Source: Aliarcobacter cryaerophilus (GTDB taxonomy: Bacteria; Campylobacterota; Campylobacteria; Campylobacterales; Arcobacteraceae). Taken from it: DNA of 64,000 nt. The stretch lies in assembly GCF_014352935.1 (NCBI RefSeq), contig NZ_CP060694.1, forward strand, positions 1,426,001 through 1,490,000, given 5' to 3'. Of this stretch, positions 1-64,000 are shown piece by piece; position 1 is the first letter of the stretch; every line of letters begins with the position of its first letter. A model generated the notes under the pieces. It was not told the origin of the DNA. It searched no databases and saw nothing but the letters and a program-made list of their open reading frames with translations. The translations under genes were made by a program, and so were the position numbers.

Positions 1-159
1 CACCTTTTGACCTTCTATTAAATTAACTCGTCCATAACCTGAAGAGTTAACTTCACTATGATGAACAAAAAACTCATCATTTCCATTTTCTATTTGGATA
101 AATCCAAAACCTTTTTCTGTGTTGAACCATTTTACTGTTCCAATATTTTGAGTTGCCAT
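1..159 (-). CDS. Cold-shock protein, CspA family (3' end cut by window edge)
   Basis: Small single-stranded nucleic-acid-binding OB-fold protein, a cytoplasmic RNA chaperone. The visible 53 residues begin [13 protein letters not shown] and carry both RNA-binding signatures of the family: RNP1-like KGFGFI (residues 16-21) and RNP2-like FFVHHS (30-35). The usual length is 65-72 residues, so only the last strand lies outside the window. The ATG at 159 follows an AAGGAAT Shine-Dalgarno. The family assignment is firm; whether this copy is cold-induced cannot be read from the sequence. Confidence 0.93.
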
Positions 160-602
160 TGCAATTCCTTAAGTTTAATTTACTTCTTATTGAAGTATGT
201 GATGTTTATATAATAAGGAGTTATATTTTTAATAGATGTTCGTATTAACTTTGTAAGTATCAATAAAAGCAAACTAAAGATGTCATAAAACTCTAATCAT
301 CTTTAACAAAAAGATTCTATCTGAAAAAATAGATAAATGCAAACTTTATTATTTACGGTATGATTATGTTATTTTATAATAGTTTGGCAAGATAATTTAA
401 ATATTTTAGTTTAAATACAAACTAATCAGTAACAACTGAATATTTTTTATTTATTACAAACATATATAAAAAATGTAAAATAACTAGATATTGAGATTTT
501 CCACTATCTCTTTTTGTAAAATTACTCTGTTTTAAAATAGAACTAAAAATAGATAAATATAATATTTAAAAAATTTGCTATGCTACACAAGAGGAACTTA
601 GA
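160..602. other. Intergenic region between divergent csp and phosphatase genes
   Basis: About 440 very AT-rich bases with no credible reading frame. It must hold both promoters. A short inverted repeat (TACTTC-5-GAAGTA, 181-197) lies just upstream of the cold-shock gene. A weak hairpin GAGAT-8-ATCTC followed by five T (493-515) resembles a poor terminator. TATGCT at 579-584 is a possible -10 for the phosphatase gene. I see nothing else. Confidence 0.5.
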
Positions 603-1304
603 ATGAAAAACATATATATTGTAAGTGATGTTCACGGTTGTTACAAATCACTTTTAGCTTTAATTGAGCAATTTCCAAATAAACAAAACTCTAAAATTGT
701 TTTTGTAGGTGATTTAGTTGATAGAGGAAAAAACTCATATGATGTTGTTAAGTTTGTTATGGAAAATAAATATGATTGTGTAAAAGGTAATCATGAAGAG
801 ATGCTTTTAGAGTATGGACCAACAAAAGAAGAGCTTTATTTCAATGATGAGTCAAAACACTGGTTATATAGTTGTGGTGGAGATGAAACACTAACTTCTT
901 ATAACAATAAAAAAGAGGAATATTATAAACATTATGATTTTTTAAACTCTTTACCTTTGTATATAGAATATCAAGATTATAAAACAAAAGATAATAGATA
1001 TTTAGTAGTAAGTCACTCGACTATATCAGATGTTTGGGAACTAAAAGATAGCTCTGATATTATTGATAAAGATATTTTTGAATCTCATATTTTATGGAGT
1101 AGAAAATCAAGTAAAGATATTAAAGAGATTTTTAATGTTTATGGACATACAATTTTTGAAGAGCCAAAAATAAATCAATTTAGCTGTGGAATAGATTTAG
1201 GTTGTTGCTATAAAAAAAATCCATCAAAAATTCCAAATCCTAGACTTTGTGCTTTAGAATTCCCAAGTATGAAGCTATTTATTCAAGAAAATATAGAAGA
1301 TTAA
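603..1304 (+). CDS. Calcineurin-like (PPP family) metallophosphatase
   Basis: Cytoplasmic two-metal phosphoesterase of the ApaH/PrpA group; it would cleave phosphoprotein phosphates or nucleotide phosphoesters, and the substrate cannot be told from sequence. The family metal-binding motifs are all present in order: SDVHG (residues 8-12), GDLVDRG (36-42) and GNHEE (62-66), with later metal-ligand histidines in VSHST and GHT. At 233 residues it has the usual single-domain length. ATG follows GAGGAACTTAGA. It stands alone, facing a divergent csp gene and convergent with a three-gene operon. A strong hairpin about 120 bases downstream may end its transcript. Confidence 0.88.
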   Translation: MKNIYIVSDVHGCYKSLLALIEQFPNKQNSKIVFVGDLVDRGKNSYDVVKFVMENKYDCVKGNHEEMLLEYGPTKEELYFNDESKHWLYSCGGDETLTSYNNKKEEYYKHYDFLNSLPLYIEYQDYKTKDNRYLVVSHSTISDVWELKDSSDIIDKDIFESHILWSRKSSKDIKEIFNVYGHTIFEEPKINQFSCGIDLGCCYKKNPSKIPNPRLCALEFPSMKLFIQENIED

Positions 1305-1421
1305 AGGATTACTTAAAATGAAAAAGATTCATATAAATTAGAATAAATAATAAAATGATAAAATCATTGAAGATAATGCATTAATTTTATAAAAGTAGTA
1401 ATAATAAGTCTTATTTCATAT

Positions 1422-1476
1422 TTAGCTGTTAAATCTAGTTCATTTTAACAATGCAAGATTTATCAGCTAATTTTTT
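1422..1476 (+). terminator. Long hairpin followed by T-run, probable terminator
   Basis: Arms TTAGCTGTTAAATCT (1422-1436) and AGATTTATCAGCTAA (1456-1470) pair over 15 positions with one mismatch. They enclose a 19-base loop and are followed by six T. It lies between convergent genes, so the simplest reading is a rho-independent terminator for the phosphatase gene. It is longer and has a larger loop than the other terminators in this window. Confidence 0.55.
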
Positions 1477-1579
1477 ACTATTTTAATTGAATATTTTGCT
1501 CCAAACTTATAAATATATAATTTACTATTTAAAGTTAGTATTATTAATCCTTTTCCAATTGATGTTAAATATCAATATT

Positions 1580-2410
1580 TTACCAGTTATTTTTCATCAA
1601 ATCTTGTTCAAACATTGCTTGAGTTAAAACATCATAACCTTTTAGCTCTTCACTTGTAGTTACAACCCATTTATTTAAACCTTCCATTTGCATCATTTTT
1701 TTGATTATTGGTTCATTTGGATCTTGCGAAAGCATCATATCTACAAATGTTTTTTTTACTTTCTCATCTAAAGAATTAAGTGCTGTAAAATTACAATGGC
1801 AATAACCCTCACTAGTGTAAAAAGACTCTATTTCACCTGCTGGAAATAGTCCTTCTTCAAGTACTCTAACCCAAGTACTAATACCAATCGCACCTGCATC
1901 AAGTTTATCATTTTTTATTGCTTCAAGTACATCAAATTCACTTCTTCCTGTATCTCCATGTTTTCCTAAGTCAGAATTGAATTTAACTATTTCAATATCT
2001 TTGATAGATTCACCTAATTCATTTTGTAAATATTTTAGAGGTAAAATTGCAGCTTGTGCTGAATCTGCACTTCCAAGTCCAAACTTTTTACCTTTTAAAT
2101 CTTGAACTGATTTTATACCACTTTTTGCTTTTGTAATAAATACTGATTTAAAATCAATATCTGTATCTCTCATCAAAAGTGCTTGTGCTTTATGATTACT
2201 TAATTCATAAGTTCTCACCCAAGCAACATTTGTATTCCAAGCTATATCAATTTTTCCACTTAATAAATACTCAATTTGTGCTTCATAATTTGAAAAAAGA
2301 ACATAATCAAGTCTTACACCATTATCATTAAAATAATCTCTTATGATATCCCAAATCGTTACGATTTTTGGGTCATAAGCAACTGAACCTACAACTATTG
2401 GTTTTTGCAT
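1580..2410 (-). CDS. PhnD-like periplasmic-binding-fold protein without a signal peptide
   Basis: Type 2 periplasmic-binding fold of the PhnD/SsuA/transferrin superfamily. Recognisable stretches include the lobe-1 start IVVGSVAYDPK, the NYEAQIEYLLSGKIDIAWNTNVAW segment (given in part), and the hinge VQDLKGKKFGLGSADSAQ. Family members normally bind phosphonate, phosphite or sulfonate-type anions for an ABC importer. Here there is no signal peptide or lipobox: the fold starts at about residue 4. ATG has a clear AAGGAGAAAAA Shine-Dalgarno, so the start is secure. No ABC permease or ATPase gene is adjacent. It is last in an operon with a flavoprotein and a diiron protein, 9 bases after the flavoprotein gene. 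I infer a cytoplasmic sensor or substrate-carrier role. Confidence 0.75.
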   Translation of the reverse strand: MQKPIVVGSVAYDPKIVTIWDIIRDYFNDNGVRLDYVLFSNYEAQIEYLLSGKIDIAWNTNVAWVRTYELSNHKAQALLMRDTDIDFKSVFITKAKSGIKSVQDLKGKKFGLGSADSAQAAILPLKYLQNELGESIKDIEIVKFNSDLGKHGDTGRSEFDVLEAIKNDKLDAGAIGISTWVRVLEEGLFPAGEIESFYTSEGYCHCNFTALNSLDEKVKKTFVDMMLSQDPNEPIIKKMMQMEGLNKWVVTTSEELKGYDVLTQAMFEQDLMKNNW

Positions 2411-2419
2411 TTTTTCTCC

Positions 2420-3547
2420 TTAAATTATTTCTTGATTTGTTAAAGCTTTTCCAAGCCAAGTTGTAAGAACATCAGTACTTGGTGCCATAACAGCAGCAGC
2501 TAGAGAATCTCTTAAAAGTCTTTCTATATTTATTCTTTTGGCATAAGCAGTTCCTCCACCAATCTTCATGGCAGTTGTACAAACATCAACAGCCATAGAT
2601 GAAGCATGAATTCTTGCTGCTAATACATTTGCTTGTGCCATTGGGTCTGCTTCAATTACACTTTTTGCTGCACTTAATGTAAAGTATTTTGCACTTGCAG
2701 CTTTTGAATAGATATCTGAAATATGATTTTGAACAGTTGGAATACCACAAAGTGCTGAATTATCACTATATTTTCTATTCATTGAGTAATCAATTATTGA
2801 ATTACTCGCATTTAATGCAACTCCACTATAAACAGCTGCTAATCCCATTATAAAAAATGGACCAACAGTATTAAATATTTGATCTAATCCACTTCCTGCA
2901 GCTCCAATTCTAAATCTTTCATCAATTTTTACATTTTCTAAAATCATTGGGCAAGAAGCATTTCCTCTCATTCCAAGTCCATTCCAAGCACTATGTTCAA
3001 AATTAATTCCTGCTAAATCTTTTGAAACCAGCCAATTATCTAGTCCTTCACTATCAAATGAGTTTGCATCAATTAAATAATAATCTGCATATTGTGCTGA
3101 TGTAACAAAACTTTTTCTTCCATTCATACTTAAAATTTGTCCATCTTTAGTAACTTTGATTTCTGGATTATAAAAATGAGTTCCTGTACCACTTTCACTA
3201 TATGCAAGTGCTAACATAATTTCACCATTTGCAATTTTTGGTAAAAACTCTTTTTTTAACTCTTCACTTCCATGAGTTGCTAAACAATTTGTAGCAACAT
3301 TATGCATCATATAGCACAATGCTGTTGTTGCACAATAATTTGCAAATGCTAAAACAGTTTGCGTATGTTCATAAAAACCAAGATCCATTCCTCCGTAATC
3401 TTTTGGAACTAAAAGTCCTGTTAGTTTTTTATCTTTTATAGCTTCAAAACTTTCAAATGGGAATCTTGCTTCACTATCAACAACATCTGTAAATGGTGCA
3501 ATATTTTTTTTTGCAAAATCTAACATTTCATTATATAAATTTGACAT
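2420..3547 (-). CDS. Acyl-CoA dehydrogenase-like flavoprotein lacking the catalytic glutamate
   Basis: 375 residues with the acyl-CoA dehydrogenase fold: N-terminal helical domain with LLVPKDYGGMDLG, middle beta-domain with ALAYSESGTGTH (FAD contact), and C-terminal helical domain with MKIGGGTAYA and LLRDSLAAAV (about 344-353). In the dehydrogenases the RDA helix is followed by the catalytic base in Y-E-G-T; here the aligned stretch is MAPSTD (about 354-359), so the glutamate is missing. Family members without this base include flavin monooxygenases of the DszC/SfnB type and nitroalkane-oxidase-like enzymes. Middle gene of a three-gene operon, 12 bases after the diiron protein gene. The substrate is unknown; oxidation or oxygenation of a small organosulfur, organophosphorus or nitro compound would fit. 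Confidence 0.72.
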   Translation of the reverse strand: MSNLYNEMLDFAKKNIAPFTDVVDSEARFPFESFEAIKDKKLTGLLVPKDYGGMDLGFYEHTQTVLAFANYCATTALCYMMHNVATNCLATHGSEELKKEFLPKIANGEIMLALAYSESGTGTHFYNPEIKVTKDGQILSMNGRKSFVTSAQYADYYLIDANSFDSEGLDNWLVSKDLAGINFEHSAWNGLGMRGNASCPMILENVKIDERFRIGAAGSGLDQIFNTVGPFFIMGLAAVYSGVALNASNSIIDYSMNRKYSDNSALCGIPTVQNHISDIYSKAASAKYFTLSAAKSVIEADPMAQANVLAARIHASSMAVDVCTTAMKIGGGTAYAKRINIERLLRDSLAAAVMAPSTDVLTTWLGKALTNQEII

Positions 3548-3559
3548 CTAATTTTCCTA

Positions 3560-4822
3560 TTACATAAAATTTGGGGTGTGTACTTTGGAGATATCATTTG
3601 CTAAATCTTCATCCATACCTATATTTATCAATCTTTTTACTCTATTTTCATTCATTTTTTGTTTTAAATCTTCAACTAAATCAAATCCTTTTTTATAGTC
3701 ATTTGGCTCATCGCTTCCACCTGCAAGAATTGCTAAAGATTCAAGTAATAAAGATGATTCACTACTTATTTCATCCATAAACTCTTTTCTTTTAAAAGCA
3801 CTGTTTTTTAGAGCATTTATCCTATTTGGATTTTGTTCAATGGCAGATTTTACATGTTCAATCCCATAAGCAACATGTCTCATTTCATCTCTTTTTGATA
3901 GTCTTATAATCTTTTTTGTAGCTTCATCTGGCATATATTTTTCTAAAAAAGTTAATAAATCAACAAAAGTTCCTTCTCCCATAACATGAAGTAAAAAAGA
4001 GCTTTTAATATAATCATCTTCTTTAAATAATGAAAAAAGAGAACGCTGAGTAACTTCACTTGAATATTGAAATCCTCCACCATTTGCATTAGCACGTTTA
4101 GTAAATACTTCAATGTGTCTTGCTTCATCATTCATTAGTGATGATAAAAAAAGTGGAACTTCCATATAATATGGATTTATTTTACTTATAAATTTTCCAG
4201 GAATATATAAAGCTGAAAATTCATTTTCAACTAAATATGTCATAATCTGACAAATTGCCTTTTCTAAAACTGGATTAAACTCAGGAATTTCATTCCAAGG
4301 AATATCTGTTGTTGCATTCCATTGTAAATTTTTTCCTTCTTCATATAAAACTGAGATTGGGTTTGACCAAACTTGTTCCTTAAAAGATAATTCAAAGTCG
4401 TAAATAGGACTGTTTTCTTGAGTTATAATTCCTCTTGTTAAAAGTCCATTGTTTTCTGGTGCTTTAATTAATATTTCATCACTTAAGTTCAAATCTTTTA
4501 GTTTTGGATTTGATGATGAGATTCCTTGCATCTTGTTCCCCCATGATGCTTTTTGTAAATAACTATTTTTTACTAGTTTTTGTATTTTATACGAGTATTG
4601 TTGTTTTAAATTTTCTCTTCCTAAATATAAATGACCTCTTAACTTTGCCCAACCACGAAGTTCTGTTTCAATATTGGCTTTTTGTGAAACAATTTCTATT
4701 ATTTCATGAGTATTAGCAAGTAAAAAAGCATTTTCAAGTTTTAAAAATAAGGCTTTTGATGGTGGTATATCACCTGTAAATATAGATATACAGTGATTTA
4801 GATTATTCAAATGAATCTCCAA
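3560..4822 (-). CDS. TusA/SirA-like domain fused to a ferritin-like diiron domain
   Basis: 420 residues in two parts. Residues about 20-70 resemble the TusA/SirA fold (helix with PPSKALFLKLEN, then EIIEIVSQ and the W-A-K-L-R-G-H strand), but the CPxP cysteine of sulfur carriers is absent. Residues about 185-330 form a ferritin-like four-helix bundle with a full carboxylate-bridged diiron ligand set: E199 or E201, E233-x-x-H236, E283, E313-x-x-H316. This predicts an O2-activating oxidase or oxygenase site. First gene of the operon. The frame opens at a TTG (4822); a second TTG at 4810 has GGAG six bases upstream and is the better start. I do not know a named enzyme with this architecture. Confidence 0.7.
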   Translation of the reverse strand: MEIHLNNLNHCISIFTGDIPPSKALFLKLENAFLLANTHEIIEIVSQKANIETELRGWAKLRGHLYLGRENLKQQYSYKIQKLVKNSYLQKASWGNKMQGISSSNPKLKDLNLSDEILIKAPENNGLLTRGIITQENSPIYDFELSFKEQVWSNPISVLYEEGKNLQWNATTDIPWNEIPEFNPVLEKAICQIMTYLVENEFSALYIPGKFISKINPYYMEVPLFLSSLMNDEARHIEVFTKRANANGGGFQYSSEVTQRSLFSLFKEDDYIKSSFLLHVMGEGTFVDLLTFLEKYMPDEATKKIIRLSKRDEMRHVAYGIEHVKSAIEQNPNRINALKNSAFKRKEFMDEISSESSLLLESLAILAGGSDEPNDYKKGFDLVEDLKQKMNENRVKRLINIGMDEDLANDISKVHTPNFM

Positions 4823-4823
4823 A

Positions 4824-4852
4824 ATTATACTTTAATTTTGACCATTCAGTAA
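4824..4852 (-). promoter_or_regulatory. Candidate sigma70 promoter of the diiron/flavoprotein operon
   Basis: On the minus strand a perfect -10 TATAAT (4829-4824) follows a weak -35 TTACTG (4852-4847) with a 17-base spacer. A start site near 4817 would lie between the two possible TTG starts and supports the downstream TTG at 4810. The -35 is poor, as expected of an activator-dependent promoter. Confidence 0.45.
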
Positions 4853-4872
4853 ATTTAAAATTCATTGATGGA

Positions 4873-4887
4873 ATCTCAACCTGAGAT
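4873..4887. promoter_or_regulatory. Perfect inverted repeat, candidate LysR-type operator
   Basis: ATCTCAACCTGAGAT is a perfect 6-3-6 palindrome and contains the T-N11-A pattern of LysR-type regulator sites. Its centre lies about 63 bases upstream of the inferred transcription start, where the primary site of LysR activators usually sits (near -65). No regulator gene lies beside it. The palindrome is seen directly; its role is inferred. Confidence 0.4.
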
Positions 4888-5097
4888 CTAAGAACAAGAT
4901 TCTAACACAAAAAGTTAAAAAGCATGTAAAACTTAAATTTATTTTCTTAATTATTAAATTAATCTACTTTAATTTATAAAAAAAGAATTAAAATTTTTAT
5001 ACATAATCTTAAATACTATAATTGATGATGGAAAATAAAAATCAAATTGTAAGATTTATTTTGTACAATACGAAACTTTAAAAATTAAGGACAATAT

Positions 5098-5376
5098 TTG
5101 ATTACTATACAAATGAAACTAAAAGATATTATTGAAAAGATAATGATTCCAGAATCTAAAGCTTTTTTAAATGAATTAGATGAAATGATAAAAAACAATA
5201 GCTCAAGTGAAGATGATTTAGAGGCAAAAAAAGATATGGAATATTTTTTAGAAGAACTTCAAACTATCTTAAAATCAATTGATAATAATCAAATAAATGA
5301 TAAAGAAGCTGAAGAAATTTATGAAAAAATAAATTTTATGCTAGAAATGCATCATAATGAACATTTAGATAATTAA
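5098..5376 (+). CDS. Small acidic helical protein of unknown function
   Basis: 92 residues, very rich in E, D, K, N and I, with no cysteine, no signal peptide and no membrane segment. The residue pattern (for example KKDMEYFLEELQTILKSID) suggests two or three amphipathic helices. I do not recognise the family. The TTG start at 5098 is preceded by TAAGGA at good spacing, and a TATAAT (5017-5022) lies upstream; an in-frame ATG at 5113 is a weaker alternative. It stands alone between the operon promoter and the mobile-element remnants. It is a real gene judging by Shine-Dalgarno, length and coding-like composition. Confidence 0.6.
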   Translation: MITIQMKLKDIIEKIMIPESKAFLNELDEMIKNNSSSEDDLEAKKDMEYFLEELQTILKSIDNNQINDKEAEEIYEKINFMLEMHHNEHLDN

Positions 5377-5539
5377 ATTTAAATTTTTATTTAATAATAT
5401 TTATTCTATAAAACATATATTTTTTAAAAAGATAATCATTATTTCATATATTTAAAATGTATAATATGGATTATCTATATAATATAATGCATTTTTTATA
5501 GTTTTATGATATATTAATTTATTAGTAAATAAATACTAA
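5377..5539. other. AT-rich spacer downstream of the small acidic gene
   Basis: No reading frame or convincing hairpin. It separates the small gene from the ParA-like remnant and may belong to the decayed mobile segment. Confidence 0.4.
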
Positions 5540-5695
5540 TTAACTATTTACATATTCAACTAATTCATCAAAGAAGTTATTAAAATCTTGATAAGCTTTT
5601 GATTTTTCATCAAGGAATTCTAAGATACCTAAGCCATTTGAAAAAGAGTTTTTATAAGCTTCTCTTTCATAAATTACACTTTCACAAAGTTTAAT
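5540..5695 (-). pseudogene. C-terminal remnant of a ParA-like partition ATPase
   Basis: The minus strand from 5695 down to the TAA at 5540-5542 reads as about 50 residues that include YEREAYKNSF, LGILEFLDEKSKAYQD and NNFFDELVEY. This matches the end of ParA/Soj-type ATPases, where an R-E-A-Y/F segment is followed by G-x-x-(V/I)-L-E-x and a final helix. No Walker motifs remain. The frame is closed by a stop a codon upstream (TAG at 5698-5696), and the sequence changes abruptly there into an integrase fragment on the other strand. Such ATPases are common on plasmids and integrative elements, so this is probably a deletion scar. Confidence 0.6.
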
Positions 5696-5697
5696 CT

Positions 5698-5934
5698 ATT
5701 TACCAAACTAGGCATAGCTTTGCAAGCAATATGTTAAGCAATAAAGAAGATATATTTTGAGTTTAAAAAATGTTAGGACATAAAAATCCAAATATAACTT
5801 TAGAGAAATATTCAAAATATATAAAAAGTAATAGAACCAAAAAACAAGCTTTATGGATACAGAAAACTATGTTTTTGTACAAAATTAACACAGTAGTATT
5901 ATTAGATATTGATTCTATCGAAATCCACAAATAA
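5698..5934 (+). pseudogene. C-terminal remnant of a tyrosine recombinase (integrase)
   Basis: Read in one frame, the plus strand gives TRHSFASNML, an in-frame TGA (5758-5760) and TAA (5764-5766), then MLGHKNPNITLEKYSKYI and a tail ending at TAA 5932-5934. The R-H of TRHSFAS, the LGH and the Y of EKYS are the box II arginine/histidine, the second histidine and the catalytic tyrosine region of phage-type integrases. Two nonsense codons sit between them, and everything N-terminal of box II is gone. The fragment abuts the ParA-like remnant, so a deletion probably joined the two. It cannot encode an active enzyme. Confidence 0.75.
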
Positions 5935-6047
5935 TATACAATAATAAGTAAAACTTCTAATTGTAATAACTTTAATTTTAATGTTATTAAGCATAAAAAA
6001 AAGAAAAAATAGCTAATATTTCTTTCTTAAAATTTAAAGGAGAAAAA

Positions 6048-6338
6048 ATGAAAAAAGTAGTTCTTGCAACAGTAGCACTAGTAGGTTTTGCATTTGCTGA
6101 TGCACCAGCATCTTATGCAACATGTAAAGCATGTCACGGAGTTAAAGGTGAAATCAATATCACTACTCAAAGTAAATCTCATGTTCCAGCTAATTTAACA
6201 AAAGCTGATATTGTAAAAGCTTTAAATGGTTATAAAGATGGTTCTTACGGTGGAGCGATGAAAGGTCTTATGAAAGGTCAAGTTGCTAAATTAAGTGATG
6301 CTGATATTAAAGCATTAGCTGATTATATGGGTAAATAA
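6048..6338 (+). CDS. Class I c-type cytochrome, c553-like
   Basis: 96-residue periplasmic electron carrier. A signal peptide (residues 1-17, cleavage after AFA) precedes one haem-attachment motif CKACH (26-30). A methionine in the GAMKGLMKGQ region (about 70-76) is the likely sixth haem ligand, and the chain ends in the usual DADIKALADYMGK helix. Cytochromes of this type pass electrons from the bc1 complex to cbb3 oxidase or to peroxidases. Genes for cbb3 oxidase assembly lie just downstream on the other strand. ATG has a strong AAAGGAG Shine-Dalgarno, and the gene ends in a perfect hairpin shared with the convergent ccoS gene. Confidence 0.93.
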   Translation: MKKVVLATVALVGFAFADAPASYATCKACHGVKGEINITTQSKSHVPANLTKADIVKALNGYKDGSYGGAMKGLMKGQVAKLSDADIKALADYMGK

Positions 6339-6358
6339 TTTGGTTTTACCAAAACTTT

Positions 6359-6390
6359 AAAGAGGATAAGTTTACTTATCCTCTTTTTTT
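6359..6390. terminator. Bidirectional rho-independent terminator
   Basis: AAAGAGGATAAGT and ACTTATCCTCTTT pair perfectly (13 bp, 6359-6371 and 6374-6386) and are followed by T on the plus strand and by A/T-rich sequence on the other. It ends the cytochrome transcript and overlaps the last codons of ccoS, so it can serve both convergent genes. Confidence 0.85.
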
Positions 6391-6593
6391 ATATCTTTTT
6401 TAGCCTCTTTTATAGATTTCTCTTTTTTTATAGCATCATTTAAATCTTCAACACTATCAAAAAGCATTCCATTTGTCATTTTTGAAGCATCGTCAAATTG
6501 TCCTGATTTTGCAGCCCAGATAAATAAAAATAACATTCCAGCTGAAATAACAAGCCCAACTACTAACATAAAAAATAGTGTATCATCAATCAT
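6372..6593 (-). CDS. ccoS: cbb3-type cytochrome oxidase assembly protein CcoS
   Basis: 73-residue inner-membrane protein. One N-terminal transmembrane helix (about residues 5-28) is followed by FIWAAKSGQFDD, the hallmark of CcoS, and then a charged lysine/glutamate tail. CcoS is needed for maturation of cbb3 oxidase, probably for cofactor insertion into CcoN. It starts 16 bases after the ccoI stop in the same direction, the usual ccoI-ccoS order. The C-terminal 30 residues are longer and more charged than in most relatives, which is normal in this group. Confidence 0.9.
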   Translation of the reverse strand: MIDDTLFFMLVVGLVISAGMLFLFIWAAKSGQFDDASKMTNGMLFDSVEDLNDAIKKEKSIKEAKKDIKKEDK

Positions 6594-6609
6594 AATATAA
6601 ATTTTTCCT

Positions 6610-9039
6610 TTATTTGAGTTTTATTCTAAGAGAGTTCAAAACAACTACTAATGAACTTAAACTCATAGATAATGCAGCAAAAAGCGGAATTATAAATCCA
6701 GCTGCTGCGATTGGAATTGTAATTGTATTATAAATTAAAGAGAAAGCTAAATTTTGTTTTATATGTTTATAGGTTTTTTTAGAGATTATAAAAGCATCTT
6801 TTAATGATTTTAGTTTTGAATTTAGCATTACTACATCAGAAACCATCATAGAAACATCAGCAGAATTTCCCATAGCAATCGCAACATCACTAGAAGCTAG
6901 TGCAACACTATCATTTACACCATCTCCAACCATAACAACAGTTTTACCACTATTTTTTAAATCCTTTATAAAATCTGCTTTATCTTTTGGAGTTAGATTT
7001 GCTTTATAATTTGATATTTCCAACTCTTTTGCAATACTTGAAGCTACAAAATTATTATCTCCTGTTAACATTATAGATTCTATATTTTGCTCTTTTAAAT
7101 ATTCTATAAGCTCTTTTGCATCATCTTTTAACTCATCTTTTAACTCAAAATTTGCAACTATTTTTTTATCTATACAAAATAGATATTGAGTAAATTTTGA
7201 GTTTAAATCAATGTTTACATTTACATCAAACTCTTTTAAAAGAGCCTCATTTCCACCTAAAATTTCAATATTTTCATATCTTGCACTTAATCCTTTTGCT
7301 TCTATATTTTTTACATCTTCTAAAATTAGATTAGAGACTTCAAAGTTCTCTTTAATATATTTTTTTACAGCTAAACTAACAGGATGATTCGAGCTATCAA
7401 GCAAAGAGTAAAGAAGATTCATACTTTTTTCATCTTTATTAAAAAACTCTACAAAACCAACTTCTAATTCACCTTTTGTCAAAGTTCCTGTTTTATCAAA
7501 AACAACAGTTGTAGCATTTGCAATAGTTTCTATAAATTTTGCCTCTTTAAATAGTAAGGATTTTTTTGCCAACTCACTAATTCCAACTAAACTTGCCATT
7601 GGTGTTGCAAGTGCTAAAGCACAAGGACAAGCAATTACAACAACTGAAATAGCAGTTATAAATGACCTTTCAAACTGATTAACACCTTCAAAGTAAAATC
7701 CTAAATCAAGACCAAAATAGTACCAAACTAAAAATGTGATAAATGCAATACTTAAAATTATTAAACTAAAGCGTCTTGAAATTTTGTTTGCCAAAGTTTG
7801 GATTTTAGGTTTAGAATTTAGTGAATCTTCAAGCAGAGTTACAATTGATGAAAAAGTTGAATTTTTGAAATCTTTTACAACCTCAAAAAGTATTGTAGAG
7901 TCTAAAATAACAGTTCCACTAAAAATATTATCTCCTGTTTTTTTATAAACGGGTATTGACTCACCAGTTAAGCTTGATTCATCAAAAGATGCATTTCCGC
8001 TTATAATTTTTCCATCAACTGGAACTTTCTCTCCAATCTTAAGTTCAATAATATCTCCAACTTCTACTAAATTTAAAGCTTTTGTCTCTTTTTTCCCATC
8101 TTTTACAACAATAGCTTCTAAAGGAAGAGTAGATTTTATTTTATCTAAAGTATCAATAGCTGATTTTTTACCAATTACTTCAAGATATTTTCCAACTAAA
8201 ACAAAAGTTATAATCATAGCAACAGAATCAAAATAGCTCTCACCTTTTGCACCAAATAAAACAAATAAAGAGTAAACATAAGTCATTGTTGCACCAGAAC
8301 TTACAAGTAAATCCATATTTACAATACGATTTTTTAAACCAAAATATGCACCTTTATAAAATACAAATCCACTAAAAAAGAGAACTGGAGTTGTAAGAAT
8401 AAACTCTGCTAGATGTATCATATTTTTTACTTCAAGACTCATTCCTGTAAAAAAACCTGTATATTTTGCAACACTTAACATCATAATATTCATAGTACAA
8501 ACAACTGCAACCATCATTCTTACAAAATAGTCTTGTTTTGCTTTGCTAGCTTCTTTGTCAGCTATACTTGAATCATAAGCATAAGCATTGTAACCAATAC
8601 TTCTTATCTTTTTTATAATATCACTAAGTTTTAAAATATCGCTATTAAAAACAACTCTTGCTTTATTTGTTGTGAAATTTATATTTGCTTCAACTACACC
8701 TTTTGTATCATACAAAACCTTTTCATTTAACCAAACACAAGCTGCACAATGAATTCCTTCAAGTATTAAATCAATTTGTACAAAGCCATCTTTTGTGATT
8801 GTTGTGTAACTATTTAAAAAGTTTTCTGAGTCAAATTTTGCTAAATCATCATTTGATACTTGTAAAGGAGCTTTTATAGTTTTATTTCCAAGTTTTTCAT
8901 AAAAAGAGTCTAAATTTTCACTTTTTAAAATATGATAAACACTTTGGCAACCACCGCAACAAAAATTTAAATCATTCTCTTTTATCATTATTTTTTCATC
9001 AAATGATAAATGACAATGATTACACTCTATTTTTATCAA
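6610..9039 (-). CDS. ccoI: Copper-translocating P1B-type ATPase, CcoI type
   Basis: 809-residue inner-membrane pump that exports copper for cbb3 oxidase assembly. In order: an N-terminal cysteine-rich metal-binding segment (C6-x-x-C9 and C28-C29-x-x-C32, seen in CcoI/FixI), a heavy-metal-associated domain with GIHCAACVW (about 91-99), paired transmembrane helices, the actuator TGES, the transmembrane CPC motif (about 470), the phosphorylation loop DKTGT (about 513) and the hinge GDGVND (about 704). CPC and the extra N-terminal cluster with HCAAC separate it from CopA, which usually lacks the cluster. It sits immediately upstream of ccoS. Length and motifs are complete. Confidence 0.92.
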   Translation of the reverse strand: MIKIECNHCHLSFDEKIMIKENDLNFCCGGCQSVYHILKSENLDSFYEKLGNKTIKAPLQVSNDDLAKFDSENFLNSYTTITKDGFVQIDLILEGIHCAACVWLNEKVLYDTKGVVEANINFTTNKARVVFNSDILKLSDIIKKIRSIGYNAYAYDSSIADKEASKAKQDYFVRMMVAVVCTMNIMMLSVAKYTGFFTGMSLEVKNMIHLAEFILTTPVLFFSGFVFYKGAYFGLKNRIVNMDLLVSSGATMTYVYSLFVLFGAKGESYFDSVAMIITFVLVGKYLEVIGKKSAIDTLDKIKSTLPLEAIVVKDGKKETKALNLVEVGDIIELKIGEKVPVDGKIISGNASFDESSLTGESIPVYKKTGDNIFSGTVILDSTILFEVVKDFKNSTFSSIVTLLEDSLNSKPKIQTLANKISRRFSLIILSIAFITFLVWYYFGLDLGFYFEGVNQFERSFITAISVVVIACPCALALATPMASLVGISELAKKSLLFKEAKFIETIANATTVVFDKTGTLTKGELEVGFVEFFNKDEKSMNLLYSLLDSSNHPVSLAVKKYIKENFEVSNLILEDVKNIEAKGLSARYENIEILGGNEALLKEFDVNVNIDLNSKFTQYLFCIDKKIVANFELKDELKDDAKELIEYLKEQNIESIMLTGDNNFVASSIAKELEISNYKANLTPKDKADFIKDLKNSGKTVVMVGDGVNDSVALASSDVAIAMGNSADVSMMVSDVVMLNSKLKSLKDAFIISKKTYKHIKQNLAFSLIYNTITIPIAAAGFIIPLFAALSMSLSSLVVVLNSLRIKLK

Positions 9040-9121
9040 AAAAACATCCCCTTTTTTTAAAATTAAACTTTATATTAAGATTTTTGTGTATTATATCTTA
9101 TTAATTTCAAAGAGTGGTTTA

Positions 9122-10741
9122 ATGAACAACGATATATCAAATCTTAAAAATATTACAGTACTTTATGTTGAAGATGAAAAAGATTTAAGAGAGGTTACAT
9201 CTTCTATTTTACAATCATTTACAAAAAATCAATATATTGCTTCAAATGGTCAAGAAGGGTATGAACTCTTTTTAAAACATGATAGCGATATTGATTTAAT
9301 TATCTCTGATATAAATATGCCAATTTTAAATGGTTTAGAGATGATTAAAAAAATTAAAGATATAAATAAAAATGTTCCAATTATAGTAACAACTGCTTTT
9401 TCAAATAAAGAGTATCTACTAGAAGCAATTGATATTGGTGTTGATAAATATGTTTTAAAACCTGTTGATGTTTCAAAATTACTTCAAGCTATGTCACAAT
9501 CATTAAATTATCATGAACTAAAAGATTTGTATTTGGATAGTTTAACAAATCTCTCAAATAGAAATAAACTAAAAAAAGATTTAAAAGATTCAGCTAGTGA
9601 ACTTATGGCTTTATTTGATATTGATGAATTTATTGCTACAAATGACCTTTTTGGTGAGATTATTGGTGATAAAATTTTAAAAGAGTTTGCTTCAAAAATG
9701 AGAAATTATTTTGATGGAAATCTATTCTTGTTATATAGAATCGAATCAGATAAATTTGCAGTAGTACCAAAAAATAAGATGGATACAAAAGATTTTTTCA
9801 ATATTTGTAAAGATTTTTTAGAAAAAGTAGAAAATGAACCATTTTTAATAGATGATAATGAAATAGATATCAATATTACTATAGGAATAGCACAAGGTGA
9901 TGGTTCAGAAGCGTATAAATACACTAAAAGAATTATATCTTATGCTAGAAAAACTTTCCAAAAAATTATGATTTATGATGATTCTTACAACATTCATATA
10001 TCTTTTGAAGAGAATATAAAATGGATAAAACAATTAAAACAAGGCTTCAAAGATAATTTATTGAAAGCATATTTTCAGCCAATTGTTGATACACAAACAA
10101 AAGAAGTTATAAAATATGAAGCATTAATTAGATACATAGACCATGATGGAAAAGAGTTTAGCCCATATAGTTTTTTACATATTGCAAAAAAAACAAAACT
10201 TTATTCAAATATTATTAAAGTTATTTTAGAAGACTCATTAAAACTTATTAAAAATAAAAATAAAAGAGTCTCTATAAATATATCTTATGATGATATTTTA
10301 AATGAGAAGACAACAAAATATATCTACAATTATTTAGATGAAAATATAGATTTTGCTTCAAATATTGAGTTTGAAATACTAGAAAGTGAAGAGATTTCTG
10401 ATTTTAATTTAGTTGATACATTTATAGATAATGTTTCAAGATATGGTTGTAAAGTTGGAATTGATGACTTTGGTAGTGGATACTCAAATTTTCATCTTTT
10501 ATCACGACTAGATATAGATTTTATAAAAATAGATGGCTCTTTAATTAAAAATATTGACCAGTCAAAAGATTTAGAGATAATTGTAAAAACAATATCAAAT
10601 ATTGCAAAAGAATTTGATATAAAAACTGTTGCAGAATTTGTTGCAAATGAGCATATTTATAACAAAGTAAAAGAGTTAAATATAGATTACTCTCAAGGAT
10701 ATTTTTTTGATAAACCTTTAAAATATGAAGATATAGTTTAA
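9122..10741 (+). CDS. Response regulator with degenerate GGDEF and intact EAL domain
   Basis: Cytoplasmic c-di-GMP phosphodiesterase candidate of about 539 residues. REC domain: acidic pair in VEDEKD, phospho-acceptor D in LIISDINMP, T in VTTAF and K in LKPVD. The GGDEF-like domain starts with SLTNLSNRNKL, but its active loop reads IESDKF instead of GGDEF, so it should not make c-di-GMP. The EAL domain keeps FQPIVD, YEALIRY, the asparagine of SINIS, the glutamate of EILES, IDDFGSGYSN, the lysine of FIKIDGS and SQGYFFDKP. I place the start at the ATG 9122, at the natural REC beginning; a GTG at 9086 would add 12 unlikely residues. The 3' end overlaps the convergent gmk gene by 4 bases. Confidence 0.88.
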   Translation: MNNDISNLKNITVLYVEDEKDLREVTSSILQSFTKNQYIASNGQEGYELFLKHDSDIDLIISDINMPILNGLEMIKKIKDINKNVPIIVTTAFSNKEYLLEAIDIGVDKYVLKPVDVSKLLQAMSQSLNYHELKDLYLDSLTNLSNRNKLKKDLKDSASELMALFDIDEFIATNDLFGEIIGDKILKEFASKMRNYFDGNLFLLYRIESDKFAVVPKNKMDTKDFFNICKDFLEKVENEPFLIDDNEIDINITIGIAQGDGSEAYKYTKRIISYARKTFQKIMIYDDSYNIHISFEENIKWIKQLKQGFKDNLLKAYFQPIVDTQTKEVIKYEALIRYIDHDGKEFSPYSFLHIAKKTKLYSNIIKVILEDSLKLIKNKNKRVSINISYDDILNEKTTKYIYNYLDENIDFASNIEFEILESEEISDFNLVDTFIDNVSRYGCKVGIDDFGSGYSNFHLLSRLDIDFIKIDGSLIKNIDQSKDLEIIVKTISNIAKEFDIKTVAEFVANEHIYNKVKELNIDYSQGYFFDKPLKYEDIV

Positions 10742-11361
10742 CTGTTTATCCAGTTTTCAACTATACTTTTTTTATCAAAAATTTTTGTTTTTGCTCTTGC
10801 TATATTTGCAATAGCTAAAATCTCTTTAGAAGCTTTGTGAATGTTATCATTTACAATTAAGTAGTCATAATCAGTAAATGATTCAATCTCTACTTTAGCA
10901 TTTTGAACTCTTTTTTGAATCATCTCAGCGCTATCAGTATCTCTAGCTATTAACCTTTGCTCTAATATTTTTAAAGTTGGTGTTGTAATAAAAACAGAAG
11001 TTATTAACTTGTCCAATTTTTTTCTTAAAATTCTATGCCCTTGAACATCTATATCAAAAATTACAAGTTTTCCATCATTTAAAGCTTTGGTAATTGGTTC
11101 TAGCATAGTTCCATAATAGTTATTATGAACTTTTGCATACTCCAAAAATTTATCATCTTTTATATTTTTTTCAAACTCTTCTTGACTTACAAAATGATAA
11201 TCAACTCCATCTTCTTCTTCACCTCTTAAAGCTCTTGTAGTTGTTGAAATAGAGAAATAGTAGTTTGGTATATTTTTATATATCTCTTTTAAAAGAGTAG
11301 ATTTTCCGCATCCGCTAGGTCCTGAAATAACTAGAATTGCGCCTTTTAACTCTTTTATCAT
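10738..11361 (-). CDS. gmk: Guanylate kinase
   Basis: Phosphorylates GMP to GDP with ATP, in the cytoplasm. 207 residues, the normal bacterial length. The P-loop is SGPSGCGKSTLL (about 13-24). GMP-binding residues lie in STTTRALRGEE and VDYHFVSQEEF, and YAKVHNNYYGT and VIFDIDVQG follow as in all guanylate kinases. It starts one base after the stop of the acidic protein gene upstream, so the two are probably translated from one message with lolD. It converges with the c-di-GMP gene, overlapping its end by 4 bases. Confidence 0.96.
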   Translation of the reverse strand: MIKELKGAILVISGPSGCGKSTLLKEIYKNIPNYYFSISTTTRALRGEEEDGVDYHFVSQEEFEKNIKDDKFLEYAKVHNNYYGTMLEPITKALNDGKLVIFDIDVQGHRILRKKLDKLITSVFITTPTLKILEQRLIARDTDSAEMIQKRVQNAKVEIESFTDYDYLIVNDNIHKASKEILAIANIARAKTKIFDKKSIVENWINS

Positions 11362-11362
11362 T

Positions 11363-12169
11363 TTATTCCTTTATCGATATATTTATATCAACAGACTCAC
11401 CACTTACTAATCTGTCTATAATATTTTGATCTAGTTTTGTAAGAAGTGGTCTTAGCTCATCAATTTTAAATCTATTCAAAACCAAATGATACTTATTATT
11501 ATCTAAAGAGAATTCATAATCTTTAACTTCATCTAAAGCTTCATCTATAATTTCACTTATATCTTTCCAATCAGCTTCATCATTTATCTGTTTTTTATCA
11601 TCTTTTAAAATAGTATTAATTTTATTTAATTCTAAATTATCTAAAACTCCACCTTTTTGTAAAGCACTCAAGCTAACTATACTCTCATCTTCATTTTCAT
11701 CAACTAAATCATCAACATCATCAACAAAACTTAAATCATCATAGTTATCAAAATCTGTGCTATCATCTAAACTATCGTTTATAAAATCAACAACAGGAAC
11801 AACAAATTCTTCATCTTCTATAGAGACAAATTTTGATAAATTCTTACTATCTTTTTTTTCACTTGCTAAAAGGTCTATTTGCTCTTTTAAAATTGCCTCT
11901 AATTTTGTAGGAAGAAATGGTCTTGGAATCAAGAAATCTCTCTGTTTTTCAAAACTCAACTCTTCAGAACTAATTGCTCCTAATCTAGTAGTTAATCTTT
12001 TGATTTTATTAAATTTGTTATCAATAAATGGTTGATCTACAATTATTAAATCATATTTTTTATCAACACTAGTTGTTTTTTGAACTATTAAATCAACTTT
12101 AATTCTTTTACAAACAAGTATAAATATATGTTCAATTATTGCTGTATCGCAAATAAGAAGGATTTTCAC
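11363..12169 (-). CDS. Acidic protein of unknown function with receiver-like N-terminus
   Basis: 268 residues. Residues 1-95 (MKILLICDTAIIEHIFILV, then DLIIVDQPFID and FLIPRPFLPTKLEAIL) follow the strand/helix rhythm of a response-regulator receiver, with a possible D in IIVDQP and a conserved-looking PRPFLPTKL where receivers have K-P-F, but the N-terminal acidic pair is not clear. Residues about 120-170 are extremely acidic (runs such as DDSTDFDNYDDLSFVDDVDD) and the end is helical. No catalytic motif is seen. The GTG start shares one base with the lolD stop (TAGTG), so translation is coupled; gmk follows one base after its stop. A degenerate receiver scaffold is my guess only. Confidence 0.55.
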   Translation of the reverse strand: MKILLICDTAIIEHIFILVCKRIKVDLIVQKTTSVDKKYDLIIVDQPFIDNKFNKIKRLTTRLGAISSEELSFEKQRDFLIPRPFLPTKLEAILKEQIDLLASEKKDSKNLSKFVSIEDEEFVVPVVDFINDSLDDSTDFDNYDDLSFVDDVDDLVDENEDESIVSLSALQKGGVLDNLELNKINTILKDDKKQINDEADWKDISEIIDEALDEVKDYEFSLDNNKYHLVLNRFKIDELRPLLTKLDQNIIDRLVSGESVDINISIKE

Positions 12170-12849
12170 TACTTTATCTCCTTTAAATTTAGCTCTTCAA
12201 GCTTAAAAACCTTGTCACATCTAAAAGCTAAATCCTCTTCATGAGTTACTAAAATAAGTCCAGCATCATTCTCTTTTATATAGTTAAAAAGAGTATTCAT
12301 AACTATATTTGCTGTATCTTTATCTAAGTTTCCTGTTGGTTCATCTGCAAAAATTATTTTTGGTTTTTTCATAAGAATTCTTGCTATAGACAAACGTTGT
12401 TGTTGTCCACCACTTAGTTCTCCAACACCTTGATTTAAAACATGTGAAATATTTAAATCATTTAACAATTTATAATCAATATCCTGATGACTTAAAAGTG
12501 TAGCAATATTTAGATTTTCTAAAGCACTAAAACCACGAAATAAATAGTGAGCTTGAAATACAATCCCAAAATCATCTCTTCTAATTTTTAATAGCTCATT
12601 TTGCTTTAAAGAGTATAAATCTTTACTCTGAAAAACAACATTTCCATTTGTTGGCTTTAAAAGTGAAGATAAAATATTCAAAAGAGTTGATTTTCCACTT
12701 CCACTAGTTCCAATAATAGCTATTGACTCTTTTTTTGCTAAACTAAGATTGATATTTTTAAAAAGCTCATAATCAAAATTGTGAGATAGATTTTTTGCTT
12801 CAAGAAGTAAGGATGCAAGGAGTGGTTTAATACTATTTTTTTCACTCAT
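12169..12849 (-). CDS. ABC transporter ATP-binding subunit, LolD/FtsE-like
   Basis: 226-residue ATPase of the LolD/MacB/FtsE subfamily. Walker A GTSGSGKSTLLN (about 47-58), Q-loop VFQAHYLF, signature LSGGQQQR, Walker B IIFADEPTGNLD and switch histidine VTHEED are all present. DEPTGNLD is typical of the lipoprotein-release/cell-division group. No permease gene (LolC/LolE or FtsX) is adjacent, so the partner must be encoded elsewhere; LolD is the most probable identity. First of a coupled lolD - acidic protein - gmk group, 38 bases after tsf. Confidence 0.8.
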   Translation of the reverse strand: MSEKNSIKPLLASLLLEAKNLSHNFDYELFKNINLSLAKKESIAIIGTSGSGKSTLLNILSSLLKPTNGNVVFQSKDLYSLKQNELLKIRRDDFGIVFQAHYLFRGFSALENLNIATLLSHQDIDYKLLNDLNISHVLNQGVGELSGGQQQRLSIARILMKKPKIIFADEPTGNLDKDTANIVMNTLFNYIKENDAGLILVTHEEDLAFRCDKVFKLEELNLKEIK

Positions 12850-12887
12850 TGCATATCCTTTTATAATAGTTTTTTTAAACTATTTTA

Positions 12888-13934
12888 TTATTTACCCATT
12901 TGTTTTGCAACTTCAGCTGCGAAATCTTCTTCTTTTTTCTCAATTCCTTCACCTAGTTCAAATCTAACATAACTAGTGATTTTGATTGATGCATCAACCT
13001 CTGCAATTGCTTGCTCAACAGTTTGTTTATCATTCATTACATAAGCTTGAGATAAAAGTGCAAATCTTCCATCTAATTGAGTATTGTCAGTGATGAATCT
13101 CTCAATTTGCCCAGGAATAATATTTGCCCAAATTTTTTCAGGTTTTCCAGCAGCTCTTAACTCATCTTCAAATCTTGCTTTTGCAGCAGCAATTGCAGCA
13201 TCTGTTAATTGAGATCTAGAAACAAACTCTGGAATCTTTTTAAGAGGTTTTTTTAATCTTACTAACTCTTCATTTTCAGCTTCAATTTCAGCTCTAATTG
13301 CTCTATTTTCAGACTCAACAAAAGCTGGATCTAAATCTTTGTATGAAATAACAGTTGGTTTCATAGCAGATGCATGCATTGCAATATTTCTTAATAATGC
13401 AGATGCTTTATCTTTTACACCAGCATCACAAGAAGCAGCTAAAAGAACGCCTGTTCTTCCATTTACGTGAACATAACCATTTACAACTTGTCCTTCAACG
13501 CTTTGTAGTTTTCTAGCAACAAGATTTTCACCTATTGTTGCAATTTTTTCAGCTAAAAATGTTGCAAATTCTTGTCCATTTATTGATGAACTATTTAAAG
13601 ATTCTGCATCTTTTATTCCGTTATTTAATGCATGAGATGTAATCTCTTTTGTAAGATTTATAAAATTCTCATTTTTCGCAACGAAATCTGTTTGTGCATT
13701 AAGCTCTAAAATAACTGCCTTTGTATTATCACTATTAATTTCAATAGCAACTAAACCTTCAGCAGCAACATTTCCAGCTTTTTTAGCAGCTTTTCCAAGA
13801 CCAGCTTCTCTTAAAGCTTGAACAGCTTTATCTAAATCTCCACCAGTCTCATTTAAAGCATTTTTGCAATCCATCATACCAGCACCAGTAAGCTCTCTTA
13901 ACTCTTTAATTAATTGTGGTGTAACTGCTGCCAT
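12888..13934 (-). CDS. tsf: Translation elongation factor Ts
   Basis: Guanine-nucleotide exchange factor for EF-Tu. 348 residues: N-terminal UBA-like domain with LRELTGAGMMDCKNAL, the exchange core with NAQTDFVAKN (the T-D-F-V-A-K-N hallmark), then the dimerisation region. The insert between AMHASAMKPTVISYKDLDP and the C-terminal subdomain matches Campylobacterota EF-Ts, somewhat longer than E. coli EF-Ts (283). Its ATG shares one base with the rpsB stop (TAATG), showing tight coupling to ribosomal protein S2. Confidence 0.97.
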   Translation of the reverse strand: MAAVTPQLIKELRELTGAGMMDCKNALNETGGDLDKAVQALREAGLGKAAKKAGNVAAEGLVAIEINSDNTKAVILELNAQTDFVAKNENFINLTKEITSHALNNGIKDAESLNSSSINGQEFATFLAEKIATIGENLVARKLQSVEGQVVNGYVHVNGRTGVLLAASCDAGVKDKASALLRNIAMHASAMKPTVISYKDLDPAFVESENRAIRAEIEAENEELVRLKKPLKKIPEFVSRSQLTDAAIAAAKARFEDELRAAGKPEKIWANIIPGQIERFITDNTQLDGRFALLSQAYVMNDKQTVEQAIAEVDASIKITSYVRFELGEGIEKKEEDFAAEVAKQMGK

Positions 13935-14731
13935 TATGCTTCTTCTCCTTCACCAAAGTTAAAATCTTCACCTTCAGCAATTGCTTCAGCTAATACTTCA
14001 TCTTGCTCTGCTTGAGAAATAGGCTCACCTGAAACTTCAACACCACTTTCAGCTAATAAAGCTTTACCTTCATTCATAGCTGCTGCCATTTCGTTGCAGA
14101 ATAAGTGAATTGATCTAATAGCATCATCATTTCCAGGAATTGGTAAATCAACAACATCTGGATCACAGTTTGTATCAAGTGGAGCAACAACAGTAATTCC
14201 TAATCTTCTAGCTTCTGCAATAGCAATTTTTTCTTTAACTGCATCAAGAACAAACATCATATCTGGAAGTTTGTGCATCTCTTTAATACCACCAAGATAT
14301 AACTCTAACTTCTCTTCTTTTCTAGTAAGCATTAAAGCTTCTTTTTTAGTTAAAAGGTCTAATTGTCCCTCTTCTCTCATTTTTTTAATAATTTCTAATT
14401 TTCTAATTGATTTTTTAATTGTTCCGAAATTTGTAAGCATTCCACCTAACCATCTGTGGTTTACATATGGCATTCCACAATCTTCAGCAGCTTTTTTAAT
14501 AGTTTCACTAGCTTGTTTTTTAGTACCTACAAAAATCATTGTTTGACCAAGAGCAGCTCTATCTCTTACAACATTGTATGTATATCTAAAGTATCTTAAT
14601 GTTTTTTGTAAATCTATAATATAGATATTTTTTCTAACACCAAAAATAAATTTTTTCATTTTTGGATTCCATCTTCTTGTTTGGTGTCCGAAGTGTACAC
14701 CGCACTCTAATAGGTCTTTCATTGTAACCAT
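13934..14731 (-). CDS. rpsB: 30S ribosomal protein S2
   Basis: Component of the small ribosomal subunit. 265 residues, opening [25 protein letters not shown] (opening given in part), with the family signatures [19 protein letters not shown]-type start, [21 protein letters not shown] and [19 protein letters not shown] in shorter pieces. The acidic tail (FNFGEGEEA) is usual. ATG follows AAGGAGAATTAAC. First gene of the rpsB-tsf operon; an untranslated stretch of up to about 250 bases lies upstream. Confidence 0.97.
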
Positions 14732-14987
14732 GTTAATTCTCCTTGAATTATGTTTGTTTTTATTTTTTTCTAGGGTTTAGCCTCTGTATCCCTTAATGCT
14801 AGTTTTTAGTCTAACACAACCCGAGCAAGGATTGATACATGTGAGGTACTAAGTTTCAAAATTTGAAAAATAGAACTGCGATTATAGCTAAAATTTATTA
14901 AGATTTGTTTAATTTTTAAAATAGTCAATTTATGATTATAAAAACTTTTATCTAAAAAATATTAAAAAAGTTTGATATAAGCTAGAA
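14732..14987 (-). promoter_or_regulatory. rpsB upstream region, possible leader
   Basis: 256 bases without a gene. On the minus strand, the 90 bases next to rpsB are less AT-rich than normal spacers here and contain CTCGGGTTGTG, then CTAGCATTAAGGG and AAACCCTAG, which can form a GGG/CCC stem with outer CTA/TAG pairs. S2 operons are often autoregulated through their leader, so this could be the site, but the fold is weak on inspection. Confidence 0.3.
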
Positions 14988-16274
14988 CTAATCTCTAACT
15001 TCTAAAATCTTCAAGACCTCATCTTTATCACTAAACTCAAATTTTTTATCTCCAATTATTTGTGCTCGTTCATCACCCTTGCCAAGAATTAGAACAACAC
15101 TTTTATCATTTGCTAAACTTATAGCTTTTTTTAAAGCCTCTTTTCTGTCTTCAATTACTATAACATTTGATTTATCATCTATTCCATTTAAAATATCTTC
15201 AATTATTTTTTTTGGCTCTTCAAACCTTGGATTATCACTAGTTACAACTATATGCTTTGAATATTTACTTGCAACTTCTCCCATAAGTGGTCGTTTTAAA
15301 GCATCTCTATTTCCACCTGCTCCAAAAACACAAATTATCTCTTTATTTGGGAAACTTTTTAAAACTTCATCCATACCATCTGGAGTATGTGCAAAATCTA
15401 CTATTACAAGAGGTTTTGTTGAAACAATCTCCATTCTTCCACTTATTGAATTAAAATTCTCTACAACTTTACAAATATTTTCTAGTTTTTCATTTGTAGT
15501 AATATGAACTGCTGTTATTGAAGCTATTAGATTATAAATATTAAAAATCCCCATCATATTTGTAGAGAATTTATAGTTTTTATTTTCATATAAAAACTCT
15601 ACGTTCATGTTATCTTTTAACTCATATTTTAGAACTTTAAAGTTTGAACTATTTTCTAATGAATAAGTAAACGCATTTGTTGGATTAAATTTAACAACTT
15701 TATCATCTATATTTATTAATTTTTTGCTTTCATCACTCAAAAATAAATTTTTTACTCTTATATACTCCTCAATAGTTTTATGATAATCAAGATGATCTCT
15801 TGTAATATTTGTATGAATCTTTAAAGCAAAACTTAATCCCTCAATTCTATTTTGCTCAATTGCATGAGAACTTACTTCCATTACAAAATATTGACATGAG
15901 TTTTGTATAGCTTTTTGAATATTTATAAAATTTCCAAGTTGAACTGGAGTTGTTAGTGAATAATCTTCTACACAAATCTCATTTATAAAAAATCCTCTTG
16001 TACCTTGCAAAGCTACTTTATATCCCAAATTTAAAAGAATCTTATATATAGTTGAAGCTGTTGTTGTTTTACCATTTGTACCTGTAACTCCAATAATTTT
16101 TATAGAACTCATATCTAAATAGTTTTTTAGCTCCCTAGAATTTAATAGTTCAAAACCACCATTTATTGCTATATCTTTAAACTTTTCATTTTGCTTTGAT
16201 ACTACAAAAATATTATCTTTTTCTAACTCATTTGTATTATCTGTAAATATTTTATTGTTTATGCTTAGTTTCAT
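14988..16274 (-). CDS. murE: UDP-N-acetylmuramoyl-tripeptide synthetase MurE
   Basis: Adds the third amino acid to UDP-MurNAc-L-Ala-D-Glu in peptidoglycan synthesis. 428 residues, shorter than the E. coli enzyme (495) but usual for this group. ATP-binding GVTGTNGKTTTAS (about 62-74), the Mur-family NITRDHLDYHKT, and DNPRFEEP near the C-terminus. DNPR is the motif that selects meso-diaminopimelate over lysine. Upstream it overlaps the end of a TPR-like gene by 23 bases. ATG start. Complete. Confidence 0.93.
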   Translation of the reverse strand: MKLSINNKIFTDNTNELEKDNIFVVSKQNEKFKDIAINGGFELLNSRELKNYLDMSSIKIIGVTGTNGKTTTASTIYKILLNLGYKVALQGTRGFFINEICVEDYSLTTPVQLGNFINIQKAIQNSCQYFVMEVSSHAIEQNRIEGLSFALKIHTNITRDHLDYHKTIEEYIRVKNLFLSDESKKLINIDDKVVKFNPTNAFTYSLENSSNFKVLKYELKDNMNVEFLYENKNYKFSTNMMGIFNIYNLIASITAVHITTNEKLENICKVVENFNSISGRMEIVSTKPLVIVDFAHTPDGMDEVLKSFPNKEIICVFGAGGNRDALKRPLMGEVASKYSKHIVVTSDNPRFEEPKKIIEDILNGIDDKSNVIVIEDRKEALKKAISLANDKSVVLILGKGDERAQIIGDKKFEFSDKDEVLKILEVRD

Positions 16275-16848
16275 TTTGTTTCTCTTCCAATCTTTTGTAA
16301 AGTTTTACTATCTCTTTATCTTGAAAAAAGTAGTCTTGAAATCCTTCAAGATAGTTATAAGCCATATTACTAAAACCATTATCTATAAGTTTTGTTACAA
16401 AATCATAAAAATCTTCTTTTTTTTCAATAGCTACTTTTGTTGAAAACATAATATCTTCAAAAGCTACTTTAAAAGAGCCTCTTTGTTTTATTAAAAGTTG
16501 AAAATCTTCATAATTAATAGCATCAAGCTGATTTACTGTTGTCAAATTTAACTCTTTTAACAAATCCATCATCTTTTCAATATCACCATCATAAGCATTT
16601 ATTACATTTTTTATATAATTTATAGCCTCTTTTGGATCATCTTTTTTTAGAAGAAAAAAGTAATCAAACAAAGCTATTGCCTTGTTTTCATCTTCAATTG
16701 AAATATCACACAAAAGTGCATATATAGGATATTCTTCATTATTTGGAAAATTTGAAATCAGCAATGAGTATAAAAAAAGCGCTTTATCAAATTTTCTTTG
16801 TGTAAAAAGTGAATTTGCTTCATTTAAAACTCTATTTTCATTTATCAT
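16252..16848 (-). CDS. TPR-like helical protein of unknown function
   Basis: 198 residues of all-helical sequence. The first 60 residues (FTQRKFDKALFLYSLLI, PIYALLCDISIED) look like one or two tetratricopeptide-type repeats. No signal peptide, no membrane helix, no catalytic motif. The gene lies between nifU-like and murE and overlaps murE by 23 bases, which suggests coupled translation and perhaps a link to wall synthesis. I recognise it only as a conserved-hypothetical type of protein found at this position in Campylobacterota. Confidence 0.6.
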   Translation of the reverse strand: MINENRVLNEANSLFTQRKFDKALFLYSLLISNFPNNEEYPIYALLCDISIEDENKAIALFDYFFLLKKDDPKEAINYIKNVINAYDGDIEKMMDLLKELNLTTVNQLDAINYEDFQLLIKQRGSFKVAFEDIMFSTKVAIEKKEDFYDFVTKLIDNGFSNMAYNYLEGFQDYFFQDKEIVKLYKRLEEKQNETKHKQ

Positions 16849-16854
16849 TTATAT

Positions 16855-17130
16855 TTAATCCTCTAAATAGTTTTCTTTTCCTATTGGAACATTAATTATT
16901 TTTAAATCTGGATGTATGGCACTTTTTAACTCTTTTTCAACAACATATTTTAGTGTACTTCCACTTGCGCTACATCCAACACAAGCACCTTTTAACTGAA
17001 TATAAACTTTTGAATTTTTTATATCCAACAACTCAATTGCTCCACCATCACGTGCAAGCATAGGAGAAATTTTTTTTTCTATAATATTGTTTACAGGTTC
17101 TTGTAAATCTTCATCTGTAAATGGAAACAT
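16855..17130 (-). CDS. NifU-like C-terminal-domain iron-sulfur protein
   Basis: 91 residues corresponding to the C-terminal scaffold domain of NifU (Nfu type). The key motif is GACVGCSASGSTLK (about 59-72), whose C-x-x-C can hold a bridging [4Fe-4S] cluster for delivery to apoproteins; MLARDGGAIELLDI is the usual start of the domain. Stand-alone Nfu proteins of this length are typical of the group. It follows the small membrane-protein gene by a few bases and precedes the TPR-like gene by 6, so it is part of the ileS-to-murE transcript. Confidence 0.88.
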   Translation of the reverse strand: MFPFTDEDLQEPVNNIIEKKISPMLARDGGAIELLDIKNSKVYIQLKGACVGCSASGSTLKYVVEKELKSAIHPDLKIINVPIGKENYLED

Positions 17131-17133
17131 TTT

Positions 17134-17247
17134 TTAATCCTTCTTTTTTTCATACCTTTTTACAAAAAATATTCCAATAGCACTAAGAGCTAAAATAACT
17201 CCTATAGTTTGGAATATAAATGTAAGAGTAACTTCATTTTCAAACAT
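17134..17247 (-). CDS. 37-residue single-pass membrane protein, coupled to ileS
   Basis: The minus strand reads [10 protein letters not shown], then a hydrophobic helix (about residues 9-28, IFQTIGVILALSAIGIFF), then a basic tail KRYEKKKD. The ATG shares its first base with the TAA of ileS (TAATG), a classic coupled junction, and the next gene (nifU-like) starts 4 bases after its stop. An acidic N-terminus plus basic C-terminus predicts N-out/C-in topology. Too short for most automatic calls, but position and composition argue for a real gene. Function unknown. Confidence 0.6.
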   Translation of the reverse strand: MFENEVTLTFIFQTIGVILALSAIGIFFVKRYEKKKD

Positions 17248-19976
17248 TATTTAACCACTTCTTCACATCTAGAACATAGTGTTTCTTCTTTTGTTGAAGT
17301 ATATTTCCAACATCTAGGGCATTTATGTCCACTTGCTTTATAAACTTTAAACTCGTTATCTTCAAGTTTGAAACTTCCTAGTAGTTCTTTACTTGAAGTT
17401 ATCTTTGATAATTTACTAACTAAAAACCAATCACTTGATTCTACCTCATCTAAGGCTAAAAACTCTTTATTATCTGTAACTATTTCTAACTCTAAAGTAG
17501 ATTTTATAATTTTTTCTTTACTTAAAGCATCTTTTATTTCAGAAAACTTCTCTTTTGCTTCTACAAACAACTCATCTTTTATTTCAGATTTTACATCTGG
17601 AAGATTATATTTTTCAAAATCAAAAATATCTTTTGCATCACCTTTTACTATTTTAGGAGCATAATCTAAAAGTTCGTCCATAGTATAAGTTAAAATACAT
17701 GCCAATGTTGAAATTAGTTTTTTTGTAATCATAGCCATAGCTGTTTGAGATGCAGTTCTATGAATATCATTTTTATCATCACAATATAATCTATCTTTAC
17801 AAACATCAAGATAAATTCCTGATAAATCAACAACTAAAAAGTTGTTCAGTTTATTTAAACCTTTTGAAAACTCATAGATTTTAAAACTAGACTCTATCTC
17901 GTCAAAAACTCTTTTTGCTTTTTCTAAAATCCACTTATCTAAAACACCCAATTTTTCAACTTCAACTAATTTTTTAAGTCCATCAATATTTGCAAGTAAA
18001 AATCTTGCTGTATTTCTTATTTTTCTATAAAGCTCACCATTTTGTTTTAAAATATTATCAGAGATTTTCAAATCACTTTGATAATCACTCATAGCAACCC
18101 AAAGTCTTAAAATTTCACTTCCATACTCTTTTAAAACCTTATCAGGAGCTACAACATTTCCTTTTGATTTACTCATTTTCTCACCTTTTTCATCAACAGT
18201 GAATCCATGAGTTAATATAGATTTATAAGGTGCAACTTCACTACTTGCTAGTGTTGTAAGAAGTGATGATTGAAACCAACCTCTATGTTGATCACTTCCT
18301 TCAAGATACATATCAGCAGGGAATGTTCCAGCATCATAATTTCCACTTCTTAAAACAGCATTTTGTGTACTTCCACTATCAAACCATACATCTAAAATAT
18401 CTAAAGTTTTTTCTAAATCATCAGGATTTAATCCACTTCCAGGATATAATAAATCTTTAATTTCCATATCATACCAAGCATCACAACCCTGTTGTTCAAA
18501 AATCATTGCTGTAAAGTTTAAAACTTTTTCGTCAAAAATTATCTCATCAGTTTTTTTATTCCTAAAAAATGCAATTGGAACTCCCCAATCTCGCTGCCTA
18601 CTAATACACCAATCAGGTCTTCCTTCAAGCATCGCTTTTAATCTATTTCTTCCCCACTCTGGATAGAATTTTAGATTTTCAACAACCTCAAGAGCATTTT
18701 CTCTTAATGTATTATTTTTATTTCCATATTTATCATCAATAGATATAAACCACTGTTTTGTTGCTCTAAAAATAATTGGTGTATGAGTTCTCCAACAGTG
18801 TGGATAAGAGTGTCTAATATCTACTCTTTTTAATAAAGAACTTCCTAACTCTTCTAAAATTAACTCATTTGCTTTAAATACATTTAATCCTAAATATTTA
18901 TTTGCATCTTTAAATAGTTTTTCTCTTACTATTGTCTCATCATATTTACCATATGCGTCCACTGGCATAATTACATCTAAGTTATATCTTAATCCAACTT
19001 TATAGTCATCTTCTCCATGTCCAGGTGCAGTATGAACTGCTCCAGTTCCACTATCCATCATAACATGGTCACCTAAAACAATTTTAGAAGTTCTCCCATT
19101 TAATGGATTAATTGCAAATGTATTTTCTAAATCTTTTGGATTAATAGTTTCAACTACTTCGCCACTTATAACTGCACTTTCTATTAAAGAGTTATATAAT
19201 TTTTTAGCAACTATAAATTTATCAGAAGTTTTTACATATTCTTCATCACCATTTAAAGAAATTCCTGTATTTGCAGGAAGTGTCCAAGGTGTTGTTGTCC
19301 AAATGATTATACTTGCATCGATATTTTCGTGTTTAAATGCAACAAATATTGAAGGAGAAGTTTTATCTTCATACTCAACTTCAGCTTCAGCTAACGCAGT
19401 TTGAGCAGCCCAAGACCAATAAACAGGTTTACTTCTTTGAACTAAAAGCCCTTGTTTAGCAATTGCACAAAGCTCTCTATAAATATTTGCTTCAAATTTA
19501 AAATCCATTGTTAAATATGGATTTTCCCAATCAGCAATAACTCCAAGTTGTTTAAATTCATCTTTTTGAATTTCAACAAATTTTGTTGCATGATCTCTAC
19601 AAAGTTGTCTTAATTTTGATTTTGGAAGCTCTTTTTTCTTCTCACTTCCTATTTTTTCTTCAACTTTTTGTTCAATTGGTAAACCATGACAATCCCAACC
19701 TGGAGTATATCGTATAGATTTTCCATCAAAATAGTGAAATTTGTTTATAATATCTTTTAAAATTTTATTTAAAGCATGACCTATATGAATATTTCCATTT
19801 GCATAAGGAGGTCCATCGTGAAGAGTAAAACTTTCACAACCTACTCTATTTTTCTTCATTTTTTCATATACAGCTTGTTCATCCCACTGCTTGTATCTTA
19901 TTGGTTCATTTTGTGGCAAACCACCTCTCATTGGAAAATCAGTTTTTGGAAGCAACAAACTCTCTTTATAATCCAT
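17247..19976 (-). CDS. ileS: Isoleucyl-tRNA synthetase
   Basis: 909-residue class I synthetase charging tRNA-Ile, with editing domain. [16 protein letters not shown] holds the HIGH motif (about 67-70), [10 protein letters not shown] marks the editing domain (CP1), GWFQSSL and [10 protein letters not shown] give the second ATP site (about 607-611), and the C-terminus has a zinc-binding CPRCW...CSRC. Start ATG with GAGGTGAAAT upstream. First gene of a run ending in murE. Length and domain order are those of the eubacterial IleS1 type. Confidence 0.97.
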
Positions 19977-20162
19977 ATTTCACCTCTATTTTAAATAATT
20001 TTCTATTTTGTTAAATCGAAGATTATATCTAAATATATTTAAAATAAAATTTTATTATCTTTACTTAAAAATTTAATAATTTAACACAATCTTTATGTGA
20101 AATAAAAAAATTATATGCTAGAATATTTGCCAAATTTTGACAAAATAAATATAGGATAGAAA

Positions 20163-21521
20163 ATGAGCGTAAAACACTATGAAGTAATTGTTGTTGGTGG
20201 TGGAATTTCTGGAGCTGCTTTGTTTTTTGAGTTAGCAAAATATTCTGATATAAATAATATTTGTTTACTTGAGAAGTATGATGATCTTGCTACACTTAAC
20301 TCTAAAGGTACAAGTAACTCTCAAACAATACATGTTGGAGATATTGAAACAAACTATACTTTTGATAAAGCAAAAATTACAAAACGAACAGCAAAGATGA
20401 TTGAGAAATTTAATCTTATGTATAATTTACAAGATAAAATTATGTTCAAACATCAAAAAATGGCTCTTGGAGTTGGAGAAAAAGAGGTTAAATTTATTAC
20501 AGATAGATATAATCAATTTAAAGAGATTTTTCCATATTTAGAACTTTGGGACAAAGAAACTTTAAGAGAAAAAGAGCCTTTGTTAGTTTATGCTGATAAA
20601 GAGAGAACAAAAGATAGACCAGAACCAATTATAGCTATGGGAACAAATGACCAATATACAACTGTTGATTTTGGAGCTATGACAAAAGAACTTGTAAAAG
20701 CTGCAAAAGAGGCAGATAGCTCTAAAACAACTGATGTATTTTTTAATCAAGAAGTAGATGAAATAGAAAAAATTGGTGATAAATTTAAAGTTACAACTAC
20801 AAATGGAACAGTTTATACAGCTGATTTTGTTGTTGTAAATGCTGGTGCACATTCACTTTATTTAGCTCACAAAATGGGACATGGAAAACATATGGGTTCA
20901 TTATCAATGGCTGGATCATTCTATATTACAAATGGAACATATTTAAATGGTAAAGTATATATGGTTCAAAATGACAAACTTCCATTTGCAGCACTTCATG
21001 GAGATCCAGATATTTTATGTGATGGAAAAACAAGATTTGGACCAACAGCATTAGCCCTTTTAGTTCTTGAAAGATACAAAGGTGGAAAATCTTTCTTCCA
21101 ATGTTTAAAAACTTTAAACTTCGATGGAAGTATTATGAAAATTTTCTGGGATTTACTAAAAGATAGTGATATTAGAAATTATGTATTTAAAAACTTCTTA
21201 TTTGAAGTTCCTGGAATTAATAAAAAACTTTTTGTTCAAGACGCACAAAAAATTGTTCCATCTTTAAGTGTAGATGATATCGAATATGCAAAAGGTTTTG
21301 GAGGAGTTAGACCTCAAGTTTTAAATAAAACAGAGAAAAAACTAATGCTAGGTGAAGCTTCAATTACTGAAGAAAAAGGGATTATTTATAATATGACTCC
21401 ATCTCCAGGAGCAACTTCTTGTTTAGGAAATGCTGAAAGAGATATAAAAATAGTTTGTGAATACTTAGGTAAAAAATTTAACGAAGAACAATTCTTAGCT
21501 GATTTTACAGATGATAAATAA
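20163..21521 (+). CDS. mqo: Malate:quinone oxidoreductase, Campylobacterota type
   Basis: FAD enzyme that oxidises malate to oxaloacetate and feeds the quinone pool at the membrane, replacing or aiding malate dehydrogenase in the citric acid cycle. 452 residues, beginning with the Rossmann motif VVGGGISGAALFFEL (about 10-24). The GTSNSQTIHVGDIETNY segment and the late GGVRPQVLN and SPGATSCLGNAE match the HP0086-like family, a diverged branch shorter than the enterobacterial Mqo. ATG follows ATAGGATAGAAA. Monocistronic: ends in a strong terminator. Confidence 0.87.
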   Translation: MSVKHYEVIVVGGGISGAALFFELAKYSDINNICLLEKYDDLATLNSKGTSNSQTIHVGDIETNYTFDKAKITKRTAKMIEKFNLMYNLQDKIMFKHQKMALGVGEKEVKFITDRYNQFKEIFPYLELWDKETLREKEPLLVYADKERTKDRPEPIIAMGTNDQYTTVDFGAMTKELVKAAKEADSSKTTDVFFNQEVDEIEKIGDKFKVTTTNGTVYTADFVVVNAGAHSLYLAHKMGHGKHMGSLSMAGSFYITNGTYLNGKVYMVQNDKLPFAALHGDPDILCDGKTRFGPTALALLVLERYKGGKSFFQCLKTLNFDGSIMKIFWDLLKDSDIRNYVFKNFLFEVPGINKKLFVQDAQKIVPSLSVDDIEYAKGFGGVRPQVLNKTEKKLMLGEASITEEKGIIYNMTPSPGATSCLGNAERDIKIVCEYLGKKFNEEQFLADFTDDK

Positions 21522-21522
21522 T

Positions 21523-21548
21523 AAAAAGGGCTATTGCCCTTTTTAATA
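21523..21548 (+). terminator. Rho-independent terminator after mqo
   Basis: AAAAAGGGC-TATT-GCCCTTTTT: a 9-bp perfect stem with a four-base loop and a T-run. It lies between mqo and the pncC-like gene, whose ATG follows at 21560. Confidence 0.9.
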
Positions 21549-21559
21549 GAAGGCTTTTT

Positions 21560-22063
21560 ATGGCAACAAACTTCTCAAAAAAAGATATGATTAAACTTCA
21601 AAATCTTTTAAGAAAATCAAAAAAAACAATTACAACTGCTGAATCTTGTACAGGTGGACTAGTTGCAAGTCTTATTACTAAAATCTCAGGCTCTAGTGAT
21701 ATATTTAATGGAAGTATTGTTACTTACTCAAATAGTATAAAAAACAAAGAGCTAGGTGTTTTAAATGAAAGCTTAGATAAATTTGGGGCAGTAAGTAAAC
21801 AAGTTGTATCTGAGATGCTAGATGGTGTATTAAAAAAATTTGAATCAGATTTTGCTATTGCAATTTCAGGGGTTGCTGGTCCAAATGGTGGAACAAAAAA
21901 TAAGCCTGTTGGAACTATTGTAATAGGTATTGCTTCAAATAATAATATAAAAAAAATAAAAACATATCACCTAAAAGGTAGCAGAATTTCAATTCAAAAA
22001 CAATCAGCAAATATAGCTCTTTCAAAAATTTTGAAATTTGTATCAAAAACTATTGACAATTAA
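21560..22063 (+). CDS. pncC: Nicotinamide-nucleotide amidase, CinA C-terminal domain
   Basis: 167-residue stand-alone CinA_C domain that deamidates NMN to nicotinate mononucleotide in pyridine-nucleotide recycling. Diagnostic are TAESCTGGLVASLIT (about 27-41; the serine is the nucleophile), FNGSIVTYSNSIKN, GAVSKQVVSEM and AISGVAGPNGGTKNKPVGT. No N-terminal MoeA-like part is present, as in E. coli PncC/YgaD. Starts 12 bases after the mqo terminator. The -35 of the tRNA promoter lies inside its last codons. Confidence 0.9.
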   Translation: MATNFSKKDMIKLQNLLRKSKKTITTAESCTGGLVASLITKISGSSDIFNGSIVTYSNSIKNKELGVLNESLDKFGAVSKQVVSEMLDGVLKKFESDFAIAISGVAGPNGGTKNKPVGTIVIGIASNNNIKKIKTYHLKGSRISIQKQSANIALSKILKFVSKTIDN

Positions 22064-22081
22064 TTTAAATTGCACTATAAT
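22053..22081 (+). promoter_or_regulatory. Perfect consensus sigma70 promoter of the tRNA cluster
   Basis: TTGACA (22053-22058), 17-base spacer, TATAAT (22076-22081): an exact match to the sigma70 consensus at both boxes with optimal spacing. The -35 overlaps the end of the pncC-like gene. A start near 22088 precedes the first tRNA by about 30 bases. Confidence 0.9.
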
Positions 22082-22090
22082 TCCAGTCCA

Positions 22091-22110
22091 TTTTAAGTAA
22101 ACACTTAAAA
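22091..22110 (+). other. Leader hairpin upstream of the first tRNA
   Basis: TTTTAAGT-AAAC-ACTTAAAA is a perfect 8-bp inverted repeat with a four-base loop, at the very start of the inferred tRNA precursor and 7 bases before tRNA-Lys. It could protect the 5' end or position a processing nuclease. Confidence 0.5.
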
Positions 22111-22117
22111 TTTGAAT

Positions 22118-22193
22118 GACTCGTTAGCTCAGCCGGTAGAGCATCTCACTTTTAATGAGGAGGCCGATGGTTCGAATCCATCACGGGTCACCA
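22118..22193 (+). tRNA. tRNA-Lys(TTT), copy 1
   Basis: 76 bases including encoded CCA. Acceptor GACTCGT pairs with ACGGGTC (one T-G pair). Anticodon loop CTTTTAA gives TTT; the T-loop is GGTTCGAATCC. First of the block. Identical to the copy at 22491. Confidence 0.97.
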
Positions 22194-22198
22194 TTTTG

Positions 22199-22305
22199 TT
22201 GTTGCATAATCTTGGCCCCTTCATCTAACGGTTAGGATTCATGGTTTTCATCCATGCCACAGGGGTTCGAATCCCCTAGGGGTCACCAAGTACAATATGC
22301 AACAA
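22199..22305 (+). other. Closing stem around tRNA-Glu, copy 1
   Basis: TTGTTGCATA (22199-22208) just before tRNA-Glu is the exact reverse complement of TATGCAACAA (22296-22305) just after it. The 10-bp stem would extend the tRNA fold in the precursor. Copy 2 has a different sequence in both arms that still pairs, so the structure seems to be selected. Confidence 0.7.
22214..22288 (+). tRNA. tRNA-Glu(TTC), copy 1
   Basis: 75 bases including CCA. Acceptor GGCCCCT pairs with AGGGGTC. The anticodon loop TTTTCAT gives TTC. Flanked by the complementary arms described separately. Identical to the copy at 22587. Confidence 0.97.
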
Positions 22306-22307
22306 AT

Positions 22308-22383
22308 GGTCGATTAGCTCAGTTGGTAGAGCGCTACCCTTACAAGGTAGATGTCATAAGTTCGAGTCTTATATCGACCACCA
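22308..22383 (+). tRNA. tRNA-Val(TAC), copy 1
   Basis: 76 bases including CCA. Acceptor GGTCGAT pairs perfectly with ATCGACC. The anticodon stem-loop CTACCCTTACAAGGTAG gives TAC. Identical to the copy at 22691. Confidence 0.97.
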
Positions 22384-22396
22384 TTATTTAAAAGGT

Positions 22397-22473
22397 GCGG
22401 CCATAGTTTAGTTGGTTAGAATGCCTGCCTGTCACGCAGGAGGTCGCGAGTTCGAGTCTCGTTGGCCGCGCCA
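22397..22473 (+). tRNA. tRNA-Asp(GTC), copy 1
   Basis: 77 bases including CCA. Acceptor GCGGCCA pairs with TGGCCGC, discriminator G as expected for Asp. The anticodon stem-loop CCTGCCTGTCACGCAGG gives GTC. Identical to the copy at 22780. Confidence 0.97.
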
Positions 22474-22490
22474 TTTTATTTATTTTTTTT

Positions 22491-22566
22491 GACTCGTTAG
22501 CTCAGCCGGTAGAGCATCTCACTTTTAATGAGGAGGCCGATGGTTCGAATCCATCACGGGTCACCA
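22491..22566 (+). tRNA. tRNA-Lys(TTT), copy 2
   Basis: Identical to copy 1 over all 76 bases, 373 bases downstream of it. Begins the second Lys-Glu-Val-Asp block after a T-rich spacer; no promoter is visible between the blocks. Confidence 0.97.
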
Positions 22567-22572
22567 TTTCTT

Positions 22573-22678
22573 TTGTTATATATCTTGGCCCCTTCATCTA
22601 ACGGTTAGGATTCATGGTTTTCATCCATGCCACAGGGGTTCGAATCCCCTAGGGGTCACCAAGGCCAATATATAACAA
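22573..22678 (+). other. Closing stem around tRNA-Glu, copy 2
   Basis: TTGTTATATAT (22573-22583) is the exact reverse complement of ATATATAACAA (22668-22678). Compared with copy 1, a G-C and a C-G pair have become A-T and T-A, while the tRNA itself is unchanged. Confidence 0.7.
22587..22661 (+). tRNA. tRNA-Glu(TTC), copy 2
   Basis: Identical to copy 1 over all 75 bases. The spacer to tRNA-Val is 29 bases here against 19 in copy 1. Confidence 0.97.
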
Positions 22679-22690
22679 TCCCCTAATTTC

Positions 22691-22766
22691 GGTCGATTAG
22701 CTCAGTTGGTAGAGCGCTACCCTTACAAGGTAGATGTCATAAGTTCGAGTCTTATATCGACCACCA
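22691..22766 (+). tRNA. tRNA-Val(TAC), copy 2
   Basis: Identical to copy 1 over all 76 bases. The 13-base spacer to tRNA-Asp is also identical in both blocks. Confidence 0.97.
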
Positions 22767-22779
22767 TTATTTAAAAGGT

Positions 22780-22856
22780 GCGGCCATAGTTTAGTTGGTT
22801 AGAATGCCTGCCTGTCACGCAGGAGGTCGCGAGTTCGAGTCTCGTTGGCCGCGCCA
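22780..22856 (+). tRNA. tRNA-Asp(GTC), copy 2
   Basis: Identical to copy 1 over all 77 bases. Last tRNA of the cluster; only a T-rich stretch without a GC-rich hairpin follows, so the transcript may continue towards the histidine kinase gene. Confidence 0.97.
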
Positions 22857-22924
22857 TTTTATTTTTTAACTATCTCTTAATTCAAATCTAGCTATTATTA
22901 ATTTTTATATTTTAAGGTTGAAAA

Positions 22925-24508
22925 TTGCTAAAAGCTAAAAGTCTATATCATTTAATTGTTTACAGTATATTTTTTATTATCATTTTAATATCTTTTTTTA
23001 CTTTTATTATTATAAACAATGCACATGAAGAACTTCAAGAGAAGATAACTACTTTAAAAGAAGATTATACAAACAATCAAAAAGCTCTACTTAAAAATTA
23101 TGTAAATTATGTAGTTAAATTTATTGATTACTACTATATTGAAAATAGAGATAAATTTGATGAAGAAACTATTCAAAAAAATCTTATTTTAGCTTTAGAT
23201 CATCTAAATATTAGCTCAAATCCAAATGAGTATATTTTTATTTTTGATATTAATGGAAATTTAATTGATAATTCTAATGATAAACAAGAAATTGGCAAAA
23301 ATTTCCTAAATTATAAAGACTCTAAAGGAAAGAGTGTTGTAAAAGAGCTAATAGAAGCTTCAAAAAATAGTGATGGTGGATTTGTAAACTATTTTTGGTC
23401 AAAACCTAGCCTAACTAAAGAGACAAACAAAATATCTTATGTTAAATCTTATGATAGATGGAGTTGGACAATAGGAAAAGGTGTATATTTAGATGAAATT
23501 GATAGATTAATTAAACAAAAAGAAGAAGAGTATAGCAGTAAAATATCAAACTATACTTTACAAATAACTTCCTTAACTATTTTACTAATTTTGTACTCTA
23601 TATTTATTTATAAGAATGCTACTATATTAATAGTAAATGATGTAAAAGAGATAGGTAAATATTTTAAAGAATCTGAAGAAAGAAATGAGCCAATCAATCA
23701 AAATAGGATTACCTTAGGAGAGTTTAAGATTATTGCAAATTATGCAAATGATACTATGACAAACATAAAATTAAAAAGCTCTATGCTTGAAGAGCTAAAT
23801 AAAAATTTAGAAATAAAAGTAAATGAAAAAACAAAAGAGCTATCAGACTTAGTAGAATCTCAAAAACAATTTTTAAAAAATTCTGTGCATGAAATTAATA
23901 CTCCTTTAGCAATTATAAGAACAAATATTGATTTGCTAAAGATGAAAATCCCTGAAAATAAATATATTACAAATATTGAATCTGGTTCAAAAACTATCCA
24001 ATATATTTATGATGATTTATCGTATCTTATAAAAAAAGATAGAGTTTTATATGAAAAAGAGTATTTAGAGTTTTCAGAAATTCTAAAAAATAGATTAGAA
24101 TTTTTTGAAGAGATTGTAAAATCAAACTCTTTGTATTTTATAAAAAATATCGAAGATGATGTTTATTTAAAATTTAACTCTGTAGAACTTCAAAGAATTA
24201 TAGATAATAATATTTCAAATGCTGTAAAATATTCATTTAGTAAATCAGCAATTCATATAAAGTTATATTATATAAATGACAATGAAATAGAGTTTAGTGT
24301 AACAACAAACTCAAAAATAATAGAAGATACAAATAAAATCTTTGAAGATTTTTATAGAGAGAACAAAGCTCGTGGTGGATTTGGATTAGGATTAAAAATT
24401 GTAAAAGAGATTTGTGATAAAAATTTAGTTACAATTGAAATATTATCAGATAAAAAAGAGACAAAATTTAGTTATAGGTTTAAAATAAATGAAGATACTA
24501 CTACTTGA
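22925..24508 (+). CDS. Membrane sensor histidine kinase with extracytoplasmic Cache domain
   Basis: 527 residues. One membrane helix (about 11-30), a periplasmic Cache-type domain (about 35-200; YIFIFDINGNLIDN and WSWTIGKGVYLDEID are typical), and a second helix (about 210-228). Then a linker and coiled coil, the H-box SVHEINTPLAIIRT and the N-box NNISNAVKYS, with a glycine box GGFGLGLKIVKEI. The usual D-x-G-x-G box reads TTNSKIIED, so ATP binding is atypical. The TTG start at 22925 has TAAGG upstream. It overlaps the response-regulator gene by 20 bases, so the two form a pair. Placement before a symporter array suggests it senses a small organic acid (Cache domains commonly do); inference. 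Confidence 0.85.
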   Translation: MLKAKSLYHLIVYSIFFIIILISFFTFIIINNAHEELQEKITTLKEDYTNNQKALLKNYVNYVVKFIDYYYIENRDKFDEETIQKNLILALDHLNISSNPNEYIFIFDINGNLIDNSNDKQEIGKNFLNYKDSKGKSVVKELIEASKNSDGGFVNYFWSKPSLTKETNKISYVKSYDRWSWTIGKGVYLDEIDRLIKQKEEEYSSKISNYTLQITSLTILLILYSIFIYKNATILIVNDVKEIGKYFKESEERNEPINQNRITLGEFKIIANYANDTMTNIKLKSSMLEELNKNLEIKVNEKTKELSDLVESQKQFLKNSVHEINTPLAIIRTNIDLLKMKIPENKYITNIESGSKTIQYIYDDLSYLIKKDRVLYEKEYLEFSEILKNRLEFFEEIVKSNSLYFIKNIEDDVYLKFNSVELQRIIDNNISNAVKYSFSKSAIHIKLYYINDNEIEFSVTTNSKIIEDTNKIFEDFYRENKARGGFGLGLKIVKEICDKNLVTIEILSDKKETKFSYRFKINEDTTT

Positions 24509-25151
24509 AGATGAATTGATGTTAAATAGTGCCATTAGCGAATATTTAAAAAATATTGGTCATATGGTTGAAAGTTTTTTTGATGGTGCCGAAGTTTTAA
24601 AAAGTATTGAAAATGGTTATGATTTACTAATTCTTGATGTTAATGTACCAAATGTAGATGGTTTTTCTATTTTAAATGAACTAAACAATAGAAAAATTCA
24701 TATTCCTACAATTTTTATATCAGCACAAATTGATATTGAAGATATTACAAAAGCTTATAATCTTGGTGCTAGAGAATATCTTAAAAAACCATTTCATTTG
24801 GGAGAGTTAGGAATAAAAATAAATCAAATTCTAAAAAAAGAGCAAAACAATACTACACATATTAGATTTTCAGAAAATTACTCTTATTCCAAAGATAAAC
24901 AAACACTTTATTTCAATGGAGAACCTCAAAATCTTACAAAAAAACAGTTAGAAATTATTCATATTTTAGCTTTAAACATAAATATGATTGTAGATTTTGA
25001 AAGATTCAGAGTGGATGTTTGGGATGCTGAAAATATTGATAATCCAACAATAAGAGCTGAAATATCAAGATTAAAAAAATCACTAAAAGAAGATTTTATT
25101 AAAAATATTCGTGGGCTTGGATATAAAATAGATAGATATTACTCAGTATAA
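24489..25151 (+). CDS. OmpR/PhoB-type response regulator
   Basis: 220 residues: receiver domain with acidic residues in LLEDEL, phospho-acceptor D in LLILDVNVP (about 52), S in FISAQ and K in YLKKPF, then a winged-helix DNA-binding domain (about 125-217) ending KNIRGLGYKID, the usual wing of the family. Partner of the overlapping Cache histidine kinase. The nearest candidate target is the symporter operon that starts 75 bases downstream behind a TATAAT (25196-25201) with no good -35, as expected for an activated promoter. Confidence 0.9.
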   Translation: MKILLLEDELMLNSAISEYLKNIGHMVESFFDGAEVLKSIENGYDLLILDVNVPNVDGFSILNELNNRKIHIPTIFISAQIDIEDITKAYNLGAREYLKKPFHLGELGIKINQILKKEQNNTTHIRFSENYSYSKDKQTLYFNGEPQNLTKKQLEIIHILALNINMIVDFERFRVDVWDAENIDNPTIRAEISRLKKSLKEDFIKNIRGLGYKIDRYYSV

Positions 25152-25224
25152 ATTTTTTAATACTTCTGTGCTACTTTTTTGCTACTAAATATGATTATAA
25201 TTCCCCTTGTTTACAAGGAGAATT

Positions 25225-25482
25225 ATGAAAATCGAAGAACCAAATATTAAATTTTTCAGAGAAAAAACAACTATTATTTTTACTCTTATTCTTTTATTGT
25301 TTATTTTCTCATTTGGATTTGGAATAGTTCTTTTTGGCTTCTTAAATAGTTTTAATATTTTTGGAGCTAAATTATCATATTTTATATCTGGACAATTTAC
25401 AATTTACTTATCTATTTTATTAATATTTATATATCAAAAACAGGTTTTAAAATTAGAAAAAAAATATGAGAACACCTATTAA
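25225..25482 (+). CDS. Small membrane subunit of an SSS symporter (DUF4212)
   Basis: 85 residues with two membrane helices (about 15-40 and 50-72) and a basic/acidic C-terminus. The DUF4212 family always sits directly before sodium:solute symporters of the VC_2705 type and is taken as their small subunit. Translation starts at the ATG 25225, which has AAGGAGAATT just upstream; an upstream in-frame TTG is not needed. The stop TAA is followed at once by the symporter ATG, so the pair is translationally coupled. Confidence 0.82.
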   Translation: MKIEEPNIKFFREKTTIIFTLILLLFIFSFGFGIVLFGFLNSFNIFGAKLSYFISGQFTIYLSILLIFIYQKQVLKLEKKYENTY

Positions 25483-27153
25483 ATGGAACTTCAATCTTTA
25501 ATATACCTTTTTGTAGGTGTATCATTTACAATATACTTTGGTTTAGCTCTTTGGACAAAAGCTAGTTCTACAAAAGATTTTTATGTTGCAAACAAATCAT
25601 TTAATCCAGTGTTTAATGGGGCCTCTATTGCTGTTGATTTTATTAGTGCTGCAACATTTATATCTTTATGTGGAGCTTTTTTAAGTTTTGGATATGATAG
25701 TTTTGCTTATATTATTGGAATTACATCTGGTTTTGTTTTGCTTACAATTTTAATAGTACCTTATCTAAGAAAAATGGAGTGTTTATCTATTCCACTTTTT
25801 TTTGAAAAAAGATTTAACTCTAAGCTACTCAAGATAACTACAATAATAATTGTTGTTTTGGTCTCATTTATATATATTTCAGCGCAACTAAAAGGTGTAG
25901 GAATAATATTTTCAAGAATTTTCCAACTTGATTTATCAACTGCTCTTTTAATAGGAATGTGTATAACTCTATTTTATGCTTTTATTGGTGGTATGAAAAA
26001 TATTGCTTATACTCAAATTGCTCAATATATTATTATTCTTTTTTCATTTATGACACCTATTTTCTTCTTAACTATTGAGTTTACGAACTCTTATCTTCCT
26101 CAATTAGCTATTTTTTCTAAATCAGAAATATATGAAGAGAGATACTTAATTGAAGTTTTTGAACAAACTTTAAATGATTATGGTTTTAAATCTTTTTCTG
26201 AATTTAATGTTTTAAATAGTTTATTAATAGCTATATCTTTGAGTTTAGGAGTTGCTTCTTTACCACATATTTTAATCAAATTTTTCTCAACTCCCACAGT
26301 AAATGACGCAAGAAGATCATCATTTTGGGCATTAATTTTTATATCTGTTATTTATACTTCTATATCATCTTTATTTATTCTTTCTACATTAAATTTAGTA
26401 AAAAAGACAAATAGTGTAGAGTATGATGCTTTTATAAATAATGAAATAGAAGGAAATGAAGGTAAATGGCTAAAAACTTGGGAAAAAACTGGTTTAGTAA
26501 AGTTTGAAGATTTTAATAACAATAATAAAATAGATTTAAAATATGAAAATAATATAAGCGAATTATCAATAAATCCAGATGCGCTATCGCTTTTAACTCC
26601 AGAAATTGCAAACTTACCAAATTGGGTTATATCTTTAGTTTTAGCAGGCGCATTAGCAGCAACATTATCTACAATAACTGGTTTGATTTTAATCATAAAA
26701 ACTACAATATCTTATGAATTGCTAAAAGAAAATTTTAGTAAAAATAATATTATTGCTAGAGTTATATTTTCAAAATTATTAATAGTTTTAATTATAGTTC
26801 TAGCAACTTTATTTTATATTCCAAACTATACAATTTTGCAAACAGTTGCTATAGCTTTTACAATATGTGCAGCAACACTATTTCCAACTTTGGTTTTAGG
26901 AATTTTTTATAAAAAAACAAATACAATTGGGGCAATATTTGGTGTAATATCAAGCCTATTTTTTACACTATCTTATTGTATCTATTTTTTATACATAAAT
27001 AGTTCAAGCAATTACTTTTTTGGTATTAGTAGTGAAGCAATTGGCTCTATTGGTGCAATTTTAAATATTTTAATTACAGTTATAGTTTCAAAACTAACAT
27101 CAAAACAAAAAAATATAAATGAATCTATTGATTTTACGCAACACAAGGAGTAA
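25483..27153 (+). CDS. Sodium:solute symporter, VC_2705 type
   Basis: 556-residue inner-membrane transporter of the SSS family with about 13 helices. Family features include FYVANKSFNPVFNGASIAVDF near the N-terminus (given in part), FIGGMKNIAYTQ, and LGVASLPHILIKFFSTP, equivalent to ActP's GLPH-loop. A non-membrane insert (about 305-365) between helices is typical of this subfamily. The substrate is probably acetate or another short monocarboxylate; this rests on its neighbours and on the related ActP genes downstream. Coupled to the DUF4212 gene before it and followed 2 bases later by a cNMP/CBS/DUF294 gene. Confidence 0.82.
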   Translation: MELQSLIYLFVGVSFTIYFGLALWTKASSTKDFYVANKSFNPVFNGASIAVDFISAATFISLCGAFLSFGYDSFAYIIGITSGFVLLTILIVPYLRKMECLSIPLFFEKRFNSKLLKITTIIIVVLVSFIYISAQLKGVGIIFSRIFQLDLSTALLIGMCITLFYAFIGGMKNIAYTQIAQYIIILFSFMTPIFFLTIEFTNSYLPQLAIFSKSEIYEERYLIEVFEQTLNDYGFKSFSEFNVLNSLLIAISLSLGVASLPHILIKFFSTPTVNDARRSSFWALIFISVIYTSISSLFILSTLNLVKKTNSVEYDAFINNEIEGNEGKWLKTWEKTGLVKFEDFNNNNKIDLKYENNISELSINPDALSLLTPEIANLPNWVISLVLAGALAATLSTITGLILIIKTTISYELLKENFSKNNIIARVIFSKLLIVLIIVLATLFYIPNYTILQTVAIAFTICAATLFPTLVLGIFYKKTNTIGAIFGVISSLFFTLSYCIYFLYINSSSNYFFGISSEAIGSIGAILNILITVIVSKLTSKQKNINESIDFTQHKE

Positions 27154-27155
27154 AA

Positions 27156-28973
27156 ATGAGTATTCAAGATCAAGAGAGTTTTTTATCAAAAACTCACCCA
27201 TTTGAAGTTTTAACACCAAGCCAAATTGCTACATGTATTGAGCATATGGATATAGCTTACTATCCAAAAGATACAGTTTTAATTAGTCCAGAAAAAATAC
27301 CTAAATATTTTTTTATTATTATCAAAGGTTCAGTTTTTGAATACTCTCCTGAAAATGTCGTAGTAATGGATTATCAAAGCGAAGATACTTTTGATTCAAA
27401 TTCTCTAATTTATGGAAAATGTGAAAATAGTTTTAGAGTAAACGAAGAGCTAATATGTTATGAAATAGAGAAAAAAACTTTTTTAGAGTTAATTGATAAA
27501 AACCAAAAATTTAAAGATTTTTTCTTAAAAGATTTAGTAAATAAAATCAGAACATTAAAAGACAAAGAGAATACTTCTCAATTATCATCTTTTATGATAG
27601 CAAAAGTAAGTGATACTTTAATACATGAAGCTTGTATAGTAAAAAAAGATACAAAATTAATAGATGCAATAGATAAATCAATGAAATACAAAACTTCAAC
27701 TATTATAATTGAAGGTGATAATAAAGAGTATGGAATTATTACAGATTCTTTGCTAAAAGTAAAAGTTCTTTTAGAAGGAAGAGATTTATCCATTCCTGTT
27801 AGTGATATTGCTATTTTTCCACTTTTGACTATTAAACAAGATGATTATCTATTTGAAGCTTTAACAATTTTAGTAAAAAGAAATATTAAAAGAGTTGGAG
27901 TAGTTGATAATAATGGAAATATGGTTGGAATTCTAGAACAAATAGATATTTTATCTCATTTTGCAAATCATACATATGTTATTGAATCAAAGATTAAAAA
28001 TGCAAAAAATATTGAAGATTTAAAAGATGCTAGTAAAGATTTTATAGACATAATTACAAGTCTTCAAGCAAAAGGTGTTAAATTACACCATATTTCAAAT
28101 CTTATTGGGCAATTAAACACAAAGGTTTATCAAAAATTATTCTCATTAATTCTTCCTTTAGAGTTGCAAAAAGATGCTTGTCTATTTGTAATGGGAAGTG
28201 AAGGAAGAAATGAACAAATTATAAAAACAGATCAGGATAATGCTTTGATTGTAAGAGATGGTATCGATGTTGAAAAATACAGACCTTATATGCAAAAAAT
28301 TACAGATGCTCTTATATTTTTAGGTTATCCTCCTTGTGAAGGAAATATAATGGTTTCTAATCCTGCTTGGTGTAAGTCATATCTCAATTTTAAAGATGAT
28401 ATATCAAGATGGGTAGGTACTCAGGATATGAAAAACTTCTTAGATTTAGCAATATTTGCTGACTCATTTGCAGTTGCAGGTGATAAGCAGATGCTGATTG
28501 ATTTAAAAGAGTTCTTATACTCAAAAGTACAAAATGATATTTTTATGGCATATTTTGCAAAATCAACAACAGCATTTGAAACTCCAACAACAATATCTAC
28601 TTTTATGGGTAAAGAAAATTTTATAAATATTAAAAAAGCTGCAATTTTTCCAATAGTTCATGGAATTAGAAGTTTAGCCTTAAAAGAGAAAATAAAAGAG
28701 ACAACAACTATAAAAAGAATCCAAATTTTAGAGCAAAGAAAAATTTTAGAAAAAGATAGAGCCGCAGAGCTATTAGAAGCACTAGAAATAGTAAATACTT
28801 TAAGATTGAGACATCAAATAGATTTATTACAGCAAAATAAACCACTATCAAATGAGATAGATACCAATAGTTTAGGAAAAATAGAGAGAGATTTATTAAA
28901 AGAATCATTTAAAATTGTAAATGACTTCAAAAAAATTGTAAGTTATATATTTAAACTAGATAAGATTTATTAA
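27156..28973 (+). CDS. cNMP-binding / CBS / DUF294 nucleotidyltransferase, copy A
   Basis: 605-residue cytoplasmic regulator-like protein. Domains in order: cyclic-nucleotide-binding-like fold (about 10-125), two CBS domains (about 145-270) that usually bind adenosine ligands, and a DUF294 nucleotidyltransferase domain with MGSEGRNEQIIKTDQDNAL (about 345-363), which has the G-S and D-x-D pattern of the GlnD/Pol-beta superfamily, then a helical C-terminal domain. The active-site residues are intact. It follows the symporter gene by 2 bases and precedes an exonuclease gene by 1 base. Copy B at 33929 has the same architecture. The target of nucleotidylation is unknown; the symporter is an obvious candidate. 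Confidence 0.83.
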   Translation: MSIQDQESFLSKTHPFEVLTPSQIATCIEHMDIAYYPKDTVLISPEKIPKYFFIIIKGSVFEYSPENVVVMDYQSEDTFDSNSLIYGKCENSFRVNEELICYEIEKKTFLELIDKNQKFKDFFLKDLVNKIRTLKDKENTSQLSSFMIAKVSDTLIHEACIVKKDTKLIDAIDKSMKYKTSTIIIEGDNKEYGIITDSLLKVKVLLEGRDLSIPVSDIAIFPLLTIKQDDYLFEALTILVKRNIKRVGVVDNNGNMVGILEQIDILSHFANHTYVIESKIKNAKNIEDLKDASKDFIDIITSLQAKGVKLHHISNLIGQLNTKVYQKLFSLILPLELQKDACLFVMGSEGRNEQIIKTDQDNALIVRDGIDVEKYRPYMQKITDALIFLGYPPCEGNIMVSNPAWCKSYLNFKDDISRWVGTQDMKNFLDLAIFADSFAVAGDKQMLIDLKEFLYSKVQNDIFMAYFAKSTTAFETPTTISTFMGKENFINIKKAAIFPIVHGIRSLALKEKIKETTTIKRIQILEQRKILEKDRAAELLEALEIVNTLRLRHQIDLLQQNKPLSNEIDTNSLGKIERDLLKESFKIVNDFKKIVSYIFKLDKIY

Positions 28974-28974
28974 A

Positions 28975-29601
28975 ATGTTTAAAAATATTATAAAAATTTG
29001 GCAAAGAAAAAAACTTTTAGATAAAAGATTTGATTTTTTATTTAATGAACCTCCACAAGATGAATATATAAGTTTAGACTGTGAAACTACAGGTTTAAAT
29101 CCTAAAAAAGATGAAATTTTATCTATTGGTGCAGTTTTAATCAAAGATAACAAAATTTTAATGAGAAAAACATTTAATATATTTGTAAAACCATCTCAAA
29201 ATATAAATCCTGAATCTATAAAAATTCATCTCTTAAGAGAAATCGATTTACAAAATGCTATTGAACCTGATGTTGCTATATATAAACTTCTTGATTTTAT
29301 TGGTTCAAGACCAATAGTTGGCTACTACATAGATTTTGATATCGAAATGATTTCAAAATATACAAAAAAATTAATAGGAATAAAACTTCCAAATCAAAGA
29401 ATTGAAGTATCATCAATATATTATGATATAAAAAAGACAAAAGATAACTATGGATTTATAGATTTAAAGTTTGATACTATTATGACTTTTCTTGATATAC
29501 CCGTTTTAGGAAAACATGATGCTTTAAATGATGCAATAATGACTTCTATGATATTTTTAAAACTAAAAAATCTCGCAAAACAGAAAAAAATTAACTTTTA
29601 G
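28975..29601 (+). CDS. DEDDh 3'-5' exonuclease, DnaQ-like, copy A
   Basis: 208 residues. Exo I SLDCETTGLNP carries the D-x-E metal ligands (about 33-35 on the chain), Exo II YIDFDIEM the second aspartate, and Exo III GKHDALNDAIMT the histidine and last aspartate, so the active site is complete. A stand-alone DnaQ-fold nuclease; it could degrade DNA, RNA or a small nucleotide. It directly follows the DUF294 gene, an arrangement repeated in copy B, so I infer a function with that protein rather than in replication. ATG 28975 overlaps no other gene; a basic N-terminus of about 20 residues precedes the domain. Confidence 0.85.
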   Translation: MFKNIIKIWQRKKLLDKRFDFLFNEPPQDEYISLDCETTGLNPKKDEILSIGAVLIKDNKILMRKTFNIFVKPSQNINPESIKIHLLREIDLQNAIEPDVAIYKLLDFIGSRPIVGYYIDFDIEMISKYTKKLIGIKLPNQRIEVSSIYYDIKKTKDNYGFIDLKFDTIMTFLDIPVLGKHDALNDAIMTSMIFLKLKNLAKQKKINF

Positions 29602-29722
29602 AAATACTATAAAATAGTATTTCTAATCTTTTTAAACCTTTTTTTTTAATCTTTTTTTAAATGCTATGCTTTTGCAACTAAAATATTTTACTATTTCAAC
29701 TAATCTTATTTTAGGAGAAAAA

Positions 29723-30034
29723 ATGGATAACAAATTAGTAGAAAGGATTAAAGCTAATCCTAAATACCATGAACTTGTTTCAAAAAGAAGTTCATTTGCT
29801 ATTAAATTAGCAATTTTCATGCTAGTAGTTTATTATGGTTTCATATTAACTATTGCATTCAACAAAGAGTTCTTTGCTACAAAAATAGGTGAAACAATGA
29901 CGGTTGCATTTCCAATAGGTTTTGGAATTATTGTAATAGCATTCTTAACAACTCTAGTTTATGTTGTTAGAGCAAATGGTGAGTTTGAAGACTTAACTAA
30001 TGATATTAAAAATGATGTGAAGGATATATTATAA
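29723..30034 (+). CDS. DUF485 membrane protein, ActP partner, copy A
   Basis: 103 residues with two membrane helices (about 24-45 and 58-82) and the DUF485 signature [17 protein letters not shown] at the N-terminus. DUF485 proteins are found directly before ActP acetate permease genes, as YjcH is in E. coli. The ATG at 29723 has TTAGGAGAAAAA in front. Its stop TAA shares its last base with the ActP ATG (TAATG), so the two are coupled. Near-duplicate of the gene at 31908. Confidence 0.88.
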
Positions 30035-31680
30035 TGTTAAAAATAATTACTTTATTAGGTTTATCATCATTAGCACTATTTGCAGATGATTCTAAAAGTG
30101 GTGTAAATATGGAAGCTATGATAATGTTCTTTGCATTTATCATTGGAACTATGGGTATTACAAAATGGGCTGCTAGTAAAACAAAATCTGCTTCAGATTT
30201 TTATACAGCTGGTGGGGGAATTACAGGTTTTCAAAATGGTCTAGCAATTGCTGGAGATTATATGTCTGCTGCTTCTTTCCTTGGTATTTCAGGTATGATT
30301 TATCTAAATGGTTTTGATGGTATTATTTATGCTATTGGATTCTTAGTTGGTTGGCCAATTATTCTTTTCTTAATGGCTGAAAAATTAAGAAACTTAGGTA
30401 AGTTTAACTTTACTGATATTGCTGCTTACAGACTAGATGAGAGAAGAATAAGAATTCTTGCTGCTTGTGGTTCTTTAACAGTTGTTACTTTCTACTTAAT
30501 TGCTCAAATGGTTGGAGCTGGAAAACTAATTGAAGTATTATTCCATATTCCATATCAATGGGCTGTTGTAATTGTTGGTGCATTAATGATCATTTATGTA
30601 ACTTTTGGTGGTATGCTTGCTACTACTTGGGTACAAATTATTAAAGCTGTTCTACTATTAGGTGGAGTTACAATCATGGCACTTTTAGTTCTAGCTACAA
30701 CTGGAATTAACTTCTCATTTGCAAACTTAGCTGAAACTGCTGTTAATTTACATGCTAAAAAAGATGCTATTTTGGCACCAGGTTCATTTGTATCTGATCC
30801 AATTGCTTCTATTTCTTTAGGACTTGCTTTAATGCTTGGAACTGCTGGATTACCTCATATTCTTATGAGATTCTTTACAGTTGGAAATGCAAAAGAGGCT
30901 AGAAAATCTGTTGTTTATGCAACTGGATTTATTGGTTACTTCTATTTATTAATAGCTGTTGTTGGTCTTGGTGGAATTGTTTACTTAATGGATCCAAATA
31001 TTAATAGTGCTTATTTAGATGCTGCTGGTAAATTAATCGGTGGAAATAATATGGCTGCTGTTCACTTGGCTCAAGCTACTGGTGGTTCTATTTTCTTAGG
31101 ATTTATCTCTGCTGTTGCATTTGCTACAATTCTAGCGGTTGTTGCTGGTCTTGCACTTGCTGCTTCTAACTCAATTGCACACGATTTATATGCAATCGTT
31201 ATTAGAAAAGGTCAAGCGACTGATGCTGAAGAGATGAAAGTTTCAAAAAGAACAGTTATTATCATTGGTATAGTTGCAGTTCTTCTAGGATTTGCTTTTG
31301 AAAATCAAAATATTGCATTCATGGTTGGGCTAGCGTTCGCGGTTGCTGCATCTGCTAACTTCCCAATATTAATTTTATCAATCTATTGGTCAAAATTAAC
31401 AACAAGAGGTGCATTTATGGGTGGATTTATTGGTTTACTAACAGCTGTTATTCTAGTTGTACTAAGTAAAACTGTATGGGTTGATATTTTTGGTTTCAAA
31501 GATGCTATATTCCCATGGACACATCCTGCACTATTCTCTGTATCTGCTGCATTTATTGGTATTTGGTTCTTCTCAATTACTGATAGCTCAGCTAGAGCAG
31601 AAGAAGATAAATCAGGATTTGAAGCTCAAAAAATTAGAGGTGAAACTGGTATTGGTTCTGACGGAGCTGTATCACACTAA
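30034..31680 (+). CDS. actP: Cation/acetate symporter ActP, copy A
   Basis: 548-residue SSS-family permease. An N-terminal signal-like segment ([18 protein letters not shown]), then about 13 helices. Strong ActP features: [21 protein letters not shown] (given in part), [34 protein letters not shown] and [20 protein letters not shown]. It imports acetate, and in relatives glycolate or other short acids, with a cation. A hairpin (31686-31713) follows. The downstream copy B is closely similar throughout, evidence of a local duplication. Confidence 0.9.
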
Positions 31681-31685
31681 TAAAA

Positions 31686-31713
31686 TTACTAAAGAGAGGA
31701 ATCTCTTTAGTAA
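31686..31713 (+). terminator. Hairpin after ActP copy A
   Basis: TTACTAAAGAGA-GGAA-TCTCTTTAGTAA: 12-bp perfect stem, four-base loop, but followed by AACTT rather than a T-run. It may stabilise the 3' end or terminate weakly. Confidence 0.6.
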
Positions 31714-31846
31714 TAACTTAAAAAATACTTAATAATCATAATTAATTGTAATAATTAATATATTGTTTTTTGTTACTATTCTACATTTATTTTAAAATTT
31801 CTATATAATTTTTATCAACAAATCAAGCAAAATATAAATTTATTTG

Positions 31847-31880
31847 TATAATCGATTACTTTATCTATAATTTAGATAAA
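31847..31880 (+). promoter_or_regulatory. Promoter and palindrome before DUF485/ActP copy B
   Basis: A TATAAT (31847-31852) is followed by the inverted repeat TTTATCTA-5-TAGATAAA (31860-31880), which would lie at or just after the transcription start, a repressor-like position. No good -35 is seen. Confidence 0.4.
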
Positions 31881-31907
31881 AATAAAAAAGTCGCAGGAGA
31901 ATAAGGT

Positions 31908-32225
31908 ATGGATGAGAAATTGGTTGAGAAAATAGAAGCCAATCCTAAATATAAAGAGCTAGTTTCAAAAAGAAACTCTTTAGCTTTAAAACTAGGAATT
32001 TTTGTGTTGATAATGTTTTATTCATTTATCACAGTAGTTGCATTTAACAAAGATCTATTTGCAATAAAAGTAGCAGAAGGTTATATAACAACTATTGCAT
32101 TTCCTATTGCATTAGCAATTTTAGTTATTAGCTTTTTAACAACACTAGTTTATGTAAGACGTGCAAATGGTGAGTTTGATGATCTTACAAATGATATTAA
32201 AAAAGATGTAAGGGAGTTTTTATGA
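31908..32225 (+). CDS. DUF485 membrane protein, ActP partner, copy B
   Basis: 105 residues, two membrane helices, starting [19 protein letters not shown] and ending in the same [17 protein letters not shown] segment as copy A. The ATG follows GCAGGAGAATAAGGT. The end overlaps the ActP-B start by 4 bases (ATGA). It has its own promoter region, so copies A and B can be expressed differently. Confidence 0.88.
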
Positions 32226-33868
32226 TTAGAATAATAACTCTACTTTTTTTAGCTTCACTTGCTCTTTTTGCTGCAGGTGATGCAACTTTTGAAGGTAAAA
32301 GAGAATTAAATGTAGCTGCTATTGCTATGTTTTTAGTTTTTATTGTTGGAACACTAGGAATTACATATTGGGCAGCTAAAAGAACAAAATCTGCTAGTGA
32401 TTTTTATACAGCTGGTGGGGGAATAACTGGTTTTCAAAATGGTTTAGCAATTGCTGGTGACTATATGAGTGCAGCTGCATTTTTAGGTGTTTCTGGACTT
32501 ATTTATATGAATGGATTTGATGGAGTTATTTATGCTGTTTCGTTTTTAGTTGGTTGGCCAGTAATTTTATTTTTTATGGCTGAAAAATTAAGAAATTTAG
32601 GTAAATTTACATTTGCTGATATTGCTGCATATAGATTAGCTCAAAAAGAGATTAGAACTTTGGCTGCATTTGGTTCTTTATCTGTTGTTATTTTATATCT
32701 AATTGCTCAAATGGTTGGAGCTGGAAAACTAATTCAAATTCTATTTGGTATGGAGTATGAGTATGCTGTATTTATGGTTGGGGCACTAATGATTATTTAT
32801 GTAACATTTGGTGGAATGCTTGCAACTACTTGGGTACAAATTATTAAAGCTGTTTTACTTCTTTCTGGGGTTTCATTTATGGCTATTATGGTTTTATGGC
32901 ACTTTGGATTTAATTTTGAATCATTAGCTCAAACTGCTGTAAATAATCATGCAAAAGGTGAAGAGATTTTAAAACCAGGTGGATTCTTAAGTGATCCAGT
33001 ATCTGCTATCTCTTTAGGAATGGCTTTAATGCTAGGAACTGCTGGTCTTCCTCACGTATTAATGAGATTCTTTACAGTTGGAAATGCAAAAGAGGCTAGA
33101 AAATCTGTTGTTTATGCAACTGGATTTGTTGCATACTTTTGGGTAATTATCTCTATTGTTGGACTTGGAGCAATTGCATTTTTAAATAGTGCTGAAGGTG
33201 CTCAATATTTTGTTGATGGAAAACTATTTGGTGGATCTAATATGGCATCAGTTCACCTATCTCATATGCTTGGTGGAAATGCTTTCTTAGGATTTATTAG
33301 TGCTGTTGCATTTGCTACAATTTTGGCTGTTGTTTCTGGACTTACTCTAGCAGGTGCTAGTGCAATTTCACACGATATTTATGCGAATGTTATAAATCCA
33401 AATGCAAGTGATGAAAAAATTGTAAAAATTTCAAAAATAACTGTTATAATTGTAGGTATTGTTGGAGTTACACTTGGAATTGCATTTGAGTCTCAAAATA
33501 TTGCATACATGGTTGGACTTGCATTTGGAATAGCTGCAAGTGCTAACTTCCCAATTTTGTTTTTATCAATTTATTGGTCAAAATTAACAACAAGAGGTGC
33601 ATTTATTGGTGGATTTATGGGATTAATTACAGCAGTTTCTCTAGTAATTTTAGGCCCAAATGTTTGGGTTCAAATTTTAGGAAATGAAAAAGCAATTTTC
33701 CCTTATGCCCACCCTGCACTATTCTCTGTTACAGTTGCCTTTGTTTCAATTTGGTTCTTCTCTATAATTGATAACTCAAAAAGAGCTACTACAGAGAGAG
33801 CTATGTTTAGAGCTCAAAATGTTAGAGCTAACACTGGAATTGGTTCAGCAGAAGCAGTTTCACACTAA
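32222..33868 (+). CDS. actP: Cation/acetate symporter ActP, copy B
   Basis: 548 residues, the same length as copy A and collinear with it. It keeps [38 protein letters not shown] and [16 protein letters not shown]. The differences are spread over the chain, so the duplication is not recent. Copy B is followed by its own cNMP/CBS/DUF294 and exonuclease genes, as the VC_2705-type symporter is. Confidence 0.9.
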
Positions 33869-33872
33869 AAAT

Positions 33873-33906
33873 ATCAAAAAGAGAATCTCTTCTCTTTTTG
33901 ATTTTG
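33873..33906 (+). terminator. Hairpin between ActP-B and the DUF294-B gene
   Basis: ATCAAAAAGAGAA-TCTC-TTCTCTTTTTGAT: 13-bp stem followed by TTTT. It lies inside an otherwise close gene string, so it may act as an attenuator that lowers expression of the regulatory genes relative to the permease. Confidence 0.65.
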
Positions 33907-33928
33907 CACTACTTTAAATATAGGAGAG

Positions 33929-35770
33929 ATGAGTATGCAAGAGCAAAAAAAATTTATTTCAAATATTCACCCATTTAATAATTTAAATACATTTGAGTTA
34001 GACGATTTAGTCGAAGATTTAGACATTGTCTATTTTAAAGCAAACTCAATAGTTCAAACACAAGATAGTAATCCAGAGTTTTTATATTTTGTTTTAAAAG
34101 GTTTAATTCAAGAGATAAACGATGATGAAGTTTTAAGTGTATATTCAAAAGGTGAGATATTTGATTCTGTATCTTTGATAAAAAATCATAGTAAAAATAG
34201 TTTTGTGGCTATCGAAGAGAGTATTTGTTACGCTCTTAAAAAAGAGAGATTTATGCAGATTTTAAGCTCAAATCAACAACTAGAAAACTATTTTTTTCAA
34301 TCCATTTCAGATAAGTTAAACAATAATATCTTAAATGAAAAGAATAAAGATATGGCAAATATTATGATTGCCAAAGTTAAAGATGCAAAAATTCATAAAG
34401 CTGTAGTTGTTGATACAAACAAAACAATTTATGAAGCAGCAAAGATTATAAAACAAGAAAAAATTCCAACCCTATTATTAAAAGATGAAGATGGTGAAAT
34501 GTATATTGTAACTGATTCAGATTTTAGACAAAAAGTTATTTTAAATAGAATGGATTATGATGATTTGGTTGTGAAAATTGCTTCTAAAGGCTTAATTTAT
34601 ATAAATGAAGATGATTTTTTATTTAATGCTCAACTTCAAATGGCAAAACATGGATTAAAAAGAGTAGTTGTAAAAAACGACCATGAGGAGATTGTAGGAA
34701 TACTTGATCAAATATCTCTTTCGTCATTTTTTGCAACAAATACTTTTGCAGTTTCAAATCAAATTATTAATGCAGAGACCTTAGATGAGCTAAAAGAGGC
34801 TTCACACTCATTTATAAAAATAATTAAATCACTAAATGCCAAAGGTGTAAAAATAGAGTTTATCTCTAAGTTGATAAACCAACTAAACAAAAAACTTCTT
34901 GACAAACTATATAAAATTTTAGCTCCCAAAGAGCTTATTGGAAAATCTTGTTTAGTTGTAATGGGAAGTGAAGGAAGAGCTGAACAAATACTTAGAACCG
35001 ATCAAGACAATGCGCTTATTATTTCAGATGATTGCTCTATTAGTGAAGAGAAACTAAGAGAGTTTACTCATCTTTTTACAGAGACTTTAGTTGATTTTGG
35101 ATTTCCTAGATGCGAAGGAAATATAATGGTTTCAAATCCATATTGGTGCAGAAAGCAGAGTGATTTTAAAGAGCTTATTTATGAGTGGGTAAATAGTCCA
35201 AGTGGTGATAACTTTATGAATATTGCAATATTTTATGATGCACTTTGTGTATCTGGAGATATTGAAATTATTAAAGAGTTAAAAAATTATCTATTTAAAA
35301 TATCTTCAAACTCTCAAAGCTTTTATACAAATTTTGCAAGAGTTATAAATAGTTTTGATGTACCTTTAGGTTTTTTTGATGGTTTTGTATTTAATAGCAA
35401 AGATGAAAAGCATAAAGATGAGATTGATATAAAAAGAGGTGGTATTTTTATAATTGTTCAAGGAATTAGATCTTTAAGTATTCAAAACAGAGTTCTAAAT
35501 ACAAATACAATAAAAAGAATAAATAGCTTAAAAGAGTTAAAAGTTTTAGATGATGAGAGCGCAAAAGAGTTGATTATGGCATTTAATATTTTAAATAGTT
35601 TAAAACTAAAAGCTAGTTTAGAGAAACTTGATAAAAAAGAGAAGATAGATAATTTTGTAAATCCAAATAGATTAACAATTATGGAGAAAGATTTACTAAA
35701 AGAGTCTTTTAAAATAGTAAATAGACTAAAAAAACGATTAGAAAACCATTTTAAGCTTAACTATGTTTAA
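33929..35770 (+). CDS. cNMP-binding / CBS / DUF294 nucleotidyltransferase, copy B
   Basis: 613 residues with the same order as copy A: cyclic-nucleotide-binding-like domain (about 10-125), CBS pair (about 145-270), nucleotidyltransferase motif VMGSEGRAEQILRTDQDNAL near residue 345, and the helical end. The catalytic-type residues G-S, D-x-D are intact. It differs from copy A over much of its length, so each copy may serve its own symporter. The ATG at 33929 has TAGGAGAGATG just before it; a second in-frame ATG at residue 3 is possible. The 3' end overlaps the exonuclease gene by 8 bases. Confidence 0.83.
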   Translation: MSMQEQKKFISNIHPFNNLNTFELDDLVEDLDIVYFKANSIVQTQDSNPEFLYFVLKGLIQEINDDEVLSVYSKGEIFDSVSLIKNHSKNSFVAIEESICYALKKERFMQILSSNQQLENYFFQSISDKLNNNILNEKNKDMANIMIAKVKDAKIHKAVVVDTNKTIYEAAKIIKQEKIPTLLLKDEDGEMYIVTDSDFRQKVILNRMDYDDLVVKIASKGLIYINEDDFLFNAQLQMAKHGLKRVVVKNDHEEIVGILDQISLSSFFATNTFAVSNQIINAETLDELKEASHSFIKIIKSLNAKGVKIEFISKLINQLNKKLLDKLYKILAPKELIGKSCLVVMGSEGRAEQILRTDQDNALIISDDCSISEEKLREFTHLFTETLVDFGFPRCEGNIMVSNPYWCRKQSDFKELIYEWVNSPSGDNFMNIAIFYDALCVSGDIEIIKELKNYLFKISSNSQSFYTNFARVINSFDVPLGFFDGFVFNSKDEKHKDEIDIKRGGIFIIVQGIRSLSIQNRVLNTNTIKRINSLKELKVLDDESAKELIMAFNILNSLKLKASLEKLDKKEKIDNFVNPNRLTIMEKDLLKESFKIVNRLKKRLENHFKLNYV

Positions 35771-36386
35771 AAAAATTTCAAACTACTTTAATAAAAAAAA
35801 ATTAAAAGATAAAAAATATAGTTTTTTATTTGATAAACATTTAGAAAATGAGTATGTTTGTTTTGATTGTGAAACAACTGGACTAGATCCAAAAATTGAT
35901 GATATTATCTCTATTGGTGCTGTGATTATAAAAAATAATACAATAGTCTCAAGTAAAAAGTTTGTAAGATATATTAAACCTAAAAACTGCTCTTTAGATG
36001 AAAAATCAATAAAAATACACCATATACGAGAGTGTGATTTAGAAAATGGATGTGAAATTGATGATGTTATTTTAGAGTTTTTAGAGTTTATAGGAAATAG
36101 AACTTTAGTTGGATATTTTTTAGATTTTGACAAAAATATGATAAATAAATACCTAAAACCACTATTGGGAATAACTCTACCAAATAGAAGTATAGAGGTA
36201 TCTGAGATTTATCATGATTTTAAAATTGAGTTAATCCCTCAAAGCTTTATAGATTTAAAATTTAAAACTATAGTAAATGATTTAGATATTCCAGAATTTG
36301 GAAATCACGACTCTTTTAATGATGCAATAATGACTGCAATGATATTTTTAAAACTAAAAAATCATCCAAATGTAAAAATAAAATAA
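35763..36386 (+). CDS. DEDDh 3'-5' exonuclease, DnaQ-like, copy B
   Basis: 207 residues, parallel to copy A: Exo I CFDCETTGLDPK, Exo II YFLDFDKNMI, Exo III GNHDSFNDAIMTAMIF. All metal ligands are present. The start overlaps the preceding nucleotidyltransferase gene by 8 bases, and the next gene (CDF-like) starts 2 bases after its stop. The repeated pairing with DUF294 proteins is the main clue to its role. Confidence 0.85.
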   Translation: MFKKISNYFNKKKLKDKKYSFLFDKHLENEYVCFDCETTGLDPKIDDIISIGAVIIKNNTIVSSKKFVRYIKPKNCSLDEKSIKIHHIRECDLENGCEIDDVILEFLEFIGNRTLVGYFLDFDKNMINKYLKPLLGITLPNRSIEVSEIYHDFKIELIPQSFIDLKFKTIVNDLDIPEFGNHDSFNDAIMTAMIFLKLKNHPNVKIK

Positions 36387-36388
36387 AT

Positions 36389-37330
36389 ATGAATTTATCA
36401 AAATTTAAATCAGAAAAAGAGATACTAAAACTCTCTATATTTACCACAATTTTTTTAGCAATTCTTGGTTTGATTTTTGGTCTACTAGCTAGTTCTGCAA
36501 CTATTATTTTTGATAGTATTTATGGAATGATAGATGCTTTAATGACTGTTTTAGCACTTGTTGTTGCAAAATTAATTACATCTTCAACTTCAAAAGATAT
36601 TGTCTCAAATAGACTTGAAAAACATTTTACAATGGGCTTTTGGCACCTTGAACCAATTGTTTTAGGAGTAAATGGAATACTTTTAATAGGTGCTTCAATT
36701 TATGCTTTTATAAATGCAATTGATAGTATTTTACTTGGAGGAAGAGAGATAATCTTTTCATATGCAATTATTATAACTGCTATTTCTATTGTAGTTGAGA
36801 TTACTTTGGGAGTTTTTATAAGAAAAGCAAATAAAGATATTAATTCTGAATTTTTAAAATTAGACTCTATTAGTTGGTTGATTTCAGCTTCCATGTCTTT
36901 TGCTTATCTTATAGCTTTTGGTTTTGGATACTTTGTAAAAGATGGAGAACTTTCTTGGATTACACCATTTATTGATCCATTTATACTAATTTTTGTATCA
37001 ATTTTGGTAATTCCAATGCCTTTTAAAACTGTTAAACAAGCACTTGCAGATATTTTGCTTGTAACTCCATCTTCTTTAAAAAATCATGTTGATATTGTTG
37101 CAAAAAATATTGTAAATAAATATAAATTTGACTCTTTTAGAGCCTATGTTGCAAGAGTTGGTAGAGGGAGACAGATTGAACTTTATTTTATAGTTCCAAA
37201 AAGCTGGCCAGCAAAAAGACTTGAAGAGTGGGATATGCTTCGTGATGAGATAGAGAAAGATTTAGGAAAAGAGGATCCAAATCTTTGGCTTACAATAGTT
37301 TTCACAACTGATTTTGAGTGGGCAGAATAA
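36389..37330 (+). CDS. Cation diffusion facilitator family transporter
   Basis: 313 residues with about six membrane helices in the first 215, then a cytoplasmic ferredoxin-like domain (about 230-313; RAYVARVGRGRQIELYFIVP). The helix-2 metal site region reads FDSIYGMIDAL, with aspartates at the spacing of CDF metal ligands; helix 5 has LDSISWLISA. CDF proteins export divalent metals (Zn, Fe, Co, Mn). This one belongs to a branch with weaker metal motifs, so the substrate is uncertain. Tightly packed behind exonuclease B, probably by operon capture. Confidence 0.75.
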   Translation: MNLSKFKSEKEILKLSIFTTIFLAILGLIFGLLASSATIIFDSIYGMIDALMTVLALVVAKLITSSTSKDIVSNRLEKHFTMGFWHLEPIVLGVNGILLIGASIYAFINAIDSILLGGREIIFSYAIIITAISIVVEITLGVFIRKANKDINSEFLKLDSISWLISASMSFAYLIAFGFGYFVKDGELSWITPFIDPFILIFVSILVIPMPFKTVKQALADILLVTPSSLKNHVDIVAKNIVNKYKFDSFRAYVARVGRGRQIELYFIVPKSWPAKRLEEWDMLRDEIEKDLGKEDPNLWLTIVFTTDFEWAE

Positions 37331-37412
37331 AAAAATTATTTAAGTTTTAATTAGATATTATTTCAAAAAGTTAATTATAAATTTTAATATAAATTTAAGA
37401 AAAAGGATAGAA

Positions 37413-38603
37413 ATGTTGATTTTCGTTTTAAATGCAGGATCTTCTTCACTAAAATATCAATTAATTGATATAAAGTCTAAAGAGCTAAAAGCTAGTGGTT
37501 TAGTTGAGAGAATTGGAATTGATGGAATACTAAAGCATGAAATTGGAGAGAATAAAAAACTTACTTTTGAACTTCCAATTCCTACACACAAAGAGGCAAT
37601 TGAGTTAGTTCTTAGAATTTTAACAAACAATGAAACAAAAGTTATAAACTCTATTGATGAGATAAAAGCTATTGGACATAGAGTTGTTCATGGTGGAGAG
37701 TATTTTAAAGGCTCTGCTATTGTTGATGATGAAGTAATTAGAAAAATTGAAGAACTAATTCCTCTAGCTCCTTTGCATAATCCTGCAAATATTTTAGGAG
37801 TAAAAATTTGTAAAGATTTAATGCCAAAAGTTCCAAATGTAGTAACTTTTGATACAGCATTCCATCAAACTATGCCAATGGAAAACTTCTTATATGCAGT
37901 TCCTTATGCTGATTATACAGAGCATCACTTAAGAAAATATGGATTTCATGGAACAAGCCACTACTATGTATCGCAAGAGGCTATTAAGCTTTTAAATAAA
38001 AAAGATAGCAAAGTTATAGTTTGTCATCTTGGAAATGGATCATCTGTTTGTGCTGTTAAAGATGGAAAATCAATTAGTACTTCTATGGGTCTTACTCCAC
38101 TTGAAGGTTTAGTAATGGGTACAAGAAGTGGAGATATTGATGCTGGTGTTATTCCATATTTAATGGAGAAAAAAGGTTTAAATCATATTCAAATTCTTGA
38201 TTACTTAAATAAGAAATCAGGGATTCTTGGAGTTTCTGGAGTTAGTTCAGATTTAAGAGAGGTTATAAAAGCTTCTAATGATGGAGATAAAAGATCTAAA
38301 ATAGCAATTACTATGTTATGTGATAGAATCAAAAAATATCTTTGCTCTTATGCAGGACTTATGCATGGAGTTGATGCTATTTGCTTTACTGCTGGAATTG
38401 GAGAAAACTCTGATTTAATTAGAGAAAAAGTTTGTGAAGGTTTAGAGTTTATGGGAATTGAGATTGACAAAGATAAAAACTCAAAAAGAGAGAAAGGAAA
38501 TAGAGAGATAAATACAAAAAACTCTAAAACAAAAATCTTTGTAATTCCTACAAATGAAGAATTAGTAATAGCAACAGATACTTATAATTTACTAAAAAAG
38601 TAA
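37413..38603 (+). CDS. ackA: Acetate kinase, copy 1
   Basis: Interconverts acetate + ATP and acetyl phosphate + ADP. 396 residues with the family signatures VLNAGSSSLKYQL (3-17 region), DTAFHQTMP, YGFHGTSH (substrate loop) and GNGSSVCAVKDGKS plus TAGIGENS near the C-terminus. The ATG has AAAAAGGATAGAA upstream. A terminator follows, separating it from pta. It is clearly paralogous to the second acetate kinase 1.2 kb further on. Confidence 0.95.
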   Translation: MLIFVLNAGSSSLKYQLIDIKSKELKASGLVERIGIDGILKHEIGENKKLTFELPIPTHKEAIELVLRILTNNETKVINSIDEIKAIGHRVVHGGEYFKGSAIVDDEVIRKIEELIPLAPLHNPANILGVKICKDLMPKVPNVVTFDTAFHQTMPMENFLYAVPYADYTEHHLRKYGFHGTSHYYVSQEAIKLLNKKDSKVIVCHLGNGSSVCAVKDGKSISTSMGLTPLEGLVMGTRSGDIDAGVIPYLMEKKGLNHIQILDYLNKKSGILGVSGVSSDLREVIKASNDGDKRSKIAITMLCDRIKKYLCSYAGLMHGVDAICFTAGIGENSDLIREKVCEGLEFMGIEIDKDKNSKREKGNREINTKNSKTKIFVIPTNEELVIATDTYNLLKK

Positions 38604-38617
38604 AAATTTATAAAAAT

Positions 38618-38670
38618 AAAAAGAGCAAACTTGTAGAATTTACTCAAAAGTGCTCTTTTTGTTTTATTTT
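38618..38670 (+). terminator. Terminator after acetate kinase copy 1
   Basis: AAAAAGAGCA (38618-38627) pairs with TGCTCTTTTT (38651-38660), 10 bp with a 23-base loop that can pair further (ACTT/AAGT), followed by a T-rich stretch. It splits ackA copy 1 from pta-ackA copy 2. Confidence 0.75.
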
Positions 38671-38786
38671 TTCACTTTTTAAACACTCTCAAAGCCCACA
38701 ATCATCGCTTTTATTTGCTACTTTAATGCTATTTTTTTTCATTATAATTTTCGTTATATTTGAAAAAAGAAAGGATTGGTTACATC

Positions 38787-39782
38787 ATGGATTTAATTGA
38801 TAATATCAAAGAAAAAGCTAAAAAAAATTTAAGAACTATTGTTCTTCCAGAGTCTGAAGATGAAAGAGTTTTAAAGGCAACTGAAATAGTTTTAAAAGAC
38901 AAAACTGCGAAAATTATCCTTATTGGGAATGAAGAAACAATAAAAGCTGATGCTACAAAATATGGTGCAAATATTTCAGGAGCAACTATTATTGATCCTT
39001 CAAAATGTGCAAATCTTGATAAATATGTTGATGAATTGGTTGAACTTAGAAAAAGTAAAAATCTTTCAAGAGATGAAGCTAAAAAACTAATGCTTACAGA
39101 ACCTAGATTTTTTGGTTGTATGATGGTTAGACTAGGAGATGCAGATGGATTAGTTGCTGGTTCAAACTCTCCAACTTCTGATGTTTTAAGAGCTGCAATT
39201 CAAGTAATCAAAACAGCTCCTGGTATAAATACAGTTTCATCTGCATTTATTATGGAAACAGCTGATGGTAAATTTGGAGATAATGGTCTAATATTATTTG
39301 CAGATTGTGCTGTTATTCCAGATCCAAATGCTGAGCAATTAGCAGATATTGCTAGTGCAACTGCTGCTACAGCTTCTAGTGTTGTAGGTCTAGAGCCTAG
39401 AGTTGCTATGTTATCTTTTTCTACAAAAGGTAGTGCATCGCATCCGATGGTAGATAAAGTTACAACTGCTTGTCAAATTCTAAAAGATAGAGATGTAAAA
39501 TTTGCATTTGATGGAGAACTTCAAGCTGATGCTGCAATAGTTGCAAGTGTTGGTATAAAAAAAGCTCCTGACTCAAAAGTTGCGGGAAAAGCAAATATTT
39601 TAGTATTCCCTGATTTACAAGCTGGAAATATTGGATATAAACTTGTTCAAAGATTTGCAGGAGCAGAAGCTCACGGACCAATTATTCAAGGTTTAAATAA
39701 ACCTGTAAATGACCTTTCAAGAGGTTGTTCTGTTGAGGATATTTCAAACTTAGTAGCTATCACAGCAACTCAAATTAAATAA
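38787..39782 (+). CDS. pta: Phosphate acetyltransferase
   Basis: Transfers acetyl between CoA and phosphate. The single-domain short form (331 residues from the ATG 38787) without the N-terminal P-loop regions of the E. coli enzyme. Signatures: RTIVLPESEDERVLKA, GLVAGSNSPTSDVLRAAI, FADCAVIPDPNAEQLADIA and SFSTKGSASHP. The ATG follows AAAGGATTGGTTACATC; an in-frame TTG 27 bases upstream lies before the Shine-Dalgarno and is not used. ackA copy 2 begins 29 bases after the stop, so the two form one operon. Confidence 0.94.
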   Translation: MDLIDNIKEKAKKNLRTIVLPESEDERVLKATEIVLKDKTAKIILIGNEETIKADATKYGANISGATIIDPSKCANLDKYVDELVELRKSKNLSRDEAKKLMLTEPRFFGCMMVRLGDADGLVAGSNSPTSDVLRAAIQVIKTAPGINTVSSAFIMETADGKFGDNGLILFADCAVIPDPNAEQLADIASATAATASSVVGLEPRVAMLSFSTKGSASHPMVDKVTTACQILKDRDVKFAFDGELQADAAIVASVGIKKAPDSKVAGKANILVFPDLQAGNIGYKLVQRFAGAEAHGPIIQGLNKPVNDLSRGCSVEDISNLVAITATQIK

Positions 39783-39811
39783 TAAATTAAATTTCAAAAA
39801 AGGATTAGTAA

Positions 39812-41011
39812 ATGTTAGTTTTCGTATTAAATGCAGGAAGTTCATCTTTAAAATATCAATTAATGAACCCTGTTACAAAAAAAGTTTTAGCTTCAGGAAT
39901 TTGTGAAAGAATTGGAATTGATGGTGTTTTAAAACATGAATATAATGATGGGAAAAAGTTAGTTTTAAATGAAGCAATGCCAACGCATAAAGAGGCTATA
40001 AATGCTGTTTTAACAACACTAACAAGTGGTGAGGGAAAAGTTATTGAATCTACAAATGACATTGAAGCTATTGGACATAGAACTGTTCACGGTGGAGAAG
40101 AGTTTGCAAGTTCTGTTTTAATTACTCAAGAAGTTATTGAAACTATGAAGAGATTATCTCCATTAGCACCTTTACATAATCCTGCAAACATTTTAGGAAT
40201 TGAAATTTGTCAAGAATTAATGCCAGGAAAACCAAATGTTGGTGTATTTGATACAGCATTCCACCAAACAATGCCTGATTATGCTTATATGTATGCCTTA
40301 CCATATGAAATGTATACAAAACATGGAATTAGAAAATATGGTTTTCATGGAACTAGCCACTATTTTGTTTCAAATGAAGCAAGAACAATGTTAGAGAAAA
40401 AACACAATACTAGAATTATTGTTTGTCACCTAGGAAATGGTTCATCTGTAAGTGCAGTTTTTGATGGAAAATGTATTGATACATCAATGGGATTAACTCC
40501 TATTCAAGGTCTTATGATGGGTACAAGAGTTGGAGATATTGGTGCTGGAGCTATTCAATATATGATGAAACAAGAGAACAAAGATATTGATGAAGTTCTT
40601 GATATTATGAATAAAAAATCTGGAATTTTAGGAATTTCAGGAAAATCATCTGATTTAAGAGAAGTTTTAGATGGTATGGCAAATGGTGATGATAGATGTA
40701 GACTTGCTATTGATATGGTTGCATATAAAATTAAATCTTATGTTGGAGCTTATGTTGCAGCATTAAATGGTATTGATGCACTTTGCTTTACAGGTGGAAT
40801 TGGTGAAAATGCCTCTTTAATTAGAGAAAAAGTTTGTGCAGGTCTTGATGCAATGGGGCTTGTAATTGATCCAACTAAAAATAACAAAAGATCAAGTGAA
40901 GCAAGAGATATCTCTACAAATGCATCACCTGCTAGAATATTTGTAATTCCAACTCAAGAAGAGTATGTAATTGCAAATGATACTTATAATATAGTTTCTA
41001 AAGGAAGATAA
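39812..41011 (+). CDS. ackA: Acetate kinase, copy 2
   Basis: 399 residues, with VLNAGSSSLKYQL, DTAFHQTMP, YGFHGTSH, GNGSSVSAVFDGK and TGGIGENAS. All catalytic residues typical of AckA are present, as in copy 1. It follows pta closely and ends in a strong terminator. Two complete acetate kinases around one pta suggest separate regulation or different preferred substrates (acetate or propionate). Confidence 0.95.
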   Translation: MLVFVLNAGSSSLKYQLMNPVTKKVLASGICERIGIDGVLKHEYNDGKKLVLNEAMPTHKEAINAVLTTLTSGEGKVIESTNDIEAIGHRTVHGGEEFASSVLITQEVIETMKRLSPLAPLHNPANILGIEICQELMPGKPNVGVFDTAFHQTMPDYAYMYALPYEMYTKHGIRKYGFHGTSHYFVSNEARTMLEKKHNTRIIVCHLGNGSSVSAVFDGKCIDTSMGLTPIQGLMMGTRVGDIGAGAIQYMMKQENKDIDEVLDIMNKKSGILGISGKSSDLREVLDGMANGDDRCRLAIDMVAYKIKSYVGAYVAALNGIDALCFTGGIGENASLIREKVCAGLDAMGLVIDPTKNNKRSSEARDISTNASPARIFVIPTQEEYVIANDTYNIVSKGR

Positions 41012-41012
41012 T

Positions 41013-41040
41013 TTAAAAGGCGAAATTTTCGCCTTTTAAT
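41013..41040 (+). terminator. Terminator between ackA copy 2 and sppA
   Basis: TTAAAAGGCGAAA-T-TTTCGCCTTTTAA: 13-base arms, with the real loop probably AAATTTT. Symmetric, so it serves both convergent genes. Confidence 0.9.
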
Positions 41041-41046
41041 AAAATT

Positions 41047-41931
41047 TTAATATGCTTTTAAACTGCTAGAAAAACTCATAACAACTTTTGAAATAGCTTG
41101 ACTCATAAGTTTGTCCATAAATTTTTCAAATTTATCCTCTTTTTTCCAAATAGGTTTTTCAACTTTTGATAACTCTATTAAACTATATTTTGCAAAATTA
41201 AGTGTTGCAACTTCGTCTACAAGTCCAACATCTTTTGCTTGATATGCTGTAAATATTTTTGCATCCGCAAAACTTGTATGTTTTTTAATATCTAATTTTC
41301 TAGCGTCTGCAACATCGCTTATAAACATATTATATGTACTATTTATAACACCTTGGAGCTCTTGTTCCTCATCGTTTGTCCATTTTCTTGTAAATGTTCC
41401 CGATTCTTTATATTTTCCAGCTTTTATAGTTTGAGAACTAATTCCAATATTTTCTAATAATTTACTAGCTTCAAAACCTTGCATAATAACACCGATAGAG
41501 CCAACAATACTTCCAGGATTTGCAATAATTTTATCGGCCCAAATAGAAGCATAGTAACTACCGCTTGCAATTGTTCCACTTGCATATGCAACAACTGGTT
41601 TTTTCATACTCAACTCTTTTATTGCATAAGCTATCTCAACAGAAGGTGCAACAGCACCTCCTGGACTATCTATTACAAATAAAACACCTTTTATATTAGA
41701 ATCATTTGAAGCTCTTTCTATATCTTCTAGTACTTTTGAAGGATCAATTATCTGTCCTATTAAATCAATCTTTTGTAGGTTTGCATTATATTTTGCAATT
41801 GTTTCATCTTCAGCTGTACTAAAAAATATAAAATATACAATAGTTAAAAAAACTATTGTTTTAAAATATTTTGTAATAAAATCTAAAAACCAAACAACTG
41901 GTAAAAATAGTTTTTTTAAAAAATCAAACAA
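41047..41931 (-). CDS. sppA: Signal peptide peptidase SppA, short form
   Basis: 294-residue inner-membrane serine protease that degrades cleaved signal peptides. One N-terminal membrane helix (about 8-40) precedes a single protease S49 domain. FVIDSPGGAV, the lysine of MKKPVVAYASG and the serine in TIASGSYYAS and PGSIVGSIGV are the conserved core. The TTG start has a strong GGAGGAGAG Shine-Dalgarno within the end of the upstream gene, overlapping it by 8 bases. Confidence 0.9.
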   Translation of the reverse strand: MFDFLKKLFLPVVWFLDFITKYFKTIVFLTIVYFIFFSTAEDETIAKYNANLQKIDLIGQIIDPSKVLEDIERASNDSNIKGVLFVIDSPGGAVAPSVEIAYAIKELSMKKPVVAYASGTIASGSYYASIWADKIIANPGSIVGSIGVIMQGFEASKLLENIGISSQTIKAGKYKESGTFTRKWTNDEEQELQGVINSTYNMFISDVADARKLDIKKHTSFADAKIFTAYQAKDVGLVDEVATLNFAKYSLIELSKVEKPIWKKEDKFEKFMDKLMSQAISKVVMSFSSSLKAY

Positions 41932-43147
41932 ACTCTCCTCCTATCACAATTTTATCTACATATTTTGTATGCAAAATAATCTGCATATAAATATCTTCAA
42001 CTTCTTCAATCTTGTCTGGTAAACAAAAACCTATAATATCAGCATCAAAATCTTTTATTAAACTACCTTTTTTAACTCCTAAAGCTTTGGCTCCATTTAC
42101 AGTTGCAGCATTTAACAAAGTTTTTGAAAACTTTATTATATTTCTTTCGTAGTGAGTATAAAGTGCAACTCTTAGCTCATCAAACATACTTAATGAATTA
42201 TTTGAACTTAAACCATCTGTTCCTATGCTAAAAGGAATATTTCCTAGACTCTCTAAATTTAATCTACTATTATTTAAAAATCTATTTGAACTAACACAAT
42301 GATTTATAGTTGCTTTTAACTCTTTTATCTTACTAAAATCTTCATTACTTGCTTCTACACAATGAGTAAAAGATAGATTTTTTATACCCTTAAAAAGGTT
42401 TAAAAACTCCAAAGGTTTTGTTGTTGCTTTCTCTTGATTTAAAAAATTTTTGAAAAAATCTAAAAAACTACCCTCATCTTTATTTAACCAATCTTTTTCA
42501 TCTTTTGATTCTAAAAAATGAGAAGTAACTGGAAGATTTTGATCTTTAGCAATATTTAAAACTTCACGAACTAAAAATGGATGAACAGAGTATGGTGAAT
42601 GTATTGCAATACCTGTTTGAAATCTTTTACTATTATGCTTTTGAGCATCTTTTAATCTTGCTTTAAAATCAGTAAATAAAGTATCAATCATATCTGCTTT
42701 TGAACCAATTACTTCACAAAAAAAGATTTTATTAATTGGAGATTTTAAACAAGCTTCTAAATCAAAAGAGTAAGATGATATAGCACCTATAGTTGTAGTT
42801 CCTGTTTTTAAAAGTTTTTTTAGCTCTTGAGTTATCAAAGATGTTTTAGCTTTATCAATAAGTTTTTCTCTATGTTTTATAACAGAATTTAACCAAGAGT
42901 AAAAACTACCATATTTTAAAGTTGTTTTATTTGCACTAAATTCAAGATGAATATGTGAGTTTATAAGTCCTGGCATTAAAACAGAGTTTTCTCCAAGACT
43001 TACAATTTCAATATTTGGATATTTTTTTATAGTAATATCATAACTTGCAAGCTCAATAATTTTTTCATCAAAAACAATACAACCATCTTTTAAAATAGTA
43101 AAGTTTTCATCAAATGTAAGGATATAAGAAGCAGTTAATATTTTCAT
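41924..43147 (-). CDS. Amidohydrolase, probable aminofutalosine deaminase
   Basis: 407-residue metal-dependent hydrolase of the amidohydrolase superfamily. Metal and catalytic motifs: INSHIHLEFSA (H-x-H), TSHFLESKDE, SFTHCVE and IGTDGLSSN (the final aspartate). It resembles the HP0267-type proteins of Helicobacter and Campylobacter that deaminate 6-amino-6-deoxyfutalosine in the futalosine menaquinone pathway; the aroQ - deaminase - sppA order is also seen in that group. The ATG start lies 6 bases after the aroQ stop. The specific substrate is by family, not by experiment. Confidence 0.8.
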   Translation of the reverse strand: MKILTASYILTFDENFTILKDGCIVFDEKIIELASYDITIKKYPNIEIVSLGENSVLMPGLINSHIHLEFSANKTTLKYGSFYSWLNSVIKHREKLIDKAKTSLITQELKKLLKTGTTTIGAISSYSFDLEACLKSPINKIFFCEVIGSKADMIDTLFTDFKARLKDAQKHNSKRFQTGIAIHSPYSVHPFLVREVLNIAKDQNLPVTSHFLESKDEKDWLNKDEGSFLDFFKNFLNQEKATTKPLEFLNLFKGIKNLSFTHCVEASNEDFSKIKELKATINHCVSSNRFLNNSRLNLESLGNIPFSIGTDGLSSNNSLSMFDELRVALYTHYERNIIKFSKTLLNAATVNGAKALGVKKGSLIKDFDADIIGFCLPDKIEEVEDIYMQIILHTKYVDKIVIGGEFV

Positions 43148-43153
43148 AAGAGA

Positions 43154-43651
43154 TTATTTATTCTCTTCTTGTGTTTGTGCTTGTATTTGAGCATTTCTTG
43201 CATCATTTAAAGCTTTTAATTCATTTAACATTTGAATTAAAGAGATAAGTCCCAAATGATAACCAAACCCACCAAATCCAGTAATTACTCCTGTACTAGA
43301 ACCTGCTGTAATAGATTTTTGTCTAAACTCTTCTCTTTTATAAATATTTGAAATATGAACCTCAACAACAGGCATATTAACAGCTGCTAAAGCATCTCTA
43401 ATTGCTATTGAAGTGTGCGAATATGCAGCTGGATTTATCATAATTCCATCAACTGTCCCTAAGCACTCTTGAATTCTATCAACTATTTCTCCTTCAAAAT
43501 TTGATTGAAAAAACTCAATTTCAACTCCATTTTGATCAGCTGCATTTTGAAGTTGAGCATGAATTTGCTCTAAAGTTACTCCTCCGTAAATATGTTGCTC
43601 TCTAACTCCTAACATATTTAAGTTTGGTCCTTGTATTACTGCTATTTTCAT
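43154..43651 (-). CDS. aroQ: 3-dehydroquinate dehydratase, type II
   Basis: Third step of the shikimate pathway. 165 residues from the ATG at 43651, which has AAAGGAATATAATA upstream and starts the domain exactly ([18 protein letters not shown]). An open frame extends 24 codons further upstream but is not plausible. Catalytic motifs: QGPNLNMLG, the arginine loop [26 protein letters not shown] and [15 protein letters not shown]. Short acidic/Q-rich tail. Confidence 0.94.
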
Positions 43652-43728
43652 TATTATATTCCTTTTATAAAATTTAGGTAAGATTATAATCAAATTTTTG
43701 TTAAAAAACCCAAAAAAAGGCAATCTTA

Positions 43729-44754
43729 GTGGATAACTTTATTTTAAAAAATGAGAATGCAATATATTATGAATGTAACTTTTCTTGTGATAATGTAATT
43801 TTTTTAAGTTTAGGAAGTGAGAATTTTTTTATTACAGATGCTAGATATACAATTGAAGCAAAAGAGTATGCTAAGAATTGTGAAGTTATTGAAAGTGCTA
43901 ATCTAATTGATAGTGCTAAAGAGATTTTGAAAAAAAATAGTATCAAATCTATAACTTTTGATCCAAATGATTTTACTTTTTTTGAGTACAAAAACATGGT
44001 AAAAGATTTAGATATAGAGTTTGTTGAAGAGATAAATTTTTCAAAAACAAAAAGATTAATAAAAAGTGATTATGAGATAAAACTTCTTAAAAAAGCATCA
44101 TCTTTAGGAAAAGATGGTTTTAAAGAGTTTGCAAAATATATTAAAAATAGTGGATTTAAAAAGAGTGAAAAAGAGCTATATTTTAATTCTTACAAATTTA
44201 TGAGTAAAAAAGGAGAGCTTGAAACCTCTTTTAATCCAATTGTTGCAATAAATGAAAATGCAGCAAAACCTCACGCACTCCCTACAAACAAAAGATTAAA
44301 AAAAGATGATTTAATTTTAGTTGATGCAGGAGTTAAATATAAAAGATATTGTTCTGATAGAACTTGTACTAGTGTTGCTGATTTTGATAACTTTAATTTT
44401 GAAAGAAAGCAAACTTTTAAAAATAAAAAGCATCAAAAAATTTATGACATTGTATTAAAAGCTCAAGAAAAATGCATAAAAGAGGCAAGAGCTGGAATGA
44501 AAGCTTGTGAAATTGATAAGATTGCTAGAGATTTTATCTCTCAAGCTGGTTATGGAAAATATTTTGTGCATAGCACTGGGCATGGTGTTGGACTTGATAT
44601 TCATGAATTTCCAAATATAAATAGTAAAAATGAGCTTATAATTGAAGAGAATATGGTATTTACAGTAGAACCTGGAATTTATATTCCAAATGAGTTTGGT
44701 GTAAGAATTGAAGATACAGTTTATATAAAAAATAGTAAAGCTGAAATTTTATAA
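43729..44754 (+). CDS. Xaa-Pro aminopeptidase (M24 family)
   Basis: 341-residue metallopeptidase removing residues before proline. N-terminal creatinase-like domain (about 1-115), then the pita-bread domain with the five metal ligands: [15 protein letters not shown] (D...D), [13 protein letters not shown] (H), [11 protein letters not shown] (E) and [10 protein letters not shown] (E). The GTG start at 43729 is preceded by AAAAAAGG at good spacing. Divergent from aroQ, followed closely by folK. PepP or PepQ subfamily not decided. Confidence 0.88.
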
Positions 44755-44772
44755 ATACAAAAAGAGAGAAAT

Positions 44773-45249
44773 TTGAAAAAAAAATTATCCCCTAGTTTAA
44801 CACTTTTTTATACACCAAATTTTCCAAAAATTTTCAATATTAGTTCAAACAAAAAATATAGTGTAACTATTGGAGTTGGGGGAAATATTGGAGATACAAA
44901 AAAAATATTTGATAAATTAATCTTATGTTTAAAAAAAGATTCAAGATTTACTTTACTTAAAACTTCCCCTCTTTTAAGAAATCCTCCCTTTGGTTTTTTA
45001 GAACAAAGTGATTTTTTAAATGGTATAATTCGTCTTCAAACAGATCTTTGTGCATTTGAGTTTTTACAAGCTATGCAAAGATATGAAAAAAAATTTGGAA
45101 GAAAGCGATCCTTTCAAGATGCGCCTAGAACCTTAGATATAGATATTATATTTTTTGATAAAAAAAAGATAAACTCAAAAAATTTAATTATACCTCACAA
45201 AAATTGGGCAAATAGAGAATCTGTGATTATTCCTTTAAAATACACATAA
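44773..45249 (+). CDS. folK: HPPK, folate biosynthesis pyrophosphokinase
   Basis: 158 residues. Transfers pyrophosphate from ATP to 6-hydroxymethyl-dihydropterin. The family signatures are GVGGNIGDTKKIF, LLRNPPFGFLEQSDFLNG and the catalytic RKRSFQDAPRTLDIDIIFF, given in parts. The N-terminus carries about 30 residues more than the shortest HPPKs. TTG start at 44773 with AAAGAGAGAA before it. It lies between pepP-like and mnmA genes with short spacers. Confidence 0.9.
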   Translation: MKKKLSPSLTLFYTPNFPKIFNISSNKKYSVTIGVGGNIGDTKKIFDKLILCLKKDSRFTLLKTSPLLRNPPFGFLEQSDFLNGIIRLQTDLCAFEFLQAMQRYEKKFGRKRSFQDAPRTLDIDIIFFDKKKINSKNLIIPHKNWANRESVIIPLKYT

Positions 45250-45271
45250 AAAACTTTTTAAAGGTAAAAAA

Positions 45272-46375
45272 ATGAATAAAAATAAGAAAATAGTTGTAGG
45301 AATGTCAGGTGGAGTTGATTCATCTGTTACAGCCTTATTGTTAAAACAACAAGGTTATGATGTTGTTGGACTATTTATGCGAAACTGGGAGTATGGAATA
45401 AAAGGTAGCCAGTGCCCTAATCGTATAGAGTTTGAAGATGCAAAAAAAGTTGGTGCATTAATAGGTATTGAAGTTATTGGAAAGGACTTCGTAAAAGAGT
45501 ACAGAGATAGAGTTTTTGATGTTTTCCTAGATGGTTTAAAACAAGGTCTTACACCAAATCCAGATATTTTATGTAATCGTGAGATAAAATTTAATGTATT
45601 TTTAAATGAAGCAAAAAATATGGGTGCAGAGATGATTGCAACTGGTCATTATGCGAAAATTGCAAAATATAAAGACCATTTTGTACTAGATACTCCAAAA
45701 GATAGCTCAAAAGATCAAAGCTATTTTTTACATGCACTATCAAGTGAACAGTTAAGTCATGCTATGTTTCCACTTGGAGATTTAACAAAAAAAGAGGTTA
45801 GAGAGATAGCAAGAGCTCATAATCTTCCTGTTAGTGATAAAAAAGATAGCACGGGAATTTGTTTTATTGGAAATCAAAAATTTGATGAGTTTATTACACA
45901 ACACTTAAAAGCAATTCCAGGTGATATTATTGATGAAAATGGAAAAGTTTTAGGAAAACACAAAGGTCTTGTTTGTTATACATTGGGTCAGAGAAAAGGT
46001 ATAGGTCTTGGTGGACTTAAAGGCAATGAAAATGAAAACAATACGCACAAACCTTGGTTTGTAGCTTCTAAAGATGTAGTAAATAATACATTAACAATTG
46101 TTCAAGATACAAATCATCCGTTACTAATGAGTAAAACTGTTGAAGCAAAACAGATGCACTGGGTACTAGAAGTTGCACCAAAAGTTGGGGATAAACTAAT
46201 GGCACAAGTTAGATATAGACAACAAAAACAAGCTTGTACGGTTGTTGAGGCAAGTGCCGAAAAAGTAATAGTAGAGTTTGATAATCCTCAAAGAGCTGTA
46301 ACTCTAGGACAAAGTCTTGTTTTATACTCAGGTGATTATTGTCTTGGTGGTGGCTTTATAAGCTTTTACAAATAA
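45272..46375 (+). CDS. mnmA: tRNA 2-thiouridylase MnmA, E. coli-like copy
   Basis: Thiolates U34 of tRNA-Lys, -Glu and -Gln. 367 residues: PP-loop GMSGGVDSSV, catalytic cysteines in TPNPDILCNREIKF (C101) and STGICFIG (C197), equivalent to C102 and C199 of the E. coli protein, then QGDI-type beta-barrel segments with LGQRKGIGLGG. Its wording around the active site is close to the gamma-proteobacterial form and unlike the second mnmA that follows 11 bases later. This suggests it was gained by transfer and is now the working copy. All three of its usual tRNA targets matter for growth. Confidence 0.9.
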   Translation: MNKNKKIVVGMSGGVDSSVTALLLKQQGYDVVGLFMRNWEYGIKGSQCPNRIEFEDAKKVGALIGIEVIGKDFVKEYRDRVFDVFLDGLKQGLTPNPDILCNREIKFNVFLNEAKNMGAEMIATGHYAKIAKYKDHFVLDTPKDSSKDQSYFLHALSSEQLSHAMFPLGDLTKKEVREIARAHNLPVSDKKDSTGICFIGNQKFDEFITQHLKAIPGDIIDENGKVLGKHKGLVCYTLGQRKGIGLGGLKGNENENNTHKPWFVASKDVVNNTLTIVQDTNHPLLMSKTVEAKQMHWVLEVAPKVGDKLMAQVRYRQQKQACTVVEASAEKVIVEFDNPQRAVTLGQSLVLYSGDYCLGGGFISFYK

Positions 46376-46386
46376 AAAGGTAAAAG

Positions 46387-47051
46387 ATGAGTAAACAAAA
46401 AGTAATAGTTGGAATGAGTGGAGGAATTGACTCATCAGTTACAGCTTATATCTTACAAAAAGATGGATATGAAGTTGAAGGAGTTTATCTAAAACTTCAT
46501 AATAGAACTGATGGTTACCACGAATCAAATTTAAATTATATTGATGGAGTTACAAAATTTTTAGGTATAAAATATCATATTTTAGATTTATCCAAAAAAT
46601 TTAAAAAAGATGTTTATGACTATTTTGTAAACTCTTACATAGATGGAAATACTCCAAATCCATGTGTAAAATGTAATAAAAATATAAAATTTGGTGCAAT
46701 GCTTGATTTTGCAAAAAAGCAAGGAGCTTCATTTCTTGCAACTGGTCACTATGTAAAAACTGATGGTAAATTTTTCTATGTTGCAGATGATTTATCAAAA
46801 GATCAAAGTTATTTTTTATCTCAAGTTCCTAAAGAGGATATTGCTTTTATGATGTTTCCTTTAAGTAACTACAAAAAAGAAGATATCATAAGACTAGGGT
46901 CAAACCTCGATGTAACTTATAAAAAGATAACTGAAAAAAATGAATCACAAGAGATCTGTTTTGTAGAGACAGTTTATACAGATATTATAAAAAAATACGC
47001 AAATATAGATATTGAAGGTGATGTTTTAGACCAAAATGGAAATGTAGTAGG
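46387..47051 (+). pseudogene. mnmA: Second mnmA, 5' part, cut by IS21-type element
   Basis: About 222 residues of a second tRNA 2-thiouridylase of the form usual in Campylobacterota: VGMSGGIDSSVTAYIL PP-loop, TPNPCVKCNKNIKFG (C96) and SQEICFVE (C191). The frame runs out of mnmA into the insertion element after NGNVVG and stops at 47109. Without the element and one copy of GTAGG, the sequence reads NGNVVGKHKGYAHYT in frame and the gene would be 345 codons, with no other lesion. So the insertion is recent and has inactivated it or left a truncated product. Confidence 0.9.
47047..47051 (+). repeat. Target-site duplication GTAGG, left copy
   Basis: GTAGG directly before the TG that begins the element; the second copy is at 49641-49645. 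Removal of one copy and the element restores the mnmA frame. Confidence 0.8.
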
Positions 47052-47153
47052 TGCTCCAGCCGATTTATTCGGACAGTCTGCCGGAGTGATTCGGACAGTT
47101 TTAAAGTAGAAATTTTCTAAGTGTAAAATTATAACATAAGTGTCCGAATGTTT

Positions 47154-47900
47154 TTAAATTTTGTTGATTTTTGATCTTAATTTTCGCATAGATTCTCCTT
47201 CTAATTCAATTCTATGGGATGAGTGAATTATCCTATCTAAAATAGCATCAGCAACTGTGTCATTATTTAAATAGTTATACCAACTTGAAACAGGTAATTG
47301 AGAAGTAATTATTGTTGAATTTAATTCGGTTCTATCTTCAATTATTTCAAATAAATTTGTTGCATCATCAGTTGTAATAGTTGAAGTTCCAAAGTCATCT
47401 AAAATTAGCAATTCAAACCTAGAGTATTTTTTTAATAAATTTGTATATGTTCCAGTTGCTCTTGAAATTTTTATCTCTTCAAGTAAAGTTGGAACCCTTG
47501 TATAATAAACTCTAAATCCATCTATTATTGCTCTATTGCCTAATGCTTGTGAAATATATGATTTTCCAGTACCCGTTTTACCCGTAATTATTATATTTTG
47601 ATGATTTCTAATAAAGTTCATATTTGCTAAATCTTTTATTACTGATATATCAATTTTCCTTTTAATAGAGTAATCTATATCTTCTATTGCTGCTTGTTTA
47701 TCTTTAATTTTTGAGAGTTTTAAATTCATTGATATTTTTTTGTTATGTAAAAATATCTCTTGAGATTCTAATAAGTTATATAATCTCTCTTCGAAGCTGA
47801 GTTTATTGTAACTTATATCCTCTATTTGTCTTAAATATGCCTGTTTTAATCCATCATATCTTAAATCATTTATTTTATTTATTATTGTAGTTTGGTTCAT
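47154..47900 (-). CDS. istB: IS21 helper ATPase IstB
   Basis: 248-residue AAA+ protein related to DnaC that activates the transposase and selects targets. Walker A is ITGKTGTGKSYISQ (about 105-118), Walker B LLILDDFGT, and sensor region IITSQLPVSSWY. The N-terminal helical domain (KIKDKQAAIEDIDY) is normal for IstB. It follows istA after 24 bases on the same strand. Confidence 0.93.
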   Translation of the reverse strand: MNQTTIINKINDLRYDGLKQAYLRQIEDISYNKLSFEERLYNLLESQEIFLHNKKISMNLKLSKIKDKQAAIEDIDYSIKRKIDISVIKDLANMNFIRNHQNIIITGKTGTGKSYISQALGNRAIIDGFRVYYTRVPTLLEEIKISRATGTYTNLLKKYSRFELLILDDFGTSTITTDDATNLFEIIEDRTELNSTIITSQLPVSSWYNYLNNDTVADAILDRIIHSSHRIELEGESMRKLRSKINKI

Positions 47901-47924
47901 TTTTTGCCTTTTTATTTTAGATTT

Positions 47925-49448
47925 TTATTTATAATAATCAGATCCACGAATATTTTCATGGTTATTAAATAGTGTTGATGTTGTAGTATTAGCAACAACT
48001 AAGTATAGTTTTTTTGATAAAATTGATTCTATTGATTTAACACTTTTTGCATCAATTTTTATTGCATATGATAGTGCTAAATTTAACTCAATTTTTCCAT
48101 ATATTTTTGCTAAAGACAATATTGCAATTATCGTTCTATATGCTTTTACAGGGTATGGAGCTTCAGATAATCTTTTTTCAACAAACTCTTTAGTTTCATT
48201 TCCAATATTTTCACCCCAAGATATTAATCTTTGAGGATTCATCTTTTCACTTTGATACTGATGATTTAAAGGCATATGCTCTTTTATTGTTGAAGAATCA
48301 TTTATTTTATATAATCTTGGATGAGTAGCAACTATTTTCGATTTATGATATATTTCAACTAATGTAGTTGAATATTTTATCTCTACTCTCTCTTTTAGAT
48401 ATTTAAATGGTACTGAGTAATAACATTTTAAAAGTTCAACATGATAATCTATATTTACAGTCGCAATTTTTAACTCTTTATAGATAAATCTATTTATTGG
48501 TAATTGTTGTAAATATGATTTTTCAAGTTCTATAAATAGTTCTGATCTACTTTTACCTATTTTTTTAATAATTTTATTATTATAAATATCAAGTAGTGGA
48601 TTTATTGCTTGATTTATTTCATCAATATTAAAAAAGCTTCTATTTCTAAATCTTGCTATTATCCATCTTTGAATTGCTTGTACACCTTGTTCTACTTTTG
48701 CTTTATCTTGTGGTTTATATGGACGTGCTGCTTCTATTGCATAGTTATAATGTCTTGAAAGTTCTGCATAATTTTCATTAAACACTATGCCATTCTTATT
48801 ATTTGAAATAATTGCACTTTTTAGATTATCAGGAACAATTACTTTAGGAACACCTTCATAAAAATTAAATGCTTCTACATGAGATTTTATAAAATCTTCA
48901 ACTTTTTGAGAAGAAGTTGCATGAACAAAGGTATATCCACTTAATCCTAGTACACTTACAAATATTTGTGCTTTTTCAACTTCACCTGTTTTTAAATTTA
49001 TTACAGGAACAGTTAATCCACTATAATCTACGAACATTTTTTCACCAGCAACATATGTTTGTCTCATTGTAGGATTTAATTTTCTTTTATATTTATAGTA
49101 ATACTCTTTAAATTGGCTACAACCATATCCATCTGGATGCATCTCTTTATACTCTTGCCACAACAGTTCAAAGGTTACACCTTTTTTTGTTATCTCTTTA
49201 TGAATATATTCAACATCTGGTATTGGTCTTGATTTATAGCTTTTTGGTAAGGATTTTTCAGGAAATAGAATTTGACTAATTTCATCATCATCAAGATTAA
49301 GAAATTCATCAATTTTTTTATCTATTATTTCAAATCTTTTACAATAATCCCCAACAGTTGATGAAGGTACATTTAAAGCTCTACTAATTTGACGGTACGA
49401 TATATTGGTAATAAACTTTAATCTCAATATATCTTTTATTTTTTTCAT
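47925..49448 (-). CDS. istA: IS21 transposase IstA
   Basis: DDE transposase of about 507 residues. N-terminal HTH (FITNISYRQISRALNVPSST), then the RNase H-like core with KMFVDYSGLTVPV (first D), VPKVIVPDNLKSAI (second D) and DKAKVEQGVQAIQRW (E), and a C-terminal beta domain. I start it at ATG 49448, which has AGGAGACTTTCT upstream; an ATG 5 codons earlier is possible. No frameshift. Confidence 0.93.
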   Translation of the reverse strand: MKKIKDILRLKFITNISYRQISRALNVPSSTVGDYCKRFEIIDKKIDEFLNLDDDEISQILFPEKSLPKSYKSRPIPDVEYIHKEITKKGVTFELLWQEYKEMHPDGYGCSQFKEYYYKYKRKLNPTMRQTYVAGEKMFVDYSGLTVPVINLKTGEVEKAQIFVSVLGLSGYTFVHATSSQKVEDFIKSHVEAFNFYEGVPKVIVPDNLKSAIISNNKNGIVFNENYAELSRHYNYAIEAARPYKPQDKAKVEQGVQAIQRWIIARFRNRSFFNIDEINQAINPLLDIYNNKIIKKIGKSRSELFIELEKSYLQQLPINRFIYKELKIATVNIDYHVELLKCYYSVPFKYLKERVEIKYSTTLVEIYHKSKIVATHPRLYKINDSSTIKEHMPLNHQYQSEKMNPQRLISWGENIGNETKEFVEKRLSEAPYPVKAYRTIIAILSLAKIYGKIELNLALSYAIKIDAKSVKSIESILSKKLYLVVANTTTSTLFNNHENIRGSDYYK

Positions 49449-49544
49449 AGAAAGTCTCCTCATTTTTACCCTTTGTTTTTTACAAAGTGTAATTAAATAT
49501 TTAGAAAATTTCTACTTGATAAATTCCAGCCGGAATTCTTTAAA

Positions 49545-49640
49545 ATTGTCCGAATATAAATCGGCTAGCTGTCCGAATCAACTCCGGCAGAGTGTCCGGA
49601 TGTAAATCGGCTGGCTGTCCGAATTGTTCCGGCGTATGCA
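49545..49640. repeat. Right-end transposase-binding repeats of the IS21 element
   Basis: Four imperfect copies of a unit reading CTGTCCGAAT-N5/6-CCGGC (or its AATCGGC variant) follow one another, ending at the CA terminus. The left end has two copies in the opposite orientation. The flanking TTAGAAAATTTCTA also occurs, inverted, inside the left end. Confidence 0.8.
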
Positions 49641-50018
49641 GTAGGAAAGCATAAAGGTTATGCTCACTATACAATTGGAAAAAGAAAAGGATTTACAGTT
49701 AAAGGTGCCCAAGAGCCCCATTTTGTTTTAAAATTAAATCCAAAAGATAACACTATTATTGTTGGTAAAAAACTAGCTTTAGAAGTTAATGAAGTTGTTG
49801 GAGAAGAGCTTAATATGTATATTGATGATAAAAAATTCTCATGTGGTGTAAAACTAAGATATAGAAGTAATACAATTTTATGTGATGTTGAGATTATTAA
49901 TGATAAAGCAATTATAAAATTAAAAGAACCAGCTTTTGGAGTTGCTAGTGGACAATTGGCTGTTTTTTATGATGAAAATAAAGTTTTAGGAAGTGCTTTT
50001 ATAAAAAGTGCAAAATAA
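49641..50018 (+). pseudogene. mnmA: Second mnmA, 3' part beyond the insertion
   Basis: Continues the second mnmA: GKHKGYAHYTIGKRKGF, then VNEVVGEELNMYIDD and the C-terminal barrel ending FIKSAK, stop at 50016-50018. A start at 49815 could give only the last 67 residues and is unlikely to be functional. Together with 46387-47051 this makes one intact 1038-base gene after in-silico removal of the element. Confidence 0.9.
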
Positions 50019-50045
50019 TTAAAAGTGGAAATCCACTTTTAATTA
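50018..50045. terminator. Terminator between mnmA remnant and porin gene
   Basis: AATTAAAAGTGGA-AA-TCCACTTTTAATT: 13-base arms with a nominal two-base loop (about four when folded). Symmetric, serving both convergent genes. Confidence 0.85.
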
Positions 50046-50050
50046 TTTAA

Positions 50051-51244
50051 CTAAAATTTATACTCAACACTAGCTAAATATTTATTATAATCTGTCTCAC
50101 CATTTGCTTCGTCAGCATCTACATTTACATACATAATATTTGTATTTAAATTTTTTGTGAAATTATATCCAGCACTTAGATTTAACTCTTTTTCTTTAAG
50201 TCCTGAATTTGTAGCGTTATCATATCTTGTAATTCCATACAAAGCACCAAATTCAAAATCATAAATTGAATAACCTAAAGAGCCATAAATAGTTCTAGCA
50301 TCTAAAGTATATACTTGATTTCCATCTTCAAATGGTGAAATACTATCTCCATAAGAAGTTATAATATCAGCTCCACCTTTTTTACTTGTTTTTATTAAAC
50401 CAACTGCTGAAGTTAAATCTTCAAAATTACCATTTAACTCAAAATGTGCTATATAACCATTTTCTAAACTATTATTAGTTTTATATTCATTAGTTAAGCT
50501 ACTCTTTGCATATTGTGCAATAGCTCCAAAATGTTCTAAATTGTAAGAAGTTTTTAAACCATAGAATTTTACTGCATCTGGAATTTGGTAGTAGTAAGGA
50601 TTTATTTCCAATCCCTCTAAACTCTCATTTTTAATATCAACTACATAAATACCTTTATTTAAATCATTTGGTTTATGAAAGTCTTCACTTGTATCAATTC
50701 CTGATTCAGCTTTTCTATTTGAAAATGCTAAAGATACAGTAGTATCAGGAATTGCTGTAATCTCGGCAATAGCTCCTTGTTGATAATCTGTAAGCCACTC
50801 TAATTCACCTTCATATCTACCTGCTTTAATTAATAACATCTCATTTAAAGAGTATTGTAAATATGCTTGAGTTATTAAAGCATTGTTTTCAAAAGGTCCT
50901 TCGTTTTTTCTATCATCTTTATGTTTTTCACCAAGTTTAATATTTCCTTTTACTTGAGTTCCTAAACTAAAACCATAAAAACTAGCAGTGTTATATCCTA
51001 AAGTTAAATTACCATTACCAAATGCAAAATCTCTTTTAATAGATTGATCTTTATTATCTTGAGTTAATCCAAATAGTGCTATGCTTCCCTCAATTTTACC
51101 ATTTTTGAAAGCTTCATCTATAGAGTTTGCATTTTCTATATTATCTTTCTTTAAAGGAGCATCAACTTCTTTGTCAAAAGCTGAAGCAGCAAACATTGTA
51201 CTTGATAACATAATAGTTGAAACAACTAAACTTAATTTTTTCAT
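50051..51244 (-). CDS. Outer-membrane porin, Campylobacterota Opr/OprD-like type
   Basis: 397-residue beta-barrel protein. Signal peptide MKKLSLVVSTIMLSSTMFA (about 1-21). Mature sequence has alternating beta strands throughout and ends YLASVEYKF, with the aromatic C-terminal residue required for barrel assembly. GRYEGELEWLTDYQQGA and the strand pattern resemble the porin family common in Arcobacter/Sulfurimonas. ATG has AAAGGAGTATTT in front. A Fur-box-like palindrome 26 bases upstream points to iron control, so it may take up an iron compound. Confidence 0.8.
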   Translation of the reverse strand: MKKLSLVVSTIMLSSTMFAASAFDKEVDAPLKKDNIENANSIDEAFKNGKIEGSIALFGLTQDNKDQSIKRDFAFGNGNLTLGYNTASFYGFSLGTQVKGNIKLGEKHKDDRKNEGPFENNALITQAYLQYSLNEMLLIKAGRYEGELEWLTDYQQGAIAEITAIPDTTVSLAFSNRKAESGIDTSEDFHKPNDLNKGIYVVDIKNESLEGLEINPYYYQIPDAVKFYGLKTSYNLEHFGAIAQYAKSSLTNEYKTNNSLENGYIAHFELNGNFEDLTSAVGLIKTSKKGGADIITSYGDSISPFEDGNQVYTLDARTIYGSLGYSIYDFEFGALYGITRYDNATNSGLKEKELNLSAGYNFTKNLNTNIMYVNVDADEANGETDYNKYLASVEYKF

Positions 51245-51269
51245 AAATACTCCTTTAATTAATAATCTA

Positions 51270-51288
51270 AATGATACTTGTTATCATT
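51270..51288. promoter_or_regulatory. Fur-box-like operator upstream of the porin gene
   Basis: AATGATACTTGTTATCATT has the inverted arms AATGATA/TATCATT. Its core TGATACTTGTTATCA matches the Fur 7-1-7 pattern TGATAATnATTATCA at 12 of 14 defined positions. It lies 26 bases before the porin ATG. On the other side, prs begins about 135 bases away and has no such link. Confidence 0.65.
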
Positions 51289-51422
51289 ATTTTTAGATTT
51301 TGGAATAATACAGTTTTTTTTATTAATACTTTATTAATCTTTTATTAATAATTAACAAATTTTTATTAAGTAGATTTTTGATACTATTTTAAATAAAAAA
51401 ATCAAAAATTAGAGGAATTTTT

Positions 51423-52355
51423 ATGTCTACTTTTAAACTCTTTAGTGGAAGTGCAAACCCTGAATTTGCAAAAAAAGTTGGTGATTATTTAGGAATGTGT
51501 GTATCAGATGCAACATTAAATAAATTTAGTGATGGTGAAATATCTGTTCAGATAACTCAAAGTGTAAGAGGACAAGATGTTTATATTATTCAACCAACTT
51601 GTGCTCCCACAAATGATAATTTAATGGAACTTTTAATAATGATAGATGCACTTAAAAGATCAAGTGCTAAATCAATAAATGCCGTAATTCCTTACTACGG
51701 ATATGCAAGGCAAGATAGAAAAGCAGCCCCAAGAGTTCCTATTAGCGCAAAATTAGTTGCTGATTTACTAGAAAAAGCTGGAATAAATAGAGTTGTAACT
51801 ATTGATTTACATGCTGCTCAAATTCAAGGATTTTTTAATATTCCTGCTGATAATCTTTTTGGTTCTATTCTTTTTGTAAACTATATAAAAAGTAAAAATT
51901 TAAAAAATCCAATTATTGCAAGTCCAGATATTGGAGGAGTTGCACGTGCTAGACAATATGCTGATAAATTAGGTTACGATTTAGTAATAGTTGATAAAAA
52001 AAGAGAGAAAGCAAATGAGTCTCAAGTTATGAACATAATTGGAGATGTAAAAGGTAAAGATGTTATTTTAGTAGATGATATGGTTGATACTGCTGGAACT
52101 TTAGTAAAAGCTGCTGAAGTTTTAAAGGAAAAAGGTGCTAACAGTGTTATGGCATGTTGTACACATGGAGTTTTAAGTGGTCCTGCTTATGAAAGAGTTG
52201 CAAATGGTGTTTTAGATGAATTAGTTATCTCAGATACAATTCCAACTAAAAAAAATGCAAAAAAAATAACTGTGCTAACAGCTTCTTCTATAATAGGTGA
52301 AGCAATAAGAAGAATTCATAATAACGAATCAGTAAATTCTATTTTTAACAGTTAA
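51423..52355 (+). CDS. prs: Ribose-phosphate pyrophosphokinase
   Basis: Makes PRPP from ribose 5-phosphate and ATP. 310 residues, the standard class I length. Signatures: KLFSGSANPEFAKKVGDYLG-type start (given in part), RQDRKAAPRVPISAKLVADL, IDLHAAQIQGFF, ASPDIGGVARARQYA and the PRPP loop VILVDDMVDTAGTL (about 215-228). The ATG follows GAGGAATTTTT. Monocistronic-looking, between the porin and ompA. Confidence 0.96.
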   Translation: MSTFKLFSGSANPEFAKKVGDYLGMCVSDATLNKFSDGEISVQITQSVRGQDVYIIQPTCAPTNDNLMELLIMIDALKRSSAKSINAVIPYYGYARQDRKAAPRVPISAKLVADLLEKAGINRVVTIDLHAAQIQGFFNIPADNLFGSILFVNYIKSKNLKNPIIASPDIGGVARARQYADKLGYDLVIVDKKREKANESQVMNIIGDVKGKDVILVDDMVDTAGTLVKAAEVLKEKGANSVMACCTHGVLSGPAYERVANGVLDELVISDTIPTKKNAKKITVLTASSIIGEAIRRIHNNESVNSIFNS

Positions 52356-52416
52356 TAAAAAATTAATAAATTACTGATATAATTCGCGTATTGTAATTTA
52401 AAATTAAGGAAAATAA

Positions 52417-53436
52417 ATGAAAAAAATATTACTATCTTCATTAGCTTGTGCATCTTTAGTACTTGCTGCAAATAGTGACTACAAATATGAAATCACTCCA
52501 TTAATCGGTGGAGGATTAGGTGAAGGTAATCATAGTTTAGAAAGAAACTATGCAAATGCTGGATTAGCTTTAGGTTTTAATCAATCAGAGGATTCATTAA
52601 TTGATCAATTTGAATTAGGTTTTTTAAGAACAGTTCAAGATGTTGATGGAAAAAATTCTGTAAGAAATCAAGATACTTCAATTACTAGAGTATTTGGTAA
52701 CTTAGTTAAAGATTACGGTTTGACTACTGATTTATCTTTATATGCGTTAGCAGGACTTGGAGTTGAATTTTTTGATAATGAATTAACTAAACACCAAAAA
52801 GATGGTCTATTTGGAAACTATGGAGTTGGTTTAAAATATCAACTAACAGATGCAATGGCTTTAAAATTTGATTTAAGACATTTAATATCTGCACAAAATG
52901 GAGACAGCACTCTATTATATAACTTTGGTTTAGCTATTCCATTTGGTGAAAAAGCTGCAAAAGTTGCTCCTGTAGCTGCTCCTGCTCCTGTAGCTGCAAA
53001 AGCTGCTCCAAAAGATAGCGATGGAGATGGTGTTATTGATGAACTTGACAAATGTCCAGATACAATGAGAGGTTCAAAAGTTGATACTGTTGGATGTATG
53101 ACTTTAGTTAATTTAAATATTAACTTTGATACTGCTAAAGCAGATATTAAAGACTCTTACAACTCAAGAATTGCTGAATTTGCAAAAGTTATGAATACAG
53201 ATAAAAACTTAAAAGCAAATATCGAAGCTCATACTGATTCAGTTGGAAGTGTTCCATATAATCAAAAACTTTCTGAAAGAAGAGCAGCTTCTGCTGTTAA
53301 AGCTTTAACAGATTTAGGTGTTGAAAAATCAAGATTAAAAGCTGTTGGTTATGGAAAAACTAGACCTATCGCTTCTAACGAAACTGCTGAAGGTAGAGCT
53401 GAAAACAGAAGAGTTCAAGCTGTTATCACTAAATAA
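52417..53436 (+). CDS. OmpA-family outer-membrane protein
   Basis: 339 residues. Signal peptide (1-18, MKKILLSSLACASLVLAAN), N-terminal eight-strand barrel (about 20-175), an alanine/proline linker VAPVAAPAPVAAKAAPK, a thrombospondin-3-like calcium repeat DSDGDGVIDELDKCPDT (about 198-214), and a C-terminal OmpA peptidoglycan-binding domain (about 225-339) with IEAHTDSVGSVPYNQKLSE and GYGKTRPIASN. It ties the outer membrane to the cell wall. Similar to the CadF-like/OmpA proteins of the group, though the adhesin function is not shown. Own promoter; terminator follows. Confidence 0.92.
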   Translation: MKKILLSSLACASLVLAANSDYKYEITPLIGGGLGEGNHSLERNYANAGLALGFNQSEDSLIDQFELGFLRTVQDVDGKNSVRNQDTSITRVFGNLVKDYGLTTDLSLYALAGLGVEFFDNELTKHQKDGLFGNYGVGLKYQLTDAMALKFDLRHLISAQNGDSTLLYNFGLAIPFGEKAAKVAPVAAPAPVAAKAAPKDSDGDGVIDELDKCPDTMRGSKVDTVGCMTLVNLNINFDTAKADIKDSYNSRIAEFAKVMNTDKNLKANIEAHTDSVGSVPYNQKLSERRAASAVKALTDLGVEKSRLKAVGYGKTRPIASNETAEGRAENRRVQAVITK

Positions 53437-53457
53437 TTTAAGATTTTCTTAAATTGT

Positions 53458-53490
53458 AAAGGGACTAGATTATTCTAGTCCCTTTTTTTA
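53458..53490 (+). terminator. Terminator after the OmpA gene
   Basis: AAAGGGACTAGA-TTAT-TCTAGTCCCTTT, 12-bp perfect stem followed by T4. A textbook rho-independent terminator. Confidence 0.93.
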
Positions 53491-53580
53491 TTTAAGAAAA
53501 TAATTTAACAAAAAACTTACTACTTTTTAGATATAATCTTGCCACTTTACAAATAATCTTTTAAAATTATAGGAAAAAAA

Positions 53581-55368
53581 TTGCAAAAAAATATTAGAAA
53601 CTTTAGTATCATAGCTCATATTGACCACGGTAAATCAACACTTGCAGATAGAATTATTCAAGAGTGTGGAGGAATAAGTGATAGGGAAATGACTTCTCAA
53701 GTGATGGACAATATGGATATAGAAAAAGAGAGAGGAATTACAATAAAGGCTCAAAGTGTTAGATTAAACTACACTTTAAATGGAGAAAAATATATTTTAA
53801 ATCTTATTGACACTCCAGGGCATGTTGATTTTTCTTATGAAGTAAGCCGTTCTTTAGCATCATCTGAAGGTGCTTTGCTTATTGTTGATTCAACTCAAGG
53901 TGTTGAAGCACAAACAATAGCAAATGTATATATTGCAATGGATAATGATCTTGAGCTTCTTCCAGTTGTTAATAAAATAGATCTACCAAGTGCTGACCCA
54001 ATGCGTGTTTTAGCAGAAGTTGAAGAAGCTATTGGGCTTGATTGTACAGAACACAACCTAATATCTGCAAAAACGGGTCTTGGAGTTAAAGATTTAATAG
54101 AGTCAATTATAAAAAGAGTACCTTCTCCAAATGGTGATGAGAATGCACCTACAAAAGCTTTAATCTACGACTCTTGGTTTGATAACTATTTAGGAGCTTT
54201 GGCACTTGTTCGAGTTTATGATGGAAGTATTAAAAAAGGTCAAACTTTAAGAATGATGAATACAAAAGTTGAGCATCAAGTTTTAAGTTTGATGTATCCT
54301 CATCCACTAAAAAGAGAAGATACTTTAGAGATAAAAACAGGTGAAATAGGTATTGTTGTATTAGGTCTTAAAACTTTAGATGGAATTGCTGTGGGAGATA
54401 CAATGACTGATGCAAAAAATCCAACAAAAGAGATTATTGATGGTTTTGAACCTGCAAAACCATTTGTATTTGCAGGACTTTATCCTATAGAGACAGATAA
54501 ATTTGAGGATTTAAGAGAGGCTTTGAATAAACTAAAATTAAATGACTCTTCAATCTCTTTTGAACCTGAAAGTTCAATGGCTCTTGGAAGTGGATTTAGA
54601 ACTGGATTTTTAGGAATGCTTCATATGGAAGTAATAAAAGAGAGATTAGAGCGAGAGTTTGATTTAGATTTAATTGCAACTGCTCCAACAGTTATTTATG
54701 AAGTTTTAAAAAGAGATGGAGAAAAAATAACTATTCAAAATCCAAGTGAACTTCCTGAGCCAAACTATATAGAGACAATTTTTGAACCTTATGTAAAATC
54801 TACAATTTTAGTTCCTGATGAATTTTTGGGAAATGTTATAAAACTTTTAAATGATAAAAGAGGAATTCAATTAAAAATGGATTACATAGGAAAAAGAGTT
54901 CTTTTAGAGTATGATTTACCTATGAATGAAATTGTAATGGATTTTTATGATAAATTAAAATCTACAACAAAAGGTTATGCATCTTTTGATTATGAACCTG
55001 TTGGATTTAGACCAGGAAACTTAAAAAAACTTGATGTTAGAGTTGCTGGAGATATAGTTGATGCTTTATCAATCATAGTTCCTGAAGATAAAGCTGTTTC
55101 AAGAGGAAGAGAGTTTGTAAAAGCACTAAAAGAGCTAATTCCTAGACAACTTTTTGAAGTTGCAGTACAAGCTAGTATTGGAAGCACAATAATTGCAAGA
55201 GAAACTGTAAAATCTATGGGAAAAAATGTAACTGCTAAGTGTTATGGTGGAGATATTACAAGAAAAAGAAAACTTCTTGAGAAACAAAAAGAGGGTAAAA
55301 AAAGAATGAAAGCTATTGGGAAAGTAAATGTTCCACAAGAAGCATTTATGGCTGTTTTAAAAATCTAA
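53581..55368 (+). CDS. lepA: Elongation factor 4 (LepA)
   Basis: 595-residue translational GTPase acting on stalled or mis-translocated ribosomes. G1 [10 protein letters not shown] (about 12-21), DxxG DTPGHVDF, and NKID motif. The C-terminal LepA-specific domain ends with [19 protein letters not shown] in parts (ITRKRKLL is the family hallmark). TTG start at 53581 with AGGAAAAAAA before it; it begins the family's normal N-terminus [17 protein letters not shown]. Followed by the comF-like gene 11 bases later. Confidence 0.96.
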
Positions 55369-55379
55369 AAGGTTTTATT

Positions 55380-55952
55380 TTGAAGTGTACAAGTTGTGAC
55401 AAGTTATCTTTACAAATTATTTGTAAAACTTGTCAAACTACACTTCTTACTCCAAACTTTTATAAAAAAGAGCTAGAGAAAGATTTTTTTATATACTCTT
55501 TTTATGATTACAAAGATTTAGAAGATTTAATCCAAAGCAAATACCACTTTTATGGAGATAGAGTTTTTAATATTTTAGCAAAACTTAGTTTTAAGAAGTT
55601 TGCAGACAATTTTGAATTTACCCACCCTATTTTGGCTATTCCAATAGATGACCACACAAGACACGATTTTTCTCAAACTGCTATTTTGGCAAAGCATTTA
55701 AAAAGTTCTTTTATAAAACCAATTTTCAACACTTTAAAAGCTAAAAATATTGTCAAATATGCTGGGAAAAATCTAGAATTTAGACAAAAAAACCCACGAA
55801 AATTTATCTATAGTGGAGTAAAAAATTGTGATGTAATTTTAGTTGATGATGTAATTACTACAGGAACAACTATTTTAGAGGCTAAAAAAGCTTTAAAAAA
55901 AGAGGGTGTAAATGTTTTGTTTGCTCTTACTCTATGCTCATTTTTAAATTAA
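55380..55952 (+). CDS. ComF-like phosphoribosyltransferase-fold protein
   Basis: 190 residues. N-terminal zinc-binding-like CxxC pairs (CTSCDK and CKTCQ, about 3-20) and a C-terminal PRTase fold with the PRPP-type loop VILVDDVITTGTT (about 152-164). Family members assist DNA uptake in competent bacteria; in others the role is not known. TTG start at 55380 follows AAAAGG. It follows lepA by 11 bases and precedes hisH by 34. Competence itself cannot be inferred from this gene alone. Confidence 0.85.
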   Translation: MKCTSCDKLSLQIICKTCQTTLLTPNFYKKELEKDFFIYSFYDYKDLEDLIQSKYHFYGDRVFNILAKLSFKKFADNFEFTHPILAIPIDDHTRHDFSQTAILAKHLKSSFIKPIFNTLKAKNIVKYAGKNLEFRQKNPRKFIYSGVKNCDVILVDDVITTGTTILEAKKALKKEGVNVLFALTLCSFLN

Positions 55953-55986
55953 TAAAAGATATAATCTATGCTTTAAAAGGATTTAG

Positions 55987-56592
55987 ATGCTAGGAATAAT
56001 AGACTACAATATGGGAAATCTGGCAAGTGTTTATAACGCTTGTTCAAAATTTACAAAAGATTTAAAAATTGTAAAAAATGCAGATGATTTAAAAAATTTA
56101 GACAAAATAATACTACCAGGAGTTGGAGCATATAAAGATGCTATGCAACATTTAGAAGATAGTGGCTTAAAAGATGCTATTTTAGATTTTGCAAATAGTA
56201 AAAAACCACTTCTTGGAATTTGCCTTGGAATGCAACTTTTGTTTGAGAGCTCTGAAGAGTTTGGATATACAAAAGGTTTAGGATTAATTGAAGGAAAAGT
56301 TGTGAAATTTGATAAATCAAAAATGAGTAGTGATTTAAAAATTCCGCATATGGGCTGGAATAAAACAGTAAATAAAGATAATCCACTTTTTAAAAATCTA
56401 CAAAACCCATATTTATATTTTGTACACTCTTATCATGTTGTTACAGATGATAAATATACAATAGCAACAACAAACTATGGATATGATTTTGTAAGTGCTG
56501 TAAACAAAGATAATATTTTTGGATTTCAACCTCATCCTGAAAAGTCTCATAATAACGGACTTAAAATATTAGAAAACTTTATAAATTTATAA
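55987..56592 (+). CDS. hisH: Imidazole glycerol phosphate synthase, glutaminase subunit
   Basis: 201 residues. Class I glutamine amidotransferase that feeds ammonia to HisF. Catalytic triad: nucleophile C in [13 protein letters not shown] (about 79), H in QPHPEKSH and E after it. [13 protein letters not shown] at the N-terminus and [11 protein letters not shown] are typical. hisF is not in this window; hisA follows after 17 bases, so part of the histidine pathway is encoded here. Confidence 0.95.
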
Positions 56593-56609
56593 ATATTAAA
56601 AGGAAAATT

Positions 56610-57317
56610 ATGGATATATTACCAGCGATTGATTTAAAAGATGGAAAGGCTGTAAGACTTAGCAAAGGAGTTATGGATAGTGCAAAAATCTACTCAGATG
56701 AGCCATGGCAAGTGGCAAAAAGATTTGAAGAGTTAGGAAGTAAGTGGGTTCATATTGTTGATTTAAATGGAGCATTTGAAGGAAAACCAGCCAATTTAGA
56801 GCAGATTAAAAAAATTAGAGAGAACTGTAATTTAAAAATTGAGCTTGGTGGTGGAATAAGAGATGAAAAAACTATTCAGATGTATTTAGAACTTGGAGTT
56901 GATAGATTAATTCTTGGATCAATCGCTGTTAAAGATCCTCAATTTGTAAAAGATATGGCAAAAAAATATCCAATTGCTGTTGGAATTGATGCAATAAATG
57001 GAATGGTTGCAGTTGAGGGTTGGGCAGAAGTTTCAACAATGAAAGCTACCTCTTTGGCACAAGAGTTTGCAAATGCTGGAGTTGAAGCAATTATTTGTAC
57101 AGATATAAGCAAAGATGGTATGCTTTGTGGGGTTAATGTTGAATTTACAGAAGATATTGCACTTGCTAGCAATGTTTACACAATTGCAAGTGGTGGAGTT
57201 AAAGATATTGAAGATATCAAAAACTGTAAAGCAAATGGAAATATTGGTGGAGTAATTGTTGGAAAAGCATTTTATGAAGGTACTTTAGATTTAGAAGAGG
57301 CTTTTAAAATATTGTAA
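56610..57317 (+). CDS. hisA: ProFAR isomerase HisA
   Basis: 235-residue (beta/alpha)8 enzyme of histidine synthesis. Catalytic aspartates lie in [14 protein letters not shown] (about 8) and [10 protein letters not shown] (about 170). [12 protein letters not shown] and [11 protein letters not shown] are the half-barrel phosphate-binding signatures. ATG follows AAAAGGAAAATT. Complete, second gene of a hisH-hisA pair. Confidence 0.95.
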
Positions 57318-57368
57318 TTCAATAAAATATTTGTAATTTTTTATAAAATTTCTAAAAAGGGAAAACAA

Positions 57369-59225
57369 ATGAAGTCAAATACGAAAATAACACTTATCAT
57401 TTTTTCAATGGTTCTACTTTTAACTTCAATTATTGTTGTTTTAGTTGCAATTGGTTCTAGACAAGTAGGATATGATGCTGTTAAAAAGAAAGCTTATTTA
57501 ACAGCTGATATAGTTAAAAATTCTCTTACTTCACATATGGTAAATGGAAATATGGCACAAAGAGATGTATTTTTAGATAGTATTAGTCAGCTAAAAAATG
57601 TACAATCTTTATGGCTAGTTAGAGCAAAAAGTGTTAGTGAACAATTTGGAAATTCAAATTTAGCAAATGAAAAACCAAAAGATGAGATTGATTTGCAGGT
57701 TTTAAATACAGGTATTGAGAAAATTGTAATCGAAGAGTCTTTATATACTGCAAATCTTAGAATTACAATTCCTTATACAGCATCTTCTTTAGATAGACCA
57801 AACTGTCTTAATTGTCATAATGCAAAAGAGGGAGAAGTTTTAGGTGCTATATCTTTAAGCTTTGATATAAGTGAAGATAGAGGTTCAAATATTATGGTTT
57901 TAATTTATATTATTGGAACTATCTCTATTTTCTTAATAGTTTTCTTAATTTTTATGAGAAAAAAGATAACTCCATATACAAACTCTTTTGATTCACTATC
58001 TGATGTATTAAAAAAAGTTCATGAAGGAGATTACTCTATTAGAGCAAATCCTGGCGTTTTAAAAGAGGATAAAGAGGTTTCAAATTGGTTAAATGAATTA
58101 ATAGAAAAACTTGAAACAGTATTAACTGGAATTGAGAAAAATTTAACATCTTTCGTTCATAATAGAACATCAAATGTAAATCATGATAAATTAATTACAG
58201 CAAAAGAGATAATTGAAGATATTAGTGAAATTTATCACTACAAAAAAACTATTGAAAATGATTTAACTATTGATGATATTTATCATAGATTAATTTTGGT
58301 TTTAAAAGATAAATTAGAAATAAACTGTTTTGTGATTTTTGAGACTGATTTATTAAAAGATGAGAGAAAAACTATCTTTGCAAGCAATGGTGCTATAGCT
58401 TGTTGTGATTTAAAACAAAATATTAAAGAGGCTTGTAGAGCAGAAAGAATAAACAGTATTGTATCTTCTGAAAACTTCCCAGAGATTTGTAGAGTTGCAA
58501 AATGTAAAGTTGATGAAAACTATATTTGTATTCCTTTTTATGTAAATGAACAAAAAAATATTGTAATTCATATTATTTCAAAATCTCAAGATGAATTAAA
58601 TAACTTAAAATATAAAATTGGGATTATCAAAAAATATCTTGAAGAGACTAAACCAATTTTAGAGAGTAAAATCTTAATGGAAGCATTAAGACAAAAAAAT
58701 CTTACAGACTCTCTAACAGGTCTATACAACAGAAAATATCTAGATGAAATTGTAGAAAAACAACTAAATCTTGATATGAAAAATGGTGTTGTTTATGCGA
58801 TTATGTTTTTAGATATTGATTACTTTAAAATGGTAAATGACACTTATGGTCATGATGTTGGAGATGATATTTTAAGAAAACTTGCAATTACTATGAAAAA
58901 ATCAATCTCTTCAAATGAGACTTTAATTAGATATGGTGGTGAAGAGTTCTTAATCTTGATGAAAAATGCAACTCAAGAGAGTGCAAAAGAGTTAGCAAAT
59001 AAAATAAATGCTGATTTCTCAAAAATCATATTTAATTATGGAGGAGATAGCTTTTCAAAAACTGTAAGTATTGGTTACTCTTTCTTCCCGACAGATACAG
59101 ATCAATTCTGGAAATGTATAAAATATGCTGATATATCTTTATATGAGGCAAAATCAACAGGAAGAAATAAAGTGATTAAATTTTCAAAAGATATTTTGAA
59201 AAATGGGGATAAAATAGACTATTAA
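57369..59225 (+). CDS. Membrane diguanylate cyclase with c-type haem periplasmic domain
   Basis: 618 residues. Membrane helix 1 (about 7-29), a periplasmic domain (30-172) with a haem-c motif CLNCH (C146, C149, H150; DUF3365/Tll0287-like type), helix 2 (about 175-197), HAMP-like linker, then a GAF-like region with an unusual set of six cysteines in about 45 residues (CC about 345, then 356, 374, 379, 387). The C-terminal GGDEF domain has RYGGEEF (about 520), an active-site form that should make c-di-GMP. ATG with AAAAAGGGAAAACAA before it. A redox, O2 or NO input is likely; inferred from the haem motif and the cysteines. Confidence 0.85.
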   Translation: MKSNTKITLIIFSMVLLLTSIIVVLVAIGSRQVGYDAVKKKAYLTADIVKNSLTSHMVNGNMAQRDVFLDSISQLKNVQSLWLVRAKSVSEQFGNSNLANEKPKDEIDLQVLNTGIEKIVIEESLYTANLRITIPYTASSLDRPNCLNCHNAKEGEVLGAISLSFDISEDRGSNIMVLIYIIGTISIFLIVFLIFMRKKITPYTNSFDSLSDVLKKVHEGDYSIRANPGVLKEDKEVSNWLNELIEKLETVLTGIEKNLTSFVHNRTSNVNHDKLITAKEIIEDISEIYHYKKTIENDLTIDDIYHRLILVLKDKLEINCFVIFETDLLKDERKTIFASNGAIACCDLKQNIKEACRAERINSIVSSENFPEICRVAKCKVDENYICIPFYVNEQKNIVIHIISKSQDELNNLKYKIGIIKKYLEETKPILESKILMEALRQKNLTDSLTGLYNRKYLDEIVEKQLNLDMKNGVVYAIMFLDIDYFKMVNDTYGHDVGDDILRKLAITMKKSISSNETLIRYGGEEFLILMKNATQESAKELANKINADFSKIIFNYGGDSFSKTVSIGYSFFPTDTDQFWKCIKYADISLYEAKSTGRNKVIKFSKDILKNGDKIDY

Positions 59226-59251
59226 ATTCTAATAAATTAGAATAATTTAAA

Positions 59252-59281
59252 CTAGAGTATAAAACATTATTTATACTCTAG
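59252..59281. terminator. Hairpin between convergent genes
   Basis: CTAGAGTATAAA-ACATTA-TTTATACTCTAG: 12-bp stem but no clear T-run on either strand. It overlaps the last codons of the minus-strand gene. A weak terminator or transcript-end stabiliser. Confidence 0.5.
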
Positions 59282-59872
59282 ATTCTCTATAACTAACTTT
59301 TTATTTGTAAATGGATTTATGATAGCTTCAATCTCTTCAATTTTATACTTTAAAGGAAAAGCTATTTTTGAATTTGTTGCAGTTGTTTCCAAAATATAGT
59401 ATTTTTTATTATTTACATATAGTGCTTTTTTATTTAAATTTATCCCTTCAAGATTTATTATCACAAAAATATGATTTGGAACTAGTACAAAATATGCTTC
59501 ATAATCTTTAACTTTCAAAAGTGAAATAAGTAAATTTGACTTATCATCACAATCACCAAAATTTTGTTCAACCACTTTTTTTGGACTTTTTGCAATACTT
59601 TCATTTATCTTATATGGAATTTGTGTAACAAAATCTAACATATTTTGAACTTCACATATAGAATCTTGTTTACAATTTTTTGTTAAAAAATCTGCTAACT
59701 TTTTTGTATAATCATCTACCCTTACCTGATTTACATAAGTAGAATCTCCAATATCTGTAAACTGGTTTTTAACTATAAAAAAAGAGCTATAAATCATATA
59801 AAAAAGGTTTATTAAAAATATTATAGATATTAAAAATGATATATTTCTTAAACTTTTACTTTTTATAAACAC
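59267..59872 (-). CDS. Transglutaminase-like membrane-anchored protein
   Basis: 201 residues. One N-terminal membrane helix (about 11-33), then an extracytoplasmic transglutaminase/cysteine-protease fold. Candidate triad: C108 in FGDCDDKS, H134 in PNHIFVI, and an acidic residue at LETTA (E162). The FGDCDDKS context is the usual catalytic one in bacterial transglutaminase-like proteins such as BTLCP peptidases. The biological substrate is unknown; cell-envelope peptide processing is a guess. It follows the marC-like gene 4 bases downstream. Confidence 0.72.
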   Translation of the reverse strand: MFIKSKSLRNISFLISIIFLINLFYMIYSSFFIVKNQFTDIGDSTYVNQVRVDDYTKKLADFLTKNCKQDSICEVQNMLDFVTQIPYKINESIAKSPKKVVEQNFGDCDDKSNLLISLLKVKDYEAYFVLVPNHIFVIINLEGINLNKKALYVNNKKYYILETTATNSKIAFPLKYKIEEIEAIINPFTNKKLVIENLEYK

Positions 59873-59876
59873 TACA

Positions 59877-60476
59877 CTATAAACCTAAAAAACTTTTTAT
59901 TCCATCAAATATTAGTTGTGCAGATAACGCAGCCAAAAAAAGTCCTGTAATTTTTGATAAAATTAAAAGACCATTTTTGCCAATGAATCTCTCTATTAAA
60001 CTAGATAAATATAGCATACAACCTATTAATAAGATTGCAAAAATAAGAGCTAAACTTCCAATAACTAATTTTGAAAAACTATTAAATTCAACTCCCATTA
60101 CTAATAAAACTCCAATAGTTCCAGGTCCAATAGTAATAGGTAAAGCCAAAGGAACAACTGCCAAATCTGATAAATTTGTATCAGTTGGTTTTTGTCCATC
60201 TTTATTTCCATAAATTAATCCAACAGCTGTTAAAAATAGCAAAGCTCCAGCACCTATTTTAAAAGCATCCAAAGTTATTCCAAAAACTTTGAAAATATGT
60301 TCTCCAAAAAAGAGTAAAACTAAAGATATAACAACAACAGATAAAGTTACTTTAATTGCTAATTTTCTTTTCTCAATAAGTGTTGCATCATTTGTAATAG
60401 TTAAAAAAACAGTAAGTACAAAAAATGGTGTCATAATAAAAAATATTTTAATAAAAGTTGAAATAAATAAATCCAT
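59877..60476 (-). CDS. MarC-family membrane protein
   Basis: 199 residues, six predicted membrane helices. Family features: FIMTPFFVLTVFLTI (N-terminal P-x-x-x-P/F segment), LPITIGPGTIGVLLV and ILLIGCMLYLSS, then RFIGKNGLLILSKITGLFLAALSAQLI in parts. The MarC/UPF0056 family has no assigned transport substrate, despite its historical multiple-antibiotic-resistance name. The start ATG is at 60476 with TAGGAAAAATT in front. In operon with the transglutaminase-like gene. Confidence 0.88.
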   Translation of the reverse strand: MDLFISTFIKIFFIMTPFFVLTVFLTITNDATLIEKRKLAIKVTLSVVVISLVLLFFGEHIFKVFGITLDAFKIGAGALLFLTAVGLIYGNKDGQKPTDTNLSDLAVVPLALPITIGPGTIGVLLVMGVEFNSFSKLVIGSLALIFAILLIGCMLYLSSLIERFIGKNGLLILSKITGLFLAALSAQLIFDGIKSFLGL

Positions 60477-60565
60477 AATTTTTCCTAAATAAGCTATATT
60501 TTTAAATTTTGCTTATTCTAGCTTTTATAGATTAAAATAGTGTTTAATCATTAAAAAATAGAGTT

Positions 60566-63541
60566 CTACTCTTCAATCATAGTGTAGTGAAGTTCTAGCC
60601 CTTTTGAAGTTGCTACAAAACCATTTACATTTATTTTACCCTCATGAACCATTTTATGATGAAGTTTACAAAGTGGGATTAGATTATATTTATGATTTGC
60701 ATTTATATGTCCTATAAATCCATCTTTATTTGCTTTTTTTTGCTCTTGTATATGATGAACTTCATCACAAGCACGACCACATATTATACAAGTACTTGTA
60801 TATAAATTACTATTATATTTAGAACTATTTTTTTGTGAAATTCTTTCAACTTTTGTATAGTCATCTGCTAATCTTTTTCTAATATCATTTGCAACATTTA
60901 AAAACTCTTTATCAATATGTAAAGATTTTGCAAACTCCAAACCATATATAGATGAACCACTACCAAAAGCCAATTTTCTATCAAAAATCAGTTTATCTTC
61001 ATCATCTTTATACATAACAGATAGATGAAGACAAATAATATTTTTTAATTTCTCAATCTCAGGAATTTGTGGTAGTTGATGAAGATGAGTGGCAAAAACA
61101 AAAAGTGATTCAAGACGTGCAAGTTTTAAAATAGCGCTTGCAACAATACTAAGACCACTTAAAGTCTCTGTACTATGACTTATCTCATCTCCTAAAATTA
61201 AAGATTTTTTACTAGCACGATTGAAGATATTTTTTAAATCCATCATCTCAACTGCAAAACTTGATAATCCTTTTGAAATATTATCAGCACCACTAATTCT
61301 TGTAAAGATTGAGTCAAATATTGAAAACCTCATAGATTTACAAGGTACAAAAAAACCTGCTTGTGCTAAAATAACACTTATTCCAATAGCTTTCATTAAA
61401 GAAGATTTTCCAGAGCTATTTATTCCAAAAAGAAGTATTCCATGCATTTTATTACTTTGAAGATTTGTAGGATTTGAGTTTTTTACTATAATATTATCTT
61501 CATACTCTTTACTAACTAAATTTAACTCACCTAAAACAATATCATTTGTAACATAAACTCCCCTATCCTCATTTGCTTCAATTATTGGATGTCTAAGTTC
61601 TATAAGTTCTAAAAAATTCTCATCATCTTTGGTTTTTACAATTTTTGGGCAAGTGTAGTTATATTTTTTACTAGTTTTTATATTTGAAACAGTTAAATCA
61701 ACTTCAGCTATAAATACAACTAATTCACTTAAAAGTGTTGAAAACTTTTTTTCAAACTCAATAAGTTTCTCTTTAAATACAAGTTTATTTATCTCAACGA
61801 TTTTTTTAAGATTATGAACATATTTATCTGAAATATCATCAGTTAAAGCACAAGATATTTTTACACTATTTGTTTGAGTTTTTATAGAAAAATCTTTAAA
61901 AAGTAGAAGTTTATCATCAATTATAAGATGAGATTTTAAAAGTTCATCTTTTACAAGGTTATATCTATTTTTTGTTATTGAGATATAAAATCCTTCTTTA
62001 TCAAGCCTATTAATTGTTACAAAACTTTTTTCATCTGATTTAAAAAAAGATAAAATATGATTTTTTAAAATTTCCAATTTATCCAAAAGTAGTTTATTTT
62101 CTCTATTTAAATCATCAATTTGAAGATTTACTCCGCTTGTTATCATATTTTCATCTACATCTTTTAGCATAAATCTTCCACTTATACTTAAATCAAAAGT
62201 AGAGTTAATAGATGCTAAAAAAGAGTTTATCTCATCACTACTACAAGGAGGAGTTATAAATTTATAACTCTCCATAAATTTTACAATCTCTTTTATACTT
62301 ACCAAAGAGTCATACAAATAGTTCAACTCAAATGGGTGCAGTCTTGATAGCTTTATTCTTCTTGTAAGCCTTTCTATATCGTAAATACTTGCTAATTCAT
62401 TCTCTATTGGTGAGTGAAAATCATATAATTCTTTAGATAAATTGTATCTTCTTAAAAGCTCTTTTGAGTCTTTTATTGGATTTGTAATCCTCTCTTTTAA
62501 AAGTCTTTTACCCATAGCAGTTGAAGTATTATTTATTAATCTTATTAGACTTAAATTATGCGTTGTATCTATAATATTTAACTGCTCTAAAGCATTGTTT
62601 CCAATATATATGTATCTACTAACATCTAATTTTATTGGGTTTGATAGTTTTTGAATAATTGAACTATCATGAGCTATTACAAAGTCTATTAGAATTGCCA
62701 ATGATTCTGTTGAAAGAGGAGATCTCTCCATATCAAGATGCTCTATTGGAGTTAGAAGTGACTCAATGCTAAAAACATTTTTAAAAAGTTCATTTTGATA
62801 TGTAATTTTTGGTCTAAAGTTTCTTAAATGAAAACTTTTTAAATTTAACTCCAAATAGTCTATTATCTCTTTTTGATTAATATTTTTGTCTGCTAGAGTA
62901 ACTATAATTTCGCTAGTTTTGTGCATATTCATATAATTAAAGACTTCATCTAGTGCAAAAAACTTATCTTCATTCGTTCCAAAAACTTCGTTGTAATAAC
63001 ACTTTGCTGTTGTTACATCAATAGCACTATAACCTATTAGATAATTTCCTCTTACTTGGTCAATTACAATTGAAGTTATAAAATTATCATCTTGCTCTAC
63101 TACAAAATCAAAATTTGTACCAGGACTTACAATAACATCCAAATATCTACTCACATTTGGAGGAGTTCCTTTTTGTCTTATTATTGCTATTGTATATTTT
63201 TGCTCAGCAATAATTCGTGCTAGATGTTTTTCAAATGAAATTGCTGGAACTCCAGCCATAATTGGATTCTCTTTTGAGTTTTCAAGTATTGATTTATTTT
63301 TTCTTGTTAATTGAATATTTAAAAGTTCTGCTATCTCTTTTGCTTTTCCTATCTTATCTTTTTCATTGTTTACTTCATAAACTTCAAAAAAAGTTCCAAT
63401 TTCCATGAGAACTAAGGCATTTTCACCATATTTTTTATCAAATAACTCTTGAATCTTAAAATATGTGATGGTTAGAAGTTCATTTCTATTTTCTAAAAGA
63501 GCTGTTACTTCTTCTTGCACTATTTTCGCACTCCTGTCCAA
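60566..63541 (-). CDS. MutS7-type mismatch-repair protein with C-terminal HNH endonuclease
   Basis: 991 residues. N-terminal mismatch-recognition domain with F-F-E (IGTFFEVYE, 51-53), the counterpart of the MutS F-x-E wedge; lever and clamp domains; ATPase domain with Walker A FGINSSGKSSLM (about 703-714) and Walker B LILGDEISHS. The last 75 residues form an HNH-type nuclease: CIICGRACDEVHHI (two cysteines, H-H about 929) and NLIPLCKLHHKMVH. Fusion of MutS to HNH is the mark of the MutS7 subfamily, known in some epsilonproteobacteria, in octocoral mitochondria (mtMutS) and giant viruses. The 3' end of the haem-binding gene upstream overlaps its start by 22 bases. Confidence 0.9.
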   Translation of the reverse strand: MDRSAKIVQEEVTALLENRNELLTITYFKIQELFDKKYGENALVLMEIGTFFEVYEVNNEKDKIGKAKEIAELLNIQLTRKNKSILENSKENPIMAGVPAISFEKHLARIIAEQKYTIAIIRQKGTPPNVSRYLDVIVSPGTNFDFVVEQDDNFITSIVIDQVRGNYLIGYSAIDVTTAKCYYNEVFGTNEDKFFALDEVFNYMNMHKTSEIIVTLADKNINQKEIIDYLELNLKSFHLRNFRPKITYQNELFKNVFSIESLLTPIEHLDMERSPLSTESLAILIDFVIAHDSSIIQKLSNPIKLDVSRYIYIGNNALEQLNIIDTTHNLSLIRLINNTSTAMGKRLLKERITNPIKDSKELLRRYNLSKELYDFHSPIENELASIYDIERLTRRIKLSRLHPFELNYLYDSLVSIKEIVKFMESYKFITPPCSSDEINSFLASINSTFDLSISGRFMLKDVDENMITSGVNLQIDDLNRENKLLLDKLEILKNHILSFFKSDEKSFVTINRLDKEGFYISITKNRYNLVKDELLKSHLIIDDKLLLFKDFSIKTQTNSVKISCALTDDISDKYVHNLKKIVEINKLVFKEKLIEFEKKFSTLLSELVVFIAEVDLTVSNIKTSKKYNYTCPKIVKTKDDENFLELIELRHPIIEANEDRGVYVTNDIVLGELNLVSKEYEDNIIVKNSNPTNLQSNKMHGILLFGINSSGKSSLMKAIGISVILAQAGFFVPCKSMRFSIFDSIFTRISGADNISKGLSSFAVEMMDLKNIFNRASKKSLILGDEISHSTETLSGLSIVASAILKLARLESLFVFATHLHQLPQIPEIEKLKNIICLHLSVMYKDDEDKLIFDRKLAFGSGSSIYGLEFAKSLHIDKEFLNVANDIRKRLADDYTKVERISQKNSSKYNSNLYTSTCIICGRACDEVHHIQEQKKANKDGFIGHINANHKYNLIPLCKLHHKMVHEGKINVNGFVATSKGLELHYTMIEE

Positions 63542-63939
63542 TCTCTAATTTTTTCTCTATCTTCTTTTGAAAGTTCTGCTTCAATGTGAGCCCACGTATA
63601 AGCAGGAAGAGGCATTGATGAGTGAGCTGTTCTATAGATTGCTTTTAATTTTTCATTCTTTTGTGTTTGAGTATATTTTTCCCAATTTGAAAAATTCAAA
63701 GCATTTACACCTTCATTTGTATGATTTGTAACAACCCATGAAAAAGGTGCAACATTTGAATACCAAGGGTAATTAATCTTATTTGAATGACAATCATAAC
63801 AAGCTCTTACAAATATCTCTTTTATATCAGGAGGTAAAACTATCTCATATGTTTCATCTTCACTATATTCTACTTTTTGAGGTCTTATAAACTGCATCAA
63901 TAGAAAAACTACAAAACAAATTATCAAAGCTCTTTTCAT
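63520..63939 (-). CDS. Haem-binding domain protein, exported
   Basis: 139 residues. Signal anchor or signal peptide MKRALIICFVVFLLMQFI (1-18), then a haem-binding domain with CYDCHSNKINYPWYSNVAP, whose C-x-x-C-H (about 47-51) binds haem c. HSSMPLPAYTW later supplies a likely axial methionine. The domain (Haem_bd) is common in exported proteins of Bacteroidetes and Campylobacterota. The end overlaps mutS7 by 22 bases, so the two are co-transcribed, though I see no functional link. Confidence 0.83.
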   Translation of the reverse strand: MKRALIICFVVFLLMQFIRPQKVEYSEDETYEIVLPPDIKEIFVRACYDCHSNKINYPWYSNVAPFSWVVTNHTNEGVNALNFSNWEKYTQTQKNEKLKAIYRTAHSSMPLPAYTWAHIEAELSKEDREKIRDWTGVRK

Positions 63940-63941
63940 TT

Positions 63942-64000
63942 TTAAAATACCATCTCATATAATCTTTTTAATTCACTATTAAAAATATCTAAACTAATAT
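63942..64000 (-). CDS. Possible C-terminal end of an unknown gene cut by the window edge
   Basis: The minus strand keeps one frame open to the edge and ends ISLDIFNSELKRLYEMVF then TAA (63944-63942), 5 bases before the haem-binding gene start. Only 19 residues are visible, so it may be chance; the spacing argues for the last gene of an operon. Confidence 0.35.
   Translation of the reverse strand, partial: ISLDIFNSELKRLYEMVF

Follow-up and report, generated by a model that had tools for sequence, protein, structure and literature searches.

A three-gene cassette of Aliarcobacter cryaerophilus that co-occurs with SelD and resembles an oxygen-dependent pathway

A compact cassette in a 64,000-nucleotide stretch of the Aliarcobacter cryaerophilus genome (hereafter the window) looks like an oxygen-dependent pathway that is apparently undescribed. 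It consists of a diiron gene, an acyl-CoA-dehydrogenase (ACAD) gene and a PhnD-fold gene, and its co-occurrence with SelD is near-strict, independent of whether SelA or SelU is the downstream use. The reading that we place first, tentatively, is that the three genes encode a single cytoplasmic pathway, dependent on O2, in which a small organochalcogen compound is processed, most likely to provide SelD with selenium.

Architecture of the three genes

The original prediction of three minus-strand genes with short gaps holds, 12 bases separating genes 1 and 2 and nine bases genes 2 and 3 (see table). The longest reading frame of gene 1 (3560-4822, 420 aa) begins at TTG 4822, with none extending to 4887 in the window; the TTG at 4810 is favored because GGAG lies six bases upstream of it and because, in one relative (locus L046), the homologue has an ATG at the matching point (MNNQNHC...). 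The unit contains neither a transporter nor ABC genes, and a search for riboswitch control gave no Rfam matches in six diiron-type loci.

Table. Positions of the cassette genes within the window.
Feature	Position	Strand	Description
Gene 1	3560..4810	-	Fusion of a cysteine-less TusA-like domain and a predicted ferritin-like diiron domain (R2lox/VlmB-like fold); likelier start TTG 4810
Gene 2	2420..3547	-	375 aa; ACAD-fold flavoprotein without the catalytic glutamate; sister of NCBIfam Rv1679_FadE16
Gene 3	1580..2410	-	276 aa; leaderless, cytoplasmic PhnD-fold protein; sister of NCBIfam Rv1680 SBP-like

In the predicted structure of gene 1, residues 12-81 form a TusA-like beta-alpha-beta-alpha-beta-beta domain and residues 184-330, C-terminal to it, a four-helix bundle. 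Similarity to the TusA Pfam family is weak for the window protein (E 0.13) and clear in one homologue (E 2.6e-5); the CP motif, with the catalytic Cys of CPxP, is missing from all 34 homologues, as expected of the TusA-like fold without its cysteine that had been proposed. Conserved residues and the model together place the ferritin-like dimetal oxidase pattern E..ExxH..E..ExxH on the bundle: E199, E201, H236, E283, E313 and H316 are invariant across the 34 homologues and E233 is kept in 33, so that the diiron site claimed earlier is predicted to be intact, with conserved ligands. Structure comparison matches the fold to R2lox, VlmB and aldehyde-deformylating oxygenase. R2lox/VlmB-type proteins rank highest in the PDB (E 8e-5 to 3e-4, at only 13-19% identity), and R2lox and the VlmB/AurF-type N-oxygenases have in common with gene 1 a pair of ExxH motifs and a carboxylate dimetal site in a four-helix bundle; unlike them, gene 1 has an N-terminal TusA domain and shares its operon with the ACAD and SBP genes, and it scores 32 bits against NCBIfam R2lox, below the cut-off of 194. 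A phage origin of the diiron protein was rejected, with no PHROGs match, and on plasmids only partial matches at 23-26% were found, with no full diiron relative.

Gene 2 contains ACAD domains (E 1e-12 to 1e-21), and the anticipated lack of a catalytic glutamate is confirmed at both known positions: MAPS aligns with the catalytic YEGT of acyl-CoA dehydrogenases (the MCAD position), and no Glu is conserved at the isovaleryl-type (IVD) position. ETF alpha is present in all four Brachyspira/Bacilli cassette genomes tested and in none of the 16 from Campylobacterota. Its absence there argues that the flavoprotein is no ordinary dehydrogenase in Campylobacterota, where it looks like a monooxygenase-type enzyme, in support of the earlier suggestion; with Glu and ETF both missing, beta-oxidation or an ETF-linked dehydrogenase was rejected for this group. 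Matching ACAD relatives include SfnB, DszC and 3-sulfinopropanoyl-CoA desulfinase. The SfnB/DszC sulfur oxidoreductases and monooxygenases have the same Glu-less fold and work alongside oxygenases in sulfur release, although gene 2 falls far under the cut-offs for SfnB (94 vs 431 bits) and DszC (38 vs 850), and likewise under the curated cut-off of the Rv1679 family NF049984 (269 vs 600).

Gene 3 carries a phosphonate-binding domain (E 4.6e-29) and, in aligned homologues, begins at the fold itself with no leader, in agreement with the signal-peptide-less PhnD-like fold of the original prediction. The fold stands; the phosphonate-type ligand does not follow from it. Thirteen residues are invariant (D55, W58, N59, R81, D82, D84, D116, S117, H151, D153, E158, H205 and C206), including the phosphonate-type binding histidine (H151), but the pocket is remodelled relative to PhnD-like binders, with DSAQA replacing the SSTSG anion loop and HC replacing DY, so phosphonate binding is not to be assumed. 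The nearest structures bind phosphite, methylphosphonate and phosphate. Scores are about equal for TIGR04553, a putative selenate ABC binding protein (E 1.2e-24, 87 bits), and for the phosphate/phosphonate family TIGR01098 (86 bits), and reach 323 bits for the Rv1680 SBP-like family NF049985, under its curated cut-off of 400. TIGR04553 and PhnD1/PtxB have the fold and the motifs RDxDxxFxSxFI, GS..S and G-H-D in common with gene 3 but differ from it in having a signal peptide, an ABC partner and the unreplaced SSTSG and DY. Arsenic chemistry, considered because ArrX/AioX have the same fold, was rejected, as no arsenic genes were seen recurring beside the unit.

It is improbable that gene 3 is instead an enzyme, a repurposed Thi5/MqnA-like fold working in the biosynthesis of a cofactor or metabolite, to which the two oxidases would contribute additional steps. 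Its invariant polar residues (H205-C206 and several Asp) exceed the needs of a binder, it matches Pfam NMT1/THI5 (E 5e-10) and Thi5 structures (E 7e-13), and it has neither signal peptide nor transporter; however, anion binders are closer in fold by ten orders of magnitude, and no lysine that could serve a Thi5-like role is invariant across the three cassette types described below.

A conserved unit with two sister cassettes

The proposal that the three families belong together, and not just among close relatives, is borne out by the adjacent triad in 51 of 51 public diiron loci, from at least five phyla (Campylobacterota, Brachyspira, Bacilli, Armatimonadota and Acidobacteriota). The genes are co-inherited, with correlated distance matrices (Mantel r 0.79-0.93), and the surroundings vary between loci. 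Two further cassettes are built around the ACAD+PhnD pair: the Rv1678-Rv1681 set of actinobacteria, which adds a membrane protein and a radical SAM enzyme, and, seen in three genomes of Campylobacterota, a MetE-core+OsmC set; partners recurring across lineages are only members of these three cassette types.

The Rv1678-Rv1681 set (NCBIfam NF049986, NF049984, NF049985 and NF049973; mycobacteria and other actinobacteria) has adjacent ACAD and PhnD-like genes homologous to those of the diiron cassette (about 32-35% and 42-46% identity, respectively), likewise Glu-less and leaderless. It differs in its partners, a DoxX-like membrane protein and a radical SAM protein, neither of which neighbors diiron-type loci, in having no diiron gene, and in usually lacking SelD. 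The statement that no named system has this set was nearly right: NCBIfam names the actinobacterial core pair, Rv1679/Rv1680, and gives no function. Our literature search found neither a functional study of Rv1678-Rv1681 nor a paper linking selenophosphate, diiron and acyl-CoA dehydrogenase.

By inspection, the MetE-core partner retains all zinc and homocysteine residues (residue set from PMC7857596). This partner, and the precedent of MesD/MesX, an O2-dependent core methionine synthase (PMC7857596), would suit a methyl salvage in which the ACAD and SBP proteins handle a methylated compound whose methyl group goes to homocysteine in the MetE-core variant or is oxidised off in the diiron variant. 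Given how few genomes hold the former variant, and that methyl salvage alone does not explain the SelD link, we regard this as very improbable. Organophosphorus oxidation, as first offered, draws on the resemblance of gene 3 to the PhnD/PtxB fold and is more improbable still, since the pocket is remodelled and the recurrent partners of the three cassette types were not seen to include a C-P lyase, a phosphonatase or a phosphonate transporter.

Association with selenium

SelD is found in 27 of 27 cassette genomes compared with 155 of 200 in a Campylobacterota sample (p about 6e-4), and in 16 of 16 compared with 61 of 90 high-quality relatives (p about 1e-3), against a high Campylobacterota background (78%) and among genomes that are not independent. 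Within the order of Cohnella the counts are 4/4 and 100/200. Overall, 49 of 54 diiron-cassette genomes have SelD, including every one of stated completeness >=90%; the five exceptions are four MAGs and one fragmented draft. Six Bacilli cassette genomes have SelU but not SelA, ten other cassette genomes have SelA but not SelU, and none of 32 tested lacks both. With SelA or SelU varying and SelD the common factor, the pattern fits a role in selenium supply. SelD dependence of the Rv-type cassettes was rejected (SelD in only 9 of 25 genomes), and the ACAD+SBP pair does not, therefore, itself require selenium. In its near-strict tie to SelD, the diiron cassette is like YedE/YedF (FdhT/FdhU), LysR_Se and DUF3343 (PMC5322559); YedF also has a TusA/SirA-like domain, the diiron cassette differing by its oxidase domains. 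The cassette was not found among the selenium-trait candidates of that survey or in a 2022 review (PMC9312934).

Direct linkage to selD is limited to Sulfuricurvum, where selD lies directly upstream of the cassette and selB-selA downstream, together with a PhsA/selenate-reductase-like molybdoenzyme; genomes G293 and G524 each have two selD copies. In one actinobacterium selABD lies near the Rv-type core, and Sphaerotilus has an mnmH-ABC-SBP-selD operon whose SBP belongs to TIGR04553, a transporter family related to gene 3. A YeiH sulfate exporter and a YeiE/Se-LysR-like regulator adjoin the cassette in four relatives. The context signals around the cassette, namely SelD co-occurrence, the Sulfuricurvum island and the YeiH/YeiE-like neighbors, are of chalcogen and not phosphorus; of the O2-dependent pathway on an organophosphorus or organosulfur compound first envisaged, the oxidase side is supported and the organophosphorus side is not.

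A rather unlikely alternative is the same oxidative pathway for sulfur, or general organosulfur scavenging, with SelD marking the lifestyle of microaerobic bacteria that have formate dehydrogenase or selenouridine. The sulfur-active ACAD relatives, the TusA fold, the YeiH and YeiE neighbors and the SelD-less Rv-type core all fit it, but selD adjoins the cassette in Sulfuricurvum, and a link that holds in both SelU-only Bacilli and SelA-only Campylobacterota is not explained by a single lifestyle. There is also a small chance that the cassette acts downstream of SelD, the PhnD-fold protein binding selenophosphate and the oxidases making a selenium-containing metabolite. Selenophosphate is a phosphonate-like anion, the nearest structures bind phosphite, methylphosphonate and phosphate, H151 is retained, and a second selD copy adjoins the cassette in Sulfuricurvum; against this, a stand-alone trait should yield some SelD cassette genomes with neither SelA nor SelU, of which there is none among the 32, the SSTSG loop is gone, and the core is found without SelD.

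A candidate route for selenium supply

Our preferred reading, organochalcogen oxidation feeding SelD, contains three inferences: monooxygenase chemistry, a chalcogen substrate, and a function in supplying SelD instead of drawing on it. In the proposed sequence of steps, the PhnD-fold protein would first capture the compound, or else the anion that its oxidation yields. The diiron domain together with the Glu-less flavoprotein would carry out this oxidation, attacking either the chalcogen itself or a neighboring methyl or alkyl group. Diiron and flavin monooxygenases act in this way in dimethyl-sulfide and dibenzothiophene desulfurisation. The cysteine-less TusA domain may serve for docking or holding and would not carry persulfide. 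Freed selenium would be reduced by thiols and handed to SelD, which would convert it into selenophosphate. A more specific version is possible but doubtful: dedicated O2-dependent selenium acquisition, in which an ancient binding-protein fold, relocated to the cytoplasm, holds an organoselenium compound for cutting by the TusA-diiron and Glu-less ACAD proteins, with Rv1678-Rv1681 as the radical-SAM counterpart in Mycobacterium tuberculosis.

A high-affinity selenium transport system had not yet been identified as of the 2022 review (PMC9312934), and a mobile three-gene unit that appears to imply SelD offers a concrete candidate for the selenium supply step. For the tuberculosis genes Rv1679 and Rv1680, there are now relatives whose partners differ, and this narrows their chemistry to a core of flavoprotein and cytoplasmic binder in which the third enzyme (diiron, radical SAM or zinc methyltransferase) would be interchangeable.

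Conservation and inheritance of the cassette

The three genes form a genuine unit. Scanning 84,980 species yielded 509 relatives of gene 3, the PhnD-fold protein (SBP), and among the best 80 of these 509 loci the diiron gene (gene 1) is present in 51, where it adjoins both the SBP gene and that of the acyl-CoA dehydrogenase (ACAD)-fold flavoprotein (gene 2) in 51 of 51, bearing out the originally predicted set well outside close relatives. Hosts of this diiron type are Aliarcobacter, other Arcobacteraceae, Helicobacter, Sulfuricurvum, Brachyspira, Bacillus, Cohnella, Paenibacillus and Ammoniphilus, together with one Armatimonadota MAG and one acidobacterial MAG (gene order ACAD-SBP-diiron). 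Flanking genes vary from lineage to lineage, the cassette is patchy within the window's own genus, and pairwise distances of its three proteins correlate (r 0.79-0.93). Brachyspira copies (L065, L066, L072, L074) branch among those of Campylobacterota, suggesting an exchange between bacteria of the gut. The Armatimonadota copy falls among those of Bacilli; from these placements, the cassette probably moves horizontally as a whole. A Helicobacter-like cassette also lies on a contig of a 'Clostridia' MAG (L063), probably mis-binned.

The window (1426001-1490000 of a complete 2.02 Mb genome) is closest to Aliarcobacter sequences, with a diiron gene 99% identical in one Aliarcobacter MAG. The original prediction placed three minus-strand genes at 1580-4887; the genes, strand and gaps (12 and 9 bases) stand, while 4887 falls outside any gene 1 ORF. 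TTG at 4810 is a likelier start than the ORF limit, because GGAG lies six bases ahead and a relative (L046) has ATG at the matching position. Adjoining the promoter region is an acidic 92-aa ORF (5098-5376, plus strand) with no family match above cut-off. A plus-strand remnant (5770-5935), flanked by the cassette and a cytochrome c gene, reads MLGHKNPNITLEKYSKYIKSNRTK...; by inspection it corresponds to the C terminus of a tyrosine recombinase and might be the trace of an old insertion.

Coordinates of cassette genes in the window and of related cassettes in fetched loci (L numbers)
Feature	Position	Strand	Remarks
Gene 1	3560-4822	minus	ORF call; likelier start TTG 4810
Gene 2	2420-3547	minus	ORF call
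Gene 3	1580-2410	minus	ORF call
Rv1678-Rv1681 type (DoxX-like, ACAD, SBP, radical SAM)	L049 9940-13814; L050 9907-12855; L100-L133		common in actinobacteria
MetE type (ACAD+SBP, MetE-core methyltransferase, OsmC)	L033 4516-8218; L034 5073-8595; L036 5521-9140		

Features of the three proteins

The AlphaFold model of gene 1 (pLDDT 80.8) has a TusA-like domain (residues 12-81) and a four-helix bundle (184-330). Among 34 aligned homologues from five phyla, E199, E201, H236, E283, E313 and H316 are invariant, E233 has one exception, and no member carries the TusA Cys-Pro motif, in agreement with the predicted diiron pattern after a cysteine-less TusA-like fold. TusA similarity is weak in the window protein but reaches E 2.6e-5 in a homologue, and the nearest solved structures, with modest scores, are R2lox, VlmB azoxy synthase and aldehyde-deformylating oxygenases.

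Gene 2 has the full complement of ACAD domains, and its best named relative is Rv1679 FadE16 (E 5.5e-80, under the family cut-off). It is glutamate-less, as predicted: MAPS stands where the catalytic YEGT aligns, and the alignment has no conserved Glu at the alternative catalytic position. None of the 16 Campylobacterota cassette genomes tested, the complete genome of the window among them, encodes ETF, the usual ACAD electron acceptor, which excludes an ETF-linked dehydrogenase in that phylum; cassette carriers among Brachyspira and Bacilli do encode ETF, though it may serve other purposes.

The confident gene 3 model (pLDDT 93.4) is of PhnD type, nearest to PhnD1/PtxB structures with phosphite or methylphosphonate bound, and the protein has neither leader, as first proposed, nor ABC partner. 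Compared with transporter relatives, it keeps the binding histidine H151, DSAQA replaces the SSTSG anion loop, and an invariant H205-C206 replaces a DY pair; the protein may itself be an enzyme. Its best named relative is Rv1680, SBP-like (E 1.6e-96, under the family cut-off). At L037 (4082-7552; G162:C4:47661-48530), the SBP match falls in two pieces of a single open frame, a possible insertion within the protein.

Alternative partners and the selenium link

Two further settings have the ACAD+SBP pair but no diiron gene. One is the actinobacterial Rv1678-Rv1681 set (Rv type), in which a DoxX-like membrane protein flanks the pair on one side and a radical SAM protein on the other. NCBIfam names this set without a function; titles, abstracts and term counts of those publications found that mention its genes pointed to no functional study. 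In Miltoncostaea (L051), selB-selA-selD lie ~6-10 kb from the pair. In three Campylobacterota genomes the pair is followed by MetE-core and OsmC proteins, the former retaining, by inspection, methionine synthase zinc ligands and homocysteine residues (PMC7857596); this is possibly another methionine synthase system independent of folate, or a demethylase system. The third parts thus appear interchangeable.

SelD, which makes selenophosphate, scores above cut-off in 27/27 cassette genomes versus 155/200 overall in a 200-genome Campylobacterota sample (hypergeometric p ~6e-4), the 27 comprising 24 diiron or presumed diiron and 3 MetE genomes, with type read directly in fetched loci only. Corresponding values are 16/16 versus 61/90 for close relatives of good quality, and 4/4 versus 100/200 (not significant alone) for a sample of the order of Cohnella. 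Across all diiron-type genomes tested SelD is found in 49/54 (a few counted twice); four of the five without it are MAGs, the fifth a fragmented Brachyspira draft. Only 9/25 Rv-type genomes have SelD, and the link therefore belongs to the diiron version. Because the genomes are related and SelD background is high, these statistics are supportive, not decisive.

The cassette may supply SelD with selenium or, less probably, use selenium downstream of SelD, as SelA and SelU do. Among cassette genomes tested, six Bacilli have SelU without SelA, ten others SelA without SelU, the remainder both and none neither, which fits a cassette supplying SelD better than one competing for its product. The Sulfuricurvum order is selD, diiron, ACAD, SBP, ferredoxin, a PhsA/selenate-reductase-like molybdoenzyme and, at some distance beyond it, selB-selA; a second selD is present elsewhere in two of these genomes. 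In Aliarcobacter-type relatives (L044 9555-11552, L045, L046, L055), the cassette adjoins a sulfate exporter of the YeiH family and a LysR regulator that is closest to YeiE and to the selenium-metabolism LysR family.

As far as literature searches reach, the cassette is undescribed as a system. The original prediction of no named system holds for the three-gene set, no description of which was found, but not for the core pair: the parts are known folds, and the pair is common to the catalogued Rv1678-Rv1681 cluster, which has no assigned function. In sulfur-scavenging toolkits, C-S bonds are opened by an oxygenase together with a flavoprotein of ACAD fold (SfnB, DszC); the parts of the cassette, gene 2 by sequence similarity, resemble these toolkits, and sulfur rather than selenium may be the true element. 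Because of this likeness and the SelD link, we infer oxidative release of selenium: gene 3, as a cytoplasmic binder, would hold a small organoselenium compound from which the cassette would oxidatively free the selenium.
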